Assembly (NCBI GenBank): GCA_900317305.1
Contig: ONGG01000019.1
Span: forward strand, 1 to 50,149
Direction of reading: 5' to 3'
DNA length: 50,149 nt
Source of the DNA: an uncultured Prevotellaceae bacterium
GTDB taxonomy: Bacteria; Bacteroidota; Bacteroidia; Bacteroidales; Bacteroidaceae
The first letter of the stretch is position 1. Every line of letters starts with the position of its first letter. This document shows, in pieces, positions 1 through 50,149 of the stretch. Position numbers and translations under genes: made by a program. The notes under the pieces were generated by a model. That model did no database searches, was not told the origin of the DNA, and worked only from the letters and a program-made list of their open reading frames with translations.

Positions 1-1
1 G

Positions 2-97
2 TCTTGGACAGTACAAATAGAAAGCAGAGAGAATAATATAATCTCAATAGTCTTTAATAAGGGAGTCTATGAAGATGTTTATACCATAAATATCTAA
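2..97 (+). CDS. C-terminal end of an unrecognised gene (partial)
   Basis: The frame is open from the window edge and ends at TAA (95-97), giving 31 residues that end in DVYTINI. The composition (alternating hydrophobic and charged residues, suggesting beta strands) looks protein-like, and the stop lies 33 bases before the GIY-YIG gene on the same strand, so the two may be co-transcribed. Too little is visible to name a family. It could also be a chance open frame, since the stretch is short and AT-rich. Confidence 0.45.
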   Translation, partial: SWTVQIESRENNIISIVFNKGVYEDVYTINI

Positions 98-130
98 GTA
101 TGGATGTTCTATTCAGCAAGGAATTAAAAT

Positions 131-760
131 ATGGAATACGGAATAGTTTATCTTTTAACCAATCCTGTTATGCCTGGTCTTGTGAAGATTGGTATGACTA
201 CACAGGAAGATATAGACAAAAGAATGAAGGAACTCTATACAACGGGGGTTCCTGTACCATTTGAGTGTCAATTTGCTTGTAAGGTGAAGAAAACCGATTG
301 TGCAAAGATTGAGAAAGCCTTGCACACGGCTTTTGCGCCACAACGCATCAACGCAAACCGTGAGTTCTTCCGTATTCAAGTGGAACAAGCCAAAGCTATT
401 CTTGAACTTTTTCATCATACCGACGTAACGGAAGAAGTAAGCGACGAAATAGAAAACGATCTGACCGATGATGACAAGGCCGCAACAGTAAAGGCTCAGA
501 TTCATCGGCCGGCGCTCAACTTCTATGAAATGGGGATGCAGAAGGGAGATGTTCTGGTATGGAAAGATGACCCTTCTATAATAGTATCTATAATATCTGA
601 ACGGAAAATAAGCTATGAAGGGGTGGAAACTTCCATCAGTTCACTCTCAGCCCAGTTGAAAGGCTATAAATCCAAGCACATAGCCCCTGGCGCCCACTGG
701 CTGTATAAAGATAAGCTTTTGAGCGATATATATGACGAAACATATCCTTTCGAAGACTAA
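131..760 (+). CDS. GIY-YIG nuclease-fold protein, T5orf172/MUG113 type
   Basis: This is a 209-residue protein. Residues 3-22 carry the family signature: YGIVYLL in place of GIY, then GLVKIGMTT in place of YIG. A charged helical segment follows, with CAKIEKALHTAF (about 57-68) and NREFFRI (about 76-82), which fits the T5orf172 version of the nuclease fold. After an acidic linker (about 100-118), a small C-terminal module (about 135-205) has GDVLVW, a run of short strands and a HWLYKDKLLSDIYDETY ending. It resembles the RAMA/DUF4357-type modules found behind GIY-YIG domains, but I cannot assign it firmly. Members of this family occur on phages and mobile elements and with restriction systems; DNA cleavage by this protein is inferred only. 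The gene is more AT-rich than the rest of the window and lies beside the 3' end of a tRNA, which fits acquired DNA. Confidence 0.8.
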   Translation: MEYGIVYLLTNPVMPGLVKIGMTTQEDIDKRMKELYTTGVPVPFECQFACKVKKTDCAKIEKALHTAFAPQRINANREFFRIQVEQAKAILELFHHTDVTEEVSDEIENDLTDDDKAATVKAQIHRPALNFYEMGMQKGDVLVWKDDPSIIVSIISERKISYEGVETSISSLSAQLKGYKSKHIAPGAHWLYKDKLLSDIYDETYPFED

Positions 761-892
761 TAGGAGGGTGTAAAAGGCTTGTTGATTATGTGAAAACTTG
801 TGCAATATATCATAGTTTACATAGTTTCATAGCCTTTCAAAAGCCATCTAAAGCCACGCTTTTGTATCAGATTTGTATCGTAAGGGAGAAAA

Positions 893-911
893 AGAAAAGA
901 GAGCCACTCTC
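893..911 (-). terminator. Terminator of the tRNA-Met transcript
   Basis: On the minus strand GAGAG-TGG-CTCTC is followed by TTTTCTTTTTC. It lies 21 bases beyond the tRNA 3' end. A longer alternative stem (AGAGAG/CTCTCT) is possible using bases up to about 921. Confidence 0.6.
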
Positions 912-932
912 GTAACTCTCTGATTTTCAGTG

Positions 933-1006
933 TAGCGGGAGCCGGGATTGAACCGGCGACCTCATGATTATGAATCATGCGCTCTAACCAGCTGAGCTAT
1001 CCCGCC
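933..1006 (-). tRNA. tRNA-Met (anticodon CAU)
   Basis: The minus strand folds as a 74-base cloverleaf: acceptor GGCGGGA paired with TCCCGCT (the first pair is G-U), D arm GCTC-AGCTGGTTA-GAGC, anticodon stem CATGA/TCATG around loop TTCATAA, and a T arm with GGTTCAATCC. The anticodon is CAU. CCA is not encoded, since the discriminator A is followed by CA. The initiator-type run of three G-C pairs in the anticodon stem is absent, so this is an elongator tRNA-Met or a lysidine-modified tRNA-Ile2; the sequence alone does not settle which. Confidence 0.93.
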
Positions 1007-1025
1007 ATCATATTTTTTGCGGGTG

Positions 1026-1056
1026 CAAAGGTAAGCATTTTTTTGTTACTGCCAAA
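1026..1056 (-). promoter_or_regulatory. Promoter of tRNA-Met
   Basis: On the minus strand TTTG (1053-1056), a 19-base spacer and TACCTTTG (1026-1033) match the Bacteroidetes primary sigma factor consensus exactly. The predicted start is about 15-17 bases before the mature tRNA 5' end. Confidence 0.8.
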
Positions 1057-1110
1057 ATAATTCCCTCTTTTTTTCTTTTGTCAAGCAAAATAAGTCAAAA
1101 AATAATGTAA

Positions 1111-1280
1111 ATATAGGACATTGTACGGAAATGAAAATAAAAATCTTGGCTTTTTATTTTGCATTTCACTCACCTTTCACTATATTTGCTGCATGCAACG
1201 AATATAGGATGCGGTTCGGAAATGATAATAAAAATCTTCGCTTTTTATTTTGCATTTCACTCACCTTTCACTATATTTGC
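1111..1280 (+). repeat. Tandem 91-base repeat, each copy with a full promoter
   Basis: Copies run 1111-1189 and 1202-1280, offset by 91 bases. The final 64 bases (1126-1189 and 1217-1280) differ at only a few positions, while the leading 15 are looser, sharing ATATAGGA. Each copy ends in TTTG (1158-1161; 1249-1252), exactly 19 bases, then TATATTTG (1181-1188; 1272-1279). The unit is therefore a duplicated promoter segment lying directly upstream of the START-like gene. Confidence 0.85.
1249..1279 (+). promoter_or_regulatory. Proximal promoter of the START-like gene
   Basis: TTTG, 19 bases, TATATTTG. The -7 element ends 33 bases before the chosen ATG, giving a leader of about 30 bases. The same promoter is present 91 bases upstream at 1158-1188. 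Confidence 0.75.
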
Positions 1281-1312
1281 GACTGGTATGACACCTTATC
1301 CTTTTGACGCAG

Positions 1313-1711
1313 ATGAAAAAAGAACAAATTGAAATTGAATACAGCCTAAGATCCACCTCCCCCAACCTAATTTGGAGAATCATCAGCACCGAAGGAGGCT
1401 TACAAAAGTGGCTCGCCGACGACGTGAAAGCGGTGGAAGACAAATTCTTCTTCACTTGGGGAGACGAATGGAGGCACCAAGAGAAACGATGCGCCAACAA
1501 AGTGGAGTGCATACGCCATAGTCATATCCGCCTGCGCTGGGACGACGAGACCGACCCGGACGCCTATCTGGAATTGCGCATGGTGCATAATGAGATGACC
1601 GATGGCTACAGCCTACATGTAACCGACTTTGCCCTGCCTGAGGACCTTGACAGCCTCTACGACATCTGGGAGCAGAATTTCGACCAGCTCCGTCTTAACA
1701 CGGGCCTCTGA
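1313..1711 (+). CDS. START-like domain protein, small cytosolic
   Basis: The protein has 132 residues and no signal peptide or membrane segment. The opening EIEYSLRSTSPNLIWRIIS and the following LQKWLADDV are the start of a START/AHSA1-like helix-grip fold as seen in small Bacteroidetes proteins of unknown ligand. Alternating strands follow (FFFTWGDE, HIRLRWDD, YLELRMV), then a C-terminal helix (DSLYDIWEQNFDQLRLN) that would close the pocket. The frame is also open from a TTG at 1304, but the ATG at 1313 is the better start because it keeps a normal leader after the -7 element. Function is unknown; a bound lipid or hydrophobic ligand would be the family expectation. The gene stands alone, followed by the separately promoted LptF/G gene. 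Confidence 0.75.
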   Translation: MKKEQIEIEYSLRSTSPNLIWRIISTEGGLQKWLADDVKAVEDKFFFTWGDEWRHQEKRCANKVECIRHSHIRLRWDDETDPDAYLELRMVHNEMTDGYSLHVTDFALPEDLDSLYDIWEQNFDQLRLNTGL

Positions 1712-1830
1712 CCTTTTTACCTGAGGTTGGAGGCACTCTCGAAAACGGAGGGGCTGGGCACAGTTGCTTCTCACCACCCTTCGTATTGGAAAACGAATAA
1801 AAAACCTAAAAAATGGGAGTTTCTAATAAA

Positions 1831-1857
1831 ATTGTCGTACTTTTGCATTTCGACAAT
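1831..1857 (+). promoter_or_regulatory. Promoter with flanking inverted repeat, upstream of the LptF/G gene
   Basis: The -7 element TACTTTTG is at 1838-1845. It is enclosed by a perfect 7-base inverted repeat, ATTGTCG (1831-1837) and CGACAAT (1851-1857). No clear TTTG lies at the usual -33 distance. The symmetry over a promoter core could be an operator; it could also be coincidence. Confidence 0.5.
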
Positions 1858-1884
1858 CAATTCGTGTAACAGTTTACGCTCACG

Positions 1885-3819
1885 ATGTTAGGGATAAAGA
1901 GACTCCATGTGATGATCATCAAGCAGTTTGCGCTGCTTTTTGTCGGCACATTCTTCATCAGCCTTTTCGTGCTGATGATGCAGTTTGTGTGGCAATATGT
2001 GGACACCCTCATCGGCAAAGGCCTCACGCTCGACATCCTAGGACAGTTTTTCTGGTACATGTCGCTGATGATGGTTCCACAAGCTCTCCCGCTGGCCATT
2101 CTCCTCTCCTCACTGATCACTTTCGGCAACCTTGGCGAGAGTTCCGAACTCACCGCCATCAAGGCCGCCGGCATCTCGCTGATGCAGGTGCTGCTACCAC
2201 TTGCCATCATCGTGCTGGGCATCGCCTGCGGCTCGTTCTATTTCCAGAACAACGTGGGTCCTGAATCAAAGAAGAAGATGGCCCGGTTGCTTATCTCGAT
2301 GAAGCAGAAGAGTCCGGAGCTGGAGATTCCTGAGGGCATTTTCTACGACGGCATCCCCCAATGCAACATCTACGTGCAGCACAAAGACCTGAACACCGGC
2401 ATGCTCTATGGCATCATGATCTACAAGATGACCAACAGTTACGATGATGCAGCCATCATCCTCGCCGACTCGGGCATGCTTCAGTCGACCGCCGAGAAGA
2501 AGCACCTGCAACTGAGCCTCTACAGCGGTGAATGGTTCGAGAACATGCGTTCGTCGGAATTGGGCGGCGACGCCTCTGTGCCTTACCGCCGCGAGACATT
2601 CTGGAAGAAACGCATACTGATAGACTTTGACGGTGACTTCAACCTGGCCGACGCCAACGTATGGGGACAGAACGCCCAGGCCAAGAGTCTGAACCAGATA
2701 CGTATCGACATCGACTCACTCAACCACACCTACGACAGCATCGGGCGCTCCTACTATACCGACGCCAAGAAACTCACCTATGCCATACAAGGCGCCTCGA
2801 AGGCCGACTCGCTGCGCGCCCTTCAGGCCTCCCGCAGGCAAGAATACAACTTCGACAGCATCTACAGCAAACTGTCGGCCGACAAGCAACGTATGGCCGT
2901 GAACAATGCCCTTTCGAAGGTGAACCAGCACATGAGCGAGCTCGACTTCAAGAGCATGGTGACCGAGGAAGGCGACTACGACCTTCGTCTCCACAAGATA
3001 GAGGCCATCAACAAGTTCGTGCTCGCCTTCTCGTGCATCATCTTCTTCTTCATCGGAGCACCCCTTGGTGCCATCATCCGCAAGGGCGGCCTCGGCATCC
3101 CCATCATCGTCTCGGTGGTGGTGTTCATCATCTTCTACATCCTCGACAACACCGGCTACCGCATGTCACGCGGCGGCATGTGGACCGTCTGGTTTGGCAA
3201 GGGCCTAGCCACCGCCGTCCTCACCCCCACCGCCATGTTTGTGACCTACAAGGCCAACAACGACTCCGCCGTGTTCAACCTCGATGCCTACATCAACCTG
3301 GGTATGCGCATCCTGGGCATGCGCCGCAAGCGGAGTGTAATGGGCAAGGAGGTGATCATCAACGACCCCGACTATGGCAAGGACGTGGAAGAACTCACCC
3401 GCCTGAGCGAGGAGGTGACCACCTACGCCCACGAACACAACCTGAAATCGCCCCCGAACATCATCAAGGTGTTCTTCAAATACCAGCCCGACCATGAGAT
3501 AGAGCGCATCAGCGAGGAACTTGAGGCAGTGATAGAAGACCTGGGCAACACCCGCGACCGGACGATCATCTCGCAACTGGGCCGTTACCCCATCGTATCG
3601 GAGAAAGCCCACACCCGTCCGTTCGAGCGCAAGTGGCTCAACATCATGGCCGCCATCCTGGTTCCGCTGGGTGCCTTCCTCTACATCCGCATGTGGACCT
3701 TCAGGCTCCGCCTGCTCAAGGACCTGCGGGTAATCAAGCAGAACAACAACATCATCATCGCGCATATCAAGGAAAAAGGCCTTGACCATTCACCCTCCAA
3801 TAACGACAACACATTATAA
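1885..3819 (+). CDS. LptF/LptG family permease (YjgP/YjgQ), LPS export
   Basis: The protein has 644 residues. It would be the inner-membrane half of the LptB2FG transporter, which extracts lipopolysaccharide and passes it to the Lpt bridge. Visible layout: three N-terminal membrane segments (about 11-36, 55-80, 95-120), a long periplasmic beta-jellyroll region (about 125-365), three further membrane segments (about 373-395, 402-420, 430-450), then a Bacteroidetes-type C-terminal extension (about 455-644) with another hydrophobic stretch near 590-610. [12 protein letters not shown] is the conserved cytoplasmic loop after the jellyroll. It is much longer than proteobacterial LptF or LptG (about 360), because of the extension and an enlarged periplasmic part. 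Whether it serves as LptF or LptG cannot be told here. It ends 4 bases before ribBA, so the two are likely co-transcribed. Confidence 0.88.
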
Positions 3820-3823
3820 TATT

Positions 3824-5032
3824 ATGGAACAAATCATCATCGACCGCATAGAAGACGCCGTGAAGGACTTCCGCGAAGGAAAATTCGTCATCGTCGTCGA
3901 CGACGAAGACCGTGAGAACGAAGGCGATCTCATCATCGCCGCCGAGAAGATCACTGCCGAGAAGGTGAACTTCATGCTCAAGCATGCCCGCGGAGTGCTC
4001 TGCGCCCCCATCACCATCTCCAGGTGCAAGGAGCTCGACCTGCCCCGCCAGGTGTCGGAGAACACGTCGGTGCTCGGCACCCCCTTCACCGTGACCATCG
4101 ACAAACTTGACGGTTGCTCCACTGGCGTGAGTGCGCACGACCGCGCCGAGACCATCAAGGCCCTCGCCGACCCGGCGTCGACCCCTGCCACCTTTGGCCG
4201 TCCCGGCCACGTGAACCCCCTCTACGCCCAAGACCACGGCGTGCTGAGGCGCAGCGGTCACACCGAGGCCGCCATCGACCTGTGCATCATGGCCGGCCTC
4301 TACCCCGCCGGCGCACTGATGGAGATCATGAACGACGACGGCACGATGGCCCGGCTGCCCGAACTGAAGAAGATGGCCGAGGAGTTCGACCTGAAAATCA
4401 TCTCCATCAAAGACATGATCGCCTACCGCCTGCAGCGCGACTCACTCATCGAGGTGGGCAGCGAGGTGGACCTGCCCACCCAATATGGCCGTTTCAAACT
4501 CATCCCCTTCCGCCAGAAGAGCAACGGCATCGAGCATTTCGCCCTTACCAAGGGCACCTGGGATGACGACGAGCCCGTACTTGTGAGGGTACACTCCTCG
4601 TGCTCCACCGGCGACATCCTTGGCAGTATGCGTTGCGACTGCGGCGAACAACTGCACAAGTCGCTCGAGATAATAGAGAAAGAAGGCAAGGGCGTGCTCG
4701 TATACATGCAGCAAGAAGGCCGCGGCATCGGTCTGATGAACAAAATAGCCGCCTACAAATTGCAGGAGGAAGGCTACGACACCGTGGATGCCAACACCCA
4801 CCTCGGCTTCAAGCCCGACGAGCGCGACTACGGCTGCGGTGCCCAAATGCTGCGCCACCTGGGCATCCACAAGATGCGGCTGCTCACCAACAACCCCGTG
4901 AAGCGCGTGGGCCTCGAGGCCTATGGCCTTGAGATTGTGGAGAACGTGCCCATCGAGACCACCCCCAATCCCTACAACATCAACTATCTCCGAACCAAGA
5001 AAGAGCGCATGGGCCACACCCTGCACTTATAG
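3824..5032 (+). CDS. ribBA: Bifunctional DHBP synthase / GTP cyclohydrolase II
   Basis: The protein has 402 residues and supplies both precursors of riboflavin: 3,4-dihydroxy-2-butanone 4-phosphate from ribulose 5-phosphate, and the pyrimidine intermediate from GTP. The N-terminal RibB domain (1-200) shows the acidic metal loop [10 protein letters not shown] (26-35) and [16 protein letters not shown] with the downstream [11 protein letters not shown]. The RibA domain (about 205-402) shows the zinc ligands [15 protein letters not shown], the GRGIGL loop, NTHLGF and LTNNPVK. All key residues appear intact, so both halves should be active. The frame is open further upstream, but the ATG at 3824 just after the LptF/G stop gives the canonical N-terminus. 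Cytosolic. Confidence 0.96.
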
Positions 5033-5119
5033 TAGAGCGCCTTCAGCAAGGCCTCCACGACGCAATAAAGTGCCCTTTCGCACGTTAAGAAAACAGCAAA
5101 CCACCAAATACCGACATAC

Positions 5120-6313
5120 ATGGCAAAATTATCAGAACGCCTCAACCGCCTCGCCCCCTCTGCCACCCTCGTGATGTCGCAGAAGAGCAGCGAGATGAAA
5201 GCCCAGGGCATCGATGTGATCAACCTCAGCGTTGGAGAGCCCGACTTCAACACCCCCGACGCCATCAAGGAATGCGCCAAGCAAGCCATCGACGAGAACT
5301 ACTCCCGCTATTCTCCCGTGCCTGGCTATCCCGGCCTACGCAAGGCCATCTGCGAGAAGCTGTTGAAGGAGAACCACCTGGAATATGCCCCCAACGAAAT
5401 ACTCGTGTCGAACGGAGCTAAGCAGTGCGTCTGCAACACCGTGCTCGCCCTTGTCGACGACGGCGACGAGGTCATCATCCCCGCCCCCTACTGGGTGAGT
5501 TATCCCCAGATGGTGAAACTTGCCGGCGGCATCCCCGTCATCGTGCCCACCGGCTTCGGCCAGAACTTCAAGATGACCGCCGCCCAGCTCGAGGCCGCCA
5601 TCACGCCAAAGACCCGTATGATCATCCTCTGCTCGCCCAGCAACCCAACCGGCAGTGTGTACACGAAGGAGGAATTACGCTCGCTGGCCGACGTCATCCT
5701 CGCCCACGACGACCTCTTCGTGCTGGCCGACGAAATCTACGAGCACATCAACTACACCGGCCATCATGAGAGCATTGCCCAGTTTGAGGGAATGAAAGAC
5801 CGCGCCATCATCATCAACGGCGTGTCGAAAGCCTATGCCATGACCGGATGGCGTATCGGTTTCATGGCTGCCCCCGAATGGATTGTCAAGGGCTGCAACA
5901 AACTGCAAGGCCAGTATACCAGTGGAGCTTGCTCGGTGAGCCAGAAAGCCGCCGAAGCCGCCTATGTGCTGCCACAAGACTGCGTAGAGGAGATGCGACA
6001 AGCCTTTGAGCGCCGCCGCGACCTCATCGTATCACTCGCCAAGGACATCCCCGGACTCGAGGTGAACGTCCCCGAGGGCGCCTTCTACCTCTTCCCCAAG
6101 TGCGACTCCTTCTTCGGCAAGAGCGACGGCACCACCACCATCGCCACCTCCACCGACCTGGCCCTCTACCTGCTCGAGCGCGCCCATGTGGCCACCGTGG
6201 CGGGCGACGCCTTTGGCGATCCCCAGTGTTTCAGGATGAGCTACGCTACCAGCGACGACAACATCCGCGAGGCCATGCGCCGTATCAAGGAGGCCCTCTC
6301 GGCCCTTCATTGA
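5120..6313 (+). CDS. aspC: Class I pyridoxal-phosphate aminotransferase (aspartate aminotransferase type)
   Basis: The 397-residue length is normal for the Ib subgroup of aspartate aminotransferases. The family signatures are in order: SVGEPDFNTPD near residue 35, SNGAKQ near 95, SNPTGSVYTKEEL near 175, the LADEIYEHINY strand carrying the cofactor-binding Asp and Tyr, and NGVSKAYAMTGWRIGF with the Schiff-base lysine at about residue 237. The C-terminal FRMSYATSDDNI holds the substrate-carboxylate arginine. The expected reaction is transfer of an amino group between aspartate (or a related amino acid) and 2-oxoglutarate; exact substrate preference cannot be read from sequence. It follows ribBA by 87 bases, possibly in the same transcript. 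The gene symbol is the conventional one for this subgroup. Confidence 0.9.
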   Translation: MAKLSERLNRLAPSATLVMSQKSSEMKAQGIDVINLSVGEPDFNTPDAIKECAKQAIDENYSRYSPVPGYPGLRKAICEKLLKENHLEYAPNEILVSNGAKQCVCNTVLALVDDGDEVIIPAPYWVSYPQMVKLAGGIPVIVPTGFGQNFKMTAAQLEAAITPKTRMIILCSPSNPTGSVYTKEELRSLADVILAHDDLFVLADEIYEHINYTGHHESIAQFEGMKDRAIIINGVSKAYAMTGWRIGFMAAPEWIVKGCNKLQGQYTSGACSVSQKAAEAAYVLPQDCVEEMRQAFERRRDLIVSLAKDIPGLEVNVPEGAFYLFPKCDSFFGKSDGTTTIATSTDLALYLLERAHVATVAGDAFGDPQCFRMSYATSDDNIREAMRRIKEALSALH

Positions 6314-6399
6314 CAAGCCGCATAGGCAGAGTAGGGGCAAAAACTCAAAAAGTGATTGTTAAAATTTCTTAATCAAGAGATTAGTTTCATCTAAATTAT

Positions 6400-6407
6400 T
6401 ATCTTTG
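6400..6407 (+). promoter_or_regulatory. -7 element of the exbB cluster promoter
   Basis: TATCTTTG fits TAnnTTTG, without a good TTTG at -33. It implies an AT-rich leader of about 115 bases before exbB. I see no strong structure in that leader. Confidence 0.55.
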
Positions 6408-6525
6408 CGAAGTTAATGTCCATACTATATCTACGCTTAAACGCATAAAACCTTAAGTATTATTAATATCGACATTTTTATAACTTAAATTTATTAATAA
6501 CTTAAATCAACAAATTAAAAAAATT

Positions 6526-7368
6526 ATGGCAACAACAACAAAACCCGCTGGCGGTGCTACGCCGGCAAAGAAAAGTACCGGTTTTACAGGAGTAAGAGGC
6601 GCATTCTGGATCATCATCGCTTGCGCTATTTTTGCATTCTTGTTCTTCTTCTTGTGGTTTGGTAACGGCATGCACTTCGAGGGTGGTGACCCCGAGGGTG
6701 AGGCCAAGGACGTATGGGGCCTGATCTTCAAAGGCGGTGTTATCGTGCCTGTGATCCACACCCTGTTGCTCACCGTGCTCGCCATGTCGATCGAGCGCTG
6801 GCTGGCTCTGAAGACCGCATTCGGCAAGGGCTCTCTGCCTAAGTTCGTGACCAACATCAAGGCTGCCCTCAACGCCAACGACTTCACCAAGGCTCAGCAG
6901 CTTTGCAACCAGCAGAAAGGTTCTGTGGCCAACGTGCTCACCGCTTCTCTGAACGCTTACAAAGAGATGGAGCAGACCCCAGGTATCAAGAAGGCCCAAA
7001 AAGTAGCCAAGATTGCCCAGGCTCACGAGGAAGCCACTCAGCTTGAGATGCCTACCCTGACCATGAACCTGCCGATTATCGCTACCATCGTAACCCTCGG
7101 TACACTTACCGGACTTCTCGGAACTGTGGTCGGTATGATCAAGTCGTTCTCCGCCATGGGTAAGGGTGGTGCCGCCGACTCTGGCCAGCTGGCACAAGGT
7201 ATCTCCGAGGCTCTTATCAACACCGCCTTCGGTATTGCCACATCATGGTTCGCCGTTGTATCTTACAACTACTACACCAACAAGGTGGACAAGTTGACTT
7301 ACGCACTCGACGAAGTTGGTTATTCAATCGCACAGACTTACGAGGCCAACCACGCAGAAGAAGCTTAA
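6526..7368 (+). CDS. exbB: ExbB/TolQ/MotA-type proton channel subunit
   Basis: The protein has 280 residues. It is the inner-membrane proton channel subunit that uses the proton gradient to energise TonB. Membrane segments are visible at about 27-48, 66-88, 182-205 and 225-250, and the conserved MotA/TolQ/ExbB core is the PTLTMNLPIIATIVTLGTLTG region with LLGTVVGMI and the later ISEALINTAFGIATS helix. The N-terminus has an extra Ala/Thr/Lys-rich cytoplasmic stretch and an added hydrophobic segment, common in Bacteroidetes homologues. It heads a tight same-strand cluster (two ExbD-like genes, TonB, PstS-like and TPR), which strongly supports the TonB role over flagellar MotA or Tol. Confidence 0.92.
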   Translation: MATTTKPAGGATPAKKSTGFTGVRGAFWIIIACAIFAFLFFFLWFGNGMHFEGGDPEGEAKDVWGLIFKGGVIVPVIHTLLLTVLAMSIERWLALKTAFGKGSLPKFVTNIKAALNANDFTKAQQLCNQQKGSVANVLTASLNAYKEMEQTPGIKKAQKVAKIAQAHEEATQLEMPTLTMNLPIIATIVTLGTLTGLLGTVVGMIKSFSAMGKGGAADSGQLAQGISEALINTAFGIATSWFAVVSYNYYTNKVDKLTYALDEVGYSIAQTYEANHAEEA

Positions 7369-7398
7369 TTTTTGCTAACCCCTTAAAATCTTACAGCT

Positions 7399-8082
7399 AT
7401 GGGTAAAGTAAAAATTAAGAAAAGTGATGTCTGGATTGACATGACGCCAATGTCGGACGTGATGACCCTGCTGTTGACGTTCTTCATGCTCACCTCTACA
7501 TTCATCAAGAATGAGCCTGTGAGAGTCAACGTGCCGGGAACCGTCAGTGAGACAAAGGTGCCTGAAACCAACACACTTTCGATTACCGTCAGCCCGGAGA
7601 AAGTCAACGGAAAAGCCACCGGCAACGGTATGGTGTTCCTTGGCATGTCGAACGCTGCCCAGCTGGGTCAGATGCTCGACGACATGCTCCCCGGCACCGA
7701 CGCACTTCAGAAGAATGTGTTTGAGAGCGAGGCACAGTTTGGTGTGCCCCTCAGTGCAATGAAGACCTACCTGAGTCTGGACCAAGCCCAGCGTTCAGAG
7801 ATCCTTCAGGGTAACAACCCGAAGATCAAGGCAGGTATCCCCCTCGACAGTATCGACGGCGGCATGAGTGAGTTCCAGCAGTGGGTGACCGCAGCGCTGG
7901 TAGCCAACACTGATGTGCAGCTTGTCATCAAATCCGACAAAGACACTCCTTACAAGACCGTCAAGAAGGTGATGAACGAACTTCAGGACATGGGTGAGAG
8001 CCACTACTACATGGCAACCCAGCTCGATGGCGGCAAGGTGCTGTCTGCTAGATCTTACATTGAGAATATGGGAGGCGAATAA
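7399..8082 (+). CDS. exbD: ExbD/TolR family protein, first copy
   Basis: The protein has 227 residues. A short basic cytoplasmic start is followed by one membrane segment in the context DMTPMSDVMTLLLTFFMLTS; the Asp of SDVM sits where the proton-carrying Asp of ExbD lies. The rest is periplasmic and longer than E. coli ExbD (141), with an insert of about 80 residues before the final alpha/beta domain (DVQLVIKSDKDTPYKTVKKVMNEL, split here by family homology). Together with ExbB it would couple proton flow to TonB motion. It lies 30 bases after exbB and 2 bases before the second ExbD. Confidence 0.9.
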   Translation: MGKVKIKKSDVWIDMTPMSDVMTLLLTFFMLTSTFIKNEPVRVNVPGTVSETKVPETNTLSITVSPEKVNGKATGNGMVFLGMSNAAQLGQMLDDMLPGTDALQKNVFESEAQFGVPLSAMKTYLSLDQAQRSEILQGNNPKIKAGIPLDSIDGGMSEFQQWVTAALVANTDVQLVIKSDKDTPYKTVKKVMNELQDMGESHYYMATQLDGGKVLSARSYIENMGGE

Positions 8083-8084
8083 TA

Positions 8085-8738
8085 ATGGCAAAGAAAAAAG
8101 AAAGCAAACAGAAGAAAATCAACGTTCGCGTTGACTTCACCCCGATGGTGGATATGCTTATGCTTCTTATCACCTTCTTCATGCTCTGTACAACCCTCAG
8201 CAAGCCGAGCAGCATGGAGCTGTTCATGCCGAGCAACGACAAGAACCAACAGGAGCAGAACAAGAACGAAGCCAAAGCTTCCCAGACCATTACGTTGTAT
8301 GTGGCAGCCGACAACAAGCTCTACTACGGCAAAGGTATCCCCGACTACAACAATCCCGATTGGATTCAGGAAACCACCTGGACCGACAAGGGTATTCGCG
8401 ACGTGCTGAGATATCACGCTGTGGAGAACGGCCAGAAGCCGGTGAACCGCATTATCCTCGCTATTGAGAAACTGGAGCAGGATAAGAAGAACAATCCTCA
8501 GAAATATCCTGTGGACTCCATTTTCCAGAAGAAGAAGGCTGAGATTATGCGTGGTGAGATTGACGGAGAGAAGGTTCCTACCCTTACCGTCGTGATCAAG
8601 CCCACCGACAACTCGACCTATCAGGATATGATCAACGCTCTGAACGAGATGCAGATTCTGAGCATCGGTACCTATGTCATCGACAAGATTGGCGAAGATG
8701 ATGTGAAGTTACTCACTGCGAAAGGCGTGAAGATGTAA
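8085..8738 (+). CDS. exbD: ExbD/TolR family protein, second copy
   Basis: The protein has 217 residues. It shares the layout of the preceding gene: a Lys-rich N-terminus, then DFTPMVDMLMLLITFFMLC with the conserved membrane Asp, then a periplasmic domain ending in a conserved alpha/beta unit (LTVVIKPTDNSTYQDMINALN). The two copies are clearly divergent in their periplasmic inserts, so this is an old duplication rather than a recent one. Paired ExbD genes are usual in Bacteroidetes TonB clusters and suggest a heteromeric ExbD pair in one motor. It lies 2 bases after the first ExbD. Confidence 0.9.
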   Translation: MAKKKESKQKKINVRVDFTPMVDMLMLLITFFMLCTTLSKPSSMELFMPSNDKNQQEQNKNEAKASQTITLYVAADNKLYYGKGIPDYNNPDWIQETTWTDKGIRDVLRYHAVENGQKPVNRIILAIEKLEQDKKNNPQKYPVDSIFQKKKAEIMRGEIDGEKVPTLTVVIKPTDNSTYQDMINALNEMQILSIGTYVIDKIGEDDVKLLTAKGVKM

Positions 8739-8774
8739 ACGATGTGAAATTAACCTTTTAATAAGTAAAGCAAA

Positions 8775-9638
8775 ATGGCAAAAATTGATCTATTCGATCC
8801 GAAATGGATTGAGATGGTATTCGCTGGTAAGAACCAGGAATACGGAGCCTATCAGCTTCGCAAGGGTACGTCGCGCCGTAACATCGTGTCACTGCTTATC
8901 CTTACAGCTGCCGTGTTCCTGATTGGCGGCTACCTCGCATGGAAGGTCATCGAGGAGCAGCGTGCCAAAGAGCTGGCAGCCTACAATGCACAGATAGAGC
9001 TCTCGAAATTGGAAGAAGCCGCTAAGAAAGAGCGGAAACAAGAAGAACAAAAACCACCACCACCACCACAGGAGATGAAAGTTCCCGAGGAGCGTGCAAC
9101 CCAGCAGTTCACCGCCCCCGAGATCAAGAAGGATGAATTGGTGAAGGAAGAGAACATGGTGAAGCAGATGCAAGACCTTGACAAGGACGTCGCCGTGGGT
9201 GCCAAAGACCAAGAAGGTACCAACGACCGTATCGTTCCTCCGACGGCTGTAGAAGCTCCTCCTCCTCCCCCACCACCAGCACCCGAAGCTCCAAAAGAGG
9301 AGGTAAAGGCCGAGGTTACCCAGAAGATCTTCGACGTTGTGGAACAGCAGCCGTCGTTCCCTGGTGGCCAAGGAGCCCTTCTCTCATGGCTTAGCTCGAA
9401 CATCCACTATCCTCCTGTAGCTGAGGAGAATGGCATCCAGGGTAAGGTTGTTGTATCGTTCGTGGTAGAGCCCGACGGTAGCATCAGCAACGTAGCCGTG
9501 GTACGTGGCGTAGACCAGTCGCTCGACAAAGAGGCCGTGCGCGTGGTGAAGTCAATGCCTAAGTGGAATCCTGGTAAGCAGAACGGTCAGGCAGTGCGTG
9601 TGAAGTACAATCTTCCTGTAACATTTAAGCTTCAGTAA
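8775..9638 (+). CDS. tonB: TonB family energy transducer
   Basis: The protein has 287 residues. It spans the periplasm and delivers energy from ExbBD to outer-membrane receptors (SusC/RagA-type transporters in this phylum). Residues 1-30 are cytoplasmic, with the Bacteroidetes motif NQEYGAYQLRK. One membrane segment follows (about 35-55), then a Lys/Glu helix, two proline-rich stretches (a KPPPPPQ run near 95 and a PPPPPPPAPEAP run near 165) and a TonB C-terminal domain (about 200-287) opening FPGGQGALLSWLSSNIHYP. SVMPKWNPG-like and VRVKYNLPVTFKL ends are typical. It is 36 bases from exbD and 7 bases from the PstS-like gene. Confidence 0.93.
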   Translation: MAKIDLFDPKWIEMVFAGKNQEYGAYQLRKGTSRRNIVSLLILTAAVFLIGGYLAWKVIEEQRAKELAAYNAQIELSKLEEAAKKERKQEEQKPPPPPQEMKVPEERATQQFTAPEIKKDELVKEENMVKQMQDLDKDVAVGAKDQEGTNDRIVPPTAVEAPPPPPPPAPEAPKEEVKAEVTQKIFDVVEQQPSFPGGQGALLSWLSSNIHYPPVAEENGIQGKVVVSFVVEPDGSISNVAVVRGVDQSLDKEAVRVVKSMPKWNPGKQNGQAVRVKYNLPVTFKLQ

Positions 9639-9645
9639 ACCAGAA

Positions 9646-10608
9646 ATGAAAAGAACTTTCTTCTATACATTCCTAGTATTATTAACACTTTCGACGCTTG
9701 TATCGTCGTGTGGTGGAGATAAGAAAAAGAATAATAGAACTGATACAACTACGTCAGGGGCGATGAAATTCGCCTCTGACGAAAGTTTTAGTCCTATTGT
9801 GGAAGAGGAGCGCAAGCAATTTGTCTTCCTCTACCCCAATGCTCACCTCACTCCCATATACACCGACGACATCGATGGTTTCACCAAACTGATGGCAGGC
9901 GAAATACCCCTCTATTTCTCGTCGCGCGACTTGAAAGAGGGTGAGCGCAACCATATTGAGACCAAGCTCGATATCAAGCCTCGTGTGTACAGGATAGGAT
10001 ACGATGGCATCACGTTTATTGTGAACAGGGCCAACAAAGATACCTGTATCTCGGTTAAGGACGTGAAACGAATCCTGAGTGGTGAGGCCACCAACTGGAA
10101 CCAGATTGTGAAAGGTTCCACCCGTGGCAAAATAGATGTCGTCTTCGACAATGCGCGTTCGGCCACCCTTCACTATTGTGTGGACTCAATACTTGACGGC
10201 AAGCCCATCAACAGCGAGAACATCACTGCGGCCAAGACGAGCGAGGGCGTCATTGAATATGTGGAGAACAATCCCAATGCCATCGGTGTGATCGGTTCGA
10301 ACTGGGTGATGGACCACCGCGACCCCACTCACACCACCTTCAGCATGAACGTTCAAGTAATGTCTGTCTCGATAAGAGACGAGGCTACTCCCGAAAACTC
10401 CTGGAAGCCCTACCAATTTTATTTGCTCGACGGCACCTACCCGTTCGTCCGCACCCTATACGCCATATTGGTGGATCCCGGATTCCGTTTGCCCCGCGGT
10501 TTCACCGAGTATGTGGCGGGTCCAGAGGGCCAGACCATCATCCTCCGTTCGGGCTTGCTTCCCTATAGAGGAGACTTGGAGTTGAAAAAAGTAGACATAA
10601 AAAAATAA
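9646..10608 (+). CDS. PstS-like substrate-binding lipoprotein
   Basis: The protein has 320 residues. It begins with a lipoprotein signal peptide ending LSTLVSSC (lipid-bearing Cys22). The body fits the PBP-like/PstS fold: ASDESFSPIVEEE, an EIPLYFSSRDL strand, YDGITFIVN, the VKDVKRILSGEATNWNQI element and a late NPNAIGVIGSNWV. In classic PstS these segments bind phosphate, but no pstCAB permease genes are near. Its position directly behind tonB and before a TPR protein is the usual Bacteroidetes arrangement, so it may serve the TonB system rather than ABC uptake; that is inference. Ligand unknown. Confidence 0.82.
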   Translation: MKRTFFYTFLVLLTLSTLVSSCGGDKKKNNRTDTTTSGAMKFASDESFSPIVEEERKQFVFLYPNAHLTPIYTDDIDGFTKLMAGEIPLYFSSRDLKEGERNHIETKLDIKPRVYRIGYDGITFIVNRANKDTCISVKDVKRILSGEATNWNQIVKGSTRGKIDVVFDNARSATLHYCVDSILDGKPINSENITAAKTSEGVIEYVENNPNAIGVIGSNWVMDHRDPTHTTFSMNVQVMSVSIRDEATPENSWKPYQFYLLDGTYPFVRTLYAILVDPGFRLPRGFTEYVAGPEGQTIILRSGLLPYRGDLELKKVDIKK

Positions 10609-10688
10609 TATATTAAACGTTGTTTCGTTTACTTCGTCAAAGAGACAGCAATCAATTCGAAATACTAACCCTTTAAAACAACAAGAAG

Positions 10689-12104
10689 ATGAAAGCAATT
10701 AAATATTTTGTAATTGGTGCCATGCTGGTGGGTTCACAGTTGACCATCAGCGCACAAACCACCGTCTACGGCTCGCAATTGGGTCCGATCACCACCGCCC
10801 TGAAGGCAGATCCCAACAACCCCAACGCAGCCAAGGACCAGGTGAAAGCCTATGTGAAGGCGTTCAAGAAGAATCCTGAGGCCCTCGTAGCCCTTGGCAA
10901 TGCCTATTTCACTGCCAAGCAATACGACAAGGCTATTTTCTATGCCGACATGGCGCTCAAGAAGAACAAGAACTTCGGTGATGCCTACGTGCTGAAAGGC
11001 GACGTTGAGGCCCTTAAGGACGATGGTGGCGAGGCTGCCATGTGGTATCAGCAGTCGATGACCCTCGACCCCACCAATCCCAATGGATACACCCGCTATG
11101 CAAGCATCTACCGCAAACGCGACCCGAAGACCGTGGAGGCCACTATGGAGGCATTGAAGAAGAACGTGCCCAGCTATCCTGCTGACGCAGAGCTTGGCCA
11201 CATGTTCTGGTCGACCGACCTTCGCAAGTCGTATGAGTACTACCAGAAGACCAACCCCAACACCATCGACGAGAACTTCCTCTACGAGTATGCCCAGGCT
11301 GCCTACTATCTCGACAAGAAAGACGAGGCACTGAATCTGAGCAACATCGGTGTGAAGCGTTTTGCCGGTGAGGCCTATGAGGAGTATTTTGCCCGCTACG
11401 CCCTCTACAGCGCAGTAGACCTGAACAAGATGGACCTGACCGCTCCACTGGTGCAGAAACTGAAGAACTCGAAGCAAGACCTTGTGACCAAGGACTACCT
11501 CTATCTTGGTAGAGTAGCTGCCAGCAACGGTCAGTTCAACGAGGCAATCGACAGCTACAAGAAGTCGCTTGACCTTGACAAGGAGAATATCCAGAACTAC
11601 AAGTATCTGAGCGAGGCCTACAAAGGCATCGGCGACGAGAACCTTGCTCTTGAGTATAGCGAGAAGTATCTTGCCAGCGACACCAAGGCTGCTCCCTCCG
11701 ACTTCGTCAATCTGGCCACCATCTACCTGAACAAGGCCAAGAACGGCACCGACAAGGATGCAGACTTCAACAAGGCCATGGGTGTCTACGACAAGTTGGC
11801 TGAGAGATATCCTACCATTGCCAGTTTCGCACACTTGCAGCAGTGCAAGTCGGGTGTCGATTTCGAGAAGACCGACTATGTAGAGACCAAGGGCAAGCAG
11901 GTTATCGACGAGCTGAAAGACAAGAGCGACCTCAGAGACAACGAGAAAGGCTACCTCACTGAAGCCTACCGCATTGTGGGTCTCGCCATCTGGCGTGACG
12001 CCAAGCGCGGTGTGGAAGGAGCAAGACCCTATCTCGAGAAACTGATCGAGCTTGATCCCGAGAACGCCGTATCCGTACAGGCAAAGAAAGCTCTCGGAAT
12101 GTAA
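10689..12104 (+). CDS. Periplasmic tetratricopeptide repeat protein
   Basis: The protein has 471 residues with a cleavable signal peptide (about 1-23, ending SAQT). The body is helical with recurring TPR-like pairs, for example ALVALGNAYFTAKQYDKAI (about 55-75), AYVLKGDVEALKDDGGEAA, YLGRVAASNGQFNEAIDSY (about 270-290) and YKYLSEAYKGIGDENLALEY. It would act as a scaffold in the periplasm. It closes the exbB-tonB cluster and is followed at once by a strong terminator, so it is the last gene of that transcript. A role in the TonB complex is inferred from position only. Confidence 0.85.
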   Translation: MKAIKYFVIGAMLVGSQLTISAQTTVYGSQLGPITTALKADPNNPNAAKDQVKAYVKAFKKNPEALVALGNAYFTAKQYDKAIFYADMALKKNKNFGDAYVLKGDVEALKDDGGEAAMWYQQSMTLDPTNPNGYTRYASIYRKRDPKTVEATMEALKKNVPSYPADAELGHMFWSTDLRKSYEYYQKTNPNTIDENFLYEYAQAAYYLDKKDEALNLSNIGVKRFAGEAYEEYFARYALYSAVDLNKMDLTAPLVQKLKNSKQDLVTKDYLYLGRVAASNGQFNEAIDSYKKSLDLDKENIQNYKYLSEAYKGIGDENLALEYSEKYLASDTKAAPSDFVNLATIYLNKAKNGTDKDADFNKAMGVYDKLAERYPTIASFAHLQQCKSGVDFEKTDYVETKGKQVIDELKDKSDLRDNEKGYLTEAYRIVGLAIWRDAKRGVEGARPYLEKLIELDPENAVSVQAKKALGM

Positions 12105-12142
12105 GATTCCTCTCTCCGTAAGGAGAATACCTTTATTCCCCT

Positions 12143-12173
12143 CCCCAGCCTTTCTCAGGCTGGGGATTTTTTT
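12143..12173 (+). terminator. Terminator of the exbB-tonB cluster
   Basis: CCCCAGCC (12143-12150), a 7-base loop and GGCTGGGG (12158-12165) are followed by ATTTTTTT. It lies 39 bases after the TPR gene stop. Confidence 0.92.
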
Positions 12174-12221
12174 GTTTGTGTCATACCGTGCATTCCAAGA
12201 CAGAGCGTCCAAAAGGGCATG

Positions 12222-12244
12222 AAAAAAGGCGGCCATAGGCCGCC
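12222..12244 (-). terminator. Terminator of the ferredoxin gene
   Basis: On the minus strand GGCGGCC-TAT-GGCCGCC is followed by six T. It lies 23 bases beyond the ferredoxin stop. Confidence 0.88.
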
Positions 12245-12267
12245 TACATTTTTATCCTTTCTTTTTG

Positions 12268-12435
12268 TTATGGAAGACTGATAGCCTCAGATGGGCACAC
12301 ATCAGCGCATGTTCCACACTCAGTGCAAACATCGGGGTCAATCGAATACTTCTCGCCCTCAGAGATTGCTCCAGCGGGGCACTCGTCAATACAGGTACCG
12401 CAAGCGATGCAGTCTTCACCAATTACGTAAGCCAT
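12268..12435 (-). CDS. Ferredoxin, 2x[4Fe-4S]
   Basis: The 55-residue protein is of the clostridial type. Two complete cluster motifs are visible: CIACGTCIDECP (Cys 9, 12, 15, 19) and CTECGTCADVCP (Cys 37, 40, 43, 47), each followed by the Pro-x-x-Ala-Ile turn. The acidic composition is normal. It would be a soluble low-potential electron carrier. It is a single-gene unit on the minus strand with its own terminator, placed between two plus-strand transcripts. The start at 12435 gives MAYVIGEDC, the usual N-terminus. Confidence 0.96.
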   Translation of the reverse strand: MAYVIGEDCIACGTCIDECPAGAISEGEKYSIDPDVCTECGTCADVCPSEAISLP

Positions 12436-12501
12436 AGTAAATAATAATTATGTTAATAATGTTTGTGTCTCAAATAGGCGTATACCTACTTTTATTTGCT
12501 G

Positions 12502-12509
12502 CAAAGATA
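12502..12509 (-). promoter_or_regulatory. -7 element of the ferredoxin promoter
   Basis: TATCTTTG on the minus strand, about 66 bases before the ferredoxin start. A TTG further upstream is at a longer than usual spacing. Confidence 0.5.
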
Positions 12510-12618
12510 CATTTTTATTCTTAGATACCTACAATTAGGTAGACAATTTTTTATTATTTATACTTTGTCAAAATAAGGACAAAGGCAATAAGGATGGACA
12601 AATGTCGTTATATATAAA

Positions 12619-13365
12619 ATGAACCGTCGTTTATTAGCATTTGTATTGTCTGTCATGACTATCTCTGCGGTCTATAGCCAAGACCGCAAGGTGGAGAACC
12701 GACCTTATGTAGACCTGAGGCCGTTTCATTTTGGTGTGCTTGTGGGCACCCATCTCCAGGACATCGAGATGCTGAATGTGGGTCCACAAATCATAGAGCT
12801 GGAAGACGGCACTACGGCCGAAAAGTTGATTTCTTGCGACCAGGACCGTTGGGACGCCGGTTTCAACGTAGGCGTACTGGGAGAGTTGCGTCTCAGCACC
12901 CATTTCCAGTTGCGCTTGGCTCCCACCATGTATTTCGGCACACGCCACCTCACGTTTCTCAACCACACAGATGCCACTTCCGACGGCAAGCATTTGGAGG
13001 AGCATCAGTTGTTGAAGACCGCTTATATCGCTACCCCCATCAATCTGATTTTTGCCGCTCCCCGTTTCAACAACCACCGTCCTTACATGATGGCCGGCAT
13101 CGATCCGATGATCAACCTGTCGGGCAAGGACAATGATTTCATCAAGTTGAAGCGCTATGACTTCTTCCTCGAATTGGGTGTAGGTTGTGACTTTTACCTT
13201 CCCTTCTTCAAACTCCGTCCGGAACTGAAATTCATGTACAGCCTCACCAACAGCCTGGATACCGACCATGTGAAACACATGAAGAACAAGAATATGATCA
13301 TGTACGCCAACTCGGTGAGCGAGTCACGCACCAAAATGATTGTGCTGACTTTCTATTTTGAGTAA
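12619..13365 (+). CDS. porT: PorT-like outer-membrane beta-barrel protein
   Basis: The protein has 248 residues with a signal peptide (1-20, ending VYSQ). The mature N-terminus RPYVDLRPFHFGVLVGTHLQ, split here by the family pattern, and the series of amphipathic strands ending in a C-terminal aromatic (VLTFYFE) are those of the PorT family of eight-stranded barrels. PorT is required for type IX secretion in Porphyromonas gingivalis and is co-conserved with it. Several strand signatures are clear (LSTHFQLRLAPTMYFGTRHLTFL; YDFFLELGVGCDFYL, each a few residues over a turn). No other type IX gene is in this window, so the assignment rests on sequence alone; a related non-secretion barrel is possible. 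Confidence 0.75.
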   Translation: MNRRLLAFVLSVMTISAVYSQDRKVENRPYVDLRPFHFGVLVGTHLQDIEMLNVGPQIIELEDGTTAEKLISCDQDRWDAGFNVGVLGELRLSTHFQLRLAPTMYFGTRHLTFLNHTDATSDGKHLEEHQLLKTAYIATPINLIFAAPRFNNHRPYMMAGIDPMINLSGKDNDFIKLKRYDFFLELGVGCDFYLPFFKLRPELKFMYSLTNSLDTDHVKHMKNKNMIMYANSVSESRTKMIVLTFYFE

Positions 13366-13390
13366 ACGAGTTGGGCAACATACCGATGAT

Positions 13391-13433
13391 ATACGAAAAA
13401 AGGGGAGACGCTGATGTCTCCCCTTTTTCGTAT
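13391..13433. terminator. Bidirectional terminator between porT and the metallophosphatase
   Basis: GGGGAGAC (13402-13409), a 6-base loop and GTCTCCCC (13416-13423) are extended by A runs on the left and T runs on the right, so it can stop both the plus transcript and the converging minus transcript. Confidence 0.9.
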
Positions 13434-13447
13434 GACAGTTTGTTTTG

Positions 13448-14290
13448 CTATTTCTTTTTCAGGTCAACGGTCAATTTACCTATCCACACCCCATGCTTTC
13501 CGTTCTGGTCGACAGGCACATCCTTACCATCAAGGTTTTTCACGTATTCCAACTCCTCCAAATAGGTGTGCGAATGGCCTCCGAGCACCAAGTCGATATT
13601 GCGAGAGCCTGCGATAGCCGCCAAGTCGTCGGTGACATCCATTTTCCACCCCAAGTGGGAGATGCAAATCACCAGGTCGCATTTTTTCTTCTCCTTGAGG
13701 AAAGTAGCCACCTCAAGAGCCTTGGCCACAGGGTCGAGGTATCTCACTCCCTCACACGTTTGCTTGGATACCAGTCCGTCAAGTTGTGGAGCGAGTCCGA
13801 ACACTCCGATCTTCACCCCTTTGCGCTTGATGATGACGTATGGTTTCACCAACCCCTCGACGGGAGTTCCCGTGAAGTCGTAGTTGGCACATACGATGGG
13901 GAAGGTGGCCATTTTGAAGATCCTGGCCATATTCTCAAGTCCGAAATCGAACTCATGGTTGCCGATAGTGGCAGCATCGATGCCCATCCGGTTCATCAGT
14001 CCCACCTCGACATCGCCTTTGAACATGGTGTAATAGGGCGACCCCTGGCTGAAGTCGCCACTGTCGAAATAGAGCAGGTCGGGGTCTTCCCTGCGCTGGT
14101 CTTTCAACAACTCCAGCCTGCGGATGAATCCTCCCCTTCCCGCCACGTTCTTATCGGCAAGGTTCTCATTGAGCGGCATGATGCAACTGTGCGTGTCGTT
14201 GGTGTGCAGTATCACCAATTTCTTATCCTGTGCCTGTGCGGCCACCGCCAGGGCGACCCACATCAATGTGATGATAATATTTCGTCTCAT
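13448..14290 (-). CDS. Secreted metallophosphatase, N-terminal half of a 5'-nucleotidase
   Basis: The protein has 280 residues with a signal peptide (1-20, ending AQAQ). The calcineurin-like metal motifs are complete: LHTNDTHS (Asp32, His34), DSGDFSQGS, GNHEFDFG near residue 104, ISHLGW, and the late GGHSHTY. This matches the catalytic domain of UshA-type 5'-nucleotidases but stops where the C-terminal nucleoside-binding domain should begin. That domain is encoded by the next gene upstream on the same strand (14295-15059), only 4 bases away, so one enzyme is divided in two polypeptides. Expected role: periplasmic hydrolysis of nucleotides to scavenge nucleosides and phosphate. Confidence 0.9.
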   Translation of the reverse strand: MRRNIIITLMWVALAVAAQAQDKKLVILHTNDTHSCIMPLNENLADKNVAGRGGFIRRLELLKDQRREDPDLLYFDSGDFSQGSPYYTMFKGDVEVGLMNRMGIDAATIGNHEFDFGLENMARIFKMATFPIVCANYDFTGTPVEGLVKPYVIIKRKGVKIGVFGLAPQLDGLVSKQTCEGVRYLDPVAKALEVATFLKEKKKCDLVICISHLGWKMDVTDDLAAIAGSRNIDLVLGGHSHTYLEELEYVKNLDGKDVPVDQNGKHGVWIGKLTVDLKKK

Positions 14291-14294
14291 AGAC

Positions 14295-15059
14295 CTATTC
14301 CTCCACGATTATTCTTCCGTCTGCAGCACCCTCCACCAATTGTCCGGCAGCGGTGCGCTCCTTGATGTATTTCATGATCAACTCGCGCGTGAGCGCATCG
14401 TCAGTGGTAATCAGTCGCAGGTCGGTGCAGCTCTTGAACGCCGTCATCCGATCGTTACCACCCGACAGGTAGTCGATAGTGGCAACCCTGAAACTGGCCT
14501 TCGGGTCAATCTCCTTGCCACCGATAGTGGCACGGACGAGTTTGTTGTCCTTGGTGATTACGAGGCGCACCTCACGGCTCACACCCTCGCCTCCCCGGTA
14601 GGCAATCTGCCCCATCAGTTCGAGCACCTTCTCTCCAGAGAGCGTGAGAAAGCACACCTTGTTCTCAAAAGGAGCCACATCGAACACATCACCGATGGTG
14701 ATGTCGCCCTGAGCCAGCGAGGCCCTGATTCCTCCGATGTTATACACGCCGAAGTCAGGCTTCTCGCCATAGAGTTTTCCCGACCACACGAGTATGTCGG
14801 ACAGCAGGTTGCTCAAAGGGCTCTCCGGCCGTCCCGAGACCAGCGGCGTTGGCGTCTTGCCCAAGACTGGCGACATCAGTTCGTCGACCTTTCCCTTGTA
14901 AGGGCTCATGAACGTTGTCACCTCCTCTGGCAAGGGTCTGTCATAGGTCTTGTCGACCAGCAATCTTGTTCGCGACACACCGCTCACCATATAGTGCGTG
15001 GTACACGAGGAAAGGGCCAGTATGGCCGCTATTCCCCAATAAAGTTTTTCCTTTCGCAT
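14295..15059 (-). CDS. 5'-nucleotidase C-terminal domain lipoprotein
   Basis: The protein has 254 residues. The chosen start gives a lipoprotein signal peptide, MRKEKLYWGIAAILALSSC (Cys19). The body matches the 5_nucleotid_C domain: LSNLLSDILVW, NIGGIRASLAQGDITIGDVF with the substrate-gripping segment, and the YLSGGNDRMTAF strand near the end. It has no metal centre of its own. It is transcribed before the metallophosphatase gene with a 4-base gap, which reverses the usual domain order of UshA. Membrane anchoring of this half and a free periplasmic catalytic half is an inference from the signal peptides. Confidence 0.9.
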   Translation of the reverse strand: MRKEKLYWGIAAILALSSCTTHYMVSGVSRTRLLVDKTYDRPLPEEVTTFMSPYKGKVDELMSPVLGKTPTPLVSGRPESPLSNLLSDILVWSGKLYGEKPDFGVYNIGGIRASLAQGDITIGDVFDVAPFENKVCFLTLSGEKVLELMGQIAYRGGEGVSREVRLVITKDNKLVRATIGGKEIDPKASFRVATIDYLSGGNDRMTAFKSCTDLRLITTDDALTRELIMKYIKERTAAGQLVEGAADGRIIVEE

Positions 15060-15076
15060 AGATTCCAAGTTTTCTG

Positions 15077-15084
15077 CGAAGATA
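15077..15084 (-). promoter_or_regulatory. -7 element of the split 5'-nucleotidase promoter
   Basis: TATCTTCG on the minus strand is one base off TAnnTTTG and 17 bases before the lipoprotein start. No clear -33 element. Confidence 0.4.
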
Positions 15085-15180
15085 CACATTTTTTCATAGA
15101 ACAGCCCTATTAGAGGAAGGAAAAAGCGTCATAGAAGAAAAAAAATATTCCATAAGTATCTGTATATCAAAAAAAAGTAT

Positions 15181-15188
15181 TACCTTTG
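15181..15188 (+). promoter_or_regulatory. -7 element of the rplS promoter
   Basis: TACCTTTG, with TCTG 18 bases upstream as a weak -33. The leader to rplS is about 88 bases. Confidence 0.55.
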
Positions 15189-15279
15189 CACCGCTTTTCC
15201 GCGTAATCGCTGACAGGAAGAAGAGTAGCCTAGTTATGTTGCGCAGGGAATGACAACTAATTTTTAACAGTTAAGCAAA

Positions 15280-15645
15280 ATGGATTTAATTAAAGTTGCT
15301 GAAGAAGCATTTGCAACTGGCAAGCAGTTCCCGGAGTTCAATCCTGGCGACACCATCACTGTAGCCTACAAGATCATCGAGGGTAGCAAGGAGCGTATCC
15401 AGCTTTACCGTGGCGTTGTGATCCGCATTTCCGGTCATGGTGACAAGAAGCGTTTCACCGTGCGCAAGATGTCGGGTACTGTTGGTGTAGAGCGTATTTT
15501 CCCCATTGAGTCACCCAACATCGACAGCATCGAGGTGAACAAGCGTGGTAAGGTGCGTCGTGCCAAATTGTATTACCTGCGCAAGCTCACTGGCAAGAAG
15601 GCCCGCATCAAGGAGAAGAGGTCTCCCATTCAGCCAAAAGCTTAA
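15280..15645 (+). CDS. rplS: 50S ribosomal protein L19
   Basis: The 121-residue length is normal. Family blocks are clear: the [20 protein letters not shown] segment near 25-44, LYRGVVI, the [17 protein letters not shown] block and [11 protein letters not shown] with a basic C-terminus. L19 sits at the interface of the 30S and 50S subunits. The gene has its own promoter and terminator rather than the rpsP-rimM-trmD context of many bacteria. Confidence 0.98.
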
Positions 15646-15700
15646 TTTTCGGCCATTCGCCTTCGCTCAACAAGAAGCCCGGCGACTGTCCATCAGAAAT

Positions 15701-15730
15701 AAAGGGGTTTCATTCACTGAAACCCCTTTT
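15701..15730 (+). terminator. Terminator of rplS
   Basis: GGGGTTTCA (15704-15712), a 5-base loop and TGAAACCCC (15718-15726) are followed by TTTT; an A run on the other side makes it potentially two-way. Confidence 0.9.
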
Positions 15731-15786
15731 CTGTTTCATTCCTCCATACCCCAGAACACCATCATTCACAACCCATTCATACCATC

Positions 15787-16968
15787 ATGAAAGAACTCGC
15801 ATTGAAATACGGTTGCAATCCCAACCAGAAACCCTCACGTATCTTCATGGAGAACGGTGAGCTGCCCATCGAAGTGCTCAACGGCCGTCCTGGCTACATC
15901 AATTTCCTCGACGCCCTCAATAGTTGGCAGTTGGTGAAAGAACTGAAGCAAGCCACCGGTCTTGCCTCGGCAGCCAGCTTCAAGCATGTGTCGCCCGCCG
16001 GTGCCGCCGTAGGCCTTCCCTTGAGCGACACCCTCAAGAAAGTGTATTTCGTCGACGACATCAAGGAAGAGCTTACTCCTATCGCCTGCGCCTATGCCCG
16101 CGCCCGTGGTGCCGACCGCATGAGCAGTTATGGCGATTTCGTGGCCCTGAGCGACACCTGCGACGCCGTGACGGCCAACTTGCTGAAGCGTGAGGTCTCG
16201 GATGGCGTCATTGCCCCCGACTACACCCCCGAGGCTCTTGAGATTCTCCGTGCCAAGCGCAAGGGCACCTACAACGTGCTGAAGATTGACCCTGCCTACC
16301 AACCCGAGCCTGTGGAGCGCAAGCAAGTGTTCGGCATCACCTTCGAGCAGGGCCGCAACGAAATCCGCCTCGATGACCCCGCATTGTTTGAGAACATCCC
16401 CACACAGTGCAAGGACTTCCCCAAGGAAGCCCTCCGCGACCTCATCATCTCTCTTATCACGCTGAAATACACCCAGAGCAACAGTGTATGCTACGTGAAA
16501 GACGGCCAGGCTATCGGCATCGGTGCCGGACAGCAGAGCCGCATCCACTGCACCCGTCTTGCCGGCAACAAGGCCGACATCTGGTGGCTCCGGCAGCATC
16601 CCAAGGTGATGTCGCTGCCCTTCGTCCCCGGAATCCGCCGTGCCGACCGCGACAACACCATCGACGTGTATATCTCTGAAGACCACGACGACGTACTCCG
16701 CGAGGGCACCTGGCAGCAGTTCTTCACCGAGAAGCCCGAAGTGCTGACAATGGAAGAGAAGAAAGCATGGATAGCCCAGAACACAAAGGTATCGCTGGGC
16801 AGCGACGCCTTCTTCCCCTTTGGCGACAATATCGAACGCGCCCACAAGAGCGGCGTGGAGTATATTGCCCAAGCCGGCGGCTCGGTTCGTGACGACCACG
16901 TGATAGCCACCTGCGACAAATACGGCATCGCCATGGCCTTCACCGGCGTGCGCCTCTTCCACCATTAA
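15787..16968 (+). CDS. Stand-alone AICAR transformylase (PurH C-terminal type)
   Basis: The protein has 393 residues. It corresponds to the transformylase domain of PurH, which formylates AICAR with 10-formyl-tetrahydrofolate in the penultimate step of IMP synthesis. The catalytic Lys-His pair is present in FKHVSPAGAA (Lys66, His67), and the later SNSVCYVKDGQAIGIGAGQQSR block and SDAFFPFGDNIERA block are intact. The IMP cyclohydrolase (MGS-like) domain is entirely missing, as the protein starts at the transformylase fold. A full-length bifunctional PurH elsewhere in the genome is common in Bacteroidetes, so this may be a specialised second copy. It follows rplS after a terminator and precedes a small basic protein by 12 bases. 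Cytosolic. Confidence 0.9.
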   Translation: MKELALKYGCNPNQKPSRIFMENGELPIEVLNGRPGYINFLDALNSWQLVKELKQATGLASAASFKHVSPAGAAVGLPLSDTLKKVYFVDDIKEELTPIACAYARARGADRMSSYGDFVALSDTCDAVTANLLKREVSDGVIAPDYTPEALEILRAKRKGTYNVLKIDPAYQPEPVERKQVFGITFEQGRNEIRLDDPALFENIPTQCKDFPKEALRDLIISLITLKYTQSNSVCYVKDGQAIGIGAGQQSRIHCTRLAGNKADIWWLRQHPKVMSLPFVPGIRRADRDNTIDVYISEDHDDVLREGTWQQFFTEKPEVLTMEEKKAWIAQNTKVSLGSDAFFPFGDNIERAHKSGVEYIAQAGGSVRDDHVIATCDKYGIAMAFTGVRLFHH

Positions 16969-16980
16969 ACCTTTATCAAG

Positions 16981-17190
16981 ATGAGCAAGGGAGACGATAT
17001 CGACAGCATCATCCAGGAAGGCATAGTGTGGGGGCGCGGTGCCCGCACCAGCAATGCCGGCAACAAGCAATCGAAGACCAAGACCAAGGCCAAGAAGAAG
17101 GCCTACATCACAGGTGCCCATGGCAGTGGCAGTGCCCGCCAGAAAGCCAAATACCGCACGGCTCGTGCCAACCGCCATAAGAACGGGTAA
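16981..17190 (+). CDS. Small very basic protein of unknown function
   Basis: The protein has 69 residues. The first 20 residues are mildly acidic and hydrophobic (DDIDSIIQEGIVWGRGA), and the rest is rich in Lys, Arg, Ala and Gly (KTKTKAKKKAY, then ARQKAKYRTARANRHKNG), which looks disordered and nucleic-acid binding. It begins 12 bases after the AICAR transformylase stop and ends 36 bases before a strong terminator, so it fills the end of that transcript and is probably real. I do not recognise a family. A chance open frame is less likely given the spacing but not excluded. Confidence 0.6.
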   Translation: MSKGDDIDSIIQEGIVWGRGARTSNAGNKQSKTKTKAKKKAYITGAHGSGSARQKAKYRTARANRHKNG

Positions 17191-17226
17191 TGAGTCATCT
17201 CATCAAAAACCTAACATATGCAACAA

Positions 17227-17260
17227 GCCGCCGCTCCTCATCAGAAGAGCGGCGGCTTTT
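17227..17260 (+). terminator. Terminator of the AICAR transformylase transcript
   Basis: GCCGCCGCTC (17227-17236), a 10-base loop and GAGCGGCGGC (17247-17256) are followed by TTTTA. The stem is 10 perfect base pairs. It lies between convergent genes. Confidence 0.9.
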
Positions 17261-17278
17261 ATTATGGATGCCGGCATT

Positions 17279-18316
17279 TCACTTTTCACAAAAGCTATGA
17301 TATGACTTCCATGCCTCTGTCAATTCCTCAGAGTCGAACGCGTCGTTGAAGAATGACACCTGACCAAGATTTCTATAAGGAGTCCAATTACCACAGATGA
17401 TGCCATCGTGCGCAATGATGGGCTGGAAGATACCGCTGTTGTTATGGGCACGATGCCGGTGCTCTGGAGGAAGCACGATATCCCTGCTCTTATAGCCGAT
17501 AAGGTATTCGTCGTAGGGCGGAATCAGGAGGAACTTGCCCTTCCTGAAGCCTCGCGTGCGGCAGTCGTCGGTCAAGTAAAAGCCACGGCCTCGCCATCTC
17601 TCCAAATGAATGGCGTCGCCAAGGAGTGCTATCCCCCTGCGGCAATCGCTGATATTCAACCCCGACCACCACACGAAGTCCTCCAGCGTGGCCGGTTGAT
17701 GGCTCCTGAAATATTTATGGGTGAAATGCATCAGGGCCTCGTCTCTGTCCAATTTTTCCTTATGCTTTATCTTATCGGAAGAAAGCGAGTAAGTGGCCTT
17801 CATAGGAAGCAACATTCCACTACAAAGCATCCCTGATATCTCTGCCAAGCGAATATGATACGACAAGCGATGGTCGTCCATCACTATGCCTTTCTCTTCC
17901 AACGACTGCACGAAATCTTCCTTCGTCACGCTTCCTTTGTCGGCAGCTGTCTGCGCGAGGATATCGCTGACACGCACCAGTTCATCGTCGGGAATAGAAA
18001 CTCCGTTGCTGCTCATCCATCCCTTGGTCACCGCGATGGCTTTGGGGCCAAAGAGACCAACCATCGGCCAATAGTCATCGGCCGACACCAACTGCCATGT
18101 GCCTCGCATCAGATGCAGGCGGATGATTCCGCCCTCATCAAAAGCCTTCTTGAAGGCCTTGTGAGAAGGCTTGCGCGTGCGCATCGCCACCGCCCATCGC
18201 ATCATGCGGTATTCCTGTGCCTGCATGGCACCCATACTACAGACCACCTCAGCAGGGTCGTTGAACTGAGGCGCCACCAGTTGTTGATTGAGGAGCCGGA
18301 TGGCAATTGGATTCAT
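17279..18316 (-). CDS. Winged-helix DNA-binding protein, AlkZ/AlkX-like DNA glycosylase family
   Basis: The protein has 345 residues. It fits the HTH_42 family, whose studied members (AlkZ, YcaQ, AlkX) excise alkylated or cross-linked bases. The N-terminal GAMQAQEYRMMRWAVAMR (about 29-46) contains the QxQ-like Gln-Ala-Gln of the family's catalytic segment, and RLHLMRGTWQLVSADDYWPM (about 87-106) is the second family block. Repeated winged-helix units follow, ending in the GKFLLIPPYDEYLIGYKSR block and the GIICGNWTP strand. Whether this subgroup is an active glycosylase is untested here. It is the last gene of the hpt-adk, obgE, pgeF operon, with a 19-base gap after pgeF. Cytosolic. Confidence 0.82.
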   Translation of the reverse strand: MNPIAIRLLNQQLVAPQFNDPAEVVCSMGAMQAQEYRMMRWAVAMRTRKPSHKAFKKAFDEGGIIRLHLMRGTWQLVSADDYWPMVGLFGPKAIAVTKGWMSSNGVSIPDDELVRVSDILAQTAADKGSVTKEDFVQSLEEKGIVMDDHRLSYHIRLAEISGMLCSGMLLPMKATYSLSSDKIKHKEKLDRDEALMHFTHKYFRSHQPATLEDFVWWSGLNISDCRRGIALLGDAIHLERWRGRGFYLTDDCRTRGFRKGKFLLIPPYDEYLIGYKSRDIVLPPEHRHRAHNNSGIFQPIIAHDGIICGNWTPYRNLGQVSFFNDAFDSEELTEAWKSYHSFCEK

Positions 18317-18335
18317 CCTTTTATCGTTTTCATGG

Positions 18336-19118
18336 TTATCTCAGCATGATACCCGAGAATATCCGTCCGGAATTGATGCCCAACCGCCGTGCCGAGAAGA
18401 AGTCGTCGTGATGGATGTAGGTGCAGATACCGGCCACATGGATGTCCGTTTCGGGCACTCCTACCTCCATCAGTTGCCGTTTGTTGCATTCCCAAAGGTC
18501 GATGTGCCATTTCTCGTATTTGCATGCGATGCGGGCCATATCGAACCCTGCTTGTGCGAACTGTTCATAAACCTCATCCCCCACCTCGAACGACTTGAGC
18601 GAGATGCCCGGTCCGATGACCGCCTTGAACTGTTGTGGACTTGTCCCATAGGTGCTCGCCATAGCCTCGACGGCTTTCTGCACGATGCGTTTCACCGTAC
18701 CTCTCCAACCGGCATGCACGGCACAACAGGCATGGTGCGTGCCGTCGTAGAGCAGGATAGGGATGCAGTCGGCCGTAGAGACACCTATGCACACTCCGCT
18801 GAGGTTGGTCATCACGGCATCGACGCCATCGAGGCTGTATCTCTTCTCCGCCGGACTGAGCGCCTCCATCCACTGGTTGTCGATGGTTTTCACCACATCG
18901 CCATGCGTCTGATGCGGATACACCAAATGCCACTCATCAATGCCGAGCATCTGGCAGAGCGAGGCCCTGTTGGCCTCGATATTCTCCCACTGGTCGCCAC
19001 AATAGTAGTTGATATTGAACGAGGCATAGTTGCCCTTCCCCACCCCACCGTGGCGAGTGGAACTGAAGGCCGTCACCCCAGGCCCCAGGTCATAAAGATG
19101 AAGCACGGGCTCCGTCAT
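18336..19118 (-). CDS. pgeF: Peptidoglycan editing factor PgeF (YfiH/laccase-domain family)
   Basis: The protein has 260 residues. PgeF removes wrongly incorporated amino acids from peptidoglycan precursors; the family was earlier annotated as multicopper polyphenol oxidase and also shows purine-nucleoside activity. The metal-binding residues are in the expected blocks: [10 protein letters not shown] near the start, [14 protein letters not shown]-like [14 protein letters not shown] and [14 protein letters not shown]. The GTG- or ATG-overlap ATGA with the obgE stop (19115-19118) indicates translational coupling. Cytosolic. Confidence 0.93.
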
Positions 19119-20284
19119 GGTTCCTCATCCTCGTATTCGAAGTCGTCGAGCCACTCGATGTCGTCCTGGCCTTCGGTCTCCACCTCGATAATACCATCCT
19201 CGCCCTCCTCTGCCAGTTCCTTGGCGAATCGGGTCATGTCTTTGTCGCGGTGCACCAAAGTGTCCTCAGCCATGATAGTCTGCAGTTTGTTGCTCTCGCT
19301 ATTGAGTTCAGCCCACAACACGTTTTTCAGATCCTCCAGTCCCTGTCCGGTGACCGAGGAAATGAACACCGTCTGCACCCCGTCGGGCAATGTGTCGCGC
19401 AGCATGTCGATGAGTTCCTCATCGAGAAGGTCACACTTGGTTACGGCCAGCACGCGGTGTTTGTCGAGCATTTCGGGATTGAACTTCCCCAGTTCGTTGA
19501 GCAGCACCTCATATTCGTGCTTGATATCGTCGGTGTCGCCCGGCACCATGAAGAGGAGCAGGGAGTTGCGCTCGATATGGCGCAGGAACCGAAGTCCCAG
19601 TCCCTTTCCCTCGCTTGCCCCCTCGATGATACCTGGGATATCGGCCATCACGAACGACTGTTTGTCGTGATAGCCCACGATACCCAATGAGGGCTCAAGC
19701 GTAGTGAAAGGATAATTGGCAATCTTTGGCCTTGCGCTCGAGAGCGACGAGAGCAAGGTCGACTTGCCGGCATTGGGGAATCCCACCAATCCAACATCGG
19801 CCAGCAGCTTCAGTTCGAGGATGATGGTCATCTCCTGCATGGGCTCGCCAGGCTGTGCGAACCTCGGAGCCTGGTTGGTGGCCGAGCGGAACTGGAAATT
19901 CCCCAGTCCGCCACGCCCGCCTTTCAGCAGGCACACCACCTGTCCGTCGTACGACACGTCGCACACGAACTTTCCCGTCTCGGCATCGTAGACCACCGTG
20001 CCACAAGGCACATCGATATACTCATCCTTCCCTTTGGTGCCATGGCATTTGTCGCGCCCGCCATTTCCACCATGTTGTGCGAAGACATGCCTTTGGTATT
20101 TCAGGTGGAGGAGGGTCCAATAGTTGTGGTTTCCTCTAAGGAACACGCTTCCTCCGTCACCTCCGTCGCCTCCGTCGGGACCACCATTAGGATTGTATTT
20201 CACATGCTTCAAGTGCATGGAACCCCGTCCGCCCTTTCCGGAGCGGCAACAAATCTTCACATAGTCAACAAAATTCGATTCCAT
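19115..20284 (-). CDS. obgE: GTPase Obg/CgtA
   Basis: The protein has 389 residues. It is a large-subunit assembly and stress GTPase. The glycine-rich Obg fold covers residues 1-160 ([36 protein letters not shown]). The G domain shows GFPNAGKST (P-loop), [16 protein letters not shown] (switch II) and TKCD (base recognition). A long acidic tail follows to the end, as in other Bacteroidetes. The frame extends six codons upstream, but ATG 20284 gives the conserved [11 protein letters not shown] start. It lies 87 bases after the hpt-adk gene and overlaps pgeF by 4 bases. Confidence 0.96.
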
Positions 20285-20371
20285 AATCTTACATACGTAC
20301 ACCCACTCATCCCCAGCATTCGCTCAGGATGGGCAGACGATATTTATAAAAACAACGGCCGAAACGCGTTA

Positions 20372-21511
20372 TCAGATGGCATCGATCACCGCACAGATAT
20401 CGGCGAAGATACGGTCGAGAGCGCCCAGTCCGTTGATAGGCCTGCGCAGTCCCTCCTTCTCATACCAGTCGATGAGCGGCGATGTCTGGTTGTGGTACAC
20501 ATCAAGTCTTTTCTTGATGGTCTCCTCGTTGTCGTCGCTGCGCCCACTCTCGAGTCCTCTCTTCACCAGACGGCTCATGAGCTCATCCTCTGGCACGTCG
20601 AGCTCGATCATGGCGGCCACCTCGTGTCCACGCTCGGCAAGCATTTTCTTCAGCGCCTCGGCTTGTGGCACTGTACGAGGGAATCCGTCGAAAATCACAC
20701 CCTTGTGCTCATTGCCAAAACTGTCGTAGACCTTAGCCAGCATGTCGATGATGAGGCTGTCGGGCACCAGTTTGCCCTCGTCGATATACTGCCGTGCAGT
20801 CTGCCCAAGCGGAGTACCGTTTTTCATCTCGTTTCGCAGCACGTCGCCCGTGGAAATATGGTTGAGTCCATACTTCTCGATGATGAGGTCGCTCTGCGTG
20901 CCTTTTCCCGAACCGGGAGCGCCAAAAATCACTATATTCTTCATATTGTTTGGGTTATTTGGGGTAAGTTGCTCATTACTGATGAGCGTGTAGATGTCTC
21001 TGAGGTTTCGCCCTTGCTGGTCGTAGTCGAGTCCGTATCCCAAGATGAAATCATTGGGAATGGAGATGGCCACATATTCCACATTGATGTCCACCTGCAG
21101 CTTTTCGGGTTTGAGCAGCAGTGTGCACACATGCACCGACTCAGGGTTACGTGTTCCCAGTGAGTCGAGCATCTGCTGGATGGTAAGGCCCGTCTCCACG
21201 ATATCTTCCACGATGATGACGGTCCGTCCGGCCAGGTTTTCGTTGATACCGATCACCTCCTTCACTTTTCCCGTGGAGGTGGTGCCTTGGTAGGAAGCCA
21301 GTTTCACGAAAGAGATCTCGCAGGGGATCGTCAGTTCGCGCATCAGGTCGGCCGCAAAGACGAACGAGCCGTTGAGCACCGCCAGAAGCAGTGGGTTCTT
21401 CCCCGCCATATCATGGTTGATTCTCTCGGCCACAGCCTTTACCTTTTGCTTGATGACCTCTTCTGGAATGGATATTCCAAACGTCTTGTCCTTAATTGTT
21501 ACTGTTTTCAT
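20372..21511 (-). CDS. hpt-adk: In-frame fusion: hypoxanthine phosphoribosyltransferase - adenylate kinase
   Basis: One uninterrupted frame of 379 residues. Residues 1-189 are a hypoxanthine/guanine phosphoribosyltransferase: LLLAVLNGSFVFAADLMREL, then the PRPP loop VEDIVETG (101-108) and a normal end near DIYTLISNE. A 10-residue Asn/Pro linker follows (QLTPNNPNN), then a full adenylate kinase (190-379) starting MKNIVIFGAPGSGKGTQ, with P-loop (197-205), STGDVLRNEM, FDGFPRT and GRSDDNEETIKKR. There is no stop between the halves; codons across the join read AGT AAT GAG CAA CTT ACC. The ATG at 20944 could also start Adk alone. Both enzymes act in purine salvage, converting hypoxanthine or guanine to IMP or GMP and AMP to ADP, so the pairing makes sense. 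In most Bacteroidetes the genes are adjacent but separate. Confidence 0.88.
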   Translation of the reverse strand: MKTVTIKDKTFGISIPEEVIKQKVKAVAERINHDMAGKNPLLLAVLNGSFVFAADLMRELTIPCEISFVKLASYQGTTSTGKVKEVIGINENLAGRTVIIVEDIVETGLTIQQMLDSLGTRNPESVHVCTLLLKPEKLQVDINVEYVAISIPNDFILGYGLDYDQQGRNLRDIYTLISNEQLTPNNPNNMKNIVIFGAPGSGKGTQSDLIIEKYGLNHISTGDVLRNEMKNGTPLGQTARQYIDEGKLVPDSLIIDMLAKVYDSFGNEHKGVIFDGFPRTVPQAEALKKMLAERGHEVAAMIELDVPEDELMSRLVKRGLESGRSDDNEETIKKRLDVYHNQTSPLIDWYEKEGLRRPINGLGALDRIFADICAVIDAI

Positions 21512-21566
21512 AGTCGTGAAAGTTTCTTTTGGCAAGGCGACGAGGGTCACATCACCGATTTATCAG

Positions 21567-21597
21567 CAAAGTTACGAAAAGTCGAGAGCAGGACAAA
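21567..21597 (-). promoter_or_regulatory. Proximal promoter (P2) of hpt-adk
   Basis: On the minus strand TTTG (21594-21597), exactly 19 bases, TAACTTTG (21567-21574). Start predicted about 50 bases before the ATG. Confidence 0.8.
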
Positions 21598-21648
21598 ATG
21601 AATTCATTCATTTTTCATGCCGAGACGGAGTAACTTCGCCATGATTGG

Positions 21649-21678
21649 CAAAGTTACGAAAAAACGCGAGAAACGCAA
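21649..21678 (-). promoter_or_regulatory. Distal promoter (P1) of hpt-adk
   Basis: On the minus strand TTTG (21675-21678), 18 bases, TAACTTTG (21649-21656). Both promoters share the segment TTTTCGTAACTTTGC, offset by 82 bases. Confidence 0.65.
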
Positions 21679-21816
21679 AAGGAAAGCATGCTTTTCTTTC
21701 ATTTCCAGGCAACGGATTGATGTGCCAAATCGAAGTTGCTGTCTCCATCCTATCGTCTCAAAAACAAAAAAATGTAAAAAACCGGCGTTGAGGGCATCTT
21801 ATTAGTATAAATTTCG

Positions 21817-21824
21817 TACTTTTG
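21817..21824 (+). promoter_or_regulatory. -7 element of nnr, leaderless arrangement
   Basis: TACTTTTG ends 7 bases before the nnr ATG at 21832, so transcription would begin at or within a few bases of the start codon. Confidence 0.6.
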
Positions 21825-21831
21825 CCGCCAT

Positions 21832-23349
21832 ATGAAGATATTCACAAGTACCCAAATCAAAGAGCTCGACAAATATACCATCGAGCATGAGCCCATCAAG
21901 TCGATAGACCTGATGGAACGCTCTGCCAAAGCCATCACTCTCGCCATTGCCAAGGAATGGACTCCCAGTACGCCCATTGTGGTGTTTGCCGGTCCGGGCA
22001 ACAATGGCGGCGATGCCTTGGCCGTATCCCGCATGTTGGCCGACAAGGGCTACACGGTAAGTGTCTACCTGTTCAACATCAGCAACAAGCTGTCTGACGA
22101 CTGTTCCATCAATAGAGACCTGTGCCTTGACACGAAGAGCATCAAGAAATTCGTGGAGGTAACCCATGAGTTCGACCCCCCGCGCCTGAAACGCGGCACG
22201 CTGGTTGTAGACGGCCTTTTTGGCACCGGACTGAACAAGCCCTTGGAGAAAGGATTCGCCTCATTGGTGAAATACATCAACCAGTCGCCTTGTCAGGTGG
22301 TGAGCATCGACATGCCCTCGGGCCTGATGTCGGAGACCAACACCTACAACGACCACTCGCACATCATCGAGGCCGACCTCACGCTGACCATCGGTGTGAA
22401 GAAACTCGCCATGTTCTTTGCCGACAACCAGAAGTATATCGGGCGCCTGAAAGTGCTCGACATTAACCTGTCGCAGGAATACATCACGAATACCAGCACG
22501 ATGTATACCATGCAGGAGATAGACGACGTGCGCTCGTTGGTGGTGCCCCGCAGCGATTTCGCCCACAAGGGCCAACTGGGTCACGCCCTGATCATTGCCG
22601 GCAGTTATGGTATGGCCGGAGCCGCTATACTCGCCTCGCGCGCCTGTCTGCGCTCTGGCACAGGCAAACTCACCATCCTCACCCCCAAGCGCAATATCGA
22701 CATTCTGCAAATCACCGTTCCCGAAGCCGTGTTGCAGTTCGACCATGAGGACAACTATTTCTCGGATGCCATCAATGCCGATGAGTTCGACTCGCTGGGC
22801 ATTGGTCCCGGTCTGGGACAATTGGAGGAGACCGCCATTGCCCTCATTGCCCAGTTGCGCCGCACCCAGTCGCACATTGTCGTCGACGCCGACGCGCTGA
22901 ACATACTCTCCAACCACCGTGCATGGATGCAGCAGTTGCCCAAGGGTCTCATCCTCACGCCCCATCCCAAGGAGTTCGACCGGCTGAGCGGCACCCGTTG
23001 TGGCGATGACTGCGAGCGGTTGCAGAAAGCCGTAGAACTGGCTGTGAAGTTGCATGCCTACATCATCCTCAAGGGCCATTACTCTGCCCTTTGCCAACCC
23101 GACGGCAAGGTAGTGTTCAACTCCACCGGCAATTCAGGCATGGCCACCGCAGGCAGTGGCGACGTGCTTACCGGTATCATCACCGGTCTGCTTGCCCGTG
23201 GTTACAACCAGGCTGAGGCTTGCCAGATAGGCATGTTCGTCCATGGTCTGGCTGGCGACATGGCCGCCGAGGTGAAAGGCAAGGAAGGTATGGTGGCCAG
23301 CGATATCATCGACTATCTGCCCAATGCCTTCAAGATGATTATGGAGTGA
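21832..23349 (+). CDS. nnr: Bifunctional NAD(P)H-hydrate epimerase / ADP-dependent dehydratase
   Basis: The 505-residue length is normal. It repairs hydrated NADH and NADPH. The N-terminal epimerase domain (YjeF_N, 1-215) opens KIFTSTQIKELDKYTIEHEP and has VVFAGPGNNGGDALAVSR and the LVVDGLFGTGLNKPL block. The C-terminal dehydratase (about 225-505) is a ribokinase-like fold with HKGQLGHALIIAGSYGMAGA, VVDADALN, LTPHPKEFDRL and GSGDVLTGIITGLLARG with the catalytic Asp. All main motifs are intact. It is a single-gene unit with a terminator palindrome directly after it. Cytosolic. Confidence 0.95.
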   Translation: MKIFTSTQIKELDKYTIEHEPIKSIDLMERSAKAITLAIAKEWTPSTPIVVFAGPGNNGGDALAVSRMLADKGYTVSVYLFNISNKLSDDCSINRDLCLDTKSIKKFVEVTHEFDPPRLKRGTLVVDGLFGTGLNKPLEKGFASLVKYINQSPCQVVSIDMPSGLMSETNTYNDHSHIIEADLTLTIGVKKLAMFFADNQKYIGRLKVLDINLSQEYITNTSTMYTMQEIDDVRSLVVPRSDFAHKGQLGHALIIAGSYGMAGAAILASRACLRSGTGKLTILTPKRNIDILQITVPEAVLQFDHEDNYFSDAINADEFDSLGIGPGLGQLEETAIALIAQLRRTQSHIVVDADALNILSNHRAWMQQLPKGLILTPHPKEFDRLSGTRCGDDCERLQKAVELAVKLHAYIILKGHYSALCQPDGKVVFNSTGNSGMATAGSGDVLTGIITGLLARGYNQAEACQIGMFVHGLAGDMAAEVKGKEGMVASDIIDYLPNAFKMIME

Positions 23350-23370
23350 CCAGTAACCGACACATATACT

Positions 23371-23412
23371 AACCCAAGAAGCCAAAGGCCGCGGCCTTTG
23401 GCTTCTTGGGTT
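23371..23412. terminator. Perfect 42-base palindrome, bidirectional terminator
   Basis: The left arm AACCCAAGAAGCCAAAGGCC plus G is the exact reverse complement of the right arm, with no spacer. As RNA either strand forms a long hairpin; T-rich tails are weak on both sides. It sits between the convergent nnr and esterase genes. Confidence 0.8.
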
Positions 23413-23435
23413 TATCATACGTTCTCTTGTAGTTC

Positions 23436-24536
23436 CTATCGGGTGAGATCGACCGAAGTGGATGCTCCGTTCTTACCATAGAACACGATGACGAGGTGCT
23501 GCTCCTTAGGGAAGAGATTGGCGTCAAGATTCACTTCCCGCTCGCCACTCAGTTGTATGGTCTTGAGCACATTGCCAGAGAAGCTTACGTATTCGACCTT
23601 GTCGAGCGGACTGTTTGCCACTGCGTGAAGCACATCATTGCTTACGAGAGAGGCCTCCACATCGATAGAAACTTTCTCAATGTGTTGGGCCTGCTCGGTG
23701 AATCCATCGGTTATCTCGAATCCCATGGCCTGCAGCATCTTGATGGCATATCGTGTGCCCAGCGTGCGATATCCCGCCGTAGTGAAATGCAGATGGTCGG
23801 GACCAGCCTCGCAGCCTTTCGACGAAGCCACATAGGAATTGGGCAGGACAGAAGGCAAACGGTTGATTGTGGGATTGGCGTGAGCACACACACCAAATTG
23901 GTCGGCACCCACCGCCTCGCCAGCAACAAGAGGCACCTTTTTGGGGTCAAGGTTCAAGTCGGAGATGATATCGCCGTAGATTTTCTTCACTTTCTGCAAC
24001 CAGAGGTCGTTGTATGCATCCGTCTCACCCTGATGCAGCAGTATGCCCCTGATGACTCCATCTTCCTGAGCCTTTCGGGCCATCTCAATGAGTCGTCCAT
24101 AGGGATTCCCACCATAGGCGGCAATCTCGTCCTTGAGCCAATCGGGTTTGATGGTGTCGGTATAGGCCTTGTATCCATCCTTGTCGAAGAGATCGATGGC
24201 ACATCCATCCACAGCCACGTGTATCACGCCTATTCTCACTTTGTCGTTGAAGTTCTTCCGCATGGTGCGTCCGAAGAAATCGACGAGCGACATGCCTGTA
24301 TTGCTACGGCAGAGCGGTGGCTGGGCCTTCCGCCATTCCCCCATTTTCCTATCGGGGCCGTCGACGGCAGAGAGACTGAGGAAGTTTGGGTCGTCGATAT
24401 AATCACTGGGCGAGATTTTTCCTTGTCCCACCATATTTGACTGCCCGATACAGAGGAAAATATAGAAGAAGTCGTCTTTTGCCATCATCGTCAAGGGCAC
24501 CAGGGCCATCAGGGTTAAAACAAGTATTTTTCTCAT
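23436..24536 (-). CDS. Secreted SGNH-fold carbohydrate acetylesterase (sialate O-acetylesterase/CE6-like)
   Basis: The protein has 366 residues with a signal peptide (about 1-20). The SGNH blocks are clear: IGQSNMVGQG with the nucleophile Ser33, GCAIDLF, the HQGETDA block near 168 with its conserved Gln/His, and DHLHFTTAGYRTLG near 247 with the Asp-x-x-His pair. This fits the SASA/CE6 family, which removes acetyl groups from sialic acid or xylan. About 100 further residues form a C-terminal beta domain. The frame continues upstream of the start, but the ATG at 24536 gives the signal peptide, and upstream residues overlap a hairpin and the aldolase end. It lies downstream of the aldolase, separated by 70 bases and a stem-loop. 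Confidence 0.88.
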   Translation of the reverse strand: MRKILVLTLMALVPLTMMAKDDFFYIFLCIGQSNMVGQGKISPSDYIDDPNFLSLSAVDGPDRKMGEWRKAQPPLCRSNTGMSLVDFFGRTMRKNFNDKVRIGVIHVAVDGCAIDLFDKDGYKAYTDTIKPDWLKDEIAAYGGNPYGRLIEMARKAQEDGVIRGILLHQGETDAYNDLWLQKVKKIYGDIISDLNLDPKKVPLVAGEAVGADQFGVCAHANPTINRLPSVLPNSYVASSKGCEAGPDHLHFTTAGYRTLGTRYAIKMLQAMGFEITDGFTEQAQHIEKVSIDVEASLVSNDVLHAVANSPLDKVEYVSFSGNVLKTIQLSGEREVNLDANLFPKEQHLVIVFYGKNGASTSVDLTR

Positions 24537-24553
24537 GGTTTTCTCCTTTCCCA

Positions 24554-24587
24554 ATGACGGGAGGCCCCGCAGGAGGTCTCCCGTCAT
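24554..24587 (-). other. Stem-loop between the aldolase and esterase genes
   Basis: ATGACGGGAG (24554-24563) pairs with CTCCCGTCAT (24578-24587), a 10-base perfect stem with a 14-base loop. There is no T run after it on the minus strand, so it is more likely a transcript-processing or attenuating structure than a full terminator. Confidence 0.6.
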
Positions 24588-24606
24588 CAACAAGTCGGTA
24601 TGTGTA

Positions 24607-25617
24607 TTAGTCGAGCTGTGCGAGTTTGTTGTCAGAGCCAAGCACATCCTTGATCTTGTGCTTGTACATCTTCTCCATCTCGTCGCGGGCAGGGCCGCAG
24701 AACTTACGAGGATCGAACTCACCTGGTTTCTCGGCAAGCACCTTGCGCACGGCAGCGGTGAAGGCGAGACGTGAGTCGGAGTCGATATTGATCTTGCAAA
24801 CGGCACTCTTCGAGGCCTTCCTCAGCTGCTCCTCGGGGATACCCACGGCGTCGGGCAGTTTTCCACCATACTTATTGATGATGTCAACATACTCCTGTGG
24901 CACGGAACTTGAGCCATGGAGCACGATGGGGAATCCAGGAAGTTTCTCCATGATGGCGTCGAGCACGTCGAAAGCCAGTGGAGGAGGCACGAGTTTGCCA
25001 GTCTTCGGGTCGCGTGTGCACTGCTCGGGAGTGAACTTGTAAGCGCCATGAGAGGTACCGATAGAGATAGCGAGCGAGTCGCATCCGGTGCGGGTAGCGA
25101 AGTCGATCACCTCCTCGGGTTTGGTGTAATGGCTCTCGGCAGCCGCCACGTCGTCCTCAACGCCAGCGAGCACACCCAGCTCAGCCTCTACGGTCACGTC
25201 AAACTGATGTGCATATTCTACCACCTTCTTAGTGAGAGCGATGTTCTCCTCATAGGGAAGCGAGGAGCCGTCGATCATCACCGACGAGAAGCCGAAGTCA
25301 ACGCAGCTCTTGCAGGTCTCGAAGCTGTCACCATGGTCGAGGTGGAGGGCAATCTCAGGATGTTTGCATCCCAGTTCCTTTGCATACTCCACGGCACCCT
25401 GAGCCATATACTGCAGCAAGGTTTGGTTGGCATAGTTGCGTGCGCCTTTCGACACCTGGAGGATAACGGGGCTCTTGAGGTCGCTGGCAGCCTTGATGAT
25501 GGCCTGGAGCTGCTCCATATTGTTGAAGTTGAAAGCGGGGATGGCATAACCGCCATTGATGGCACGTGCGAACATATCCTTAGTGTTCACAAGGCCCAAA
25601 GTTTTGTAATCTACCAT
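24607..25617 (-). CDS. fba: Class II fructose-1,6-bisphosphate aldolase
   Basis: The protein has 336 residues. It cleaves fructose 1,6-bisphosphate in glycolysis, using zinc. Signatures: NGGYAIPAFNFNNMEQ near 22-37, ALHLDHGDSFE with a zinc-binding His and the catalytic Asp, EAELGVLAG with the metal-near Glu, SIGTSHGAYKF with another zinc His, and VLHGSSSVP with the third zinc His. A class II type A-like fold; tagatose-bisphosphate aldolase is a less likely alternative. It has its own strong promoter and is followed by the esterase gene on the same strand. Confidence 0.96.
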   Translation of the reverse strand: MVDYKTLGLVNTKDMFARAINGGYAIPAFNFNNMEQLQAIIKAASDLKSPVILQVSKGARNYANQTLLQYMAQGAVEYAKELGCKHPEIALHLDHGDSFETCKSCVDFGFSSVMIDGSSLPYEENIALTKKVVEYAHQFDVTVEAELGVLAGVEDDVAAAESHYTKPEEVIDFATRTGCDSLAISIGTSHGAYKFTPEQCTRDPKTGKLVPPPLAFDVLDAIMEKLPGFPIVLHGSSSVPQEYVDIINKYGGKLPDAVGIPEEQLRKASKSAVCKINIDSDSRLAFTAAVRKVLAEKPGEFDPRKFCGPARDEMEKMYKHKIKDVLGSDNKLAQLD

Positions 25618-25666
25618 AATATTGACAATATGTTTGTTAAAATAAAAAATGCATTTTTAGTGATTG

Positions 25667-25697
25667 CAAAATTAGCATTTTAAATTGTCAAATCAAA
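25667..25697 (-). promoter_or_regulatory. Promoter of fba
   Basis: On the minus strand TTTG (25694-25697), 19 bases, TAATTTTG (25667-25674): an exact match to the Bacteroidetes consensus. The leader to fba is about 45 bases. Confidence 0.85.
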
Positions 25698-25811
25698 GAG
25701 TTTGCGGTGATTTTTTCCGTCCTTTCTCCCGGTTTGTTGGTTTATCTTCCCCACCCCTCGGAAGGGAGCATGGATTTTGCAAAACGCAGATAGCAAATGT
25801 TCTTTTGTGTC

Positions 25812-26867
25812 CTACTCATAATGCCGGATTCTCACCTCGATGCCATCCTTGCTAAGCTCCTCGCCGACACCCGTGAGGTCGGTCTCTCCATAGTGGTATG
25901 GAAAGAGCACCTTGGGTTTTACCATGCGTGCTGCCTTCACCAGTTGGTTGGTGGTCATGGTGTAAGGTTGGTTGCATGGCAGGAAGGCGACATCGATATC
26001 CTTGATAGAAGCCATCTCCTCGATATCCTCGGTATCGCCTGCGATATATATGCGCAGTCCGTCGAGGGTAATGACATAGCCATTGTCGCGACCTTTAGGA
26101 TGGAACTGCAAGTGTCCCTCGGTGTTGTTGTATGCAGGCACAGCTTCGACCTTGAACCCGCTGGCGGTCTCGGTTTGCTGGCCATTGCCCATCACGTTTC
26201 CATACCCCAGCATATCGGCACACCTCTGGTTGGTATAGAGTTGGGTCTTGGAGTCAGAGAGTTGCTGAATGGTCTCCTTGTTGAAATGGTCGCCATGCTC
26301 ATGGGTGACGAAGATATAGTCGGCCTTGGGATAGACGCTGTAGTCCACTGTCCGCTCCCGCAGTTGCCTCACGGGGTCGACCTCAATCTCCATCCCGTCG
26401 AGACAGATACGGATACTGGCATGTATCAGGGCGCAGAAGGTGACGGTTTTCCCTCCGGGGGTCATGAATGCGTCCACCTCAACGGTATTGACGGGCATTT
26501 TCTCTGCCTTCCAAGCCAAGATTCCCCCCTTCAGGTTCACGGGCTTGTATCCTTGTTTTTCCAACATTTCAGCCGCATTGGCCGACCTTCGTCCACTTCG
26601 GCAATACACGGCGATGGTTTTGGTCTTGTCGATCAGTTTTCCCACCTGTGCCATGAAGTCGTCTTTTTTCACGTCTATGTTCACCGCTCCGGGGATATGT
26701 CCCTCGGCATATTCTTCGGCCGTGCGCACATCGACCAGGATGACGTCTTTCTGTTTCACGAGTTCGGCAAATGTGCCGACTTCTTGGTTCTCGAAATTGG
26801 AGCTCATACAGGCAGAGAGGGCATTCAGGCCCAGCATGCCAAGAATGATAGTCAGGATTTTTCTCAT
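25812..26867 (-). CDS. Lipoprotein with rhodanese and metallo-beta-lactamase-fold domains
   Basis: The protein has 351 residues. The signal peptide ends ALSAC (lipid-bearing Cys20). Residues 30-122 are a rhodanese domain with VDVRTAEEY, GHIPGAVNI and the active-site loop CRSGRR (Cys89). Residues about 128-351 are an MBL-fold hydrolase of the UlaG/L-ascorbate lactonase-like type with the metal motif HEHGDH (189-194), then AGDTED near 280 and a late PYHYGE. It is placed in the cell envelope. Unlike the well-known persulfide dioxygenase-rhodanese fusions, the rhodanese comes first and the MBL part is not ETHE1-like, so substrate is unknown. It appears to be a single-gene unit. Confidence 0.87.
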   Translation of the reverse strand: MRKILTIILGMLGLNALSACMSSNFENQEVGTFAELVKQKDVILVDVRTAEEYAEGHIPGAVNIDVKKDDFMAQVGKLIDKTKTIAVYCRSGRRSANAAEMLEKQGYKPVNLKGGILAWKAEKMPVNTVEVDAFMTPGGKTVTFCALIHASIRICLDGMEIEVDPVRQLRERTVDYSVYPKADYIFVTHEHGDHFNKETIQQLSDSKTQLYTNQRCADMLGYGNVMGNGQQTETASGFKVEAVPAYNNTEGHLQFHPKGRDNGYVITLDGLRIYIAGDTEDIEEMASIKDIDVAFLPCNQPYTMTTNQLVKAARMVKPKVLFPYHYGETDLTGVGEELSKDGIEVRIRHYE

Positions 26868-26953
26868 GGGGTATTGTTTTAGGTTGATAAAAAAGCTGTT
26901 TCGTCAAGGTGTGAAGAAGCGCATACATCCCCTCTTCTGAGGGTAAAAAAGAG

Positions 26954-26990
26954 AAAAGAAAAAGCATCCGCAGACACCTTTTCTTTTCCA
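26954..26990 (-). terminator. Possible terminator of aqpZ
   Basis: An A/G-rich arm (26954-26964) can pair with a C/T-rich arm (26978-26988). On the minus strand the T-rich arm comes last, as in a terminator, but the stem is AT-rich. Confidence 0.35.
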
Positions 26991-27004
26991 TATCTCAGTG
27001 AATT

Positions 27005-27691
27005 TTAATCGTTGCTGTCGTCGGTAGCGATGGCCCTCCATATCATCGCAGCGAGCGTGCTACCTACCAGCGGACCAATGATGAACACCCAAAGGTCGGA
27101 TAGTGCCTTGCCACCTTCGAAGATTGCCGGTCCGATAGAACGCGCGGGATTGGCCGAGGTGCCCGTGAACTTGATGCCCACCAGATGGATGAGGATAAGG
27201 GCGAAGCCGATAGCCAGTCCGGCGAAATTGTTGGTGGCCCCATTGGTCTTCGATGTTGCCCCGAGCACCACAAGCACGAAAATGAGAGAGAGGAACACCT
27301 CTACAATCAGTCCGTTTGTAACCCCAAAGTGACACACGTTGGCACCAGTGAGCGTGCTTGAGACGAGGGGATCTCCCGCCACGGTAGATGTAATACATGC
27401 CAGTGCCGCGGCAGCAAGGAGAGCTCCGATGATTTGCGCAGCCATGTACATGCCACAATCCTTCAGGCTCATACGTCCGCTGAGGAACACGCCAAGCGAG
27501 ACGGCCGGATTGATATGGCAACCGGAGATGCCGCCTATGGTATAAGCCATAGCCACCACTGATAGTCCGAAAGCCACAGCAGTGCCCACCACCGATACGG
27601 CATCGGAGCCGCAACTTAGAGCCACGGCCGTACCACATCCCATAAATGTGAGCACAAATGTACCTATCAATTCTGCTAAATACTTCTTCAT
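27005..27691 (-). CDS. aqpZ: Aquaporin Z
   Basis: The protein has 228 residues with six membrane helices and two half-helices, a normal size. Both NPA boxes are intact: GCHINPAVSLG (about 60-70) and GTSANPARSIG (about 177-187). Water-channel selectivity residues fit AqpZ: the ILIHLVGIKFTG helix provides the His, and the second NPA is followed by Arg. Glycerol facilitators have Asp after the second NPA, which is absent here, so the role is water flow. Single gene with an AT-rich leader of about 110 bases. Confidence 0.95.
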   Translation of the reverse strand: MKKYLAELIGTFVLTFMGCGTAVALSCGSDAVSVVGTAVAFGLSVVAMAYTIGGISGCHINPAVSLGVFLSGRMSLKDCGMYMAAQIIGALLAAAALACITSTVAGDPLVSSTLTGANVCHFGVTNGLIVEVFLSLIFVLVVLGATSKTNGATNNFAGLAIGFALILIHLVGIKFTGTSANPARSIGPAIFEGGKALSDLWVFIIGPLVGSTLAAMIWRAIATDDSND

Positions 27692-27803
27692 AACCTTTAT
27701 AATTAAATTTTCCTATTATTTTCCTTGGTAAGTCACAAGCTCAGAATGTGCGTCTTTCCATATAAAGCATAATAATGCTGATGTTAATCCTGTTATTTAG
27801 ACG

Positions 27804-27811
27804 CAAAAATA
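27804..27811 (-). promoter_or_regulatory. -7 element of the aqpZ promoter
   Basis: TATTTTTG on the minus strand with TGTTG about 20 bases upstream. The rest of the 27692-27904 gap is AT-rich and shows no other clear signal. Confidence 0.55.
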
Positions 27812-27904
27812 ATAAAAAAATTTAATTCTTGCAACACTTTTTAAGAAATTTATAGTAAAAAAGTGTAATTTCTCCTTCGCCGCATCGCATGGAAAAAAAG
27901 CCTA

Positions 27905-30900
27905 TCAGTTCGTATTATCAATCTGATAAGTTCCCAAAATAATCCCGATGACAGCGGTCACATCGCTCATATTGATGAATCCATCGCCTATGACGTCAGC
28001 ATTGTCGAATACAAAAGTATCCAAAGACATTCCCAAGATGTAATTGATGATGATGGTGACATCGCTCATATTGACAAACCCATCGTTGTTGACATCGCCC
28101 AACAAGACATAAGGAGGCTCTTTGGGATGAATGATATCCTCGGCATCAATGGCCAGTGTGTCGGAAAGTGTTTCGGATGTGGATGACAAGTAAGCCCTGA
28201 ACACATCCAGCATATACTGACTGGTTTCATCGGTCGTGTCGGAAACCGTGTCATCAGTAGTGCCGTAGCCATCGTCATCGGTCGTGTCTGCTTGCTTTGA
28301 GACCGAAACCCACTGGTTTCCACTGATCACGTATCCTTGTTGGATGGTTTCCTGCGTATTGGAACTAATGAGCTGGGTTTCGCCTTTAGTCACCGTTGGG
28401 TGCAGGACGGTGGGTGCGATGGTGGTTTTCAGCGTCTGGAAATAGATGGTTTTACCCGCCAAACGCTCGTCGCAAGCCATCACACAGGGCACGTTGGCCT
28501 TTACGCCCTTTGAGAATGAAGTCCTGACAGTGTCGTTCTCCACGCCCTCGAAATTGAAGAGCCAGAAGTCACCCTCTTCAGCCTCGGCGTCGGCATACCA
28601 AGAAATAAAGGCATCGTCGGCGAGCACCTCTGCTGGTGTGAAGGGCAACGATAGGGTGCTCCAATTGAAGGTTACCGTATCGGCAATCTCACGTTGGTAG
28701 GAGACAATGCCTGAGAAAGACATCTCTATGGGGAAGTAATAATCATATCCATCGACAAGCGTCAGTTTGTTTCCCTTATTCGACGCATTGATGAAGTTGG
28801 ACGAGGTGAGTCCCGATGGGATTGTCCTGTCGAGCATATAGATGGTATTGGGGTTGGAGTTGGGCACCACGTTTGATGTGTACGCATTGTGGAGGTTGAT
28901 GGCAAGCGCCTCCTCGGGCACATGGAAGACTTTTGCTGCCAACATCGTCTTGAGCACACCATCCTTTGTCCAATAGATGGCCCCTTTGGCCACGGGTTTC
29001 ATCTCCGTGGTGTCGCTCTCCCACTCGTAGACGTTGTCTTTTGTGGACACCACCAGCGCATACTCTGCCGTGAAGTCAGAGATTGGCACATCGTATTCTT
29101 TGACAAGCGACTCACCCGGCAGCAGACTGATGAGCTCGCGATGACTCTCTTCCAGGTTGTCGTTACTGTCGAGCGAGGATACCGTGAGGTAGTTGTTGTA
29201 TGCCTTCTCGTCGTTGTTGCTGACCTTGACGCGGCACATTATCCTGTCGCCCACGATGGTGCCGAGGTCATCACTCAGGTTAAGCAACTCTATCTGCTTG
29301 TCGAGATGGCATCCTTCCGACACGTTGGTATAGAAATAATGCGTGTCGTATTCATCGACCGAGAGATAGAACTCGTCGGCATGCATATCGAATTTTTTAC
29401 TGGGGTCGACATATATGCCAAACTCACGGTTGCTGCCCGACTCGAAAAACATGTTATCGTAAGCGACTTGCGTAATCTGCCCTGTCGATGGGACCAGTTT
29501 TCTAAGATAGATGGGCCCATAGAAATCCTCGTCGTTGTTGTCGAAGTTGATGGTAAGCACATCCTTCTCCATTCTGACGTCGTTGACCACGAAATTGGCC
29601 TTGGGCACTGGCGTGAGTGTCATTTCGCGGTCGGTCATCTCCACCTCGACATAGTTTTGCTCTGTCCCTCCCATGAGTTGCCATGAGCCAGAGGAGGTGA
29701 GTTTGTAGACCGCCTTGAGTGTATAATGGCCAGAGAACCCGGCGCCTAATTCCAAGTTGCTAGCCTCAAAGGTCAATGGGGGATACGGTTTGAGGGATGT
29801 GGATACAGCCTTGACCACAGCTACAATATTGTCGTTTTTATCGCACAATGCCAGCCCGTAATAGAGGCTTTTCGCCACAGCTGTAGTATTGTTGAACGTT
29901 TGCTTGATACTGATGTCCTTGAAAGGGTTTTTCTTGGTGGTACGGGTATAGGTGTATCCACCCTTGATGCTCGGCCTTGAGCAAACTCTAAAGGGTCGGT
30001 CGGGAGCCACGAAATCGTCATTTCCCCTGGGTTTGATACCCAGGAGAGCAGACTGGTTGATGCTGAGTTGGTAGTTTTTGATGTTCTCGTCCAGATTCTC
30101 ACCCTGGGCGCACGCCACCGAAATGCGATAGTATCCGTTGCCTGCTCCCAGCCAGCCCCAGTTGATGTGGTAGAGTCCCTGCCCGTCGTAGCCATCACAG
30201 ACGAAGGTATGCCCAGCCCCGAGGTTGGTGTAGGCAGTGTAGATGACCGGTCGCCCGTTGGTGAGTTCGCGCACGAGCAGACTATCCCACTCTTCCTCGC
30301 TGTACGACTTGCGGTAAACATAATGGATGGTCTTGGGATAGTTGAAGTATTGGGGCATCCGCTGCGGCAAAATATCGGTAAAAGCCCCACTACCTGTGGC
30401 ATCGTAGTTCATTTCTGTAGCCTGGCCGCAGTAGAGAAGCAGTTTTGCCACCTCGTCGATGCTCTCCTGTGGAGTATCGCTCGACAACTGGTCAGGCATT
30501 TTGTCCCAATCGAATGTTGTGGACTGCAACTCTGGCATGTCGATGCCCAGGGAACTGGTAGTATAGGCCGGTATGACATTGGTGCTTGTCGTCGGGAAGT
30601 GATGGTAGCGCATTACCTGTGCCATAGCCACAGCCGTACACCCCGCGGGACATCTTGTAGAGTTGACCTGGGGGCACATGCTGTTGTAAGGGTCTTTTTG
30701 TCCCCACATTGAGGTGATGAGTGGCTCCACCACCTCGGTGGGATGACCAGCAATGTTTCTGGCCGGTCGCAAGACCCCTTCCGATATGGCCTCGATGCTT
30801 TGTGCGTATTGCTCAAGCCACACCCTCATGTTCTCGGGCATGTTGTCGTAGTCGAATTCTCCTTGGTCTGCATACCCCAGGATGCCATCGGTCTGGTCAT

Positions 30901-31132
30901 TCCCCGACACAATGACAAAGCCCCTTTTCCCAGTCAGGTTGAAGGCATACCATCCTGCCTGCTCTTTTGCCTTTCCCACGTGTGCCAGCCTCAACTTGCC
31001 AGAATTGGAAATGCGCAGACGTTTTTCCGCAAAGTCCTGTGCTTTGCGAAGAGCCTGTTGTTGAGAGATGGGGTTGGCCATAGCGAATGTGCTCACCAAT
31101 AAGAGGATGACCAAAGAGCAGATTTTATACAT
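27905..31132 (-). CDS. Secreted C10 (streptopain-type) cysteine peptidase with C-terminal dockerin repeats
   Basis: The protein has 1075 residues. It has a signal peptide (1-20), a Spi-type inhibitory propeptide (about 21-130), and a C10 catalytic domain (about 131-375) with the nucleophile in CPAGCTAVAMAQVMRYHHFP (Cys165), His308 in GAGHTFVCDGYDGQGLYHI and the NWGW motif (324-327), all as in streptopain. A long region of immunoglobulin-like strands follows (about 400-1000). The end holds two dockerin-type calcium repeats (DVNNDGFVNMSDVTIIINYI and DVIGDGFINMSDVTAVIGII). A type IX sorting domain is not obvious. The start at 31132 gives the signal peptide; the frame opens 27 codons earlier. Related Prevotella peptidases (interpain) degrade host proteins. 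It has its own promoter. Confidence 0.93.
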   Translation of the reverse strand: MYKICSLVILLLVSTFAMANPISQQQALRKAQDFAEKRLRISNSGKLRLAHVGKAKEQAGWYAFNLTGKRGFVIVSGNDQTDGILGYADQGEFDYDNMPENMRVWLEQYAQSIEAISEGVLRPARNIAGHPTEVVEPLITSMWGQKDPYNSMCPQVNSTRCPAGCTAVAMAQVMRYHHFPTTSTNVIPAYTTSSLGIDMPELQSTTFDWDKMPDQLSSDTPQESIDEVAKLLLYCGQATEMNYDATGSGAFTDILPQRMPQYFNYPKTIHYVYRKSYSEEEWDSLLVRELTNGRPVIYTAYTNLGAGHTFVCDGYDGQGLYHINWGWLGAGNGYYRISVACAQGENLDENIKNYQLSINQSALLGIKPRGNDDFVAPDRPFRVCSRPSIKGGYTYTRTTKKNPFKDISIKQTFNNTTAVAKSLYYGLALCDKNDNIVAVVKAVSTSLKPYPPLTFEASNLELGAGFSGHYTLKAVYKLTSSGSWQLMGGTEQNYVEVEMTDREMTLTPVPKANFVVNDVRMEKDVLTINFDNNDEDFYGPIYLRKLVPSTGQITQVAYDNMFFESGSNREFGIYVDPSKKFDMHADEFYLSVDEYDTHYFYTNVSEGCHLDKQIELLNLSDDLGTIVGDRIMCRVKVSNNDEKAYNNYLTVSSLDSNDNLEESHRELISLLPGESLVKEYDVPISDFTAEYALVVSTKDNVYEWESDTTEMKPVAKGAIYWTKDGVLKTMLAAKVFHVPEEALAINLHNAYTSNVVPNSNPNTIYMLDRTIPSGLTSSNFINASNKGNKLTLVDGYDYYFPIEMSFSGIVSYQREIADTVTFNWSTLSLPFTPAEVLADDAFISWYADAEAEEGDFWLFNFEGVENDTVRTSFSKGVKANVPCVMACDERLAGKTIYFQTLKTTIAPTVLHPTVTKGETQLISSNTQETIQQGYVISGNQWVSVSKQADTTDDDGYGTTDDTVSDTTDETSQYMLDVFRAYLSSTSETLSDTLAIDAEDIIHPKEPPYVLLGDVNNDGFVNMSDVTIIINYILGMSLDTFVFDNADVIGDGFINMSDVTAVIGIILGTYQIDNTN

Positions 31133-31158
31133 TTCACGCGATAGAAACAATTCGGCTG

Positions 31159-31187
31159 CAAAGTTAGCAAAAAAACGTGCAAAACAA
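31159..31187 (-). promoter_or_regulatory. Promoter of the C10 peptidase gene
   Basis: TAACTTTG (31159-31166) on the minus strand with TTG at 31185-31187, 18 bases upstream. The leader is about 25 bases. Confidence 0.65.
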
Positions 31188-31312
31188 GAAACAATTCTCT
31201 TTTTTTCAACCATTTATGGCAATAATAGGATTAAATATTTCGAACAAGGCTGTTGAGGCAATCATGCATATGGGAAAAAGCCAAGAGAAGACAGCCCCCG
31301 GGGTATGGGCAC

Positions 31313-31377
31313 AAAAAAAGGAGTACCGCCGTACTCCAACCTTTGTTAACCTTAAATCTAATACTATGAAAAACACG
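31313..31377 (-). ncRNA. Candidate small RNA gene, copy 1
   Basis: The predicted transcript of about 65 bases runs from just after TACCTTTG (31381-31388) to a terminator hairpin GGAGTAC-GGCG-GTACTCC (31320-31337) with seven T. Its inner part contains AAGGTTAACAAAGGTT, a short direct repeat. The 79 bases 31307-31385 recur without change at 38536-38614. No protein-coding frame of use is present. Size, lone promoter and terminator resemble the published description of the Bacteroidales-1 RNA motif, but I cannot test membership. It lies in the 400-base gap between the C10 peptidase and DUF58 genes; the rest of that gap holds the promoters and no gene. Confidence 0.7.
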
Positions 31378-31380
31378 ATG

Positions 31381-31412
31381 CAAAGGTAGTCTCTTTTCAA
31401 GAGACCTCCAAA
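31381..31412 (-). promoter_or_regulatory. Promoter of small RNA copy 1
   Basis: On the minus strand TTTG (31409-31412), 20 bases, TACCTTTG (31381-31388). The same layout exists at copy 2. Confidence 0.75.
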
Positions 31413-31448
31413 TCTTCGCCGCAGAAAAAGTGTATAAAGTACAATTAC

Positions 31449-31462
31449 TTGATTTATATCAA
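31449..31462 (-). promoter_or_regulatory. FNR/CRP-like palindrome upstream of small RNA copy 1
   Basis: TTGATTTATATCAA fits TTGAT-N4-ATCAA exactly. It begins 61 bases beyond the -7 element, the same distance as at copy 2, and is centred near -78. Confidence 0.55.
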
Positions 31463-31531
31463 TTGACCATACTTGGCGGCAGACAGATGTCATCAGTTGA
31501 ATGGTGTAATGGCCAGGCAAGGTTTGAATCG

Positions 31532-32845
31532 TTATACGAGCAAGTGTCTTGACTTCATCTCCATATATTTGTTGATGACATCGGCCGAGATGGCTTTGGG
31601 ATTGGTGATGACGCTATAGATGCCATTCTGCCTCAAGGTGCTCTGGATGAGTCGTCGCTCATAGATAAGTTTCTCGGCGATAACATGCTGGTAATAATCC
31701 TCCTCGGTGCGTTTGGGTGAGTTGGCGAACTCCGAGAGTTCAATGTCGTCGAAGAACACCACGAGCAGTCGGTGCCGCTTATTGAGCAGCCGGAGATACT
31801 CGAGTTGCCGCTGCAAGGCTCCAAAGTCGGTGAAGTTGGTATAGAGCACCATGAAACTCCTACGGGCCACCAACTTGTTGAGATTCGGACAAAGCATCGA
31901 ATAGTCGGTCTCGCCGAAGGTAGTCTGCTGGGCATAGAGCGCCTCAAGGATGCGGGGCATCTGCATGCTCTGCCGTCCGGCCGGCACGAAAGTATCCATC
32001 ACGTCGGCAAAGGTGACGATGCCCGCCTTGTCCTGCTTGCTCATGGCCACATAAGAGAGCACGAGCGACGAGTTGATGGCATAGTCGAGGAGTGTCATAC
32101 CGAGGAACGACTGTTGCATGAGCCTTCCCTTGTCGATGAGGCTGTAGATTTCCTGCGAGCGCTCGTCTTGGTAGACATTCACCATGAGGTGCGTACGCCG
32201 GGCTGTGGCTTTCCAGTTGATGGTACGGTAGTCGTCGCCCTGCACATAGTCGCGTATCTGCTCGAAGTCGGTGTTGTTTCCCGCCCGCCTGACACGTTTT
32301 GTGCCCGTCTCGGAAAGGTTATTGGCCGATGCCGCCATGAGATACTGCCTGAGTTTGAGGAAAGAGGGATAGACTTTCACCACCATCTCCTCGCCACAGG
32401 AGAACCTCCGCTGGATAAGTCCCAGACGGGTTGAAGCAAACACAAGTACCTTGCCAAAATGATAGGCGCCACGCTCGGTGGGCCGCAACGAATAGGAGAC
32501 ACTCTCGGTGCCCCCCTTGCCGAGCCGCAGACGGAGCAGGAAGTCACGTTTCTGGAACTGCTCCGGCAGTTCGTCGATGATGCGGACGTCGATGCCGAAA
32601 GGCGAGCGATTGGCTACCCTCAGCACCACCTCGTTGTCGTCGCCGAGCGAGTACCGCTCCGCACATTTTCGTGAAGCCCCTACCCTAGCCTTGGTGAAAA
32701 GCGTCAGGGCTTCGGCAGCGGCAGCCACGACCACGGCCATAAGCAGCCATTGCCCCACCACGAAGAGTGGTGGGAACAGCATCCCGGCAGCCATGATAAC
32801 GGCTACGACAACGAGGACTACATATGACCTGCCCGTAAGAAACAT
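31532..32845 (-). CDS. DUF58 protein with von Willebrand A-like domain
   Basis: The protein has 437 residues. Two membrane segments lie at the start (about 5-48). The DUF58 signature NNTDFEQIRDYVQGDDYRTI, followed by NWKATARRT, lies near 195-225. A vWA-like region follows, in which the metal site is degenerate (LIDKGRLM in place of DxSxS). DUF58 proteins usually work with a MoxR ATPase, here the neighbouring gene 10 bases upstream. Function unknown; a role in assembling or activating an envelope complex is inference. It is the last gene of the seven-part cluster. Confidence 0.9.
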   Translation of the reverse strand: MFLTGRSYVVLVVVAVIMAAGMLFPPLFVVGQWLLMAVVVAAAAEALTLFTKARVGASRKCAERYSLGDDNEVVLRVANRSPFGIDVRIIDELPEQFQKRDFLLRLRLGKGGTESVSYSLRPTERGAYHFGKVLVFASTRLGLIQRRFSCGEEMVVKVYPSFLKLRQYLMAASANNLSETGTKRVRRAGNNTDFEQIRDYVQGDDYRTINWKATARRTHLMVNVYQDERSQEIYSLIDKGRLMQQSFLGMTLLDYAINSSLVLSYVAMSKQDKAGIVTFADVMDTFVPAGRQSMQMPRILEALYAQQTTFGETDYSMLCPNLNKLVARRSFMVLYTNFTDFGALQRQLEYLRLLNKRHRLLVVFFDDIELSEFANSPKRTEEDYYQHVIAEKLIYERRLIQSTLRQNGIYSVITNPKAISADVINKYMEMKSRHLLV

Positions 32846-32855
32846 GACCTATCGT

Positions 32856-33842
32856 CTATTTGGGAACTTCGATTTGCTCAAGAAGCGTGGCGATGAGCCT
32901 TGCCGCATTGTATCCCTCCATCTCAGCCTCAGCAGTGAGTACAAGACGGTGCTGGAGCACCGACGGAGCAACGAACTTGATATCGTCGGGAGTGACGAAA
33001 TCGCGGCCCTGGATCAGCGCATAAGCCTTCGACGCCTGCAACAGCGCCACCGCCGCGCGGGGCGAGGCGCCCAGATACACCGCCTTGGTGTTGCGTGTGA
33101 GCTGCACCAGGTCGACGATATACTTCAGCAGACTCTCTTCCACCACCACATCCTTGATCATCGCACGGAATTCCAGCAACTCTTCCTTCGTGATCAGAGG
33201 AGCGAAGTCGTCGAGTTTGGTGAGGCGTATGTTCTCATGATGTCGCTTCAGGATCACCAATTCGAGTTGAGCAGGCGGATACACCATCACCACCTTCATG
33301 AGGAAACGGTCGAGCTGGGCCTCGGGCAACTTATAGGTGCCCTCTTGCTCCACGGGATTCTGCGTGGCGACAACAGTAAACAAGTCGCCCATGGGATAGG
33401 TGGTGCCATCGATGGTGGCCTGCCGCTCCTCCATCACCTCGAAGAGCGCTGCCTGAGTCTTGGCAGGTGCGCGGTTGATCTCGTCGACAAGCACAAGGTC
33501 GGCAAAGACAGGACCTTTGTGGAACACAAACTCGGCATCCTTCTGGTTGAAGACGGTGGTGCCCAACACATCGCTGGGCATGAGGTCGGGTGTGAACTGG
33601 AGCCTGCTGAACCGTGCGTCGATGAGCCGGGCCATCACTTTGGCCAGCAAGGTCTTGGCCACTCCAGGAACGCCCTCGAGGAGCACATGTCCGTTGGCCA
33701 TCACAGCAGTGAGCAGCAAGTCGACCGCATTGGTCTGTCCCACCACCACCGTACCGATTTTCTGTCGCACGAGTGAGATTTTCTCATGAAAAGCCGTGAG
33801 GTCTAACCTTTGTTGAGTGTTTTCTTCCATAAGATTCGGCAT
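32856..33842 (-). CDS. MoxR-type AAA+ ATPase
   Basis: The protein has 328 residues. Walker A is GVPGVAKT (about 57-64), Walker B is LVLVDEINRAPAKTQAAL (about 120-137), and sensor 1 lies in VVATQNPVEQEGTY, all as in the MRP subfamily of MoxR ATPases. These are cytosolic chaperone-like machines that help mature complexes, usually with vWA partners; the DUF58 gene follows. The ATG at 33830 (MEENTQQRL) is an alternative start. One base separates it from the DUF4350 gene stop. Confidence 0.94.
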   Translation of the reverse strand: MPNLMEENTQQRLDLTAFHEKISLVRQKIGTVVVGQTNAVDLLLTAVMANGHVLLEGVPGVAKTLLAKVMARLIDARFSRLQFTPDLMPSDVLGTTVFNQKDAEFVFHKGPVFADLVLVDEINRAPAKTQAALFEVMEERQATIDGTTYPMGDLFTVVATQNPVEQEGTYKLPEAQLDRFLMKVVMVYPPAQLELVILKRHHENIRLTKLDDFAPLITKEELLEFRAMIKDVVVEESLLKYIVDLVQLTRNTKAVYLGASPRAAVALLQASKAYALIQGRDFVTPDDIKFVAPSVLQHRLVLTAEAEMEGYNAARLIATLLEQIEVPK

Positions 33843-33843
33843 A

Positions 33844-35223
33844 TTAGAGATGTTTTGAAATGTTTTCTATCTGGTCGATATAGGAGATGAGGTCATGGCT
33901 GCTGATATCGCCTCCGGCGGTAGCCAAGGTTTGGTGCAGGTGTTGCAGCAAGGTGGCCACCTCATTCTCATCGAGCCCTGTGCGCTGGGCCAGCAAACGG
34001 GCGTTCTGCTCCTCGCCGCGCTCATCGTCGAGGTCGATCATCATACGCCGACGCACCTCGTCCTTGAAATACGTGTATTTCTTGCGCAGCAGGTCGATAT
34101 TGTCGTGGCGCCGGTGATAGATGGTGCCGAGCAGCCTCACGAACTCCAGATTGCGGTTCACGGGTGGCTCGTGCACAGGGACGACACGCTGCCGCCGGCG
34201 GGCTGTGAACACCATGAAGAGCACGATGGCAGCCAACAACGTGTAGAGCGCTCCACGCAGGGGTGGTTTGGAGAGCATGTAGGAGAGTGGCGACTTGGTG
34301 AAGTCGTCACCAGAGTCACCTGTATAAGATTTCTCAAACAGCTTGCTGTCGACCCTATAAGTAGGATAATCTGCGAGTTGTGCCATCTGTCGGTTGAGGA
34401 ACTTGGAGACATGCGGATCGAGAGCACCATAGTTGGTAAAGAAAATTGGTGTGGATGAGACGTAAAGCCAGCCTTTGCCTATGTGGCCGGCCACCGAGAT
34501 GGGCATCCGCAGTTGGCCTTTTGACTCAGCAAGAATGAGATCGTGATTATCATCCGACAAGTAATTGAACCATTCGTGCCTCTGTTGAATCACGGAATCC
34601 CGAGCATATACGCCACCAAACTCGGAGCGAACAACTTGTTGTGCCAAAGCCAATTGTTTCCACAAGGTATCTGCCCGCAAATAAGCCGTAGGCTTGAAAC
34701 GGGAGTCGAAACCAAGTGAGATCCATCCAGAGAACAGGCCCTGACTGACATTGACAGAAAGCGGTGCCTGCCCCACCCAATCCAAAGTGTCGGGCACCAG
34801 ATGCCCCTTAAGCGCCTTGGCCAGTTTTGACACACTGGAATAATCGAAACTCGTACTCAAATGATATTTTTCCCGCAGATAGGTGTTATAGTCATCGAGG
34901 ACTACCAGCACCTTGTCGCCCCGGCGCAGGCAAGAGTCGACGCGTTGCCATAGTTTCTCGTCCGATCTCCATGAGTTGTTGATGATGAGCAGCGACTTGC
35001 GTCCGGGCACATGCATCAGGCTGTCGAGCGACTGATTCCAGAAAGTATAGCCATTAGGCATGGTGGCCGAGGCCAGGGAATCGAAGATCTGGCAGTCGTA
35101 AGGCTCATCGCTCTCATGGAGATAGTTCCTCTGCCACGTGAACGTGCGGTTGGCCATCATCCACAAGTAGACAACGACCATCACGCCAACGAGCATGGCG
35201 ACGGCAAGCAGGTTCTTTCTCAT
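33844..35223 (-). CDS. DUF4350 membrane protein
   Basis: The protein has 459 residues. An N-terminal membrane segment (about 5-24) is followed by a large outer region with a Rossmann-like, glutamine-amidotransferase-fold element (KSLLIINNSWRSDEKLW, GDKVLVVLDDYN), the DUF4350 domain. A second membrane segment near 310-330 (LYTLLAAIVLFMVFTARRRQ) precedes a cytoplasmic tail rich in charged helices. Such proteins recur beside MoxR and DUF58. The catalytic residues of true amidotransferases are not evident. It overlaps the DUF4129 gene by 4 bases, so they are translated together. Confidence 0.82.
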   Translation of the reverse strand: MRKNLLAVAMLVGVMVVVYLWMMANRTFTWQRNYLHESDEPYDCQIFDSLASATMPNGYTFWNQSLDSLMHVPGRKSLLIINNSWRSDEKLWQRVDSCLRRGDKVLVVLDDYNTYLREKYHLSTSFDYSSVSKLAKALKGHLVPDTLDWVGQAPLSVNVSQGLFSGWISLGFDSRFKPTAYLRADTLWKQLALAQQVVRSEFGGVYARDSVIQQRHEWFNYLSDDNHDLILAESKGQLRMPISVAGHIGKGWLYVSSTPIFFTNYGALDPHVSKFLNRQMAQLADYPTYRVDSKLFEKSYTGDSGDDFTKSPLSYMLSKPPLRGALYTLLAAIVLFMVFTARRRQRVVPVHEPPVNRNLEFVRLLGTIYHRRHDNIDLLRKKYTYFKDEVRRRMMIDLDDERGEEQNARLLAQRTGLDENEVATLLQHLHQTLATAGGDISSHDLISYIDQIENISKHL

Positions 35224-35846
35224 GCCTCACCTCCTTTCTCCACTTCCTGTGCCAGCGCGCTCATCTCATCGCACAAAGCCGGAGTAGCAGGAAACTTGCC
35301 GTATCTCACCCTCAGGAAATGCCGGGTCATGGTGGCGAACGCCGGATGTGCAAACTCGCTGGAGTATTGCGAAGGGGTCTTGTAGATGCGCCAGTCGATG
35401 CGGTGGCTCTCGTCGAGCACACGCAGCGTATGCAAGTAGACATAGCGCACGATGGCCGCATAGTCGTTTTGCCGGCGGGCCTTGTCGAGCTCGCTGTCCA
35501 CATCCACGGCATAGATATCCTCGGCATCCTCATCCCAATTGCCATCCCCCACTTCGGGATTGGCATAGAACAAGCGACTCCGATAAATCCAGTAGGCCAG
35601 GCACGCCGCCAGAACGACGCCTATCAGTGCATAGACAGCAGTGGGCACGCTGGCCAGAAAATCGATGATGCTGTCGAAAAAACGCCCTATATAATCGGTC
35701 TGCTCGGTGGGTTCGGGACTCATCGACGGCCATTGCTCCTGCCATACAAGAGAGTCGCCCACGAGCGACCGGTTGTAGTCGTGCCCCTGGAACAAACTCG
35801 CAGCCAGCGAGTCGTTGCTCATGATTTGGTCGGTACGGACAGGCAT
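35220..35846 (-). CDS. DUF4129-type single-pass membrane protein
   Basis: The protein has 208 residues. One membrane segment lies near 70-92 (AVYALIGVVLAACLAYWIY). The cytoplasmic part shows the DUF4129 pattern: acidic linker, ARRQNDYAAIVRYVYLHTLR, then DWRIYKTPSQYSSEF and FLRVRYGKFPAT. In actinobacterial clusters DUF4129 likewise lies between DUF4350 or membrane genes and MoxR. The frame opens further upstream inside the previous gene, and 35846 (MPVRTDQ) is chosen as it starts 17 bases after that gene's stop; 35822 (MSNDSL) is the alternative. Confidence 0.8.
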   Translation of the reverse strand: MPVRTDQIMSNDSLAASLFQGHDYNRSLVGDSLVWQEQWPSMSPEPTEQTDYIGRFFDSIIDFLASVPTAVYALIGVVLAACLAYWIYRSRLFYANPEVGDGNWDEDAEDIYAVDVDSELDKARRQNDYAAIVRYVYLHTLRVLDESHRIDWRIYKTPSQYSSEFAHPAFATMTRHFLRVRYGKFPATPALCDEMSALAQEVEKGGEA

Positions 35847-35862
35847 ATGGCAGGATGCGTAT

Positions 35863-36753
35863 TTATAAGTTCTCGAAATTATGTATCGACCTCTCGTATG
35901 ACTCCTCGCCTCCCTGAGCGTGCGACATATAGCCGAAATGATACACACAGTAGAGTTGAACCATCGACCCCACCATACAGCAGCTGAGATAGCCTATGAT
36001 GGTAAGGGCAATGGCGACAAAGCGCAGGAACATGACATACCACCACTCCTCGCCCGAGGAGGAGAAGGCGTCGAACAAGCGGGCCAGCATCCATGGCATA
36101 TTGACCGACAGCAACATCATGGCACCGAAAAGTATCACCAGGAAGATGGCAAATGCCAGACTGAACCAAGAGGAGAAGCCCATCTTGAAAGCCTCGGCAA
36201 AGGCCACCACACTCCCCCGCCGCTTGATCATATAGACAGGAGGGAACAGCGCCAGGGGTGTGGCCAGCACATTGATGAGGACGGCAAGCAGAGGATGTGG
36301 GACGGCATACATCAACAAGCAGATGAAGACGAGCAGCGACGCAGGAACAAGTGATGGCAAGAGCGCGGCGCGCACATAGGGCCACAACATGCGCAGGGTG
36401 GCATTGTCGAGACAGAAGTCGTTGTCCTCATAGGCTGCCAACAAGGAGTAGACATGCACAAACATCATCCACGCAGCCAACGCCGCCACACAGATGAAGA
36501 ATCCGTGTCCCGGACCTGAAATCCAAGAGAAAAGGCCCCATACATCAAAATCGGTGGTGCCGATGTAATTCTCATCGCGCGAATAGTTGAGGAACGACGC
36601 CACGGTGAGTGCCACGCACAAAGGCGTGTAAAGCACCGCCAACAATAAGAACCAGGCCTTGCGGCAGAGCCGCATGAAATCGAACACCGCCTCGATACGC
36701 TGCGAAAGGGTGCGCCATTGGTAGATGAGTATCTTATCCCTTACTTGTTGCAT
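35863..36753 (-). CDS. Polytopic membrane protein of the MoxR/DUF58 cluster, no named family
   Basis: The protein has 296 residues. About six hydrophobic segments are visible (near 32-53, 80-104, 128-150, 153-172, 196-222, 240-265), with a cytoplasmic N-terminus. I do not recognise a named family. Its place between SpoIIM and DUF4129 and the overlap of 20 bases with the SpoIIM gene show that it belongs to the same transcript. A membrane scaffold role is inference. Confidence 0.8.
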   Translation of the reverse strand: MQQVRDKILIYQWRTLSQRIEAVFDFMRLCRKAWFLLLAVLYTPLCVALTVASFLNYSRDENYIGTTDFDVWGLFSWISGPGHGFFICVAALAAWMMFVHVYSLLAAYEDNDFCLDNATLRMLWPYVRAALLPSLVPASLLVFICLLMYAVPHPLLAVLINVLATPLALFPPVYMIKRRGSVVAFAEAFKMGFSSWFSLAFAIFLVILFGAMMLLSVNMPWMLARLFDAFSSSGEEWWYVMFLRFVAIALTIIGYLSCCMVGSMVQLYCVYHFGYMSHAQGGEESYERSIHNFENL

Positions 36754-37699
36754 TGCGGTGTCGCTTTATGGGTAAGAGCACATAGTAGAAAATGAAGAAC
36801 GCCAAAGAGCAGAGGATGACCAGAAGCCTGAGCAGGTCGCCCACCTCGGTGTAGCGGGTGAAAAATCCCTCGATGAAGCCCGCTACGACAAACAACGGAA
36901 CCGTGGAAGCGAGCACCTTGACACTATGTCTGGCCGCCTTGACAAACGACTGTATCCGGCTGTAGGAGCCGGGAAAGAGCCATCCGTTGCCCAAAGTGAT
37001 TCCAGCGCCTCCTGCGATGACGATGGCCGACAGCTCGAGTGTGCCATGGAGCATGATGGCCAGTATCGACTCGACGAAGAGCCCCCGCACGATGAAGAAG
37101 GTGACGAAGGCCCCCACCATGATGCCATTGTTCATCAAGAAGTAGCAGGTGCCGAAACTGGTGAAAATTCCCATGACAAAGGTTAGAAATGCCACCTTCA
37201 CATTATTGATGGTGATGCCCAGGAACGACAGCAACTGCGAGTCGCCGCCATACACGGCCATGGGTTCGCCTTTCTCGATGTTGTCAAGGGTCATGTCTAC
37301 ATACCCATCGCCAAGGATAAGACGTGGGAAGTCGGGGTCGCCCAGTGTCGACAGCATCCCGATGATGATGAAAGCCACGAAGACGGCCAGCGAGACGAGC
37401 AGCGGCCGGCGTGCCTCATAGACACTGAGCGGCACCTCGTGTGTCCAGAACGTGACGAGCCGCATCCACGGGTCGCGCTTGTTGCGGTAGAGGTCGCGGT
37501 GCAACGCCAGAGCCAGGTCGTTGAGATATGGCGTGACTGCCGATTCGGGAAAATGGGTCTGCGAGAAAGCCAGGTCGGATGTCACCTCGTTATAGGCGTC
37601 CACCAACTCGTCGGGTGTGGCGAAAAGCCGGTCGCCCAAGAGCATTTCCGCTTTCCTCCATTTCTCGATGTGCCGACTGACGAACTGCGCTTCCTTCAT
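36734..37699 (-). CDS. SpoIIM/DUF95 family membrane protein
   Basis: The protein has 321 residues. It is a stage II sporulation protein M family member, here in a non-sporulating lineage. The N-terminal cytoplasmic region (MKEAQFVSRHIEKWRKAEML) is followed by about five membrane segments, with the family motif around FTSFGTCYFLMNNGIMVGAF (about 200-219) and HGTLELSAIVIAGGAGITLG (about 240-259). SpoIIM proteins commonly sit next to RDD-domain genes, as here. The frame opens 19 codons upstream, but 37699 gives the conserved start and a proper leader. First gene of the minus-strand cluster. Confidence 0.9.
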   Translation of the reverse strand: MKEAQFVSRHIEKWRKAEMLLGDRLFATPDELVDAYNEVTSDLAFSQTHFPESAVTPYLNDLALALHRDLYRNKRDPWMRLVTFWTHEVPLSVYEARRPLLVSLAVFVAFIIIGMLSTLGDPDFPRLILGDGYVDMTLDNIEKGEPMAVYGGDSQLLSFLGITINNVKVAFLTFVMGIFTSFGTCYFLMNNGIMVGAFVTFFIVRGLFVESILAIMLHGTLELSAIVIAGGAGITLGNGWLFPGSYSRIQSFVKAARHSVKVLASTVPLFVVAGFIEGFFTRYTEVGDLLRLLVILCSLAFFIFYYVLLPIKRHRNATSKG

Positions 37700-37736
37700 A
37701 AATGAGAATGAAAGGTTATTTTTTCCTTTTGGAATG

Positions 37737-37769
37737 CAAATATATGGAAAAATCAACTAATTTTGCAAA
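37737..37769 (-). promoter_or_regulatory. Promoter of the SpoIIM-to-DUF58 operon
   Basis: On the minus strand TATATTTG (37737-37744) with TTTG at 37766-37769, spacing 21. It overlaps the RDD promoter on the other strand. Confidence 0.65.
37758..37765 (+). promoter_or_regulatory. -7 element of the RDD gene promoter
   Basis: TAATTTTG ends 19 bases before the RDD start. It lies inside the spacer of the divergent promoter, so the two cannot be occupied at once. Confidence 0.6.
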
Positions 37770-37784
37770 CAAACACAAGATTTT

Positions 37785-38504
37785 ATGTCACAAACCAGCA
37801 TAATAACCGGTCAATACGTCTGCATCCGCCAACCCGCCGCCACGGTGACGCAAAGGTTCGTGGCCTGGATCATCGACTACTTCATCATAGCGTTCGCGTC
37901 GACCATTTTCCTTTCCTTATTCTCGGCTCTCGCTAATCTTGGCGAATTCTGGGTCGCTATCTACCTCATTATCCAAATGGCCATACTGACATATCCATTG
38001 GTGATGGAAGTGTTCAACGACGGGCAGAGCATAGGAAAGATGGCGGTGGGAATCAAAGTGGTCAATCTCGACGGGTCGAAGCCCTCGGCGGGTTCCTACC
38101 TGCTCAGATGGCTGCTGCTGCTCATCGACATGCTCATGGGATTCGTCGGCCTCACCTTCATCATCTTCACCAAGAACAGCCAGCGGTTGGGCGACCTGGC
38201 CGCGGGCACCACCGTGGTGAAGGTGCACCGCCAGAATCTCTCGATCAGCAACTACGACCTGCAATACATGAACAAGGACTATCAACCCTCCTATCCTGAG
38301 GCCTCCAACCTGTCGGTGAAGCAGTTTGAACTGATTGCAAACACGCTTTACGACATGAACAACAAGATGCGCGACATCGACCTTAGGATGCTGGGCACAA
38401 AAGTGCAACAGGTGCTGGGCATCAACGCCAGAGAAAACACGGCCGAAGCATTCCTACACACCATCTTCAACGATTTCCAATACTACGCCACCAAGGTGGT
38501 TTGA
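37785..38504 (+). CDS. RDD family membrane protein
   Basis: The protein has 239 residues. The RDD domain covers about 18-150 with three membrane segments; the family signature is in RFVAWIIDYFIIAFA (about 26-40), and further FNDGQSIGKMAVGIKV and LGDLAAGTTVVK match the conserved ends. The remainder is soluble and partly helical. Function unknown; RDD proteins are suggested to move small molecules or ions. It is transcribed away from the SpoIIM gene with an 85-base gap, a pairing found widely. Confidence 0.93.
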   Translation: MSQTSIITGQYVCIRQPAATVTQRFVAWIIDYFIIAFASTIFLSLFSALANLGEFWVAIYLIIQMAILTYPLVMEVFNDGQSIGKMAVGIKVVNLDGSKPSAGSYLLRWLLLLIDMLMGFVGLTFIIFTKNSQRLGDLAAGTTVVKVHRQNLSISNYDLQYMNKDYQPSYPEASNLSVKQFELIANTLYDMNNKMRDIDLRMLGTKVQQVLGINARENTAEAFLHTIFNDFQYYATKVV

Positions 38505-38541
38505 AGAAGGGGCAGGAAGGCGGTTGTTGGGATAAGGGCAC

Positions 38542-38606
38542 AAAAAAAGGAGTACCGCCGTACTCCAACCTTTGTTAACCTTAAATCTAATACTATGAAA
38601 AACACG
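38542..38606 (-). ncRNA. Candidate small RNA gene, copy 2
   Basis: Identical to copy 1 over 38536-38614 (79 bases), including the hairpin GGAGTAC-GGCG-GTACTCC (38549-38566) and T run. The promoter is TAACTTTG (38610-38617); against copy 1 only one of the two free 'nn' bases in the -7 element has changed. It occupies the 284-base gap between the convergent RDD and PPDK-like genes, with no other gene in it. Confidence 0.7.
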
Positions 38607-38609
38607 ATG

Positions 38610-38641
38610 CAAAGTTAAGCACTCGCATCGTGTTTTGCAAA
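38610..38641 (-). promoter_or_regulatory. Promoter of small RNA copy 2
   Basis: On the minus strand TTTG (38638-38641), 20 bases, TAACTTTG (38610-38617), the same spacing as copy 1. A further shared block TACACTTTTC lies just upstream. Confidence 0.75.
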
Positions 38642-38677
38642 TTTTTGGTTTAGAAAAGTGTAAAACCTACAATTTTC

Positions 38678-38691
38678 TTGATTTATATCAA
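38678..38691 (-). promoter_or_regulatory. FNR/CRP-like palindrome upstream of small RNA copy 2
   Basis: TTGATTTATATCAA, unchanged from copy 1 and at the same 61-base distance from the -7 element, although most bases between are different. Confidence 0.55.
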
Positions 38692-38788
38692 TTTTATTGT
38701 TGTGTGGGCACACTTTTTAAAGAATTGCATCTTCTAAGGTTGTTTTCTACCAATTTGTGAGAATCTGCCAGAAAAAGGATCTATCTGC

Positions 38789-41755
38789 TCACTCCCCAGG
38801 CATGAGCACCACGCCTTCCTGGCGCTTGCCATCCATCATGATGCGGAGGGGACGGGGGAACCTGACATGCCGCACAAACTGGGTCTCCTCGACCGCCGGC
38901 ATGGCATCGAGCACCTCTTTTCGCCAGACACCCTCGCCCACATAGGTGTTGATGGTGAAGTAGCCCACGCCAAAACTGGTGAGGTTCTGGAAGAAATGGG
39001 TGCCCTGACTGGGATCGATGCGGTAGTTCTTGAGTCCCACCTCGACGATGAGCTTGGAAGCGCTGATATGCGGCCATTTCACCGGGATGCCGAGCCAGTA
39101 GTCGCTCGAGCCCCATCGGCCCGGTCCCACGAGCACATATCCCCGTCCCTCGTCGAGGAAGCGGCGGTTGATCTGCTCTATCTCCGTGGCGATGGTGGGA
39201 TTGTTGGATGCCGTGAACGAGTCGTCGGTCTTCACATACACCACATCGGTGATCTCCTCGTTGATGCCATGGCCCAGCGACAAGTGTGAGCGCAGGAGGC
39301 ACTCTTCGTCGGGGATCGTGGTGAGGTCGGTCTCGAGCATCTGCTTGGAGTCGACGATGGGTCGTATCTGCAGCAGATGGAAGTCGAGCATCCTGCCCTC
39401 GACGACATTGCAGGCAAACTCGATCTCCACGGGCCTGTGCATGCCCTCGGAGCCGAACTTCATGGCCATCTGCATGATTTCGGGGAAGGGGAACACCCCT
39501 TGCTGGAGCAGTCCGGCGAAGGAGATGACCTTGCGGCCACCCTCGTAGATGCCGTCGCGTATGATCTGGTCGTAAGGGTCGTAGGTAGACGCGAGGAAGT
39601 CGAGCGACTTGTCCTTGTCGGCCTCCTTCACACGCAGTTTGAGGATGTTGAATCCGTCGTCGACCTTGAAGTCACCCCCCACGTGGGTCATGTCGAGCGC
39701 ATAGAACTTGGTCTGCGTCTCGCGCAGTGCCGTCTCCATCTCGCTGGTCTGGAGCACCTGGTTGGGGTGATAGGGACACACGCGCAGCGTCTGCCCGCCA
39801 TCGACGATATACTTGCCCAGTCCGAGTGCGAGGCTGGCGATGCCCTCCTCGGCCTTCTCGTCGCCTATGGGGTAGTAGTTGAGCGAGCGGAGCACGCCAC
39901 TCACGTTGGGATAGTAGTGGGTGCCGTAGGTGTTTCCCACCACTTCCTGGAGGATGACCGCCATCTTCTCCTGGTCGATGACATTGCTCGTGGCTGTCAT
40001 GTAGGCCTTGGAATCGCGGTAGTAGACCGACGCGTAGACCGCCTTGATGGCACAGGCCAGCATGCGCAGCATCTCGTACTTGTCGTCGAGATAAGGAATC
40101 ATATATGTGGAGTAGATACCTGCGAACGGCTGGTAGTGGGCGTCCTCGAGGAGTGACGACGAGCGCACGGCGATAGGGCTGCGTGTGGCGGCGAAGAAGG
40201 TGAAGAAGTCGGCGATGAGCGAGTCGGGCAGCTGCGCCTTCAGGAAATGGCGCAGGATGTCTTCGTCGGAGGCATCGCTGAGCGCCACCTGATAGAGGTT
40301 GTTGGCATCCATGAACTTGTCGAAGATGTCGGTGCAGAGCACCACTGTCTTGGGGATGGAGACGGAGGCATTGTCGAACTTGTTGAACTCAGGGTGCCGC
40401 TTGATGATATTGTCGAGGAAGGCCAGTCCGCGGCCTTTGCCGCCGAGCGAGCCGTCGCCGATGCGTGCGAAGTGGGCATACTGGTCGTACTTGCCACGGT
40501 CGAAGACCGCCACCACGCCCACGTTCTTCATCTTCCTGTATTGCACGATGGCGTCGAAGATGATCTGGCGATGTGCGTCGACATCCTGGAGTTTGTGCCA
40601 GGTGACCGTCTTGAGGAAGCGCGACACGGGGAAGATGGCCCTGGCACAGAGCCAGCGGCTCACGTGGTTGCGCGAGACATGGTAGAGCATCGACTCGTAA
40701 GGGATGTTGAAGATATTGTCTTGCAACTCCTTGAGGCTGCGCACGCGCATCACCTCGTGCTTGGTCTGCGGGTCGCGGAAGACGAAGTCGCCAAAGCCCA
40801 TATGCTCGGCCAGGAGCTTGCGCAGGTCGATGTTCATTTTCTTCGAGTTCTTGTCGACGTACAGGAAGCCCTCGGCACGCGCCTTCTCCTCGTTCTCGGC
40901 CTCGGCACTCTGAAGGATGAGCGGCACATACTCGTCGCGGCGGCGTATCTCACGCAGGAGCTTGAATCCCGCGTCTGGGTCTTTCGCCCCGTCCTTTGGG
41001 AAGCGCACGTCGCTGATGATGCCCTGCGTGTTGTCGGCATACTTCTCGTAGAAGGCCATGGCCTCCTCGTAGGTGCGTGCCAACACCACCTTTGGGCGAC
41101 CACGCTTGCGCTGCGCCGAGGTGTGCGGGTTGAGCGCCTCGGTGGAGAAGCGCTGGCTCTGGAGGAGGATATAGCTGTAGAGATTGGGCAGCACGGAGGA
41201 GTAGAACCGGATGTTGTCCTCGACGAGCAGTATCATCTGCACACCGGCCTCCTTGATGTCGTGCTCGATGTTCATCTTGTCCTCGAGCAGCTTGATGATG
41301 GAGAGGATGAGGTTGGTGTCGCCGAGCCAGCAGAAGACGTAGTCGAAGATCGACATGTCCTCGTCCTGGATGCGGCGGGTGATGCCATGCGAGAAAGGCG
41401 TGAGCACCACACACGGCAAGTCGGGGAAGTCGGCCTTGATGTCGCGTGCCACGGTGAACGCGTCGTTATCGGCATTGCCGGGCATGCAGATCACCAGGTC
41501 GACATCGGTGTTGGAGAGCACGTTGCGTGCCTCCTCGGTGGTGCACACCTGGGTGAACGACGGTGGGTAGCGCATACCCAGCTCCATATACTCGTCGAAG
41601 ATTTTCTCGTCTACACGTCCATCGTCCTCGAGCATGAACGCGTCGTAGGGGTTGGCCACGATGAGCACGTTGAAGATGCGGTGGGTCATGAGGTTGACGA
41701 ACGACACGTCTTTCAAATAGAACTTCGTCCACTCCTGTGGTATGTTATTTTCCAT
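38789..41755 (-). CDS. Receiver-domain / PEP synthase N-domain (PPDK_N) hybrid protein
   Basis: The protein has 988 residues. Residues about 28-165 look like a degenerate receiver fold (FNVLIVANPYDAF, VDLVICMPGN) lacking the phospho-Asp. Residues about 172-330 look like an intact receiver: MILLVEDN, the acceptor Asp in IISDVRFPKDG, a LILQSAE strand and YVDKNSKK. Residues about 440-800 match the ATP-grasp PEP/pyruvate-binding domain of PEP synthase and PPDK, with GDGSLGGKGRGLAFLD, PIAVRSSSLLEDAHYQPFAG and the closing LLQIRPI. The swivelling phosphohistidine domain and the PEP-binding barrel are absent; the last 190 residues are of another kind (VLVGPGRWGSSDYWLG). It is therefore not a standard PEP synthase, though often annotated so. 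It may be an ATP-dependent signalling or phosphotransfer protein. Own promoter. Confidence 0.85.
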   Translation of the reverse strand: MENNIPQEWTKFYLKDVSFVNLMTHRIFNVLIVANPYDAFMLEDDGRVDEKIFDEYMELGMRYPPSFTQVCTTEEARNVLSNTDVDLVICMPGNADNDAFTVARDIKADFPDLPCVVLTPFSHGITRRIQDEDMSIFDYVFCWLGDTNLILSIIKLLEDKMNIEHDIKEAGVQMILLVEDNIRFYSSVLPNLYSYILLQSQRFSTEALNPHTSAQRKRGRPKVVLARTYEEAMAFYEKYADNTQGIISDVRFPKDGAKDPDAGFKLLREIRRRDEYVPLILQSAEAENEEKARAEGFLYVDKNSKKMNIDLRKLLAEHMGFGDFVFRDPQTKHEVMRVRSLKELQDNIFNIPYESMLYHVSRNHVSRWLCARAIFPVSRFLKTVTWHKLQDVDAHRQIIFDAIVQYRKMKNVGVVAVFDRGKYDQYAHFARIGDGSLGGKGRGLAFLDNIIKRHPEFNKFDNASVSIPKTVVLCTDIFDKFMDANNLYQVALSDASDEDILRHFLKAQLPDSLIADFFTFFAATRSPIAVRSSSLLEDAHYQPFAGIYSTYMIPYLDDKYEMLRMLACAIKAVYASVYYRDSKAYMTATSNVIDQEKMAVILQEVVGNTYGTHYYPNVSGVLRSLNYYPIGDEKAEEGIASLALGLGKYIVDGGQTLRVCPYHPNQVLQTSEMETALRETQTKFYALDMTHVGGDFKVDDGFNILKLRVKEADKDKSLDFLASTYDPYDQIIRDGIYEGGRKVISFAGLLQQGVFPFPEIMQMAMKFGSEGMHRPVEIEFACNVVEGRMLDFHLLQIRPIVDSKQMLETDLTTIPDEECLLRSHLSLGHGINEEITDVVYVKTDDSFTASNNPTIATEIEQINRRFLDEGRGYVLVGPGRWGSSDYWLGIPVKWPHISASKLIVEVGLKNYRIDPSQGTHFFQNLTSFGVGYFTINTYVGEGVWRKEVLDAMPAVEETQFVRHVRFPRPLRIMMDGKRQEGVVLMPGE

Positions 41756-41774
41756 ATCTACGCTATTTTAACGG

Positions 41775-41805
41775 CAAAGTTAGCTTTTTTTCGGATGAAA
41801 ACAAA
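41775..41805 (-). promoter_or_regulatory. Promoter of the receiver-PPDK gene
   Basis: On the minus strand TTTG (41802-41805), 19 bases, TAACTTTG (41775-41782). The leader is short (about 15 bases). Confidence 0.8.
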
Positions 41806-41905
41806 ATAATATGCCATGTAAAACCACAGAATGGAGGCACGTCGGCCTCGGCAGTCAGACAAGATTGACAAAAAGAAAGAGACACCGTTTTTTTAACCCT
41901 AAAAA

Positions 41906-41937
41906 TTTGGAGGTTACATGTAAATTGCATAATTTTG
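41906..41937 (+). promoter_or_regulatory. Promoter of gdhA
   Basis: TTTG (41906-41909), 20 bases, TAATTTTG (41930-41937). The leader is about 48 bases. Confidence 0.75.
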
Positions 41938-41988
41938 CGACATCACTAGTTGACACTTTGTTTTTGTAACCTATAAATAAATTTTACT

Positions 41989-43326
41989 ATGGAAGTTGAG
42001 AAAATCATGCGAGCCCTGGAGCAGAAGCATCCGGGCGAGTCGGAGTATCTACAGGCAGTGAGAGAAGTGCTAATGTCGGTGGAGGAAGTCTACAACAAGC
42101 ATCCTGAGTTTGAGAAAGCCAAAATCATCGAGCGCATTGTGGAGCCCGAGCGCATCCTTACGTTCCGTGTGCCATGGGTAGACGACAAGGGCGAGGTGCA
42201 TGTGAACCTGGGCTACCGTGTGCAGTATAACAGCGCCATCGGCCCCTACAAGGGCGGTCTGCGCTTCCACCCGTCGGTGAACCTCTCCATATTGAAGTTC
42301 CTTGGTTTCGAGCAGACGTTCAAGAACGCCCTCACCACGCTTCCCATGGGCGGTGGCAAGGGTGGCAGCGACTTCTCGATCCGTGGTCGCAGCGACGCCG
42401 AGGTGATGCGTTTCTGCCAAGCGTTCATGCTTGAGCTGCACAAGGTGATAGGCCCCGACATGGACGTGCCGGCCGGCGACATCGGTGTGGGTGGCCGTGA
42501 GATAGGCTACCTCTTTGGCATGTACAAGAAACTCACCCACCAATACCAGGGTGTGCTCACCGGCAAGGGCATCGAATGGGGCGGCTCGATACTGCGCCCA
42601 GAGGCCACAGGCTTTGGCGCACTCTACTTCGTGCACCAGATGCTGGAGACCCACGGCATCGACATCAAGGGCAAGACCGTGGCCATCAGTGGTTTCGGCA
42701 ACGTGGCCTGGGGTGCCGCCAAGAAGGCTACCGAACTGGGTGCCAAGGTAGTGACCATCTCGGGACCTGACGGCTACATCTACGACCCCGCCGGCCTCGA
42801 CGACGAGAAGATCGCCTACATGCTGGAGCTGCGTGCCAGCGGCAATGACGTTTGTGCTCCCTATGCCGAGGAGTTTGAGGGTTCCACCTTCTACGAGGGC
42901 CGCAAGCCATGGGAGGTGAAGGTAGACATCGCGCTGCCCTGCGCCACCCAGAACGAGCTCAACGGCGAGGATGCCGACAAGTTGCTTGCCAACAAGACGC
43001 TGTGTGTGGCCGAGGTTTCGAACATGGGCTGCACGGCCGAGGCTGTAGACAAGTTTGTGGCTGCCGGCCAGCTGTTTGCCCCCGGCAAGGCCGTGAACGC
43101 CGGTGGCGTGGCCACCTCGGGTCTGGAGATGACCCAGAACTCGATGCGCCTGTCGTGGAGCGGCGCCGAGGTAGACCAGCGCCTGCACACCATCATGGCC
43201 AACATCCATGAGCAGTGCGTGAAATACGGCAAGGAGCCCAATGGCTACATCAACTATGTGAAGGGCGCCAACATCGCCGGTTTCATGAAGGTGGCCAATG
43301 CCATGATGGCTCAGGGCATTGTGTAG
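41989..43326 (+). CDS. gdhA: NADP-type glutamate dehydrogenase
   Basis: The protein has 445 residues, the size of the hexameric small-subunit enzyme. It forms glutamate from 2-oxoglutarate and ammonia, the main ammonium entry in gut and oral Bacteroidales. Visible: YRVQYNSAIGPYKGGLRFHP (substrate Lys), LPMGGGKGGSDF (catalytic region near 119-130), DIGVGGREIGYLFG, and the Rossmann loop ISGFGNVAWGAAKK. NADP use is inferred from overall similarity to the 445-residue GdhA class; the coenzyme cannot be proven here. Single-gene unit. Confidence 0.96.
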   Translation: MEVEKIMRALEQKHPGESEYLQAVREVLMSVEEVYNKHPEFEKAKIIERIVEPERILTFRVPWVDDKGEVHVNLGYRVQYNSAIGPYKGGLRFHPSVNLSILKFLGFEQTFKNALTTLPMGGGKGGSDFSIRGRSDAEVMRFCQAFMLELHKVIGPDMDVPAGDIGVGGREIGYLFGMYKKLTHQYQGVLTGKGIEWGGSILRPEATGFGALYFVHQMLETHGIDIKGKTVAISGFGNVAWGAAKKATELGAKVVTISGPDGYIYDPAGLDDEKIAYMLELRASGNDVCAPYAEEFEGSTFYEGRKPWEVKVDIALPCATQNELNGEDADKLLANKTLCVAEVSNMGCTAEAVDKFVAAGQLFAPGKAVNAGGVATSGLEMTQNSMRLSWSGAEVDQRLHTIMANIHEQCVKYGKEPNGYINYVKGANIAGFMKVANAMMAQGIV

Positions 43327-43350
43327 TCAGCATTATTCTATTGAAAACCC

Positions 43351-43384
43351 AAGATGGGGGACGGCAATTCCGTTCCCCATCTTT
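43351..43384. terminator. Terminator after gdhA, possibly bidirectional
   Basis: AAGATGGGG and TCCCCATCTT pair around an inner ACGG/CCGT stem and CAATT loop, with one bulge. The T-rich tail CTTTCTTTTC follows on the plus strand. Confidence 0.75.
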
Positions 43385-43448
43385 CTTTTCACGCCCTTGA
43401 CGAGGCCAGCGGTAACGGACAGGCCCCATACTTGCTGCCATTGAGACA

Positions 43449-43488
43449 AAAATCGGCCCGGACCCCGCATACAATGCGGCCCCCGGGC
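43449..43488 (-). terminator. Terminator of the glycine-zipper lipoprotein gene
   Basis: On the minus strand GCCCGGGGG...GGTCCGGGC with an inner CCGCAT/ATGCGG stem is followed by GATTTTTGTC. It lies 27 bases beyond the gene. Confidence 0.7.
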
Positions 43489-43514
43489 TATGACTGATTT
43501 AGACAAAAGAACAG

Positions 43515-44330
43515 TTACTTTTTGGTTGTGACGGTGAACTCGGTGACATTCGACATCACCCTGTTGCCCTGAAGCACAGAGAGGCAGAACGTGGCCGACC
43601 CGTCGCGCAGTTTACCGGCCTTCACCATGGCGGTATAGCGGATGCCCTTGCCAGGCTCGAGCCGCTCGACATGGATATTGGGCGAGATATAGATATTGCG
43701 TGCCTTTGTCGACTCGACAACCGTAGGCTGGATGTCGTAGAGCGTCTCGTGAGAGGCGTTGAAGACCTCGAAGATGACCTTGCAGGTCTCGTTTGACTTG
43801 AGCCACCCGTCGTGGTTGTCGTCGACGAAGCGGGGGTTACGTATCTCGATGCTTTTGTTCACCCGATAGTCGGAAGCGATTTCCTCGATGCTCGACGACG
43901 AGGGATCCATGATGCGCGGGCTGGAAGCCGAATAGTCGGAAGTGTAGTCGCTGCTCTGGAAGTCGTAGAGACGGTCGTCGCCGTCGTTATTGGGAGAATA
44001 ATAGCCAGAATCATCGTAGGAACCGTAGTTGTCGTAGGACGATGACGGGCGCTGAGCCTTCCGGCGCTGCGCCTCATTGTAATGCTCGCGCACCTCACGT
44101 CGGTTGGCATCGTCGGCAGCACTGCCGATAACTGCTCCCACTGCCGCACCTCCGGCCATGCCGATGATGGTGCCGATGTCATGTCCGCGCCGTCCGTCGG
44201 TGATGCCACCGATGGCTGAGCCAAGGATGCTGCCGAAGTGTGCTCCGGTGAAAGCCCCTGAGCCGGCATAGGTGCCGCATCCGCTGAGCAGCAGGGTGGC
44301 ACACATTGTATAAACAAATACCTTCTTCAT
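43515..44330 (-). CDS. Glycine-zipper lipoprotein
   Basis: The protein has 271 residues. The lipobox LLLSGC gives Cys18. A glycine-zipper region (about 20-75) follows with two glycine-rich hairpin helices (GAHFGSILGSAIGGITDG; IGMAGGAAVGAVIGSAADD). Next come a Ser/Tyr/Asp-rich linker (about 95-150) and a C-terminal beta domain (about 160-271) that resembles an immunoglobulin- or CARDB-like fold (IEIRNPRFVDDNHDGWLKSN near its start). Glycine-zipper envelope lipoproteins often sit in the outer membrane; the precise role is unknown. Single gene with an ideal promoter. Confidence 0.85.
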   Translation of the reverse strand: MKKVFVYTMCATLLLSGCGTYAGSGAFTGAHFGSILGSAIGGITDGRRGHDIGTIIGMAGGAAVGAVIGSAADDANRREVREHYNEAQRRKAQRPSSSYDNYGSYDDSGYYSPNNDGDDRLYDFQSSDYTSDYSASSPRIMDPSSSSIEEIASDYRVNKSIEIRNPRFVDDNHDGWLKSNETCKVIFEVFNASHETLYDIQPTVVESTKARNIYISPNIHVERLEPGKGIRYTAMVKAGKLRDGSATFCLSVLQGNRVMSNVTEFTVTTKK

Positions 44331-44424
44331 GTTTGATGTTCTTTTTGTCTGTTAGTGAATCTGGAATCCCTTTCCCCGGAGGCTCATGGGATGAGAACAG
44401 TTTCCGAGGTGTTGTTCCACGATG

Positions 44425-44455
44425 CAAAAATACGCATGATTGCAAAGAGGGCAAA
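44425..44455 (-). promoter_or_regulatory. Promoter of the glycine-zipper lipoprotein gene
   Basis: On the minus strand TTTG (44452-44455), 19 bases, TATTTTTG (44425-44432). The leader is about 90 bases. Confidence 0.75.
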
Positions 44456-44523
44456 CGGAAATTCCCCAAAAAGAGGTAGGGTTTTCCCTATCTATGGGAG
44501 GGAGTCTGGACTTGGCACGCCAC

Positions 44524-44553
44524 AAAAAAAGGTCTCCGCCAATGGCGAAGACC
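44524..44553 (-). terminator. Terminator of the spc/alpha ribosomal operon
   Basis: On the minus strand GGTCTTCGCC-ATT-GGCGGAGACC (one T-G pair) is followed by TTTTTTT. It lies 27 bases after the rplQ stop. Confidence 0.9.
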
Positions 44554-44580
44554 AATTTATGCGTGTTTGTCCGAATGTTA

Positions 44581-45054
44581 TTATTCAGCCTTAGCTTCCT
44601 CGGTTGCGGGAGCCTCGGGGGCGGTCTCTGCCTTTGCCGATGACTTGCGGCTGCGGCGTGTGCGCTTGGCAGCCTTGCCAGTCTTAGCCATGTTCTCGTC
44701 GAAGTCGACGAGCTCGATGAAGCAAATCGGGGCAGCATCGCCAAGACGATGTCCGAGTTTGATGATGCGGGTGTAGCCACCGGGACGGTCGCCCACTTTC
44801 TCGGCCACCGGGCCAAAGAGCTCTTTGAGGGCCTCTTTATTCTGCAGGTAGCTGAAGACCACGCGGCGCGAGTGAGTAGAGTCATCCTTGCAGCGGGTGA
44901 TCAGAGGCTCGGCATACTTCTTGAGCGCCTTTGCCTTGGCGAGAGTCGTAGTGATTCTTTTGTGCATGATCAGCGAAATGGTCATGTTTGCAAGCATGGC
45001 ATTACGATGGTCTGCAGTACGACTCAGATGGTTGAATTTCTTATTATGTCTCAT
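44581..45054 (-). CDS. rplQ: 50S ribosomal protein L17
   Basis: The protein has 157 residues. The L17 core (1-115) begins [20 protein letters not shown] and contains [20 protein letters not shown] and [17 protein letters not shown]. An Ala/Glu/Lys-rich tail of about 40 residues follows, as in other Bacteroidetes. Last gene of the operon, 5 bases after rpoA. Confidence 0.98.
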
Positions 45055-45059
45055 TTTTC

Positions 45060-46052
45060 TTATTGATTTTCAAGTTTGTACTTTGAAATGTCGGTTCCAA
45101 ACGAAAGATTCAGACTCTCGAGCAAATCATCAAGCTCAGAAAGCGATTTCTTACCAAAGTTGCGGAACTTGAGCAGGTCGGTCTTGTTGTACTGCACCAG
45201 ATCACCCAATGTCTCGACGTCGGCTGCCTTGAGGCAGTTGAGCGCGCGCACGCTGAGGTTCATGTCGATGAGCTTGGTCTTCAGCAGCTGACGCATGTGA
45301 AGCACCTCCTCGTCGAACTCCTGGTTGCCATTGACATCCGGGTTCTCGAGCGTGATCTTCTCGTCGGAGAAGAGCATGAAGTGATGGATAAGTATCTTAG
45401 CCGCCTCCTTAAGGGCATCCTTCGGGTGAATGGAGCCGTCCGTCGACACCTCGATGACGAGTTTGTCGTAGTCAGTCTTCTGCTCTACGCGGTAAGGCTC
45501 AACAGAATACTTGACGTTGCGGATAGGGGTGTAGATAGAATCGATTGGAATTACGTTGACGTCGGTGCAGAAATCACGATTCTCCTCGGCCGGCACATAG
45601 CCCCGGCCTTTGTTAATAGTAATGTCCAACTGCATGGACGCTTTGACATCTAAATGACAAATCACCAAATCAGGGTTTAACACTTCAAATCCAGTGAGAT
45701 ACTTAGTGATATCACCAGCCTTGAATTCTGTGGAATTCTCCACGGTGATAGTAACTTTCTCATTCTCGAATTCTTCTACTACTTGCTTGAATCTCACTTG
45801 CTTGAGATTCAAGATAATGTTGGTGACGTCTTCCTTTACTCCAGGCACCGACGAGAACTCATGCTCCACGCCACCGATTTTGATGGTGTTGATGGCATAG
45901 CCCTCAAGGGAAGAGAGGAGGATGCGTCGCAGCGCGTTGCCGATGGTAACGCCAAAGCCGGGCTCGAGAGGACGGAATTCGAATTTTCCGAACTTATCGT
46001 TCGCCTCCAACATTACGACCTTATCGGGTTTTTGAAATGCTAATATCGCCAT
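45060..46052 (-). CDS. rpoA: RNA polymerase alpha subunit
   Basis: The 330-residue length is normal. The N-terminal dimerisation domain has [20 protein letters not shown] and [10 protein letters not shown]; the C-terminal domain (about 255-330) has [20 protein letters not shown] and [16 protein letters not shown], the surface that contacts upstream DNA and activators. It lies 11 bases after rpsD. Confidence 0.98.
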
Positions 46053-46063
46053 TAATTTAATGA

Positions 46064-46669
46064 TTATTTAGAGTACAACTCAACGATTAACTGCTCCTTG
46101 ATATTCTCAGGGATGTCGGCGCGCTCGGGTTTGTGGAGGAACTTACCACTCTTGGTGTTCTCGTCCCACTCAATCCACGGATACTTGCTGTGGTTGAATC
46201 CAGCGAGTGCAGCCTCGATGACCTCGAGAGACTTTGATTTCTCGCGAACGCCGATGATCTGACCGGGTTTCACGGAGTAAGAAGGAATGTTGACAACCTT
46301 GCCATCGACCACGATGTGCTTGTGGCCTACGAGTTGCCTGGCAGCTGCACGTGTGGGAGCTATACCCAGACGGAAGACGACATTGTCGAGTCGGCTTTCG
46401 AGGTTCTGGAGGAGCACCTCGCCCGTGATACCTTCGGCTTTGGCTGCATTCTCAAACATATTACGGAACTGGCGCTCGAGCACACCGTAGGTGTACTTGG
46501 CCTTCTGCTTCTCTGCCAACATGACAGCATACTCCGACTGCTTGCGGCGGCGGTTATTGCCATGCTGTCCAGGAGGGAAGTTTCTCCTAGACAAAACTTT
46601 GTCAGCGCCGAAGATGGGCTCTCCAAAACGGCGTGCGATTTTTGATTTCGGTCCTATGTATCTTGCCAT
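46064..46669 (-). CDS. rpsD: 30S ribosomal protein S4
   Basis: The protein has 201 residues. It starts [20 protein letters not shown] and carries the S4 RNA-binding domain ([39 protein letters not shown]). There is no zinc-binding Cys set at the N-terminus, so it is the Cys-free form. The frame is open 14 codons further up, but 46669 is the conserved start. S4 nucleates 30S assembly and often controls its own operon. Confidence 0.98.
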
Positions 46670-46700
46670 AATATAAAATAAATTGCTTTGTTGTTGAATT

Positions 46701-46719
46701 GGCCTTGGCATTCAAGGCC
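46701..46719 (-). promoter_or_regulatory. Stem-loop in the rpsK-rpsD gap
   Basis: GGCCTTG (46701-46707) and CAAGGCC (46713-46719) form a 7-base perfect stem with a 5-base loop, 31 bases before the rpsD start. It could serve S4 feedback control or RNA processing; this is conjecture. Confidence 0.45.
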
Positions 46720-46731
46720 AGAGTAATATGC

Positions 46732-47121
46732 TTACACGCGGCGGCGTTTTGGAGGACGGCAGCCATTGTGTGGCAGTGGAGTGACGTCGATGATCTCGAT
46801 GACCTCGATGCCAGCGCCATGGATGGCGCGGATAGCCGACTCACGTCCGTTGCCTGGACCCTTCACATAGGCCTTCACTTTCCTCAGACCGAGGTCGTAG
46901 GCCACCTTAGCGCAGTCTTCTGCGGCCATCTGGGCAGCATATGGAGTGTTTTTCTTTGAACCACGGAAGCCCATTTTTCCGGCCGACGACCATGAAATGA
47001 CCTGTCCCTCGCTATTGGCCAAAGACACGATAATATTATTGAAAGAGCTGTGGACATGAAGCTGTCCGAGAGCATCAACTTTTACATTTCTCTTTTTCGA
47101 AGTGACTGTTTTCTTTGCCAT
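46732..47121 (-). CDS. rpsK: 30S ribosomal protein S11
   Basis: The protein has 129 residues. Family blocks: [40 protein letters not shown], and the basic end [15 protein letters not shown]. It lies on the 30S platform. Twenty bases after rpsM. Confidence 0.98.
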
Positions 47122-47141
47122 AATTCTTACTTTCTACCTAA

Positions 47142-47522
47142 TTACTTTGTAGCCTTTTTCTTATTAGCAACAGTCTTCTTCTTTCCTTTACGGGTACGGG
47201 CATTGTTCTTGGTGCTCTGTCCGCGTACCGGAAGACCGTTACGATGTCTGACGCCTCTGTAGCAGCCGATGTCCATCAGTCGCTTGATGTTCATTTGGAT
47301 TTCTGACCTGAGGTCACCTTCCACTTTGAATTCAGCGCCGATGATTTCACGGATTTTGGCTGCCTGGTCGTCACTCCACTCGTTGACTTTCAGGTCGCGG
47401 CTCACGCCTGCCTTGTCCAATATCTTTGCTGAACTACTTCGACCTATTCCGTAGATGTAGGTCAATGCGATTTCGCCACGCTTATTCTGGGGCAAATCTA
47501 CTCCAACAATTCTTATTGCCAT
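47142..47522 (-). CDS. rpsM: 30S ribosomal protein S13
   Basis: The protein has 126 residues. Starts [20 protein letters not shown], with [15 protein letters not shown] and the late [20 protein letters not shown]; basic tail. It sits in the 30S head and touches the 50S subunit. Normal length. Confidence 0.98.
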
Positions 47523-47587
47523 TGATTTTGATTGAAAAATTTAAAAAATTGATAAACTAGTTTTGGGCGTTGTGCCCATGCACCTTT

Positions 47588-47704
47588 TTAGCCCTGACGC
47601 TGCTTGTACTTGGGGTTCTTCTTGTTGATGACAAAAAGACGTCCCTTGCGGCGTACGATCTTGCAGTCAGGTGTGCGCTTCTTGACTGATGCTCTTGTCT
47701 TCAT
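47588..47704 (-). CDS. rpmJ: 50S ribosomal protein L36
   Basis: The protein has 38 residues, starting [20 protein letters not shown] and ending [11 protein letters not shown]. The zinc-ligand set is reduced: only Cys14 is present, where the Cys+ form has three Cys and a His, so this is the zinc-free form. Between infA and rpsM, the standard position. Confidence 0.97.
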
Positions 47705-47715
47705 ATCTCTAAAAA

Positions 47716-47934
47716 TTATTTGTATCTAAACACTATCCTTCCCTTCGTGAGGTCGTAAGGACTCATCTCGACCTTGACCTTGTCGCCGGGTAGGATTTTA
47801 ATGTAATGCATTCTCATTTTACCTGAGATGTGCGCCGTGATGGGGCATCCATTCTCCAGTTCCACTCTGAACATTGCGTTCGACAATGCCTCTACGATTG
47901 TTCCGTCTTGCTCTATTGCGGCTTGCTTTGCCAT
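47716..47934 (-). CDS. infA: Translation initiation factor IF-1
   Basis: The protein has 72 residues and is a single S1-type OB fold. It has [20 protein letters not shown] at the start and [20 protein letters not shown] in the core, ending [12 protein letters not shown]. Normal length. It lies 11 bases upstream of rpmJ and 2 bases after map. Confidence 0.98.
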
Positions 47935-47936
47935 AT

Positions 47937-48740
47937 TTACTGATTGATTTTACCTACTATGTTTTCTATTTCGTCGAAAGAAGACAATATCTCGGCCTTT
48001 CCCTGCCGGATGGCGATGGTATGCTCGTAATGAGCAGCCGGTTTTCCGTCGCGTGTGCATACCGACCATCTGTCGGGGAGCAGCGAGATAGCCTTGTTGC
48101 CCATGGTGATCATTGGCTCGATGGCTATGCACATGCCCGCCTTGAGTCGGGTGCCGTTTCCACGTCGGCCGTAGTTGGGCACCATCGGGTCCTCGTGCAT
48201 CTTGCGTCCGATGCCATGACCGGTGAGTTCCCTCACCACCCCGTAGCCCTGCGCCTCGCAATGGTCCTGTACGGCAGAACCGATGTCGCCGATGTGGTTT
48301 CCGGCCACGGCCTCCTCGATGCCCAGGTAAAGCGCCTCGTAGGTGGTGGAGAGCAGGTGTCGCACCTCCTCGCTCACCTCTCCCACGCAGAAGGTGTAGC
48401 AAGAGTCGCCATTGAATCCGTCGAGCAGCGTGCCGCAGTCGATGGAGATGATGTCGCCCTCGCGGAGCACGGTCTTGGCACTGGGAATGCCATGAACCAC
48501 GACCTCGTTGACCGAGGTGCAGATATTTGCGGGGAACGGTCCCCCATAGGGATTGGGGAAATTCTTGAACGTGGGTATTGCCCCATGGTCGCGGATGAAC
48601 TCCCCCGCTATCTTGTCGAGTTGGAGTGTGTTGACTCCGGGCTTGATATGTCGCGCCAATTCGGCGAGCGTCCGGCCCACAAGCCGGTTAGCCCGCCTCA
48701 TTAGTTCGATTTCGTCTTCAGTCTTGAGAAATATACTCAT
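47937..48740 (-). CDS. map: Methionine aminopeptidase, type I
   Basis: The protein has 267 residues. It removes the initiator Met. Metal ligands of the pita-bread fold are visible: [19 protein letters not shown] with two Asp, the [14 protein letters not shown] block with His, CIAIEPMIT with Glu, and HYEHTIAI near the end with the last Glu region. The frame opens 11 codons further up, overlapping toward secY; ATG 48740 is preferred as it gives [14 protein letters not shown] and a 7-base gap. Confidence 0.96.
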
Positions 48741-48747
48741 CTGAGGA

Positions 48748-50085
48748 TTAGTAAGCCGAGACGCCATTGCCACGAGTGTGGCCAGCGTTGAGCAGTCCGT
48801 CGTAGTGGCGCATCATCAGGTGGCTCTGGATTTGCTGCAGCGTGTCGATGACCACACCCACGAGAATCAGCAGCGATGTGCCGCCGAAGAACTGAGCGAA
48901 GCCCTGTTGCACGTTGAGCAGACCAGCGAGCGCCGGCATGATGGCGATGAATGCGATGAAGAGCGAACCTGGGAAAGTGATACGCGACATGATGGTGTCG
49001 ATGTAGTCGGCAGTTGGTTTGCCGGGCTTCACACCAGGAATGAAACCGTTGTTGCGCTTCATGTCCTCGGCCATTTGTGTTGGGTTGAGCGTGATGGCCG
49101 TGTAGAAATAGGTGAACGCGATGATGAGTGCTGCGAACACCACATTATACAACAGGCTGGTGTGGTCCATGAGCGACCTCATCACATAGCTCGTGTTGTT
49201 GGACGAATACTGGACGATTGCCAATGGGATGAACATCAGAGCCTGGGCAAAGATGATAGGCATCACGTTGGCGGCGAAGAGCTTCAGCGGGATATACTGG
49301 CGTGCTCCACCAAAAGTCTTGTTGCCCTGCACACGGCGGGCATACTGCACAGGAACCTTGCGAACTGCCTGCGTAAGGAGAATGGCCGCACAAACCACTG
49401 CGAAGAGGATGAGCAACTCGATGATGAACATCACCAGACCACCACCGGTGATGGCAGTGAATCGCGAGGTGACCTCCTGCATGAAAGCCTGAGGCAGCCT
49501 GGCGATGATGCCGATCATAATGATGAGTGATATACCGTTGCCCACGCCTTTGTCCGTGATGCGCTCACCCAGCCAAAGGATGAACATACTGCCAGCAGCA
49601 AGGATGATGAGTCCTGTCCACATGAACCAGTTCCAGGAGATGGCGGGGTTGAGAGCCCCGGCCGACTGAGCCTTGAGGTTGAGGAGATAGGAAGGAGCCT
49701 GGAACACGAGGATGGCCACTGTGAGCACACGTGTGTACCACATGATTTTCTTCCTTCCGCTCTCGCCCTCACGCTGCATTTTCTGGAAGTAAGGCACTGC
49801 CACTGCGAGCAGCTGCATCACGATCGACGCAGAGATGTAAGGCATGATTCCCAATGCGAAGATAGACGCATTAGAAAATGCACCACCGGAGAACATATCG
49901 AGGAGCGACATGAGTCCACCCTCGGTTTGTGACTGCAGATTTTCCAACTTGCTCGGGTCGATGCCAGGAAGCACGACGAAGGAGCCGAAACGGTAAATTG
50001 CCGTGAACAGGATGGTGATGAGGACTCGCTGGCGCAAATCCTCCACCTTCCAGATGTTCTTCAGTGTCTCGATAAACTTTTTCAT
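48748..50085 (-). CDS. secY: Protein translocase subunit SecY
   Basis: The protein has 445 residues with ten membrane helices. It forms the Sec channel. Signatures: RQRVLITILFTAIYRFGSFV at the first helix, GIMPYISASIVMQLL in helix 2, GNGISLIIMIGI, and the long cytoplasmic loop ending ADYIDTIMSRITFPGSLFIA. The C-terminus SHLMMRHYDGLL is conserved. It lies 4 bases after rplO. Confidence 0.98.
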   Translation of the reverse strand: MKKFIETLKNIWKVEDLRQRVLITILFTAIYRFGSFVVLPGIDPSKLENLQSQTEGGLMSLLDMFSGGAFSNASIFALGIMPYISASIVMQLLAVAVPYFQKMQREGESGRKKIMWYTRVLTVAILVFQAPSYLLNLKAQSAGALNPAISWNWFMWTGLIILAAGSMFILWLGERITDKGVGNGISLIIMIGIIARLPQAFMQEVTSRFTAITGGGLVMFIIELLILFAVVCAAILLTQAVRKVPVQYARRVQGNKTFGGARQYIPLKLFAANVMPIIFAQALMFIPLAIVQYSSNNTSYVMRSLMDHTSLLYNVVFAALIIAFTYFYTAITLNPTQMAEDMKRNNGFIPGVKPGKPTADYIDTIMSRITFPGSLFIAFIAIMPALAGLLNVQQGFAQFFGGTSLLILVGVVIDTLQQIQSHLMMRHYDGLLNAGHTRGNGVSAY

Positions 50086-50089
50086 TTAC

Positions 50090-50149
50090 TTAGATTATAG
50101 TTGTGGTACCACCAACTGCCTTGATAGCCTCTTCAGCAGTCTTAGAGAA
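50090..50149 (-). CDS. rplO: 50S ribosomal protein L15, C-terminal end (partial)
   Basis: Only the last 19 residues are in the window: FSKTAEEAIKAVGGTTTII and a stop. FSKxAEEAIKAxGG is the typical end of L15, and the gene sits directly before secY, its standard place. The rest lies beyond the window. Confidence 0.9.
   Translation of the reverse strand, partial: FSKTAEEAIKAVGGTTTII

Follow-up and report, generated by a model that had tools for sequence, protein, structure and literature searches.

FopS, an sRNA family described in 2025 in Bacteroides thetaiotaomicron, turns down nutrient-uptake genes of gut Bacteroides (PMC11697453). That report describes the R1 seed of the RNA, the repression of SusC translation by FopS within a circuit that also includes RbpB and is induced by bile salts, and 14 copies of the gene in B. 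thetaiotaomicron without strong sign of subdivision. There the FopS regulator is left unnamed, the question is raised why multicopy sRNAs are retained, and the RbpB circuit is expected to be widespread, both of its parts being conserved in Bacteroidaceae. GibS differs in carrying a second seed, R2, and in its promoter, PM2 (PMC11697453, PMC7366714). The window analysed here, a stretch of 50,149 nucleotides from an uncultured Prevotellaceae bacterium, holds two genes that belong to the FopS family (Rfam RF04319). The RNA itself is already known; what appears to be new here is the putative control of its promoters.

Two FopS genes in the window

Both genes lie on the minus strand and consist of a -33/-7 promoter, a 67-nt RNA and a terminator (Table 1). 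Each copy matches the full RF04319 model (positions 1-71) with 78 bits against a cut-off of 56, and at this score chance is excluded. Pairwise comparison confirmed the identity over 79 bases seen by the initial annotation (31307-31385 and 38536-38614, the longest such run); beyond it only about half of the positions agree, except in the promoter boxes and an upstream palindrome. The single change reported among the two free bases of the -7 box is borne out (TACCTTTG versus TAACTTTG), as is the hairpin with seven T at the end of each copy, where GGAGTACGGCGGTACTCC precedes the T run. A 14-bp palindrome, identical in both copies at -86 to -73, had been overlooked. The TTTG and TAnnTTTG boxes are, by sequence, those of a sigma-ABfr promoter, and columns -12, -11 and -8 to -5 of the -7 box are invariant across 51 aligned promoters of the class A defined below.

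Table 1 Features of the two FopS loci in the window
Feature	Position	Strand	Basis
FopS sRNA, copy 1	31310..31376	-	RF04319, 78 bits, cut-off 56; putative start at 31376
FopS sRNA, copy 2	38539..38605	-	RF04319, 78 bits; same sequence as copy 1; putative start at 38605
Copy 1 seed core, 24 nt, R1-type, antisense to CTTAAATCTAATACTATG-form sequences	31350..31373	-	sequence; own-genome antisense search
Copy 2 seed core, same 24 nt as copy 1	38579..38602	-	sequence
Copy 1 terminator (intrinsic), seven T after a hairpin at 31320-31337	31313..31337	-	sequence, fold
Copy 2 terminator (intrinsic), seven T after a hairpin at 38549-38566	38542..38566	-	sequence same as copy 1
Copy 1 -7 box TACCTTTG	31381..31388	-	sequence
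Copy 2 -7 box TAACTTTG	38610..38617	-	sequence
Copy 1 -33 box TTTG	31409..31412	-	sequence
Copy 2 -33 box TTTG	38638..38641	-	sequence
Copy 1 class A site, TTGATATAAATCAA, an FNR-box-like palindrome centred at -79.5	31449..31462	-	sequence
Copy 2 class A site, TTGATATAAATCAA, an FNR-box-like palindrome centred at -79.5	38678..38691	-	sequence

The window RNA has the FopS layout, an unpaired 5' seed followed by an intrinsic terminator, and its fold leaves the 5' part free before the terminator hairpin (z -2.7). The other two FopS copies of the genome fold well (C61, z -4.8) and no better than shuffles (C40, z -0.2). A GTG-initiated frame is open through the RNA and terminator of both window copies; a protein-coding RNA was rejected, since the run before the hairpin varies in length by single bases among relatives and the frame is therefore not a conserved reading frame.

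The initial annotation had likened the RNA to Bacteroidales-1, a motif restricted to Bacteroidales, which was rejected because it is absent from the covariance-model matches around copy 1; at E up to 5 these comprise FopS, GibS, BTnc231 and TarB. The R1 seed is present and the R2 of GibS is absent, the 67-nt RNA aligning to the GibS model with its middle left out. The description of the function as unknown is out of date, as FopS is reported to repress SusC at the level of translation in B. thetaiotaomicron (PMC11697453). The proposed small multicopy RNA family, transcribed from promoters of its own, held up: the present genome has four copies, and FopS occurs in 111 of 120 genomes of the genus and in all 57 genus genomes that are at least 90% complete with at most 5% contamination. 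The copies of a genome were also examined for concerted evolution, and no clear case emerged, the first 56 nt being identical in 4 of 49 within-genome pairs versus 184 of 6506 between-genome pairs.

A palindrome at -79.5 and a second promoter class

The palindrome shared by the two copies, TTGATATAAATCAA, is of the CRP/FNR type (TTGAY-W-TA-W-RTCAA) and places a TTGAT-N4-ATCAA type element at a fixed position before the core promoter; the consensus FNR box is given as TTGATnnnnATCAA in PMC1274295. We counted this class A site in 116 promoters of the genus from 114 loci, namely the four of the present genome, 29 and 80 from the genus matches listed, and L197 from the family listing. The matches listed are the best-scoring part of all genus matches, with weak FopS matches under-sampled. 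To be included, a promoter needed at least 150 bp of upstream sequence and a -7-like TTNG ahead of the start, and any 210-bp stretch that recurred identically entered the count a single time; these filters cost none of the 113 loci checked. The 68 promoters of other genera were likewise taken from the best scores of the family listing. As a control we used 367 promoters from 230 loci. Since 117 of these loci had been retrieved with the class A pattern, the number of FopS promoters in the control analysis (162 of 205) is biased and was not used.

Among the matches listed, the palindrome (at most one mismatch) starts at -85 to -87 in 68 of the 116 genus promoters, and none of the 116 has one at another place within 150 bp of upstream DNA. 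In shuffled sequences the mean was 0.1 palindromes at that place (largest 1) and 4.3 anywhere, and 4/367 of the other TTG-N17..22-TAnnTTTG promoters carry it there. Columns that the search left free are also kept in 51 promoters aligned at -86, with T(-80) in 98%, A(-79) in 100% and A(-70) in 98%. The spacers are at most 60% mutually identical in 46 of the 68 palindrome-bearing promoters, so the palindrome is not part of a block inherited whole, and that explanation was rejected. A plain FopS family of constitutive paralogues kept for dosage, in which the upstream element would be UP-like or structural, could account for the canonical core promoter, for the identity of the window copies and for the weak or absent subdivision reported for the 14 copies in B. 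thetaiotaomicron (PMC11697453). We nevertheless consider it highly improbable, because an inverted repeat that holds its position amid diverged DNA, and does so in some copies only, is characteristic of a protein site.

Three of the four FopS copies of the present genome have a class A site, including C40, whose shuffle-like fold counts against our preferred explanation. In the same genome the gene for a Dcu-type C4-dicarboxylate transporter has the same box centred at -110.5, three helical turns further out. The genome has seven more exact sites, of which two are close to the end of a contig and one falls within a long open frame, a further point against that explanation. At locus L018 the box lies across the -33 region of a different sRNA-like gene; neither L018 nor L019 comes near the gathering score of any Rfam family, and a blastn search with the L019 RNA among the collected loci returned a single 22-base match (E 0.07). 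The exact class A pattern was found in 40 of 251 family genomes, spread over 7 of 30 genera, and its reversed-pattern control had no match. The site is absent from 60 of the 68 other-genus promoters among the matches listed, which again counts against the preferred explanation, and it was not found in 15 g3, 11 g13 and 11 g8 promoters, among which Bacteroides was not singled out. Our search of the literature found no report of FopS control of the kind seen here.

A further point against the preferred explanation is that 48 of the 116 genus promoters, among the matches listed, are without a class A site. Many of these carry an AT-rich element that spans -79 to -58; its two halves occur together in 29/48 site-less promoters versus 0/68 of class A (among the matches listed). 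Both classes occur together in 20 of 27 genomes in which at least two promoters were read, the present one included (among the matches listed), and copies of equal output thus appear, from their upstream sequences, to have different inputs. Paralogues that differ in this way may serve as distinct inputs that share one output.

We propose that the class A copies of FopS are probably controlled by a CRP/FNR-type activator at -79.5 and that their seed lowers translation without an RRM partner. A dimeric activator of this family would bind the palindrome and, from a class I position, recruit RNA polymerase, so that these copies would be switched on by the signal of the activator, perhaps redox or respiratory given that the Dcu-type transporter gene has the same box. 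Copies without the palindrome would answer to another regulator through the AT-rich element at about -79 to -58. The seed would pair with translation starts and lower translation, as FopS does on susC in B. thetaiotaomicron, here without an RRM protein such as RbpB.

The palindrome could also be the site of a repressor, or of a protein outside the CRP/FNR family, with FopS released by a signal, and the box over the -33 region at L018 does have a place typical of repression. A steric repressor normally sits on or next to the core promoter; at -79.5 both core boxes stay free, and the half sites match the FNR box, which makes this reading rather unlikely. One input of FopS in Prevotella is most likely, on sequence grounds, a CRP/FNR-type signal.

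Candidate regulators, partner and targets

Three CRP/FNR-family proteins of the genome score over the Pfam cut-off, namely a CrpPg-type protein related to PDB 2gau (L054), a CRP-family relative of PDB 1zyb (L055) and an HcpR-type protein (L056). The last is nearest to 9day and 5v30, which we take to be HcpR structures, and is divergent from an adjoining gene that is presumably nrfH-like. The HcpR identity of 9day and 5v30 is in line with PMC12750200.

An L055-type protein is the candidate activator of class A, an assignment that is weakly supported. Such proteins occur in all seven class A genomes examined, the present one included (one at only 26% identity), and equally in four of four genomes without a class A match; presence or absence of the regulator gene is therefore not informative and was dropped as a cause of class A. 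The recognition helix of E. coli FNR uses a Glu, which that of the L055 type lacks. It is possible, if doubtful, that the class A regulator is instead of the L054 or the L056 type, in keeping with the global regulatory role described for CrpPg of P. gingivalis (PMC12040651) and with the nrfH-like neighbour of L056, which fits an FNR-like role. Searches at E<=1e-5 did not find the L054 type in two of the seven class A genomes (G157 and G173) or the L056 type in six of the seven, absences that are soft since the genomes are incomplete (G173, 89%). HcpR was rejected as the regulator on the published HcpR2 motif for most Bacteroides, GTAACnnnnGTTAC, which is unlike the class A site (PMC1274295).

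A search for RRM proteins, the family of RbpB, with PF00076 (RRM-1) gave no match in the present genome and control matches in Bacteroides ihuae; at 92.9% completeness of the genome this absence is not final. RRM proteins were found in 2 and FopS in 17 of 17 genus genomes, and a tally over 251 family genomes gives 42 with both, 190 with FopS only, none with RRM only and 19 with neither. FopS is thus far commoner than RRM proteins, and a general need for RbpB is improbable. The 18-nt antisense of the seed, with up to three mismatches, has two matches outside FopS in the present genome, neither at a susC gene; this number is not above chance, given one match of the reversed-pattern control. Both matches end on start codons, with pairing energies of -19.2 and -17.6 (best 1% of random windows, -18.0), and no susC start of this genome lies within three mismatches of the pattern.

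Viral seeds and known systems

The initial annotation held that copies keeping the sequence and losing the promoter would speak against its gene model. Such copies do exist in viral contigs, where 19/31 carry the seed without a promoter, placed at the end of a different transcript that has a terminator other than that of FopS; none was met among the bacterial copies read. As these bacterial copies keep all parts, we regard the viral ones as reuse of the seed, not as a refutation. No class A site was found in 17 viral contigs examined. Nine phage genes preceding viral seeds were compared with PHROGs: five had no match and four fell into families of unknown function, one of the four also giving a weak Rz-like spanin match.

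We tentatively put forward a wider reading, which we hold less probable than its negation, that FopS is an interchangeable output module in which one 24-nt seed serves at least two activators through different upstream elements, mostly free of RRM proteins and with phage-borne mimics. Phages would then have taken the bare seed with another terminator to the 3' ends of phage mRNAs and of a tRNA, and the mimics they make would reset outer-membrane transporters of the host, possibly phage receptors themselves. Should RNA be made from the viral copies, they would offer a striking example of a host sRNA seed borne by phages. The points raised by the FopS paper, namely the regulator, multicopy retention and the RbpB circuit, become testable.

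FopS of B. thetaiotaomicron and the RNA of the present genome are alike in their 5' seed, in the 65-70 nt layout of a single-stranded 5' end and a terminator, in the sigma-ABfr type promoter and in having several copies. They differ in copy number (14 there, four found here), in the -79.5 palindrome of the present genome and its lack of a detected RRM protein, and in that no susC start here has a long seed match. GibS (RF04182) resembles the first part of the RNA, with 40 bits under a cut-off of 115, but its model spans 142 nt compared with the 67-nt RNA here. The sRNA genes FnrS and Spot 42 of E. coli also have a CRP/FNR-type promoter palindrome, through which the respiratory or carbon state leads to repression of translation. 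We know of no sequence relation between either of them and FopS, and the present system differs from both in that paralogues of one family within one genome differ in the box.

FopS genes and their surroundings

The two minus-strand genes in the window are members of the FopS small RNA family, each matching the Rfam model RF04319 (BTncRNA_FopS) with 78 bits against a cut-off of 56. The initial annotation had seen in them a small multicopy RNA family resembling Bacteroidales-1; the family itself stands, with FopS in place of the suggested motif, and the reported identity over 79 bases is exact. The GibS model of Rfam matches a FopS copy below its own cut-off (40 against 115), because GibS and FopS have a common start. 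A DUF58 gene precedes copy 1, copy 2 lies after a gene whose product has a PPDK N-terminal domain, and the block separating the two copies comprises DUF58, MoxR-type ATPase, DUF4350, DUF4129, SpoIIM and RDD genes. The gene for a large protein starts about 100 bp past the end of copy 1.

Positions of the features discussed (window coordinates unless a contig or locus is named)
Feature	Position	Strand	Description
FopS copy 1	31307-31385 (stretch identical to copy 2)	minus	TTTG box, TAnnTTTG box, RNA beginning GTGTTTTTCATAGTATTAGATTTAAGGTTAAC, hairpin plus seven T
FopS copy 2	38536-38614 (stretch identical to copy 1)	minus	Same elements as copy 1
Palindrome of copy 1	31449-31462		TTGATATAAATCAA, at -86 to -73
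Palindrome of copy 2	38678-38691		TTGATATAAATCAA, at -86 to -73
Large protein	27905-31213	minus	Peptidase C10, Spi inhibitor and dockerin type I domains
RNA of about 165 nt	C23:128179 (L019:1501-1755)		Unannotated, with terminator
RNA-like gene	C19:24694 (L018:1370-1514)	minus	Own terminator
FopS-like RNA	L352:3690-3762		TTTTTCATAGG...ATAGATTTAAGG

The source genome (3.68 Mb, 92.9% complete) carries four FopS copies, the two in the window and one on each of the contigs C61 and C40. Close pairs also occur in other genomes of the genus, 7.3 kb apart in G070 and about 23 kb apart in G009 and G086 (loci L082/L083, L069/L090 and L091/L096), and the paired arrangement may therefore be old. A count across the genus bears out the proposed family, with a FopS match in 111 of 120 genomes, including all 57 with a completeness of 90% or more and a contamination of 5% or less; family-wide, 232 of 251 genomes have FopS, and these represent 29 of the 30 genera.

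A palindrome at a fixed place in FopS promoters

Both window copies are preceded by a CRP/FNR-type palindrome. The corresponding position of the C40 copy reads TTGATATATGTCAA; the DNA upstream of the C61 copy contains no such palindrome. Promoters with this element are here termed class A and those without it class B. Across the genus, TTGAYnnnnRTCAA with at most one mismatch occurs in 68 of 116 distinct promoters (67 of 115 in a first tally), always starting at -85, -86 or -87 relative to the inferred RNA start, and at no other place in the 150 bp upstream of any of the 116. Dinucleotide shuffles of these promoters gave a mean of 0.1 palindromes at that place and 4.3 anywhere. Search-free columns conserved in 51 promoters aligned at -86 comprise the central TA (98 and 100%) and the AAA after the palindrome (76, 98 and 80%), and the spacers of palindrome-bearing promoters have a mean identity of 33%, with 46 promoters mutually at most 60% identical there.

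As a control, the palindrome was found at that place in 4 of 367 other -33/-7 type promoters of the sampled loci. At one of these, L134, a single palindrome is equidistant from two divergent promoters, one serving FopS and the other a short RNA-like gene that contains an inverted repeat; at another, L352, a class A promoter precedes an RNA that is FopS-like but not FopS.

Outside the genus, 8 of 68 promoters are class A (5 of 6 in the genus g10, 2 of 17 in g22 and 1 of 1 in g14), with none among the 15, 11 and 11 promoters of g3, g13 and g8. A stricter, exact class A pattern was matched in 40 of the 251 family genomes, drawn from 7 of the 30 genera, and its reversed control in none of the 251. 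The matches listed for the class A form include named contigs of Prevotella denticola, P. veroralis, P. multiformis, P. disiens, P. jejuni, P. communis and P. illustrans, two Xylanibacter species and Paraprevotella xylaniphila, as well as uncultured-genome records titled Clostridium sp., Lachnospiraceae and Mediterranea (titles as given). In Prevotella sp. oral taxon 299 (L405), TTGATAAAAATCAA is seen by eye at -86.

The 48 genus promoters without the palindrome have conserved columns of their own at -75 to -69 and -65 to -59. A simple test for this second class requires TTAA in -79 to -70 plus GTTA, TTAA or GTAA in -69 to -58. Of these 48 promoters 29 pass it, as do 27 of 60 palindrome-free promoters of other genera, and none of the 68 class A promoters does. 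The form TTAAACCATGTTATAAAAC is seen by eye in several g3 and g13 promoters, as is the second kind of element in Bacteroides ovatus (L404) and the inducible Bacteroides phage BX-TP2 (L403). Both classes occur together in 20 of the 27 genus genomes in which at least two promoters were read, class A alone in 6 and class B alone in 1. A two-base insert in the tail of the seed, the 5' R1-type pairing region, is present in 19 of 116 RNAs, none of them with the palindrome.

Exact matches to TTGATNTANRTCAA occur at seven further places in the source genome, two of them near contig ends, one inside a long open frame and one ahead of a Dcu-type C4-dicarboxylate transporter gene, where its centre lies by count at -110.5, three helical turns beyond the -79.5 of the FopS palindromes. 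Another lies by count at -79.5 of the class A promoter for the RNA of about 165 nt, which has no Rfam match near a cut-off. A further one, TTGATTTAAATCAA on C19, overlaps the -33 region of the RNA-like gene, flanked by what we take to be nagB-like and hflX-like genes. The pattern TTGAYNNNNRTCAA is found at 23 places against 11 for its reverse, so that an individual site may be a chance occurrence unless other evidence supports it.

Candidate regulators

Three CRP-family proteins of the source genome, L054, L055 and L056, exceed the Pfam cut-off. The L056 gene, whose product best matches 9day, is divergent from a gene whose protein we take to be nrfH-like. The best match of L055 is PDB 1zyb and that of L054 is PDB 2gau, named CrpPg in PMC12040651. 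We surveyed ten further genomes, six with class A and four without a class A match, at E<=1e-5: L055-type proteins are present in 6/6 (at 26% identity in G157) and 4/4, L054-type proteins in four of the six class A genomes and L056-type proteins in none of the six. By eye, 6 of 11 loci have a presumably apbE-like gene ahead of the L055-type gene, and all 11 share R-x-x-V/L-S in the recognition helix. On this survey, L055 is weakly favoured as the candidate class A regulator. In Rodionov et al. (PMC1274295), the HcpR2 motif in most genomes having HcpR2 is given as GTAACnnnnGTTAC and the consensus FNR box as TTGATnnnnATCAA.

Viral seeds, partners and a proposed mechanism

The exact 24-nt FopS seed is also present in 31 viral contigs (L372-L402, IMG/VR), with a bacterial-type -7 box before it in 12 and none in 19. 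Seventeen of the 19 promoterless seeds lie 7-139 nt past a same-strand frame, one lies at 321 nt and one at a contig start. The 60 bases past the seed fold into a hairpin of -12 to -26 kcal/mol in every one of the 19 contigs (raw energies, without shuffle comparison), and the downstream sequences are of 12 different kinds. The promoterless seeds sit close to where phage genes end or, on L372, a tRNA-Arg, whose end is two bases from the FopS match. Four of six promoterless contigs passed the Rfam cut-off for FopS and two just missed it.

A PF00076 search of the source genome (92.9% complete) returned no RRM protein, the class to which RbpB, the FopS partner in Bacteroides thetaiotaomicron, belongs. 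Among the 251 family genomes, 42 have an RRM protein, all of them with FopS, 190 have FopS without RRM and 19 have neither; within the genus, RRM proteins occur in 2 of 17 genomes as against 17 of 17 for FopS. The seed antisense (18 nt, at most three mismatches) has two matches outside FopS in the source genome against one for the reversed pattern. In each case the match stops precisely on the ATG of a long frame, presumably a kbl-like gene in one and a DUF4301-like gene in the other, and the pairing energies are close to the strongest 1% among 2000 random windows. In number not above chance, these matches fit action at translation starts, without pointing to susC, the FopS target in B. thetaiotaomicron.

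Membership of the FopS family, the promoter, the palindrome and its constant position are established; beyond them, we propose that a CRP/FNR-family dimer activates FopS from a class I position, and that the RNA may pair with translation starts and work without RbpB. In the literature searched, the main texts of mostly non-subscription papers, we found no report of these upstream elements of FopS promoters; on the sRNA itself, the papers retrieved were PMC12119571 and PMC11697453, and in the main text of the latter the word Prevotella is absent. FopS, with 14 copies in B. thetaiotaomicron according to PMC11697453, is a known RNA, here with a new, well-supported but putative control layer.
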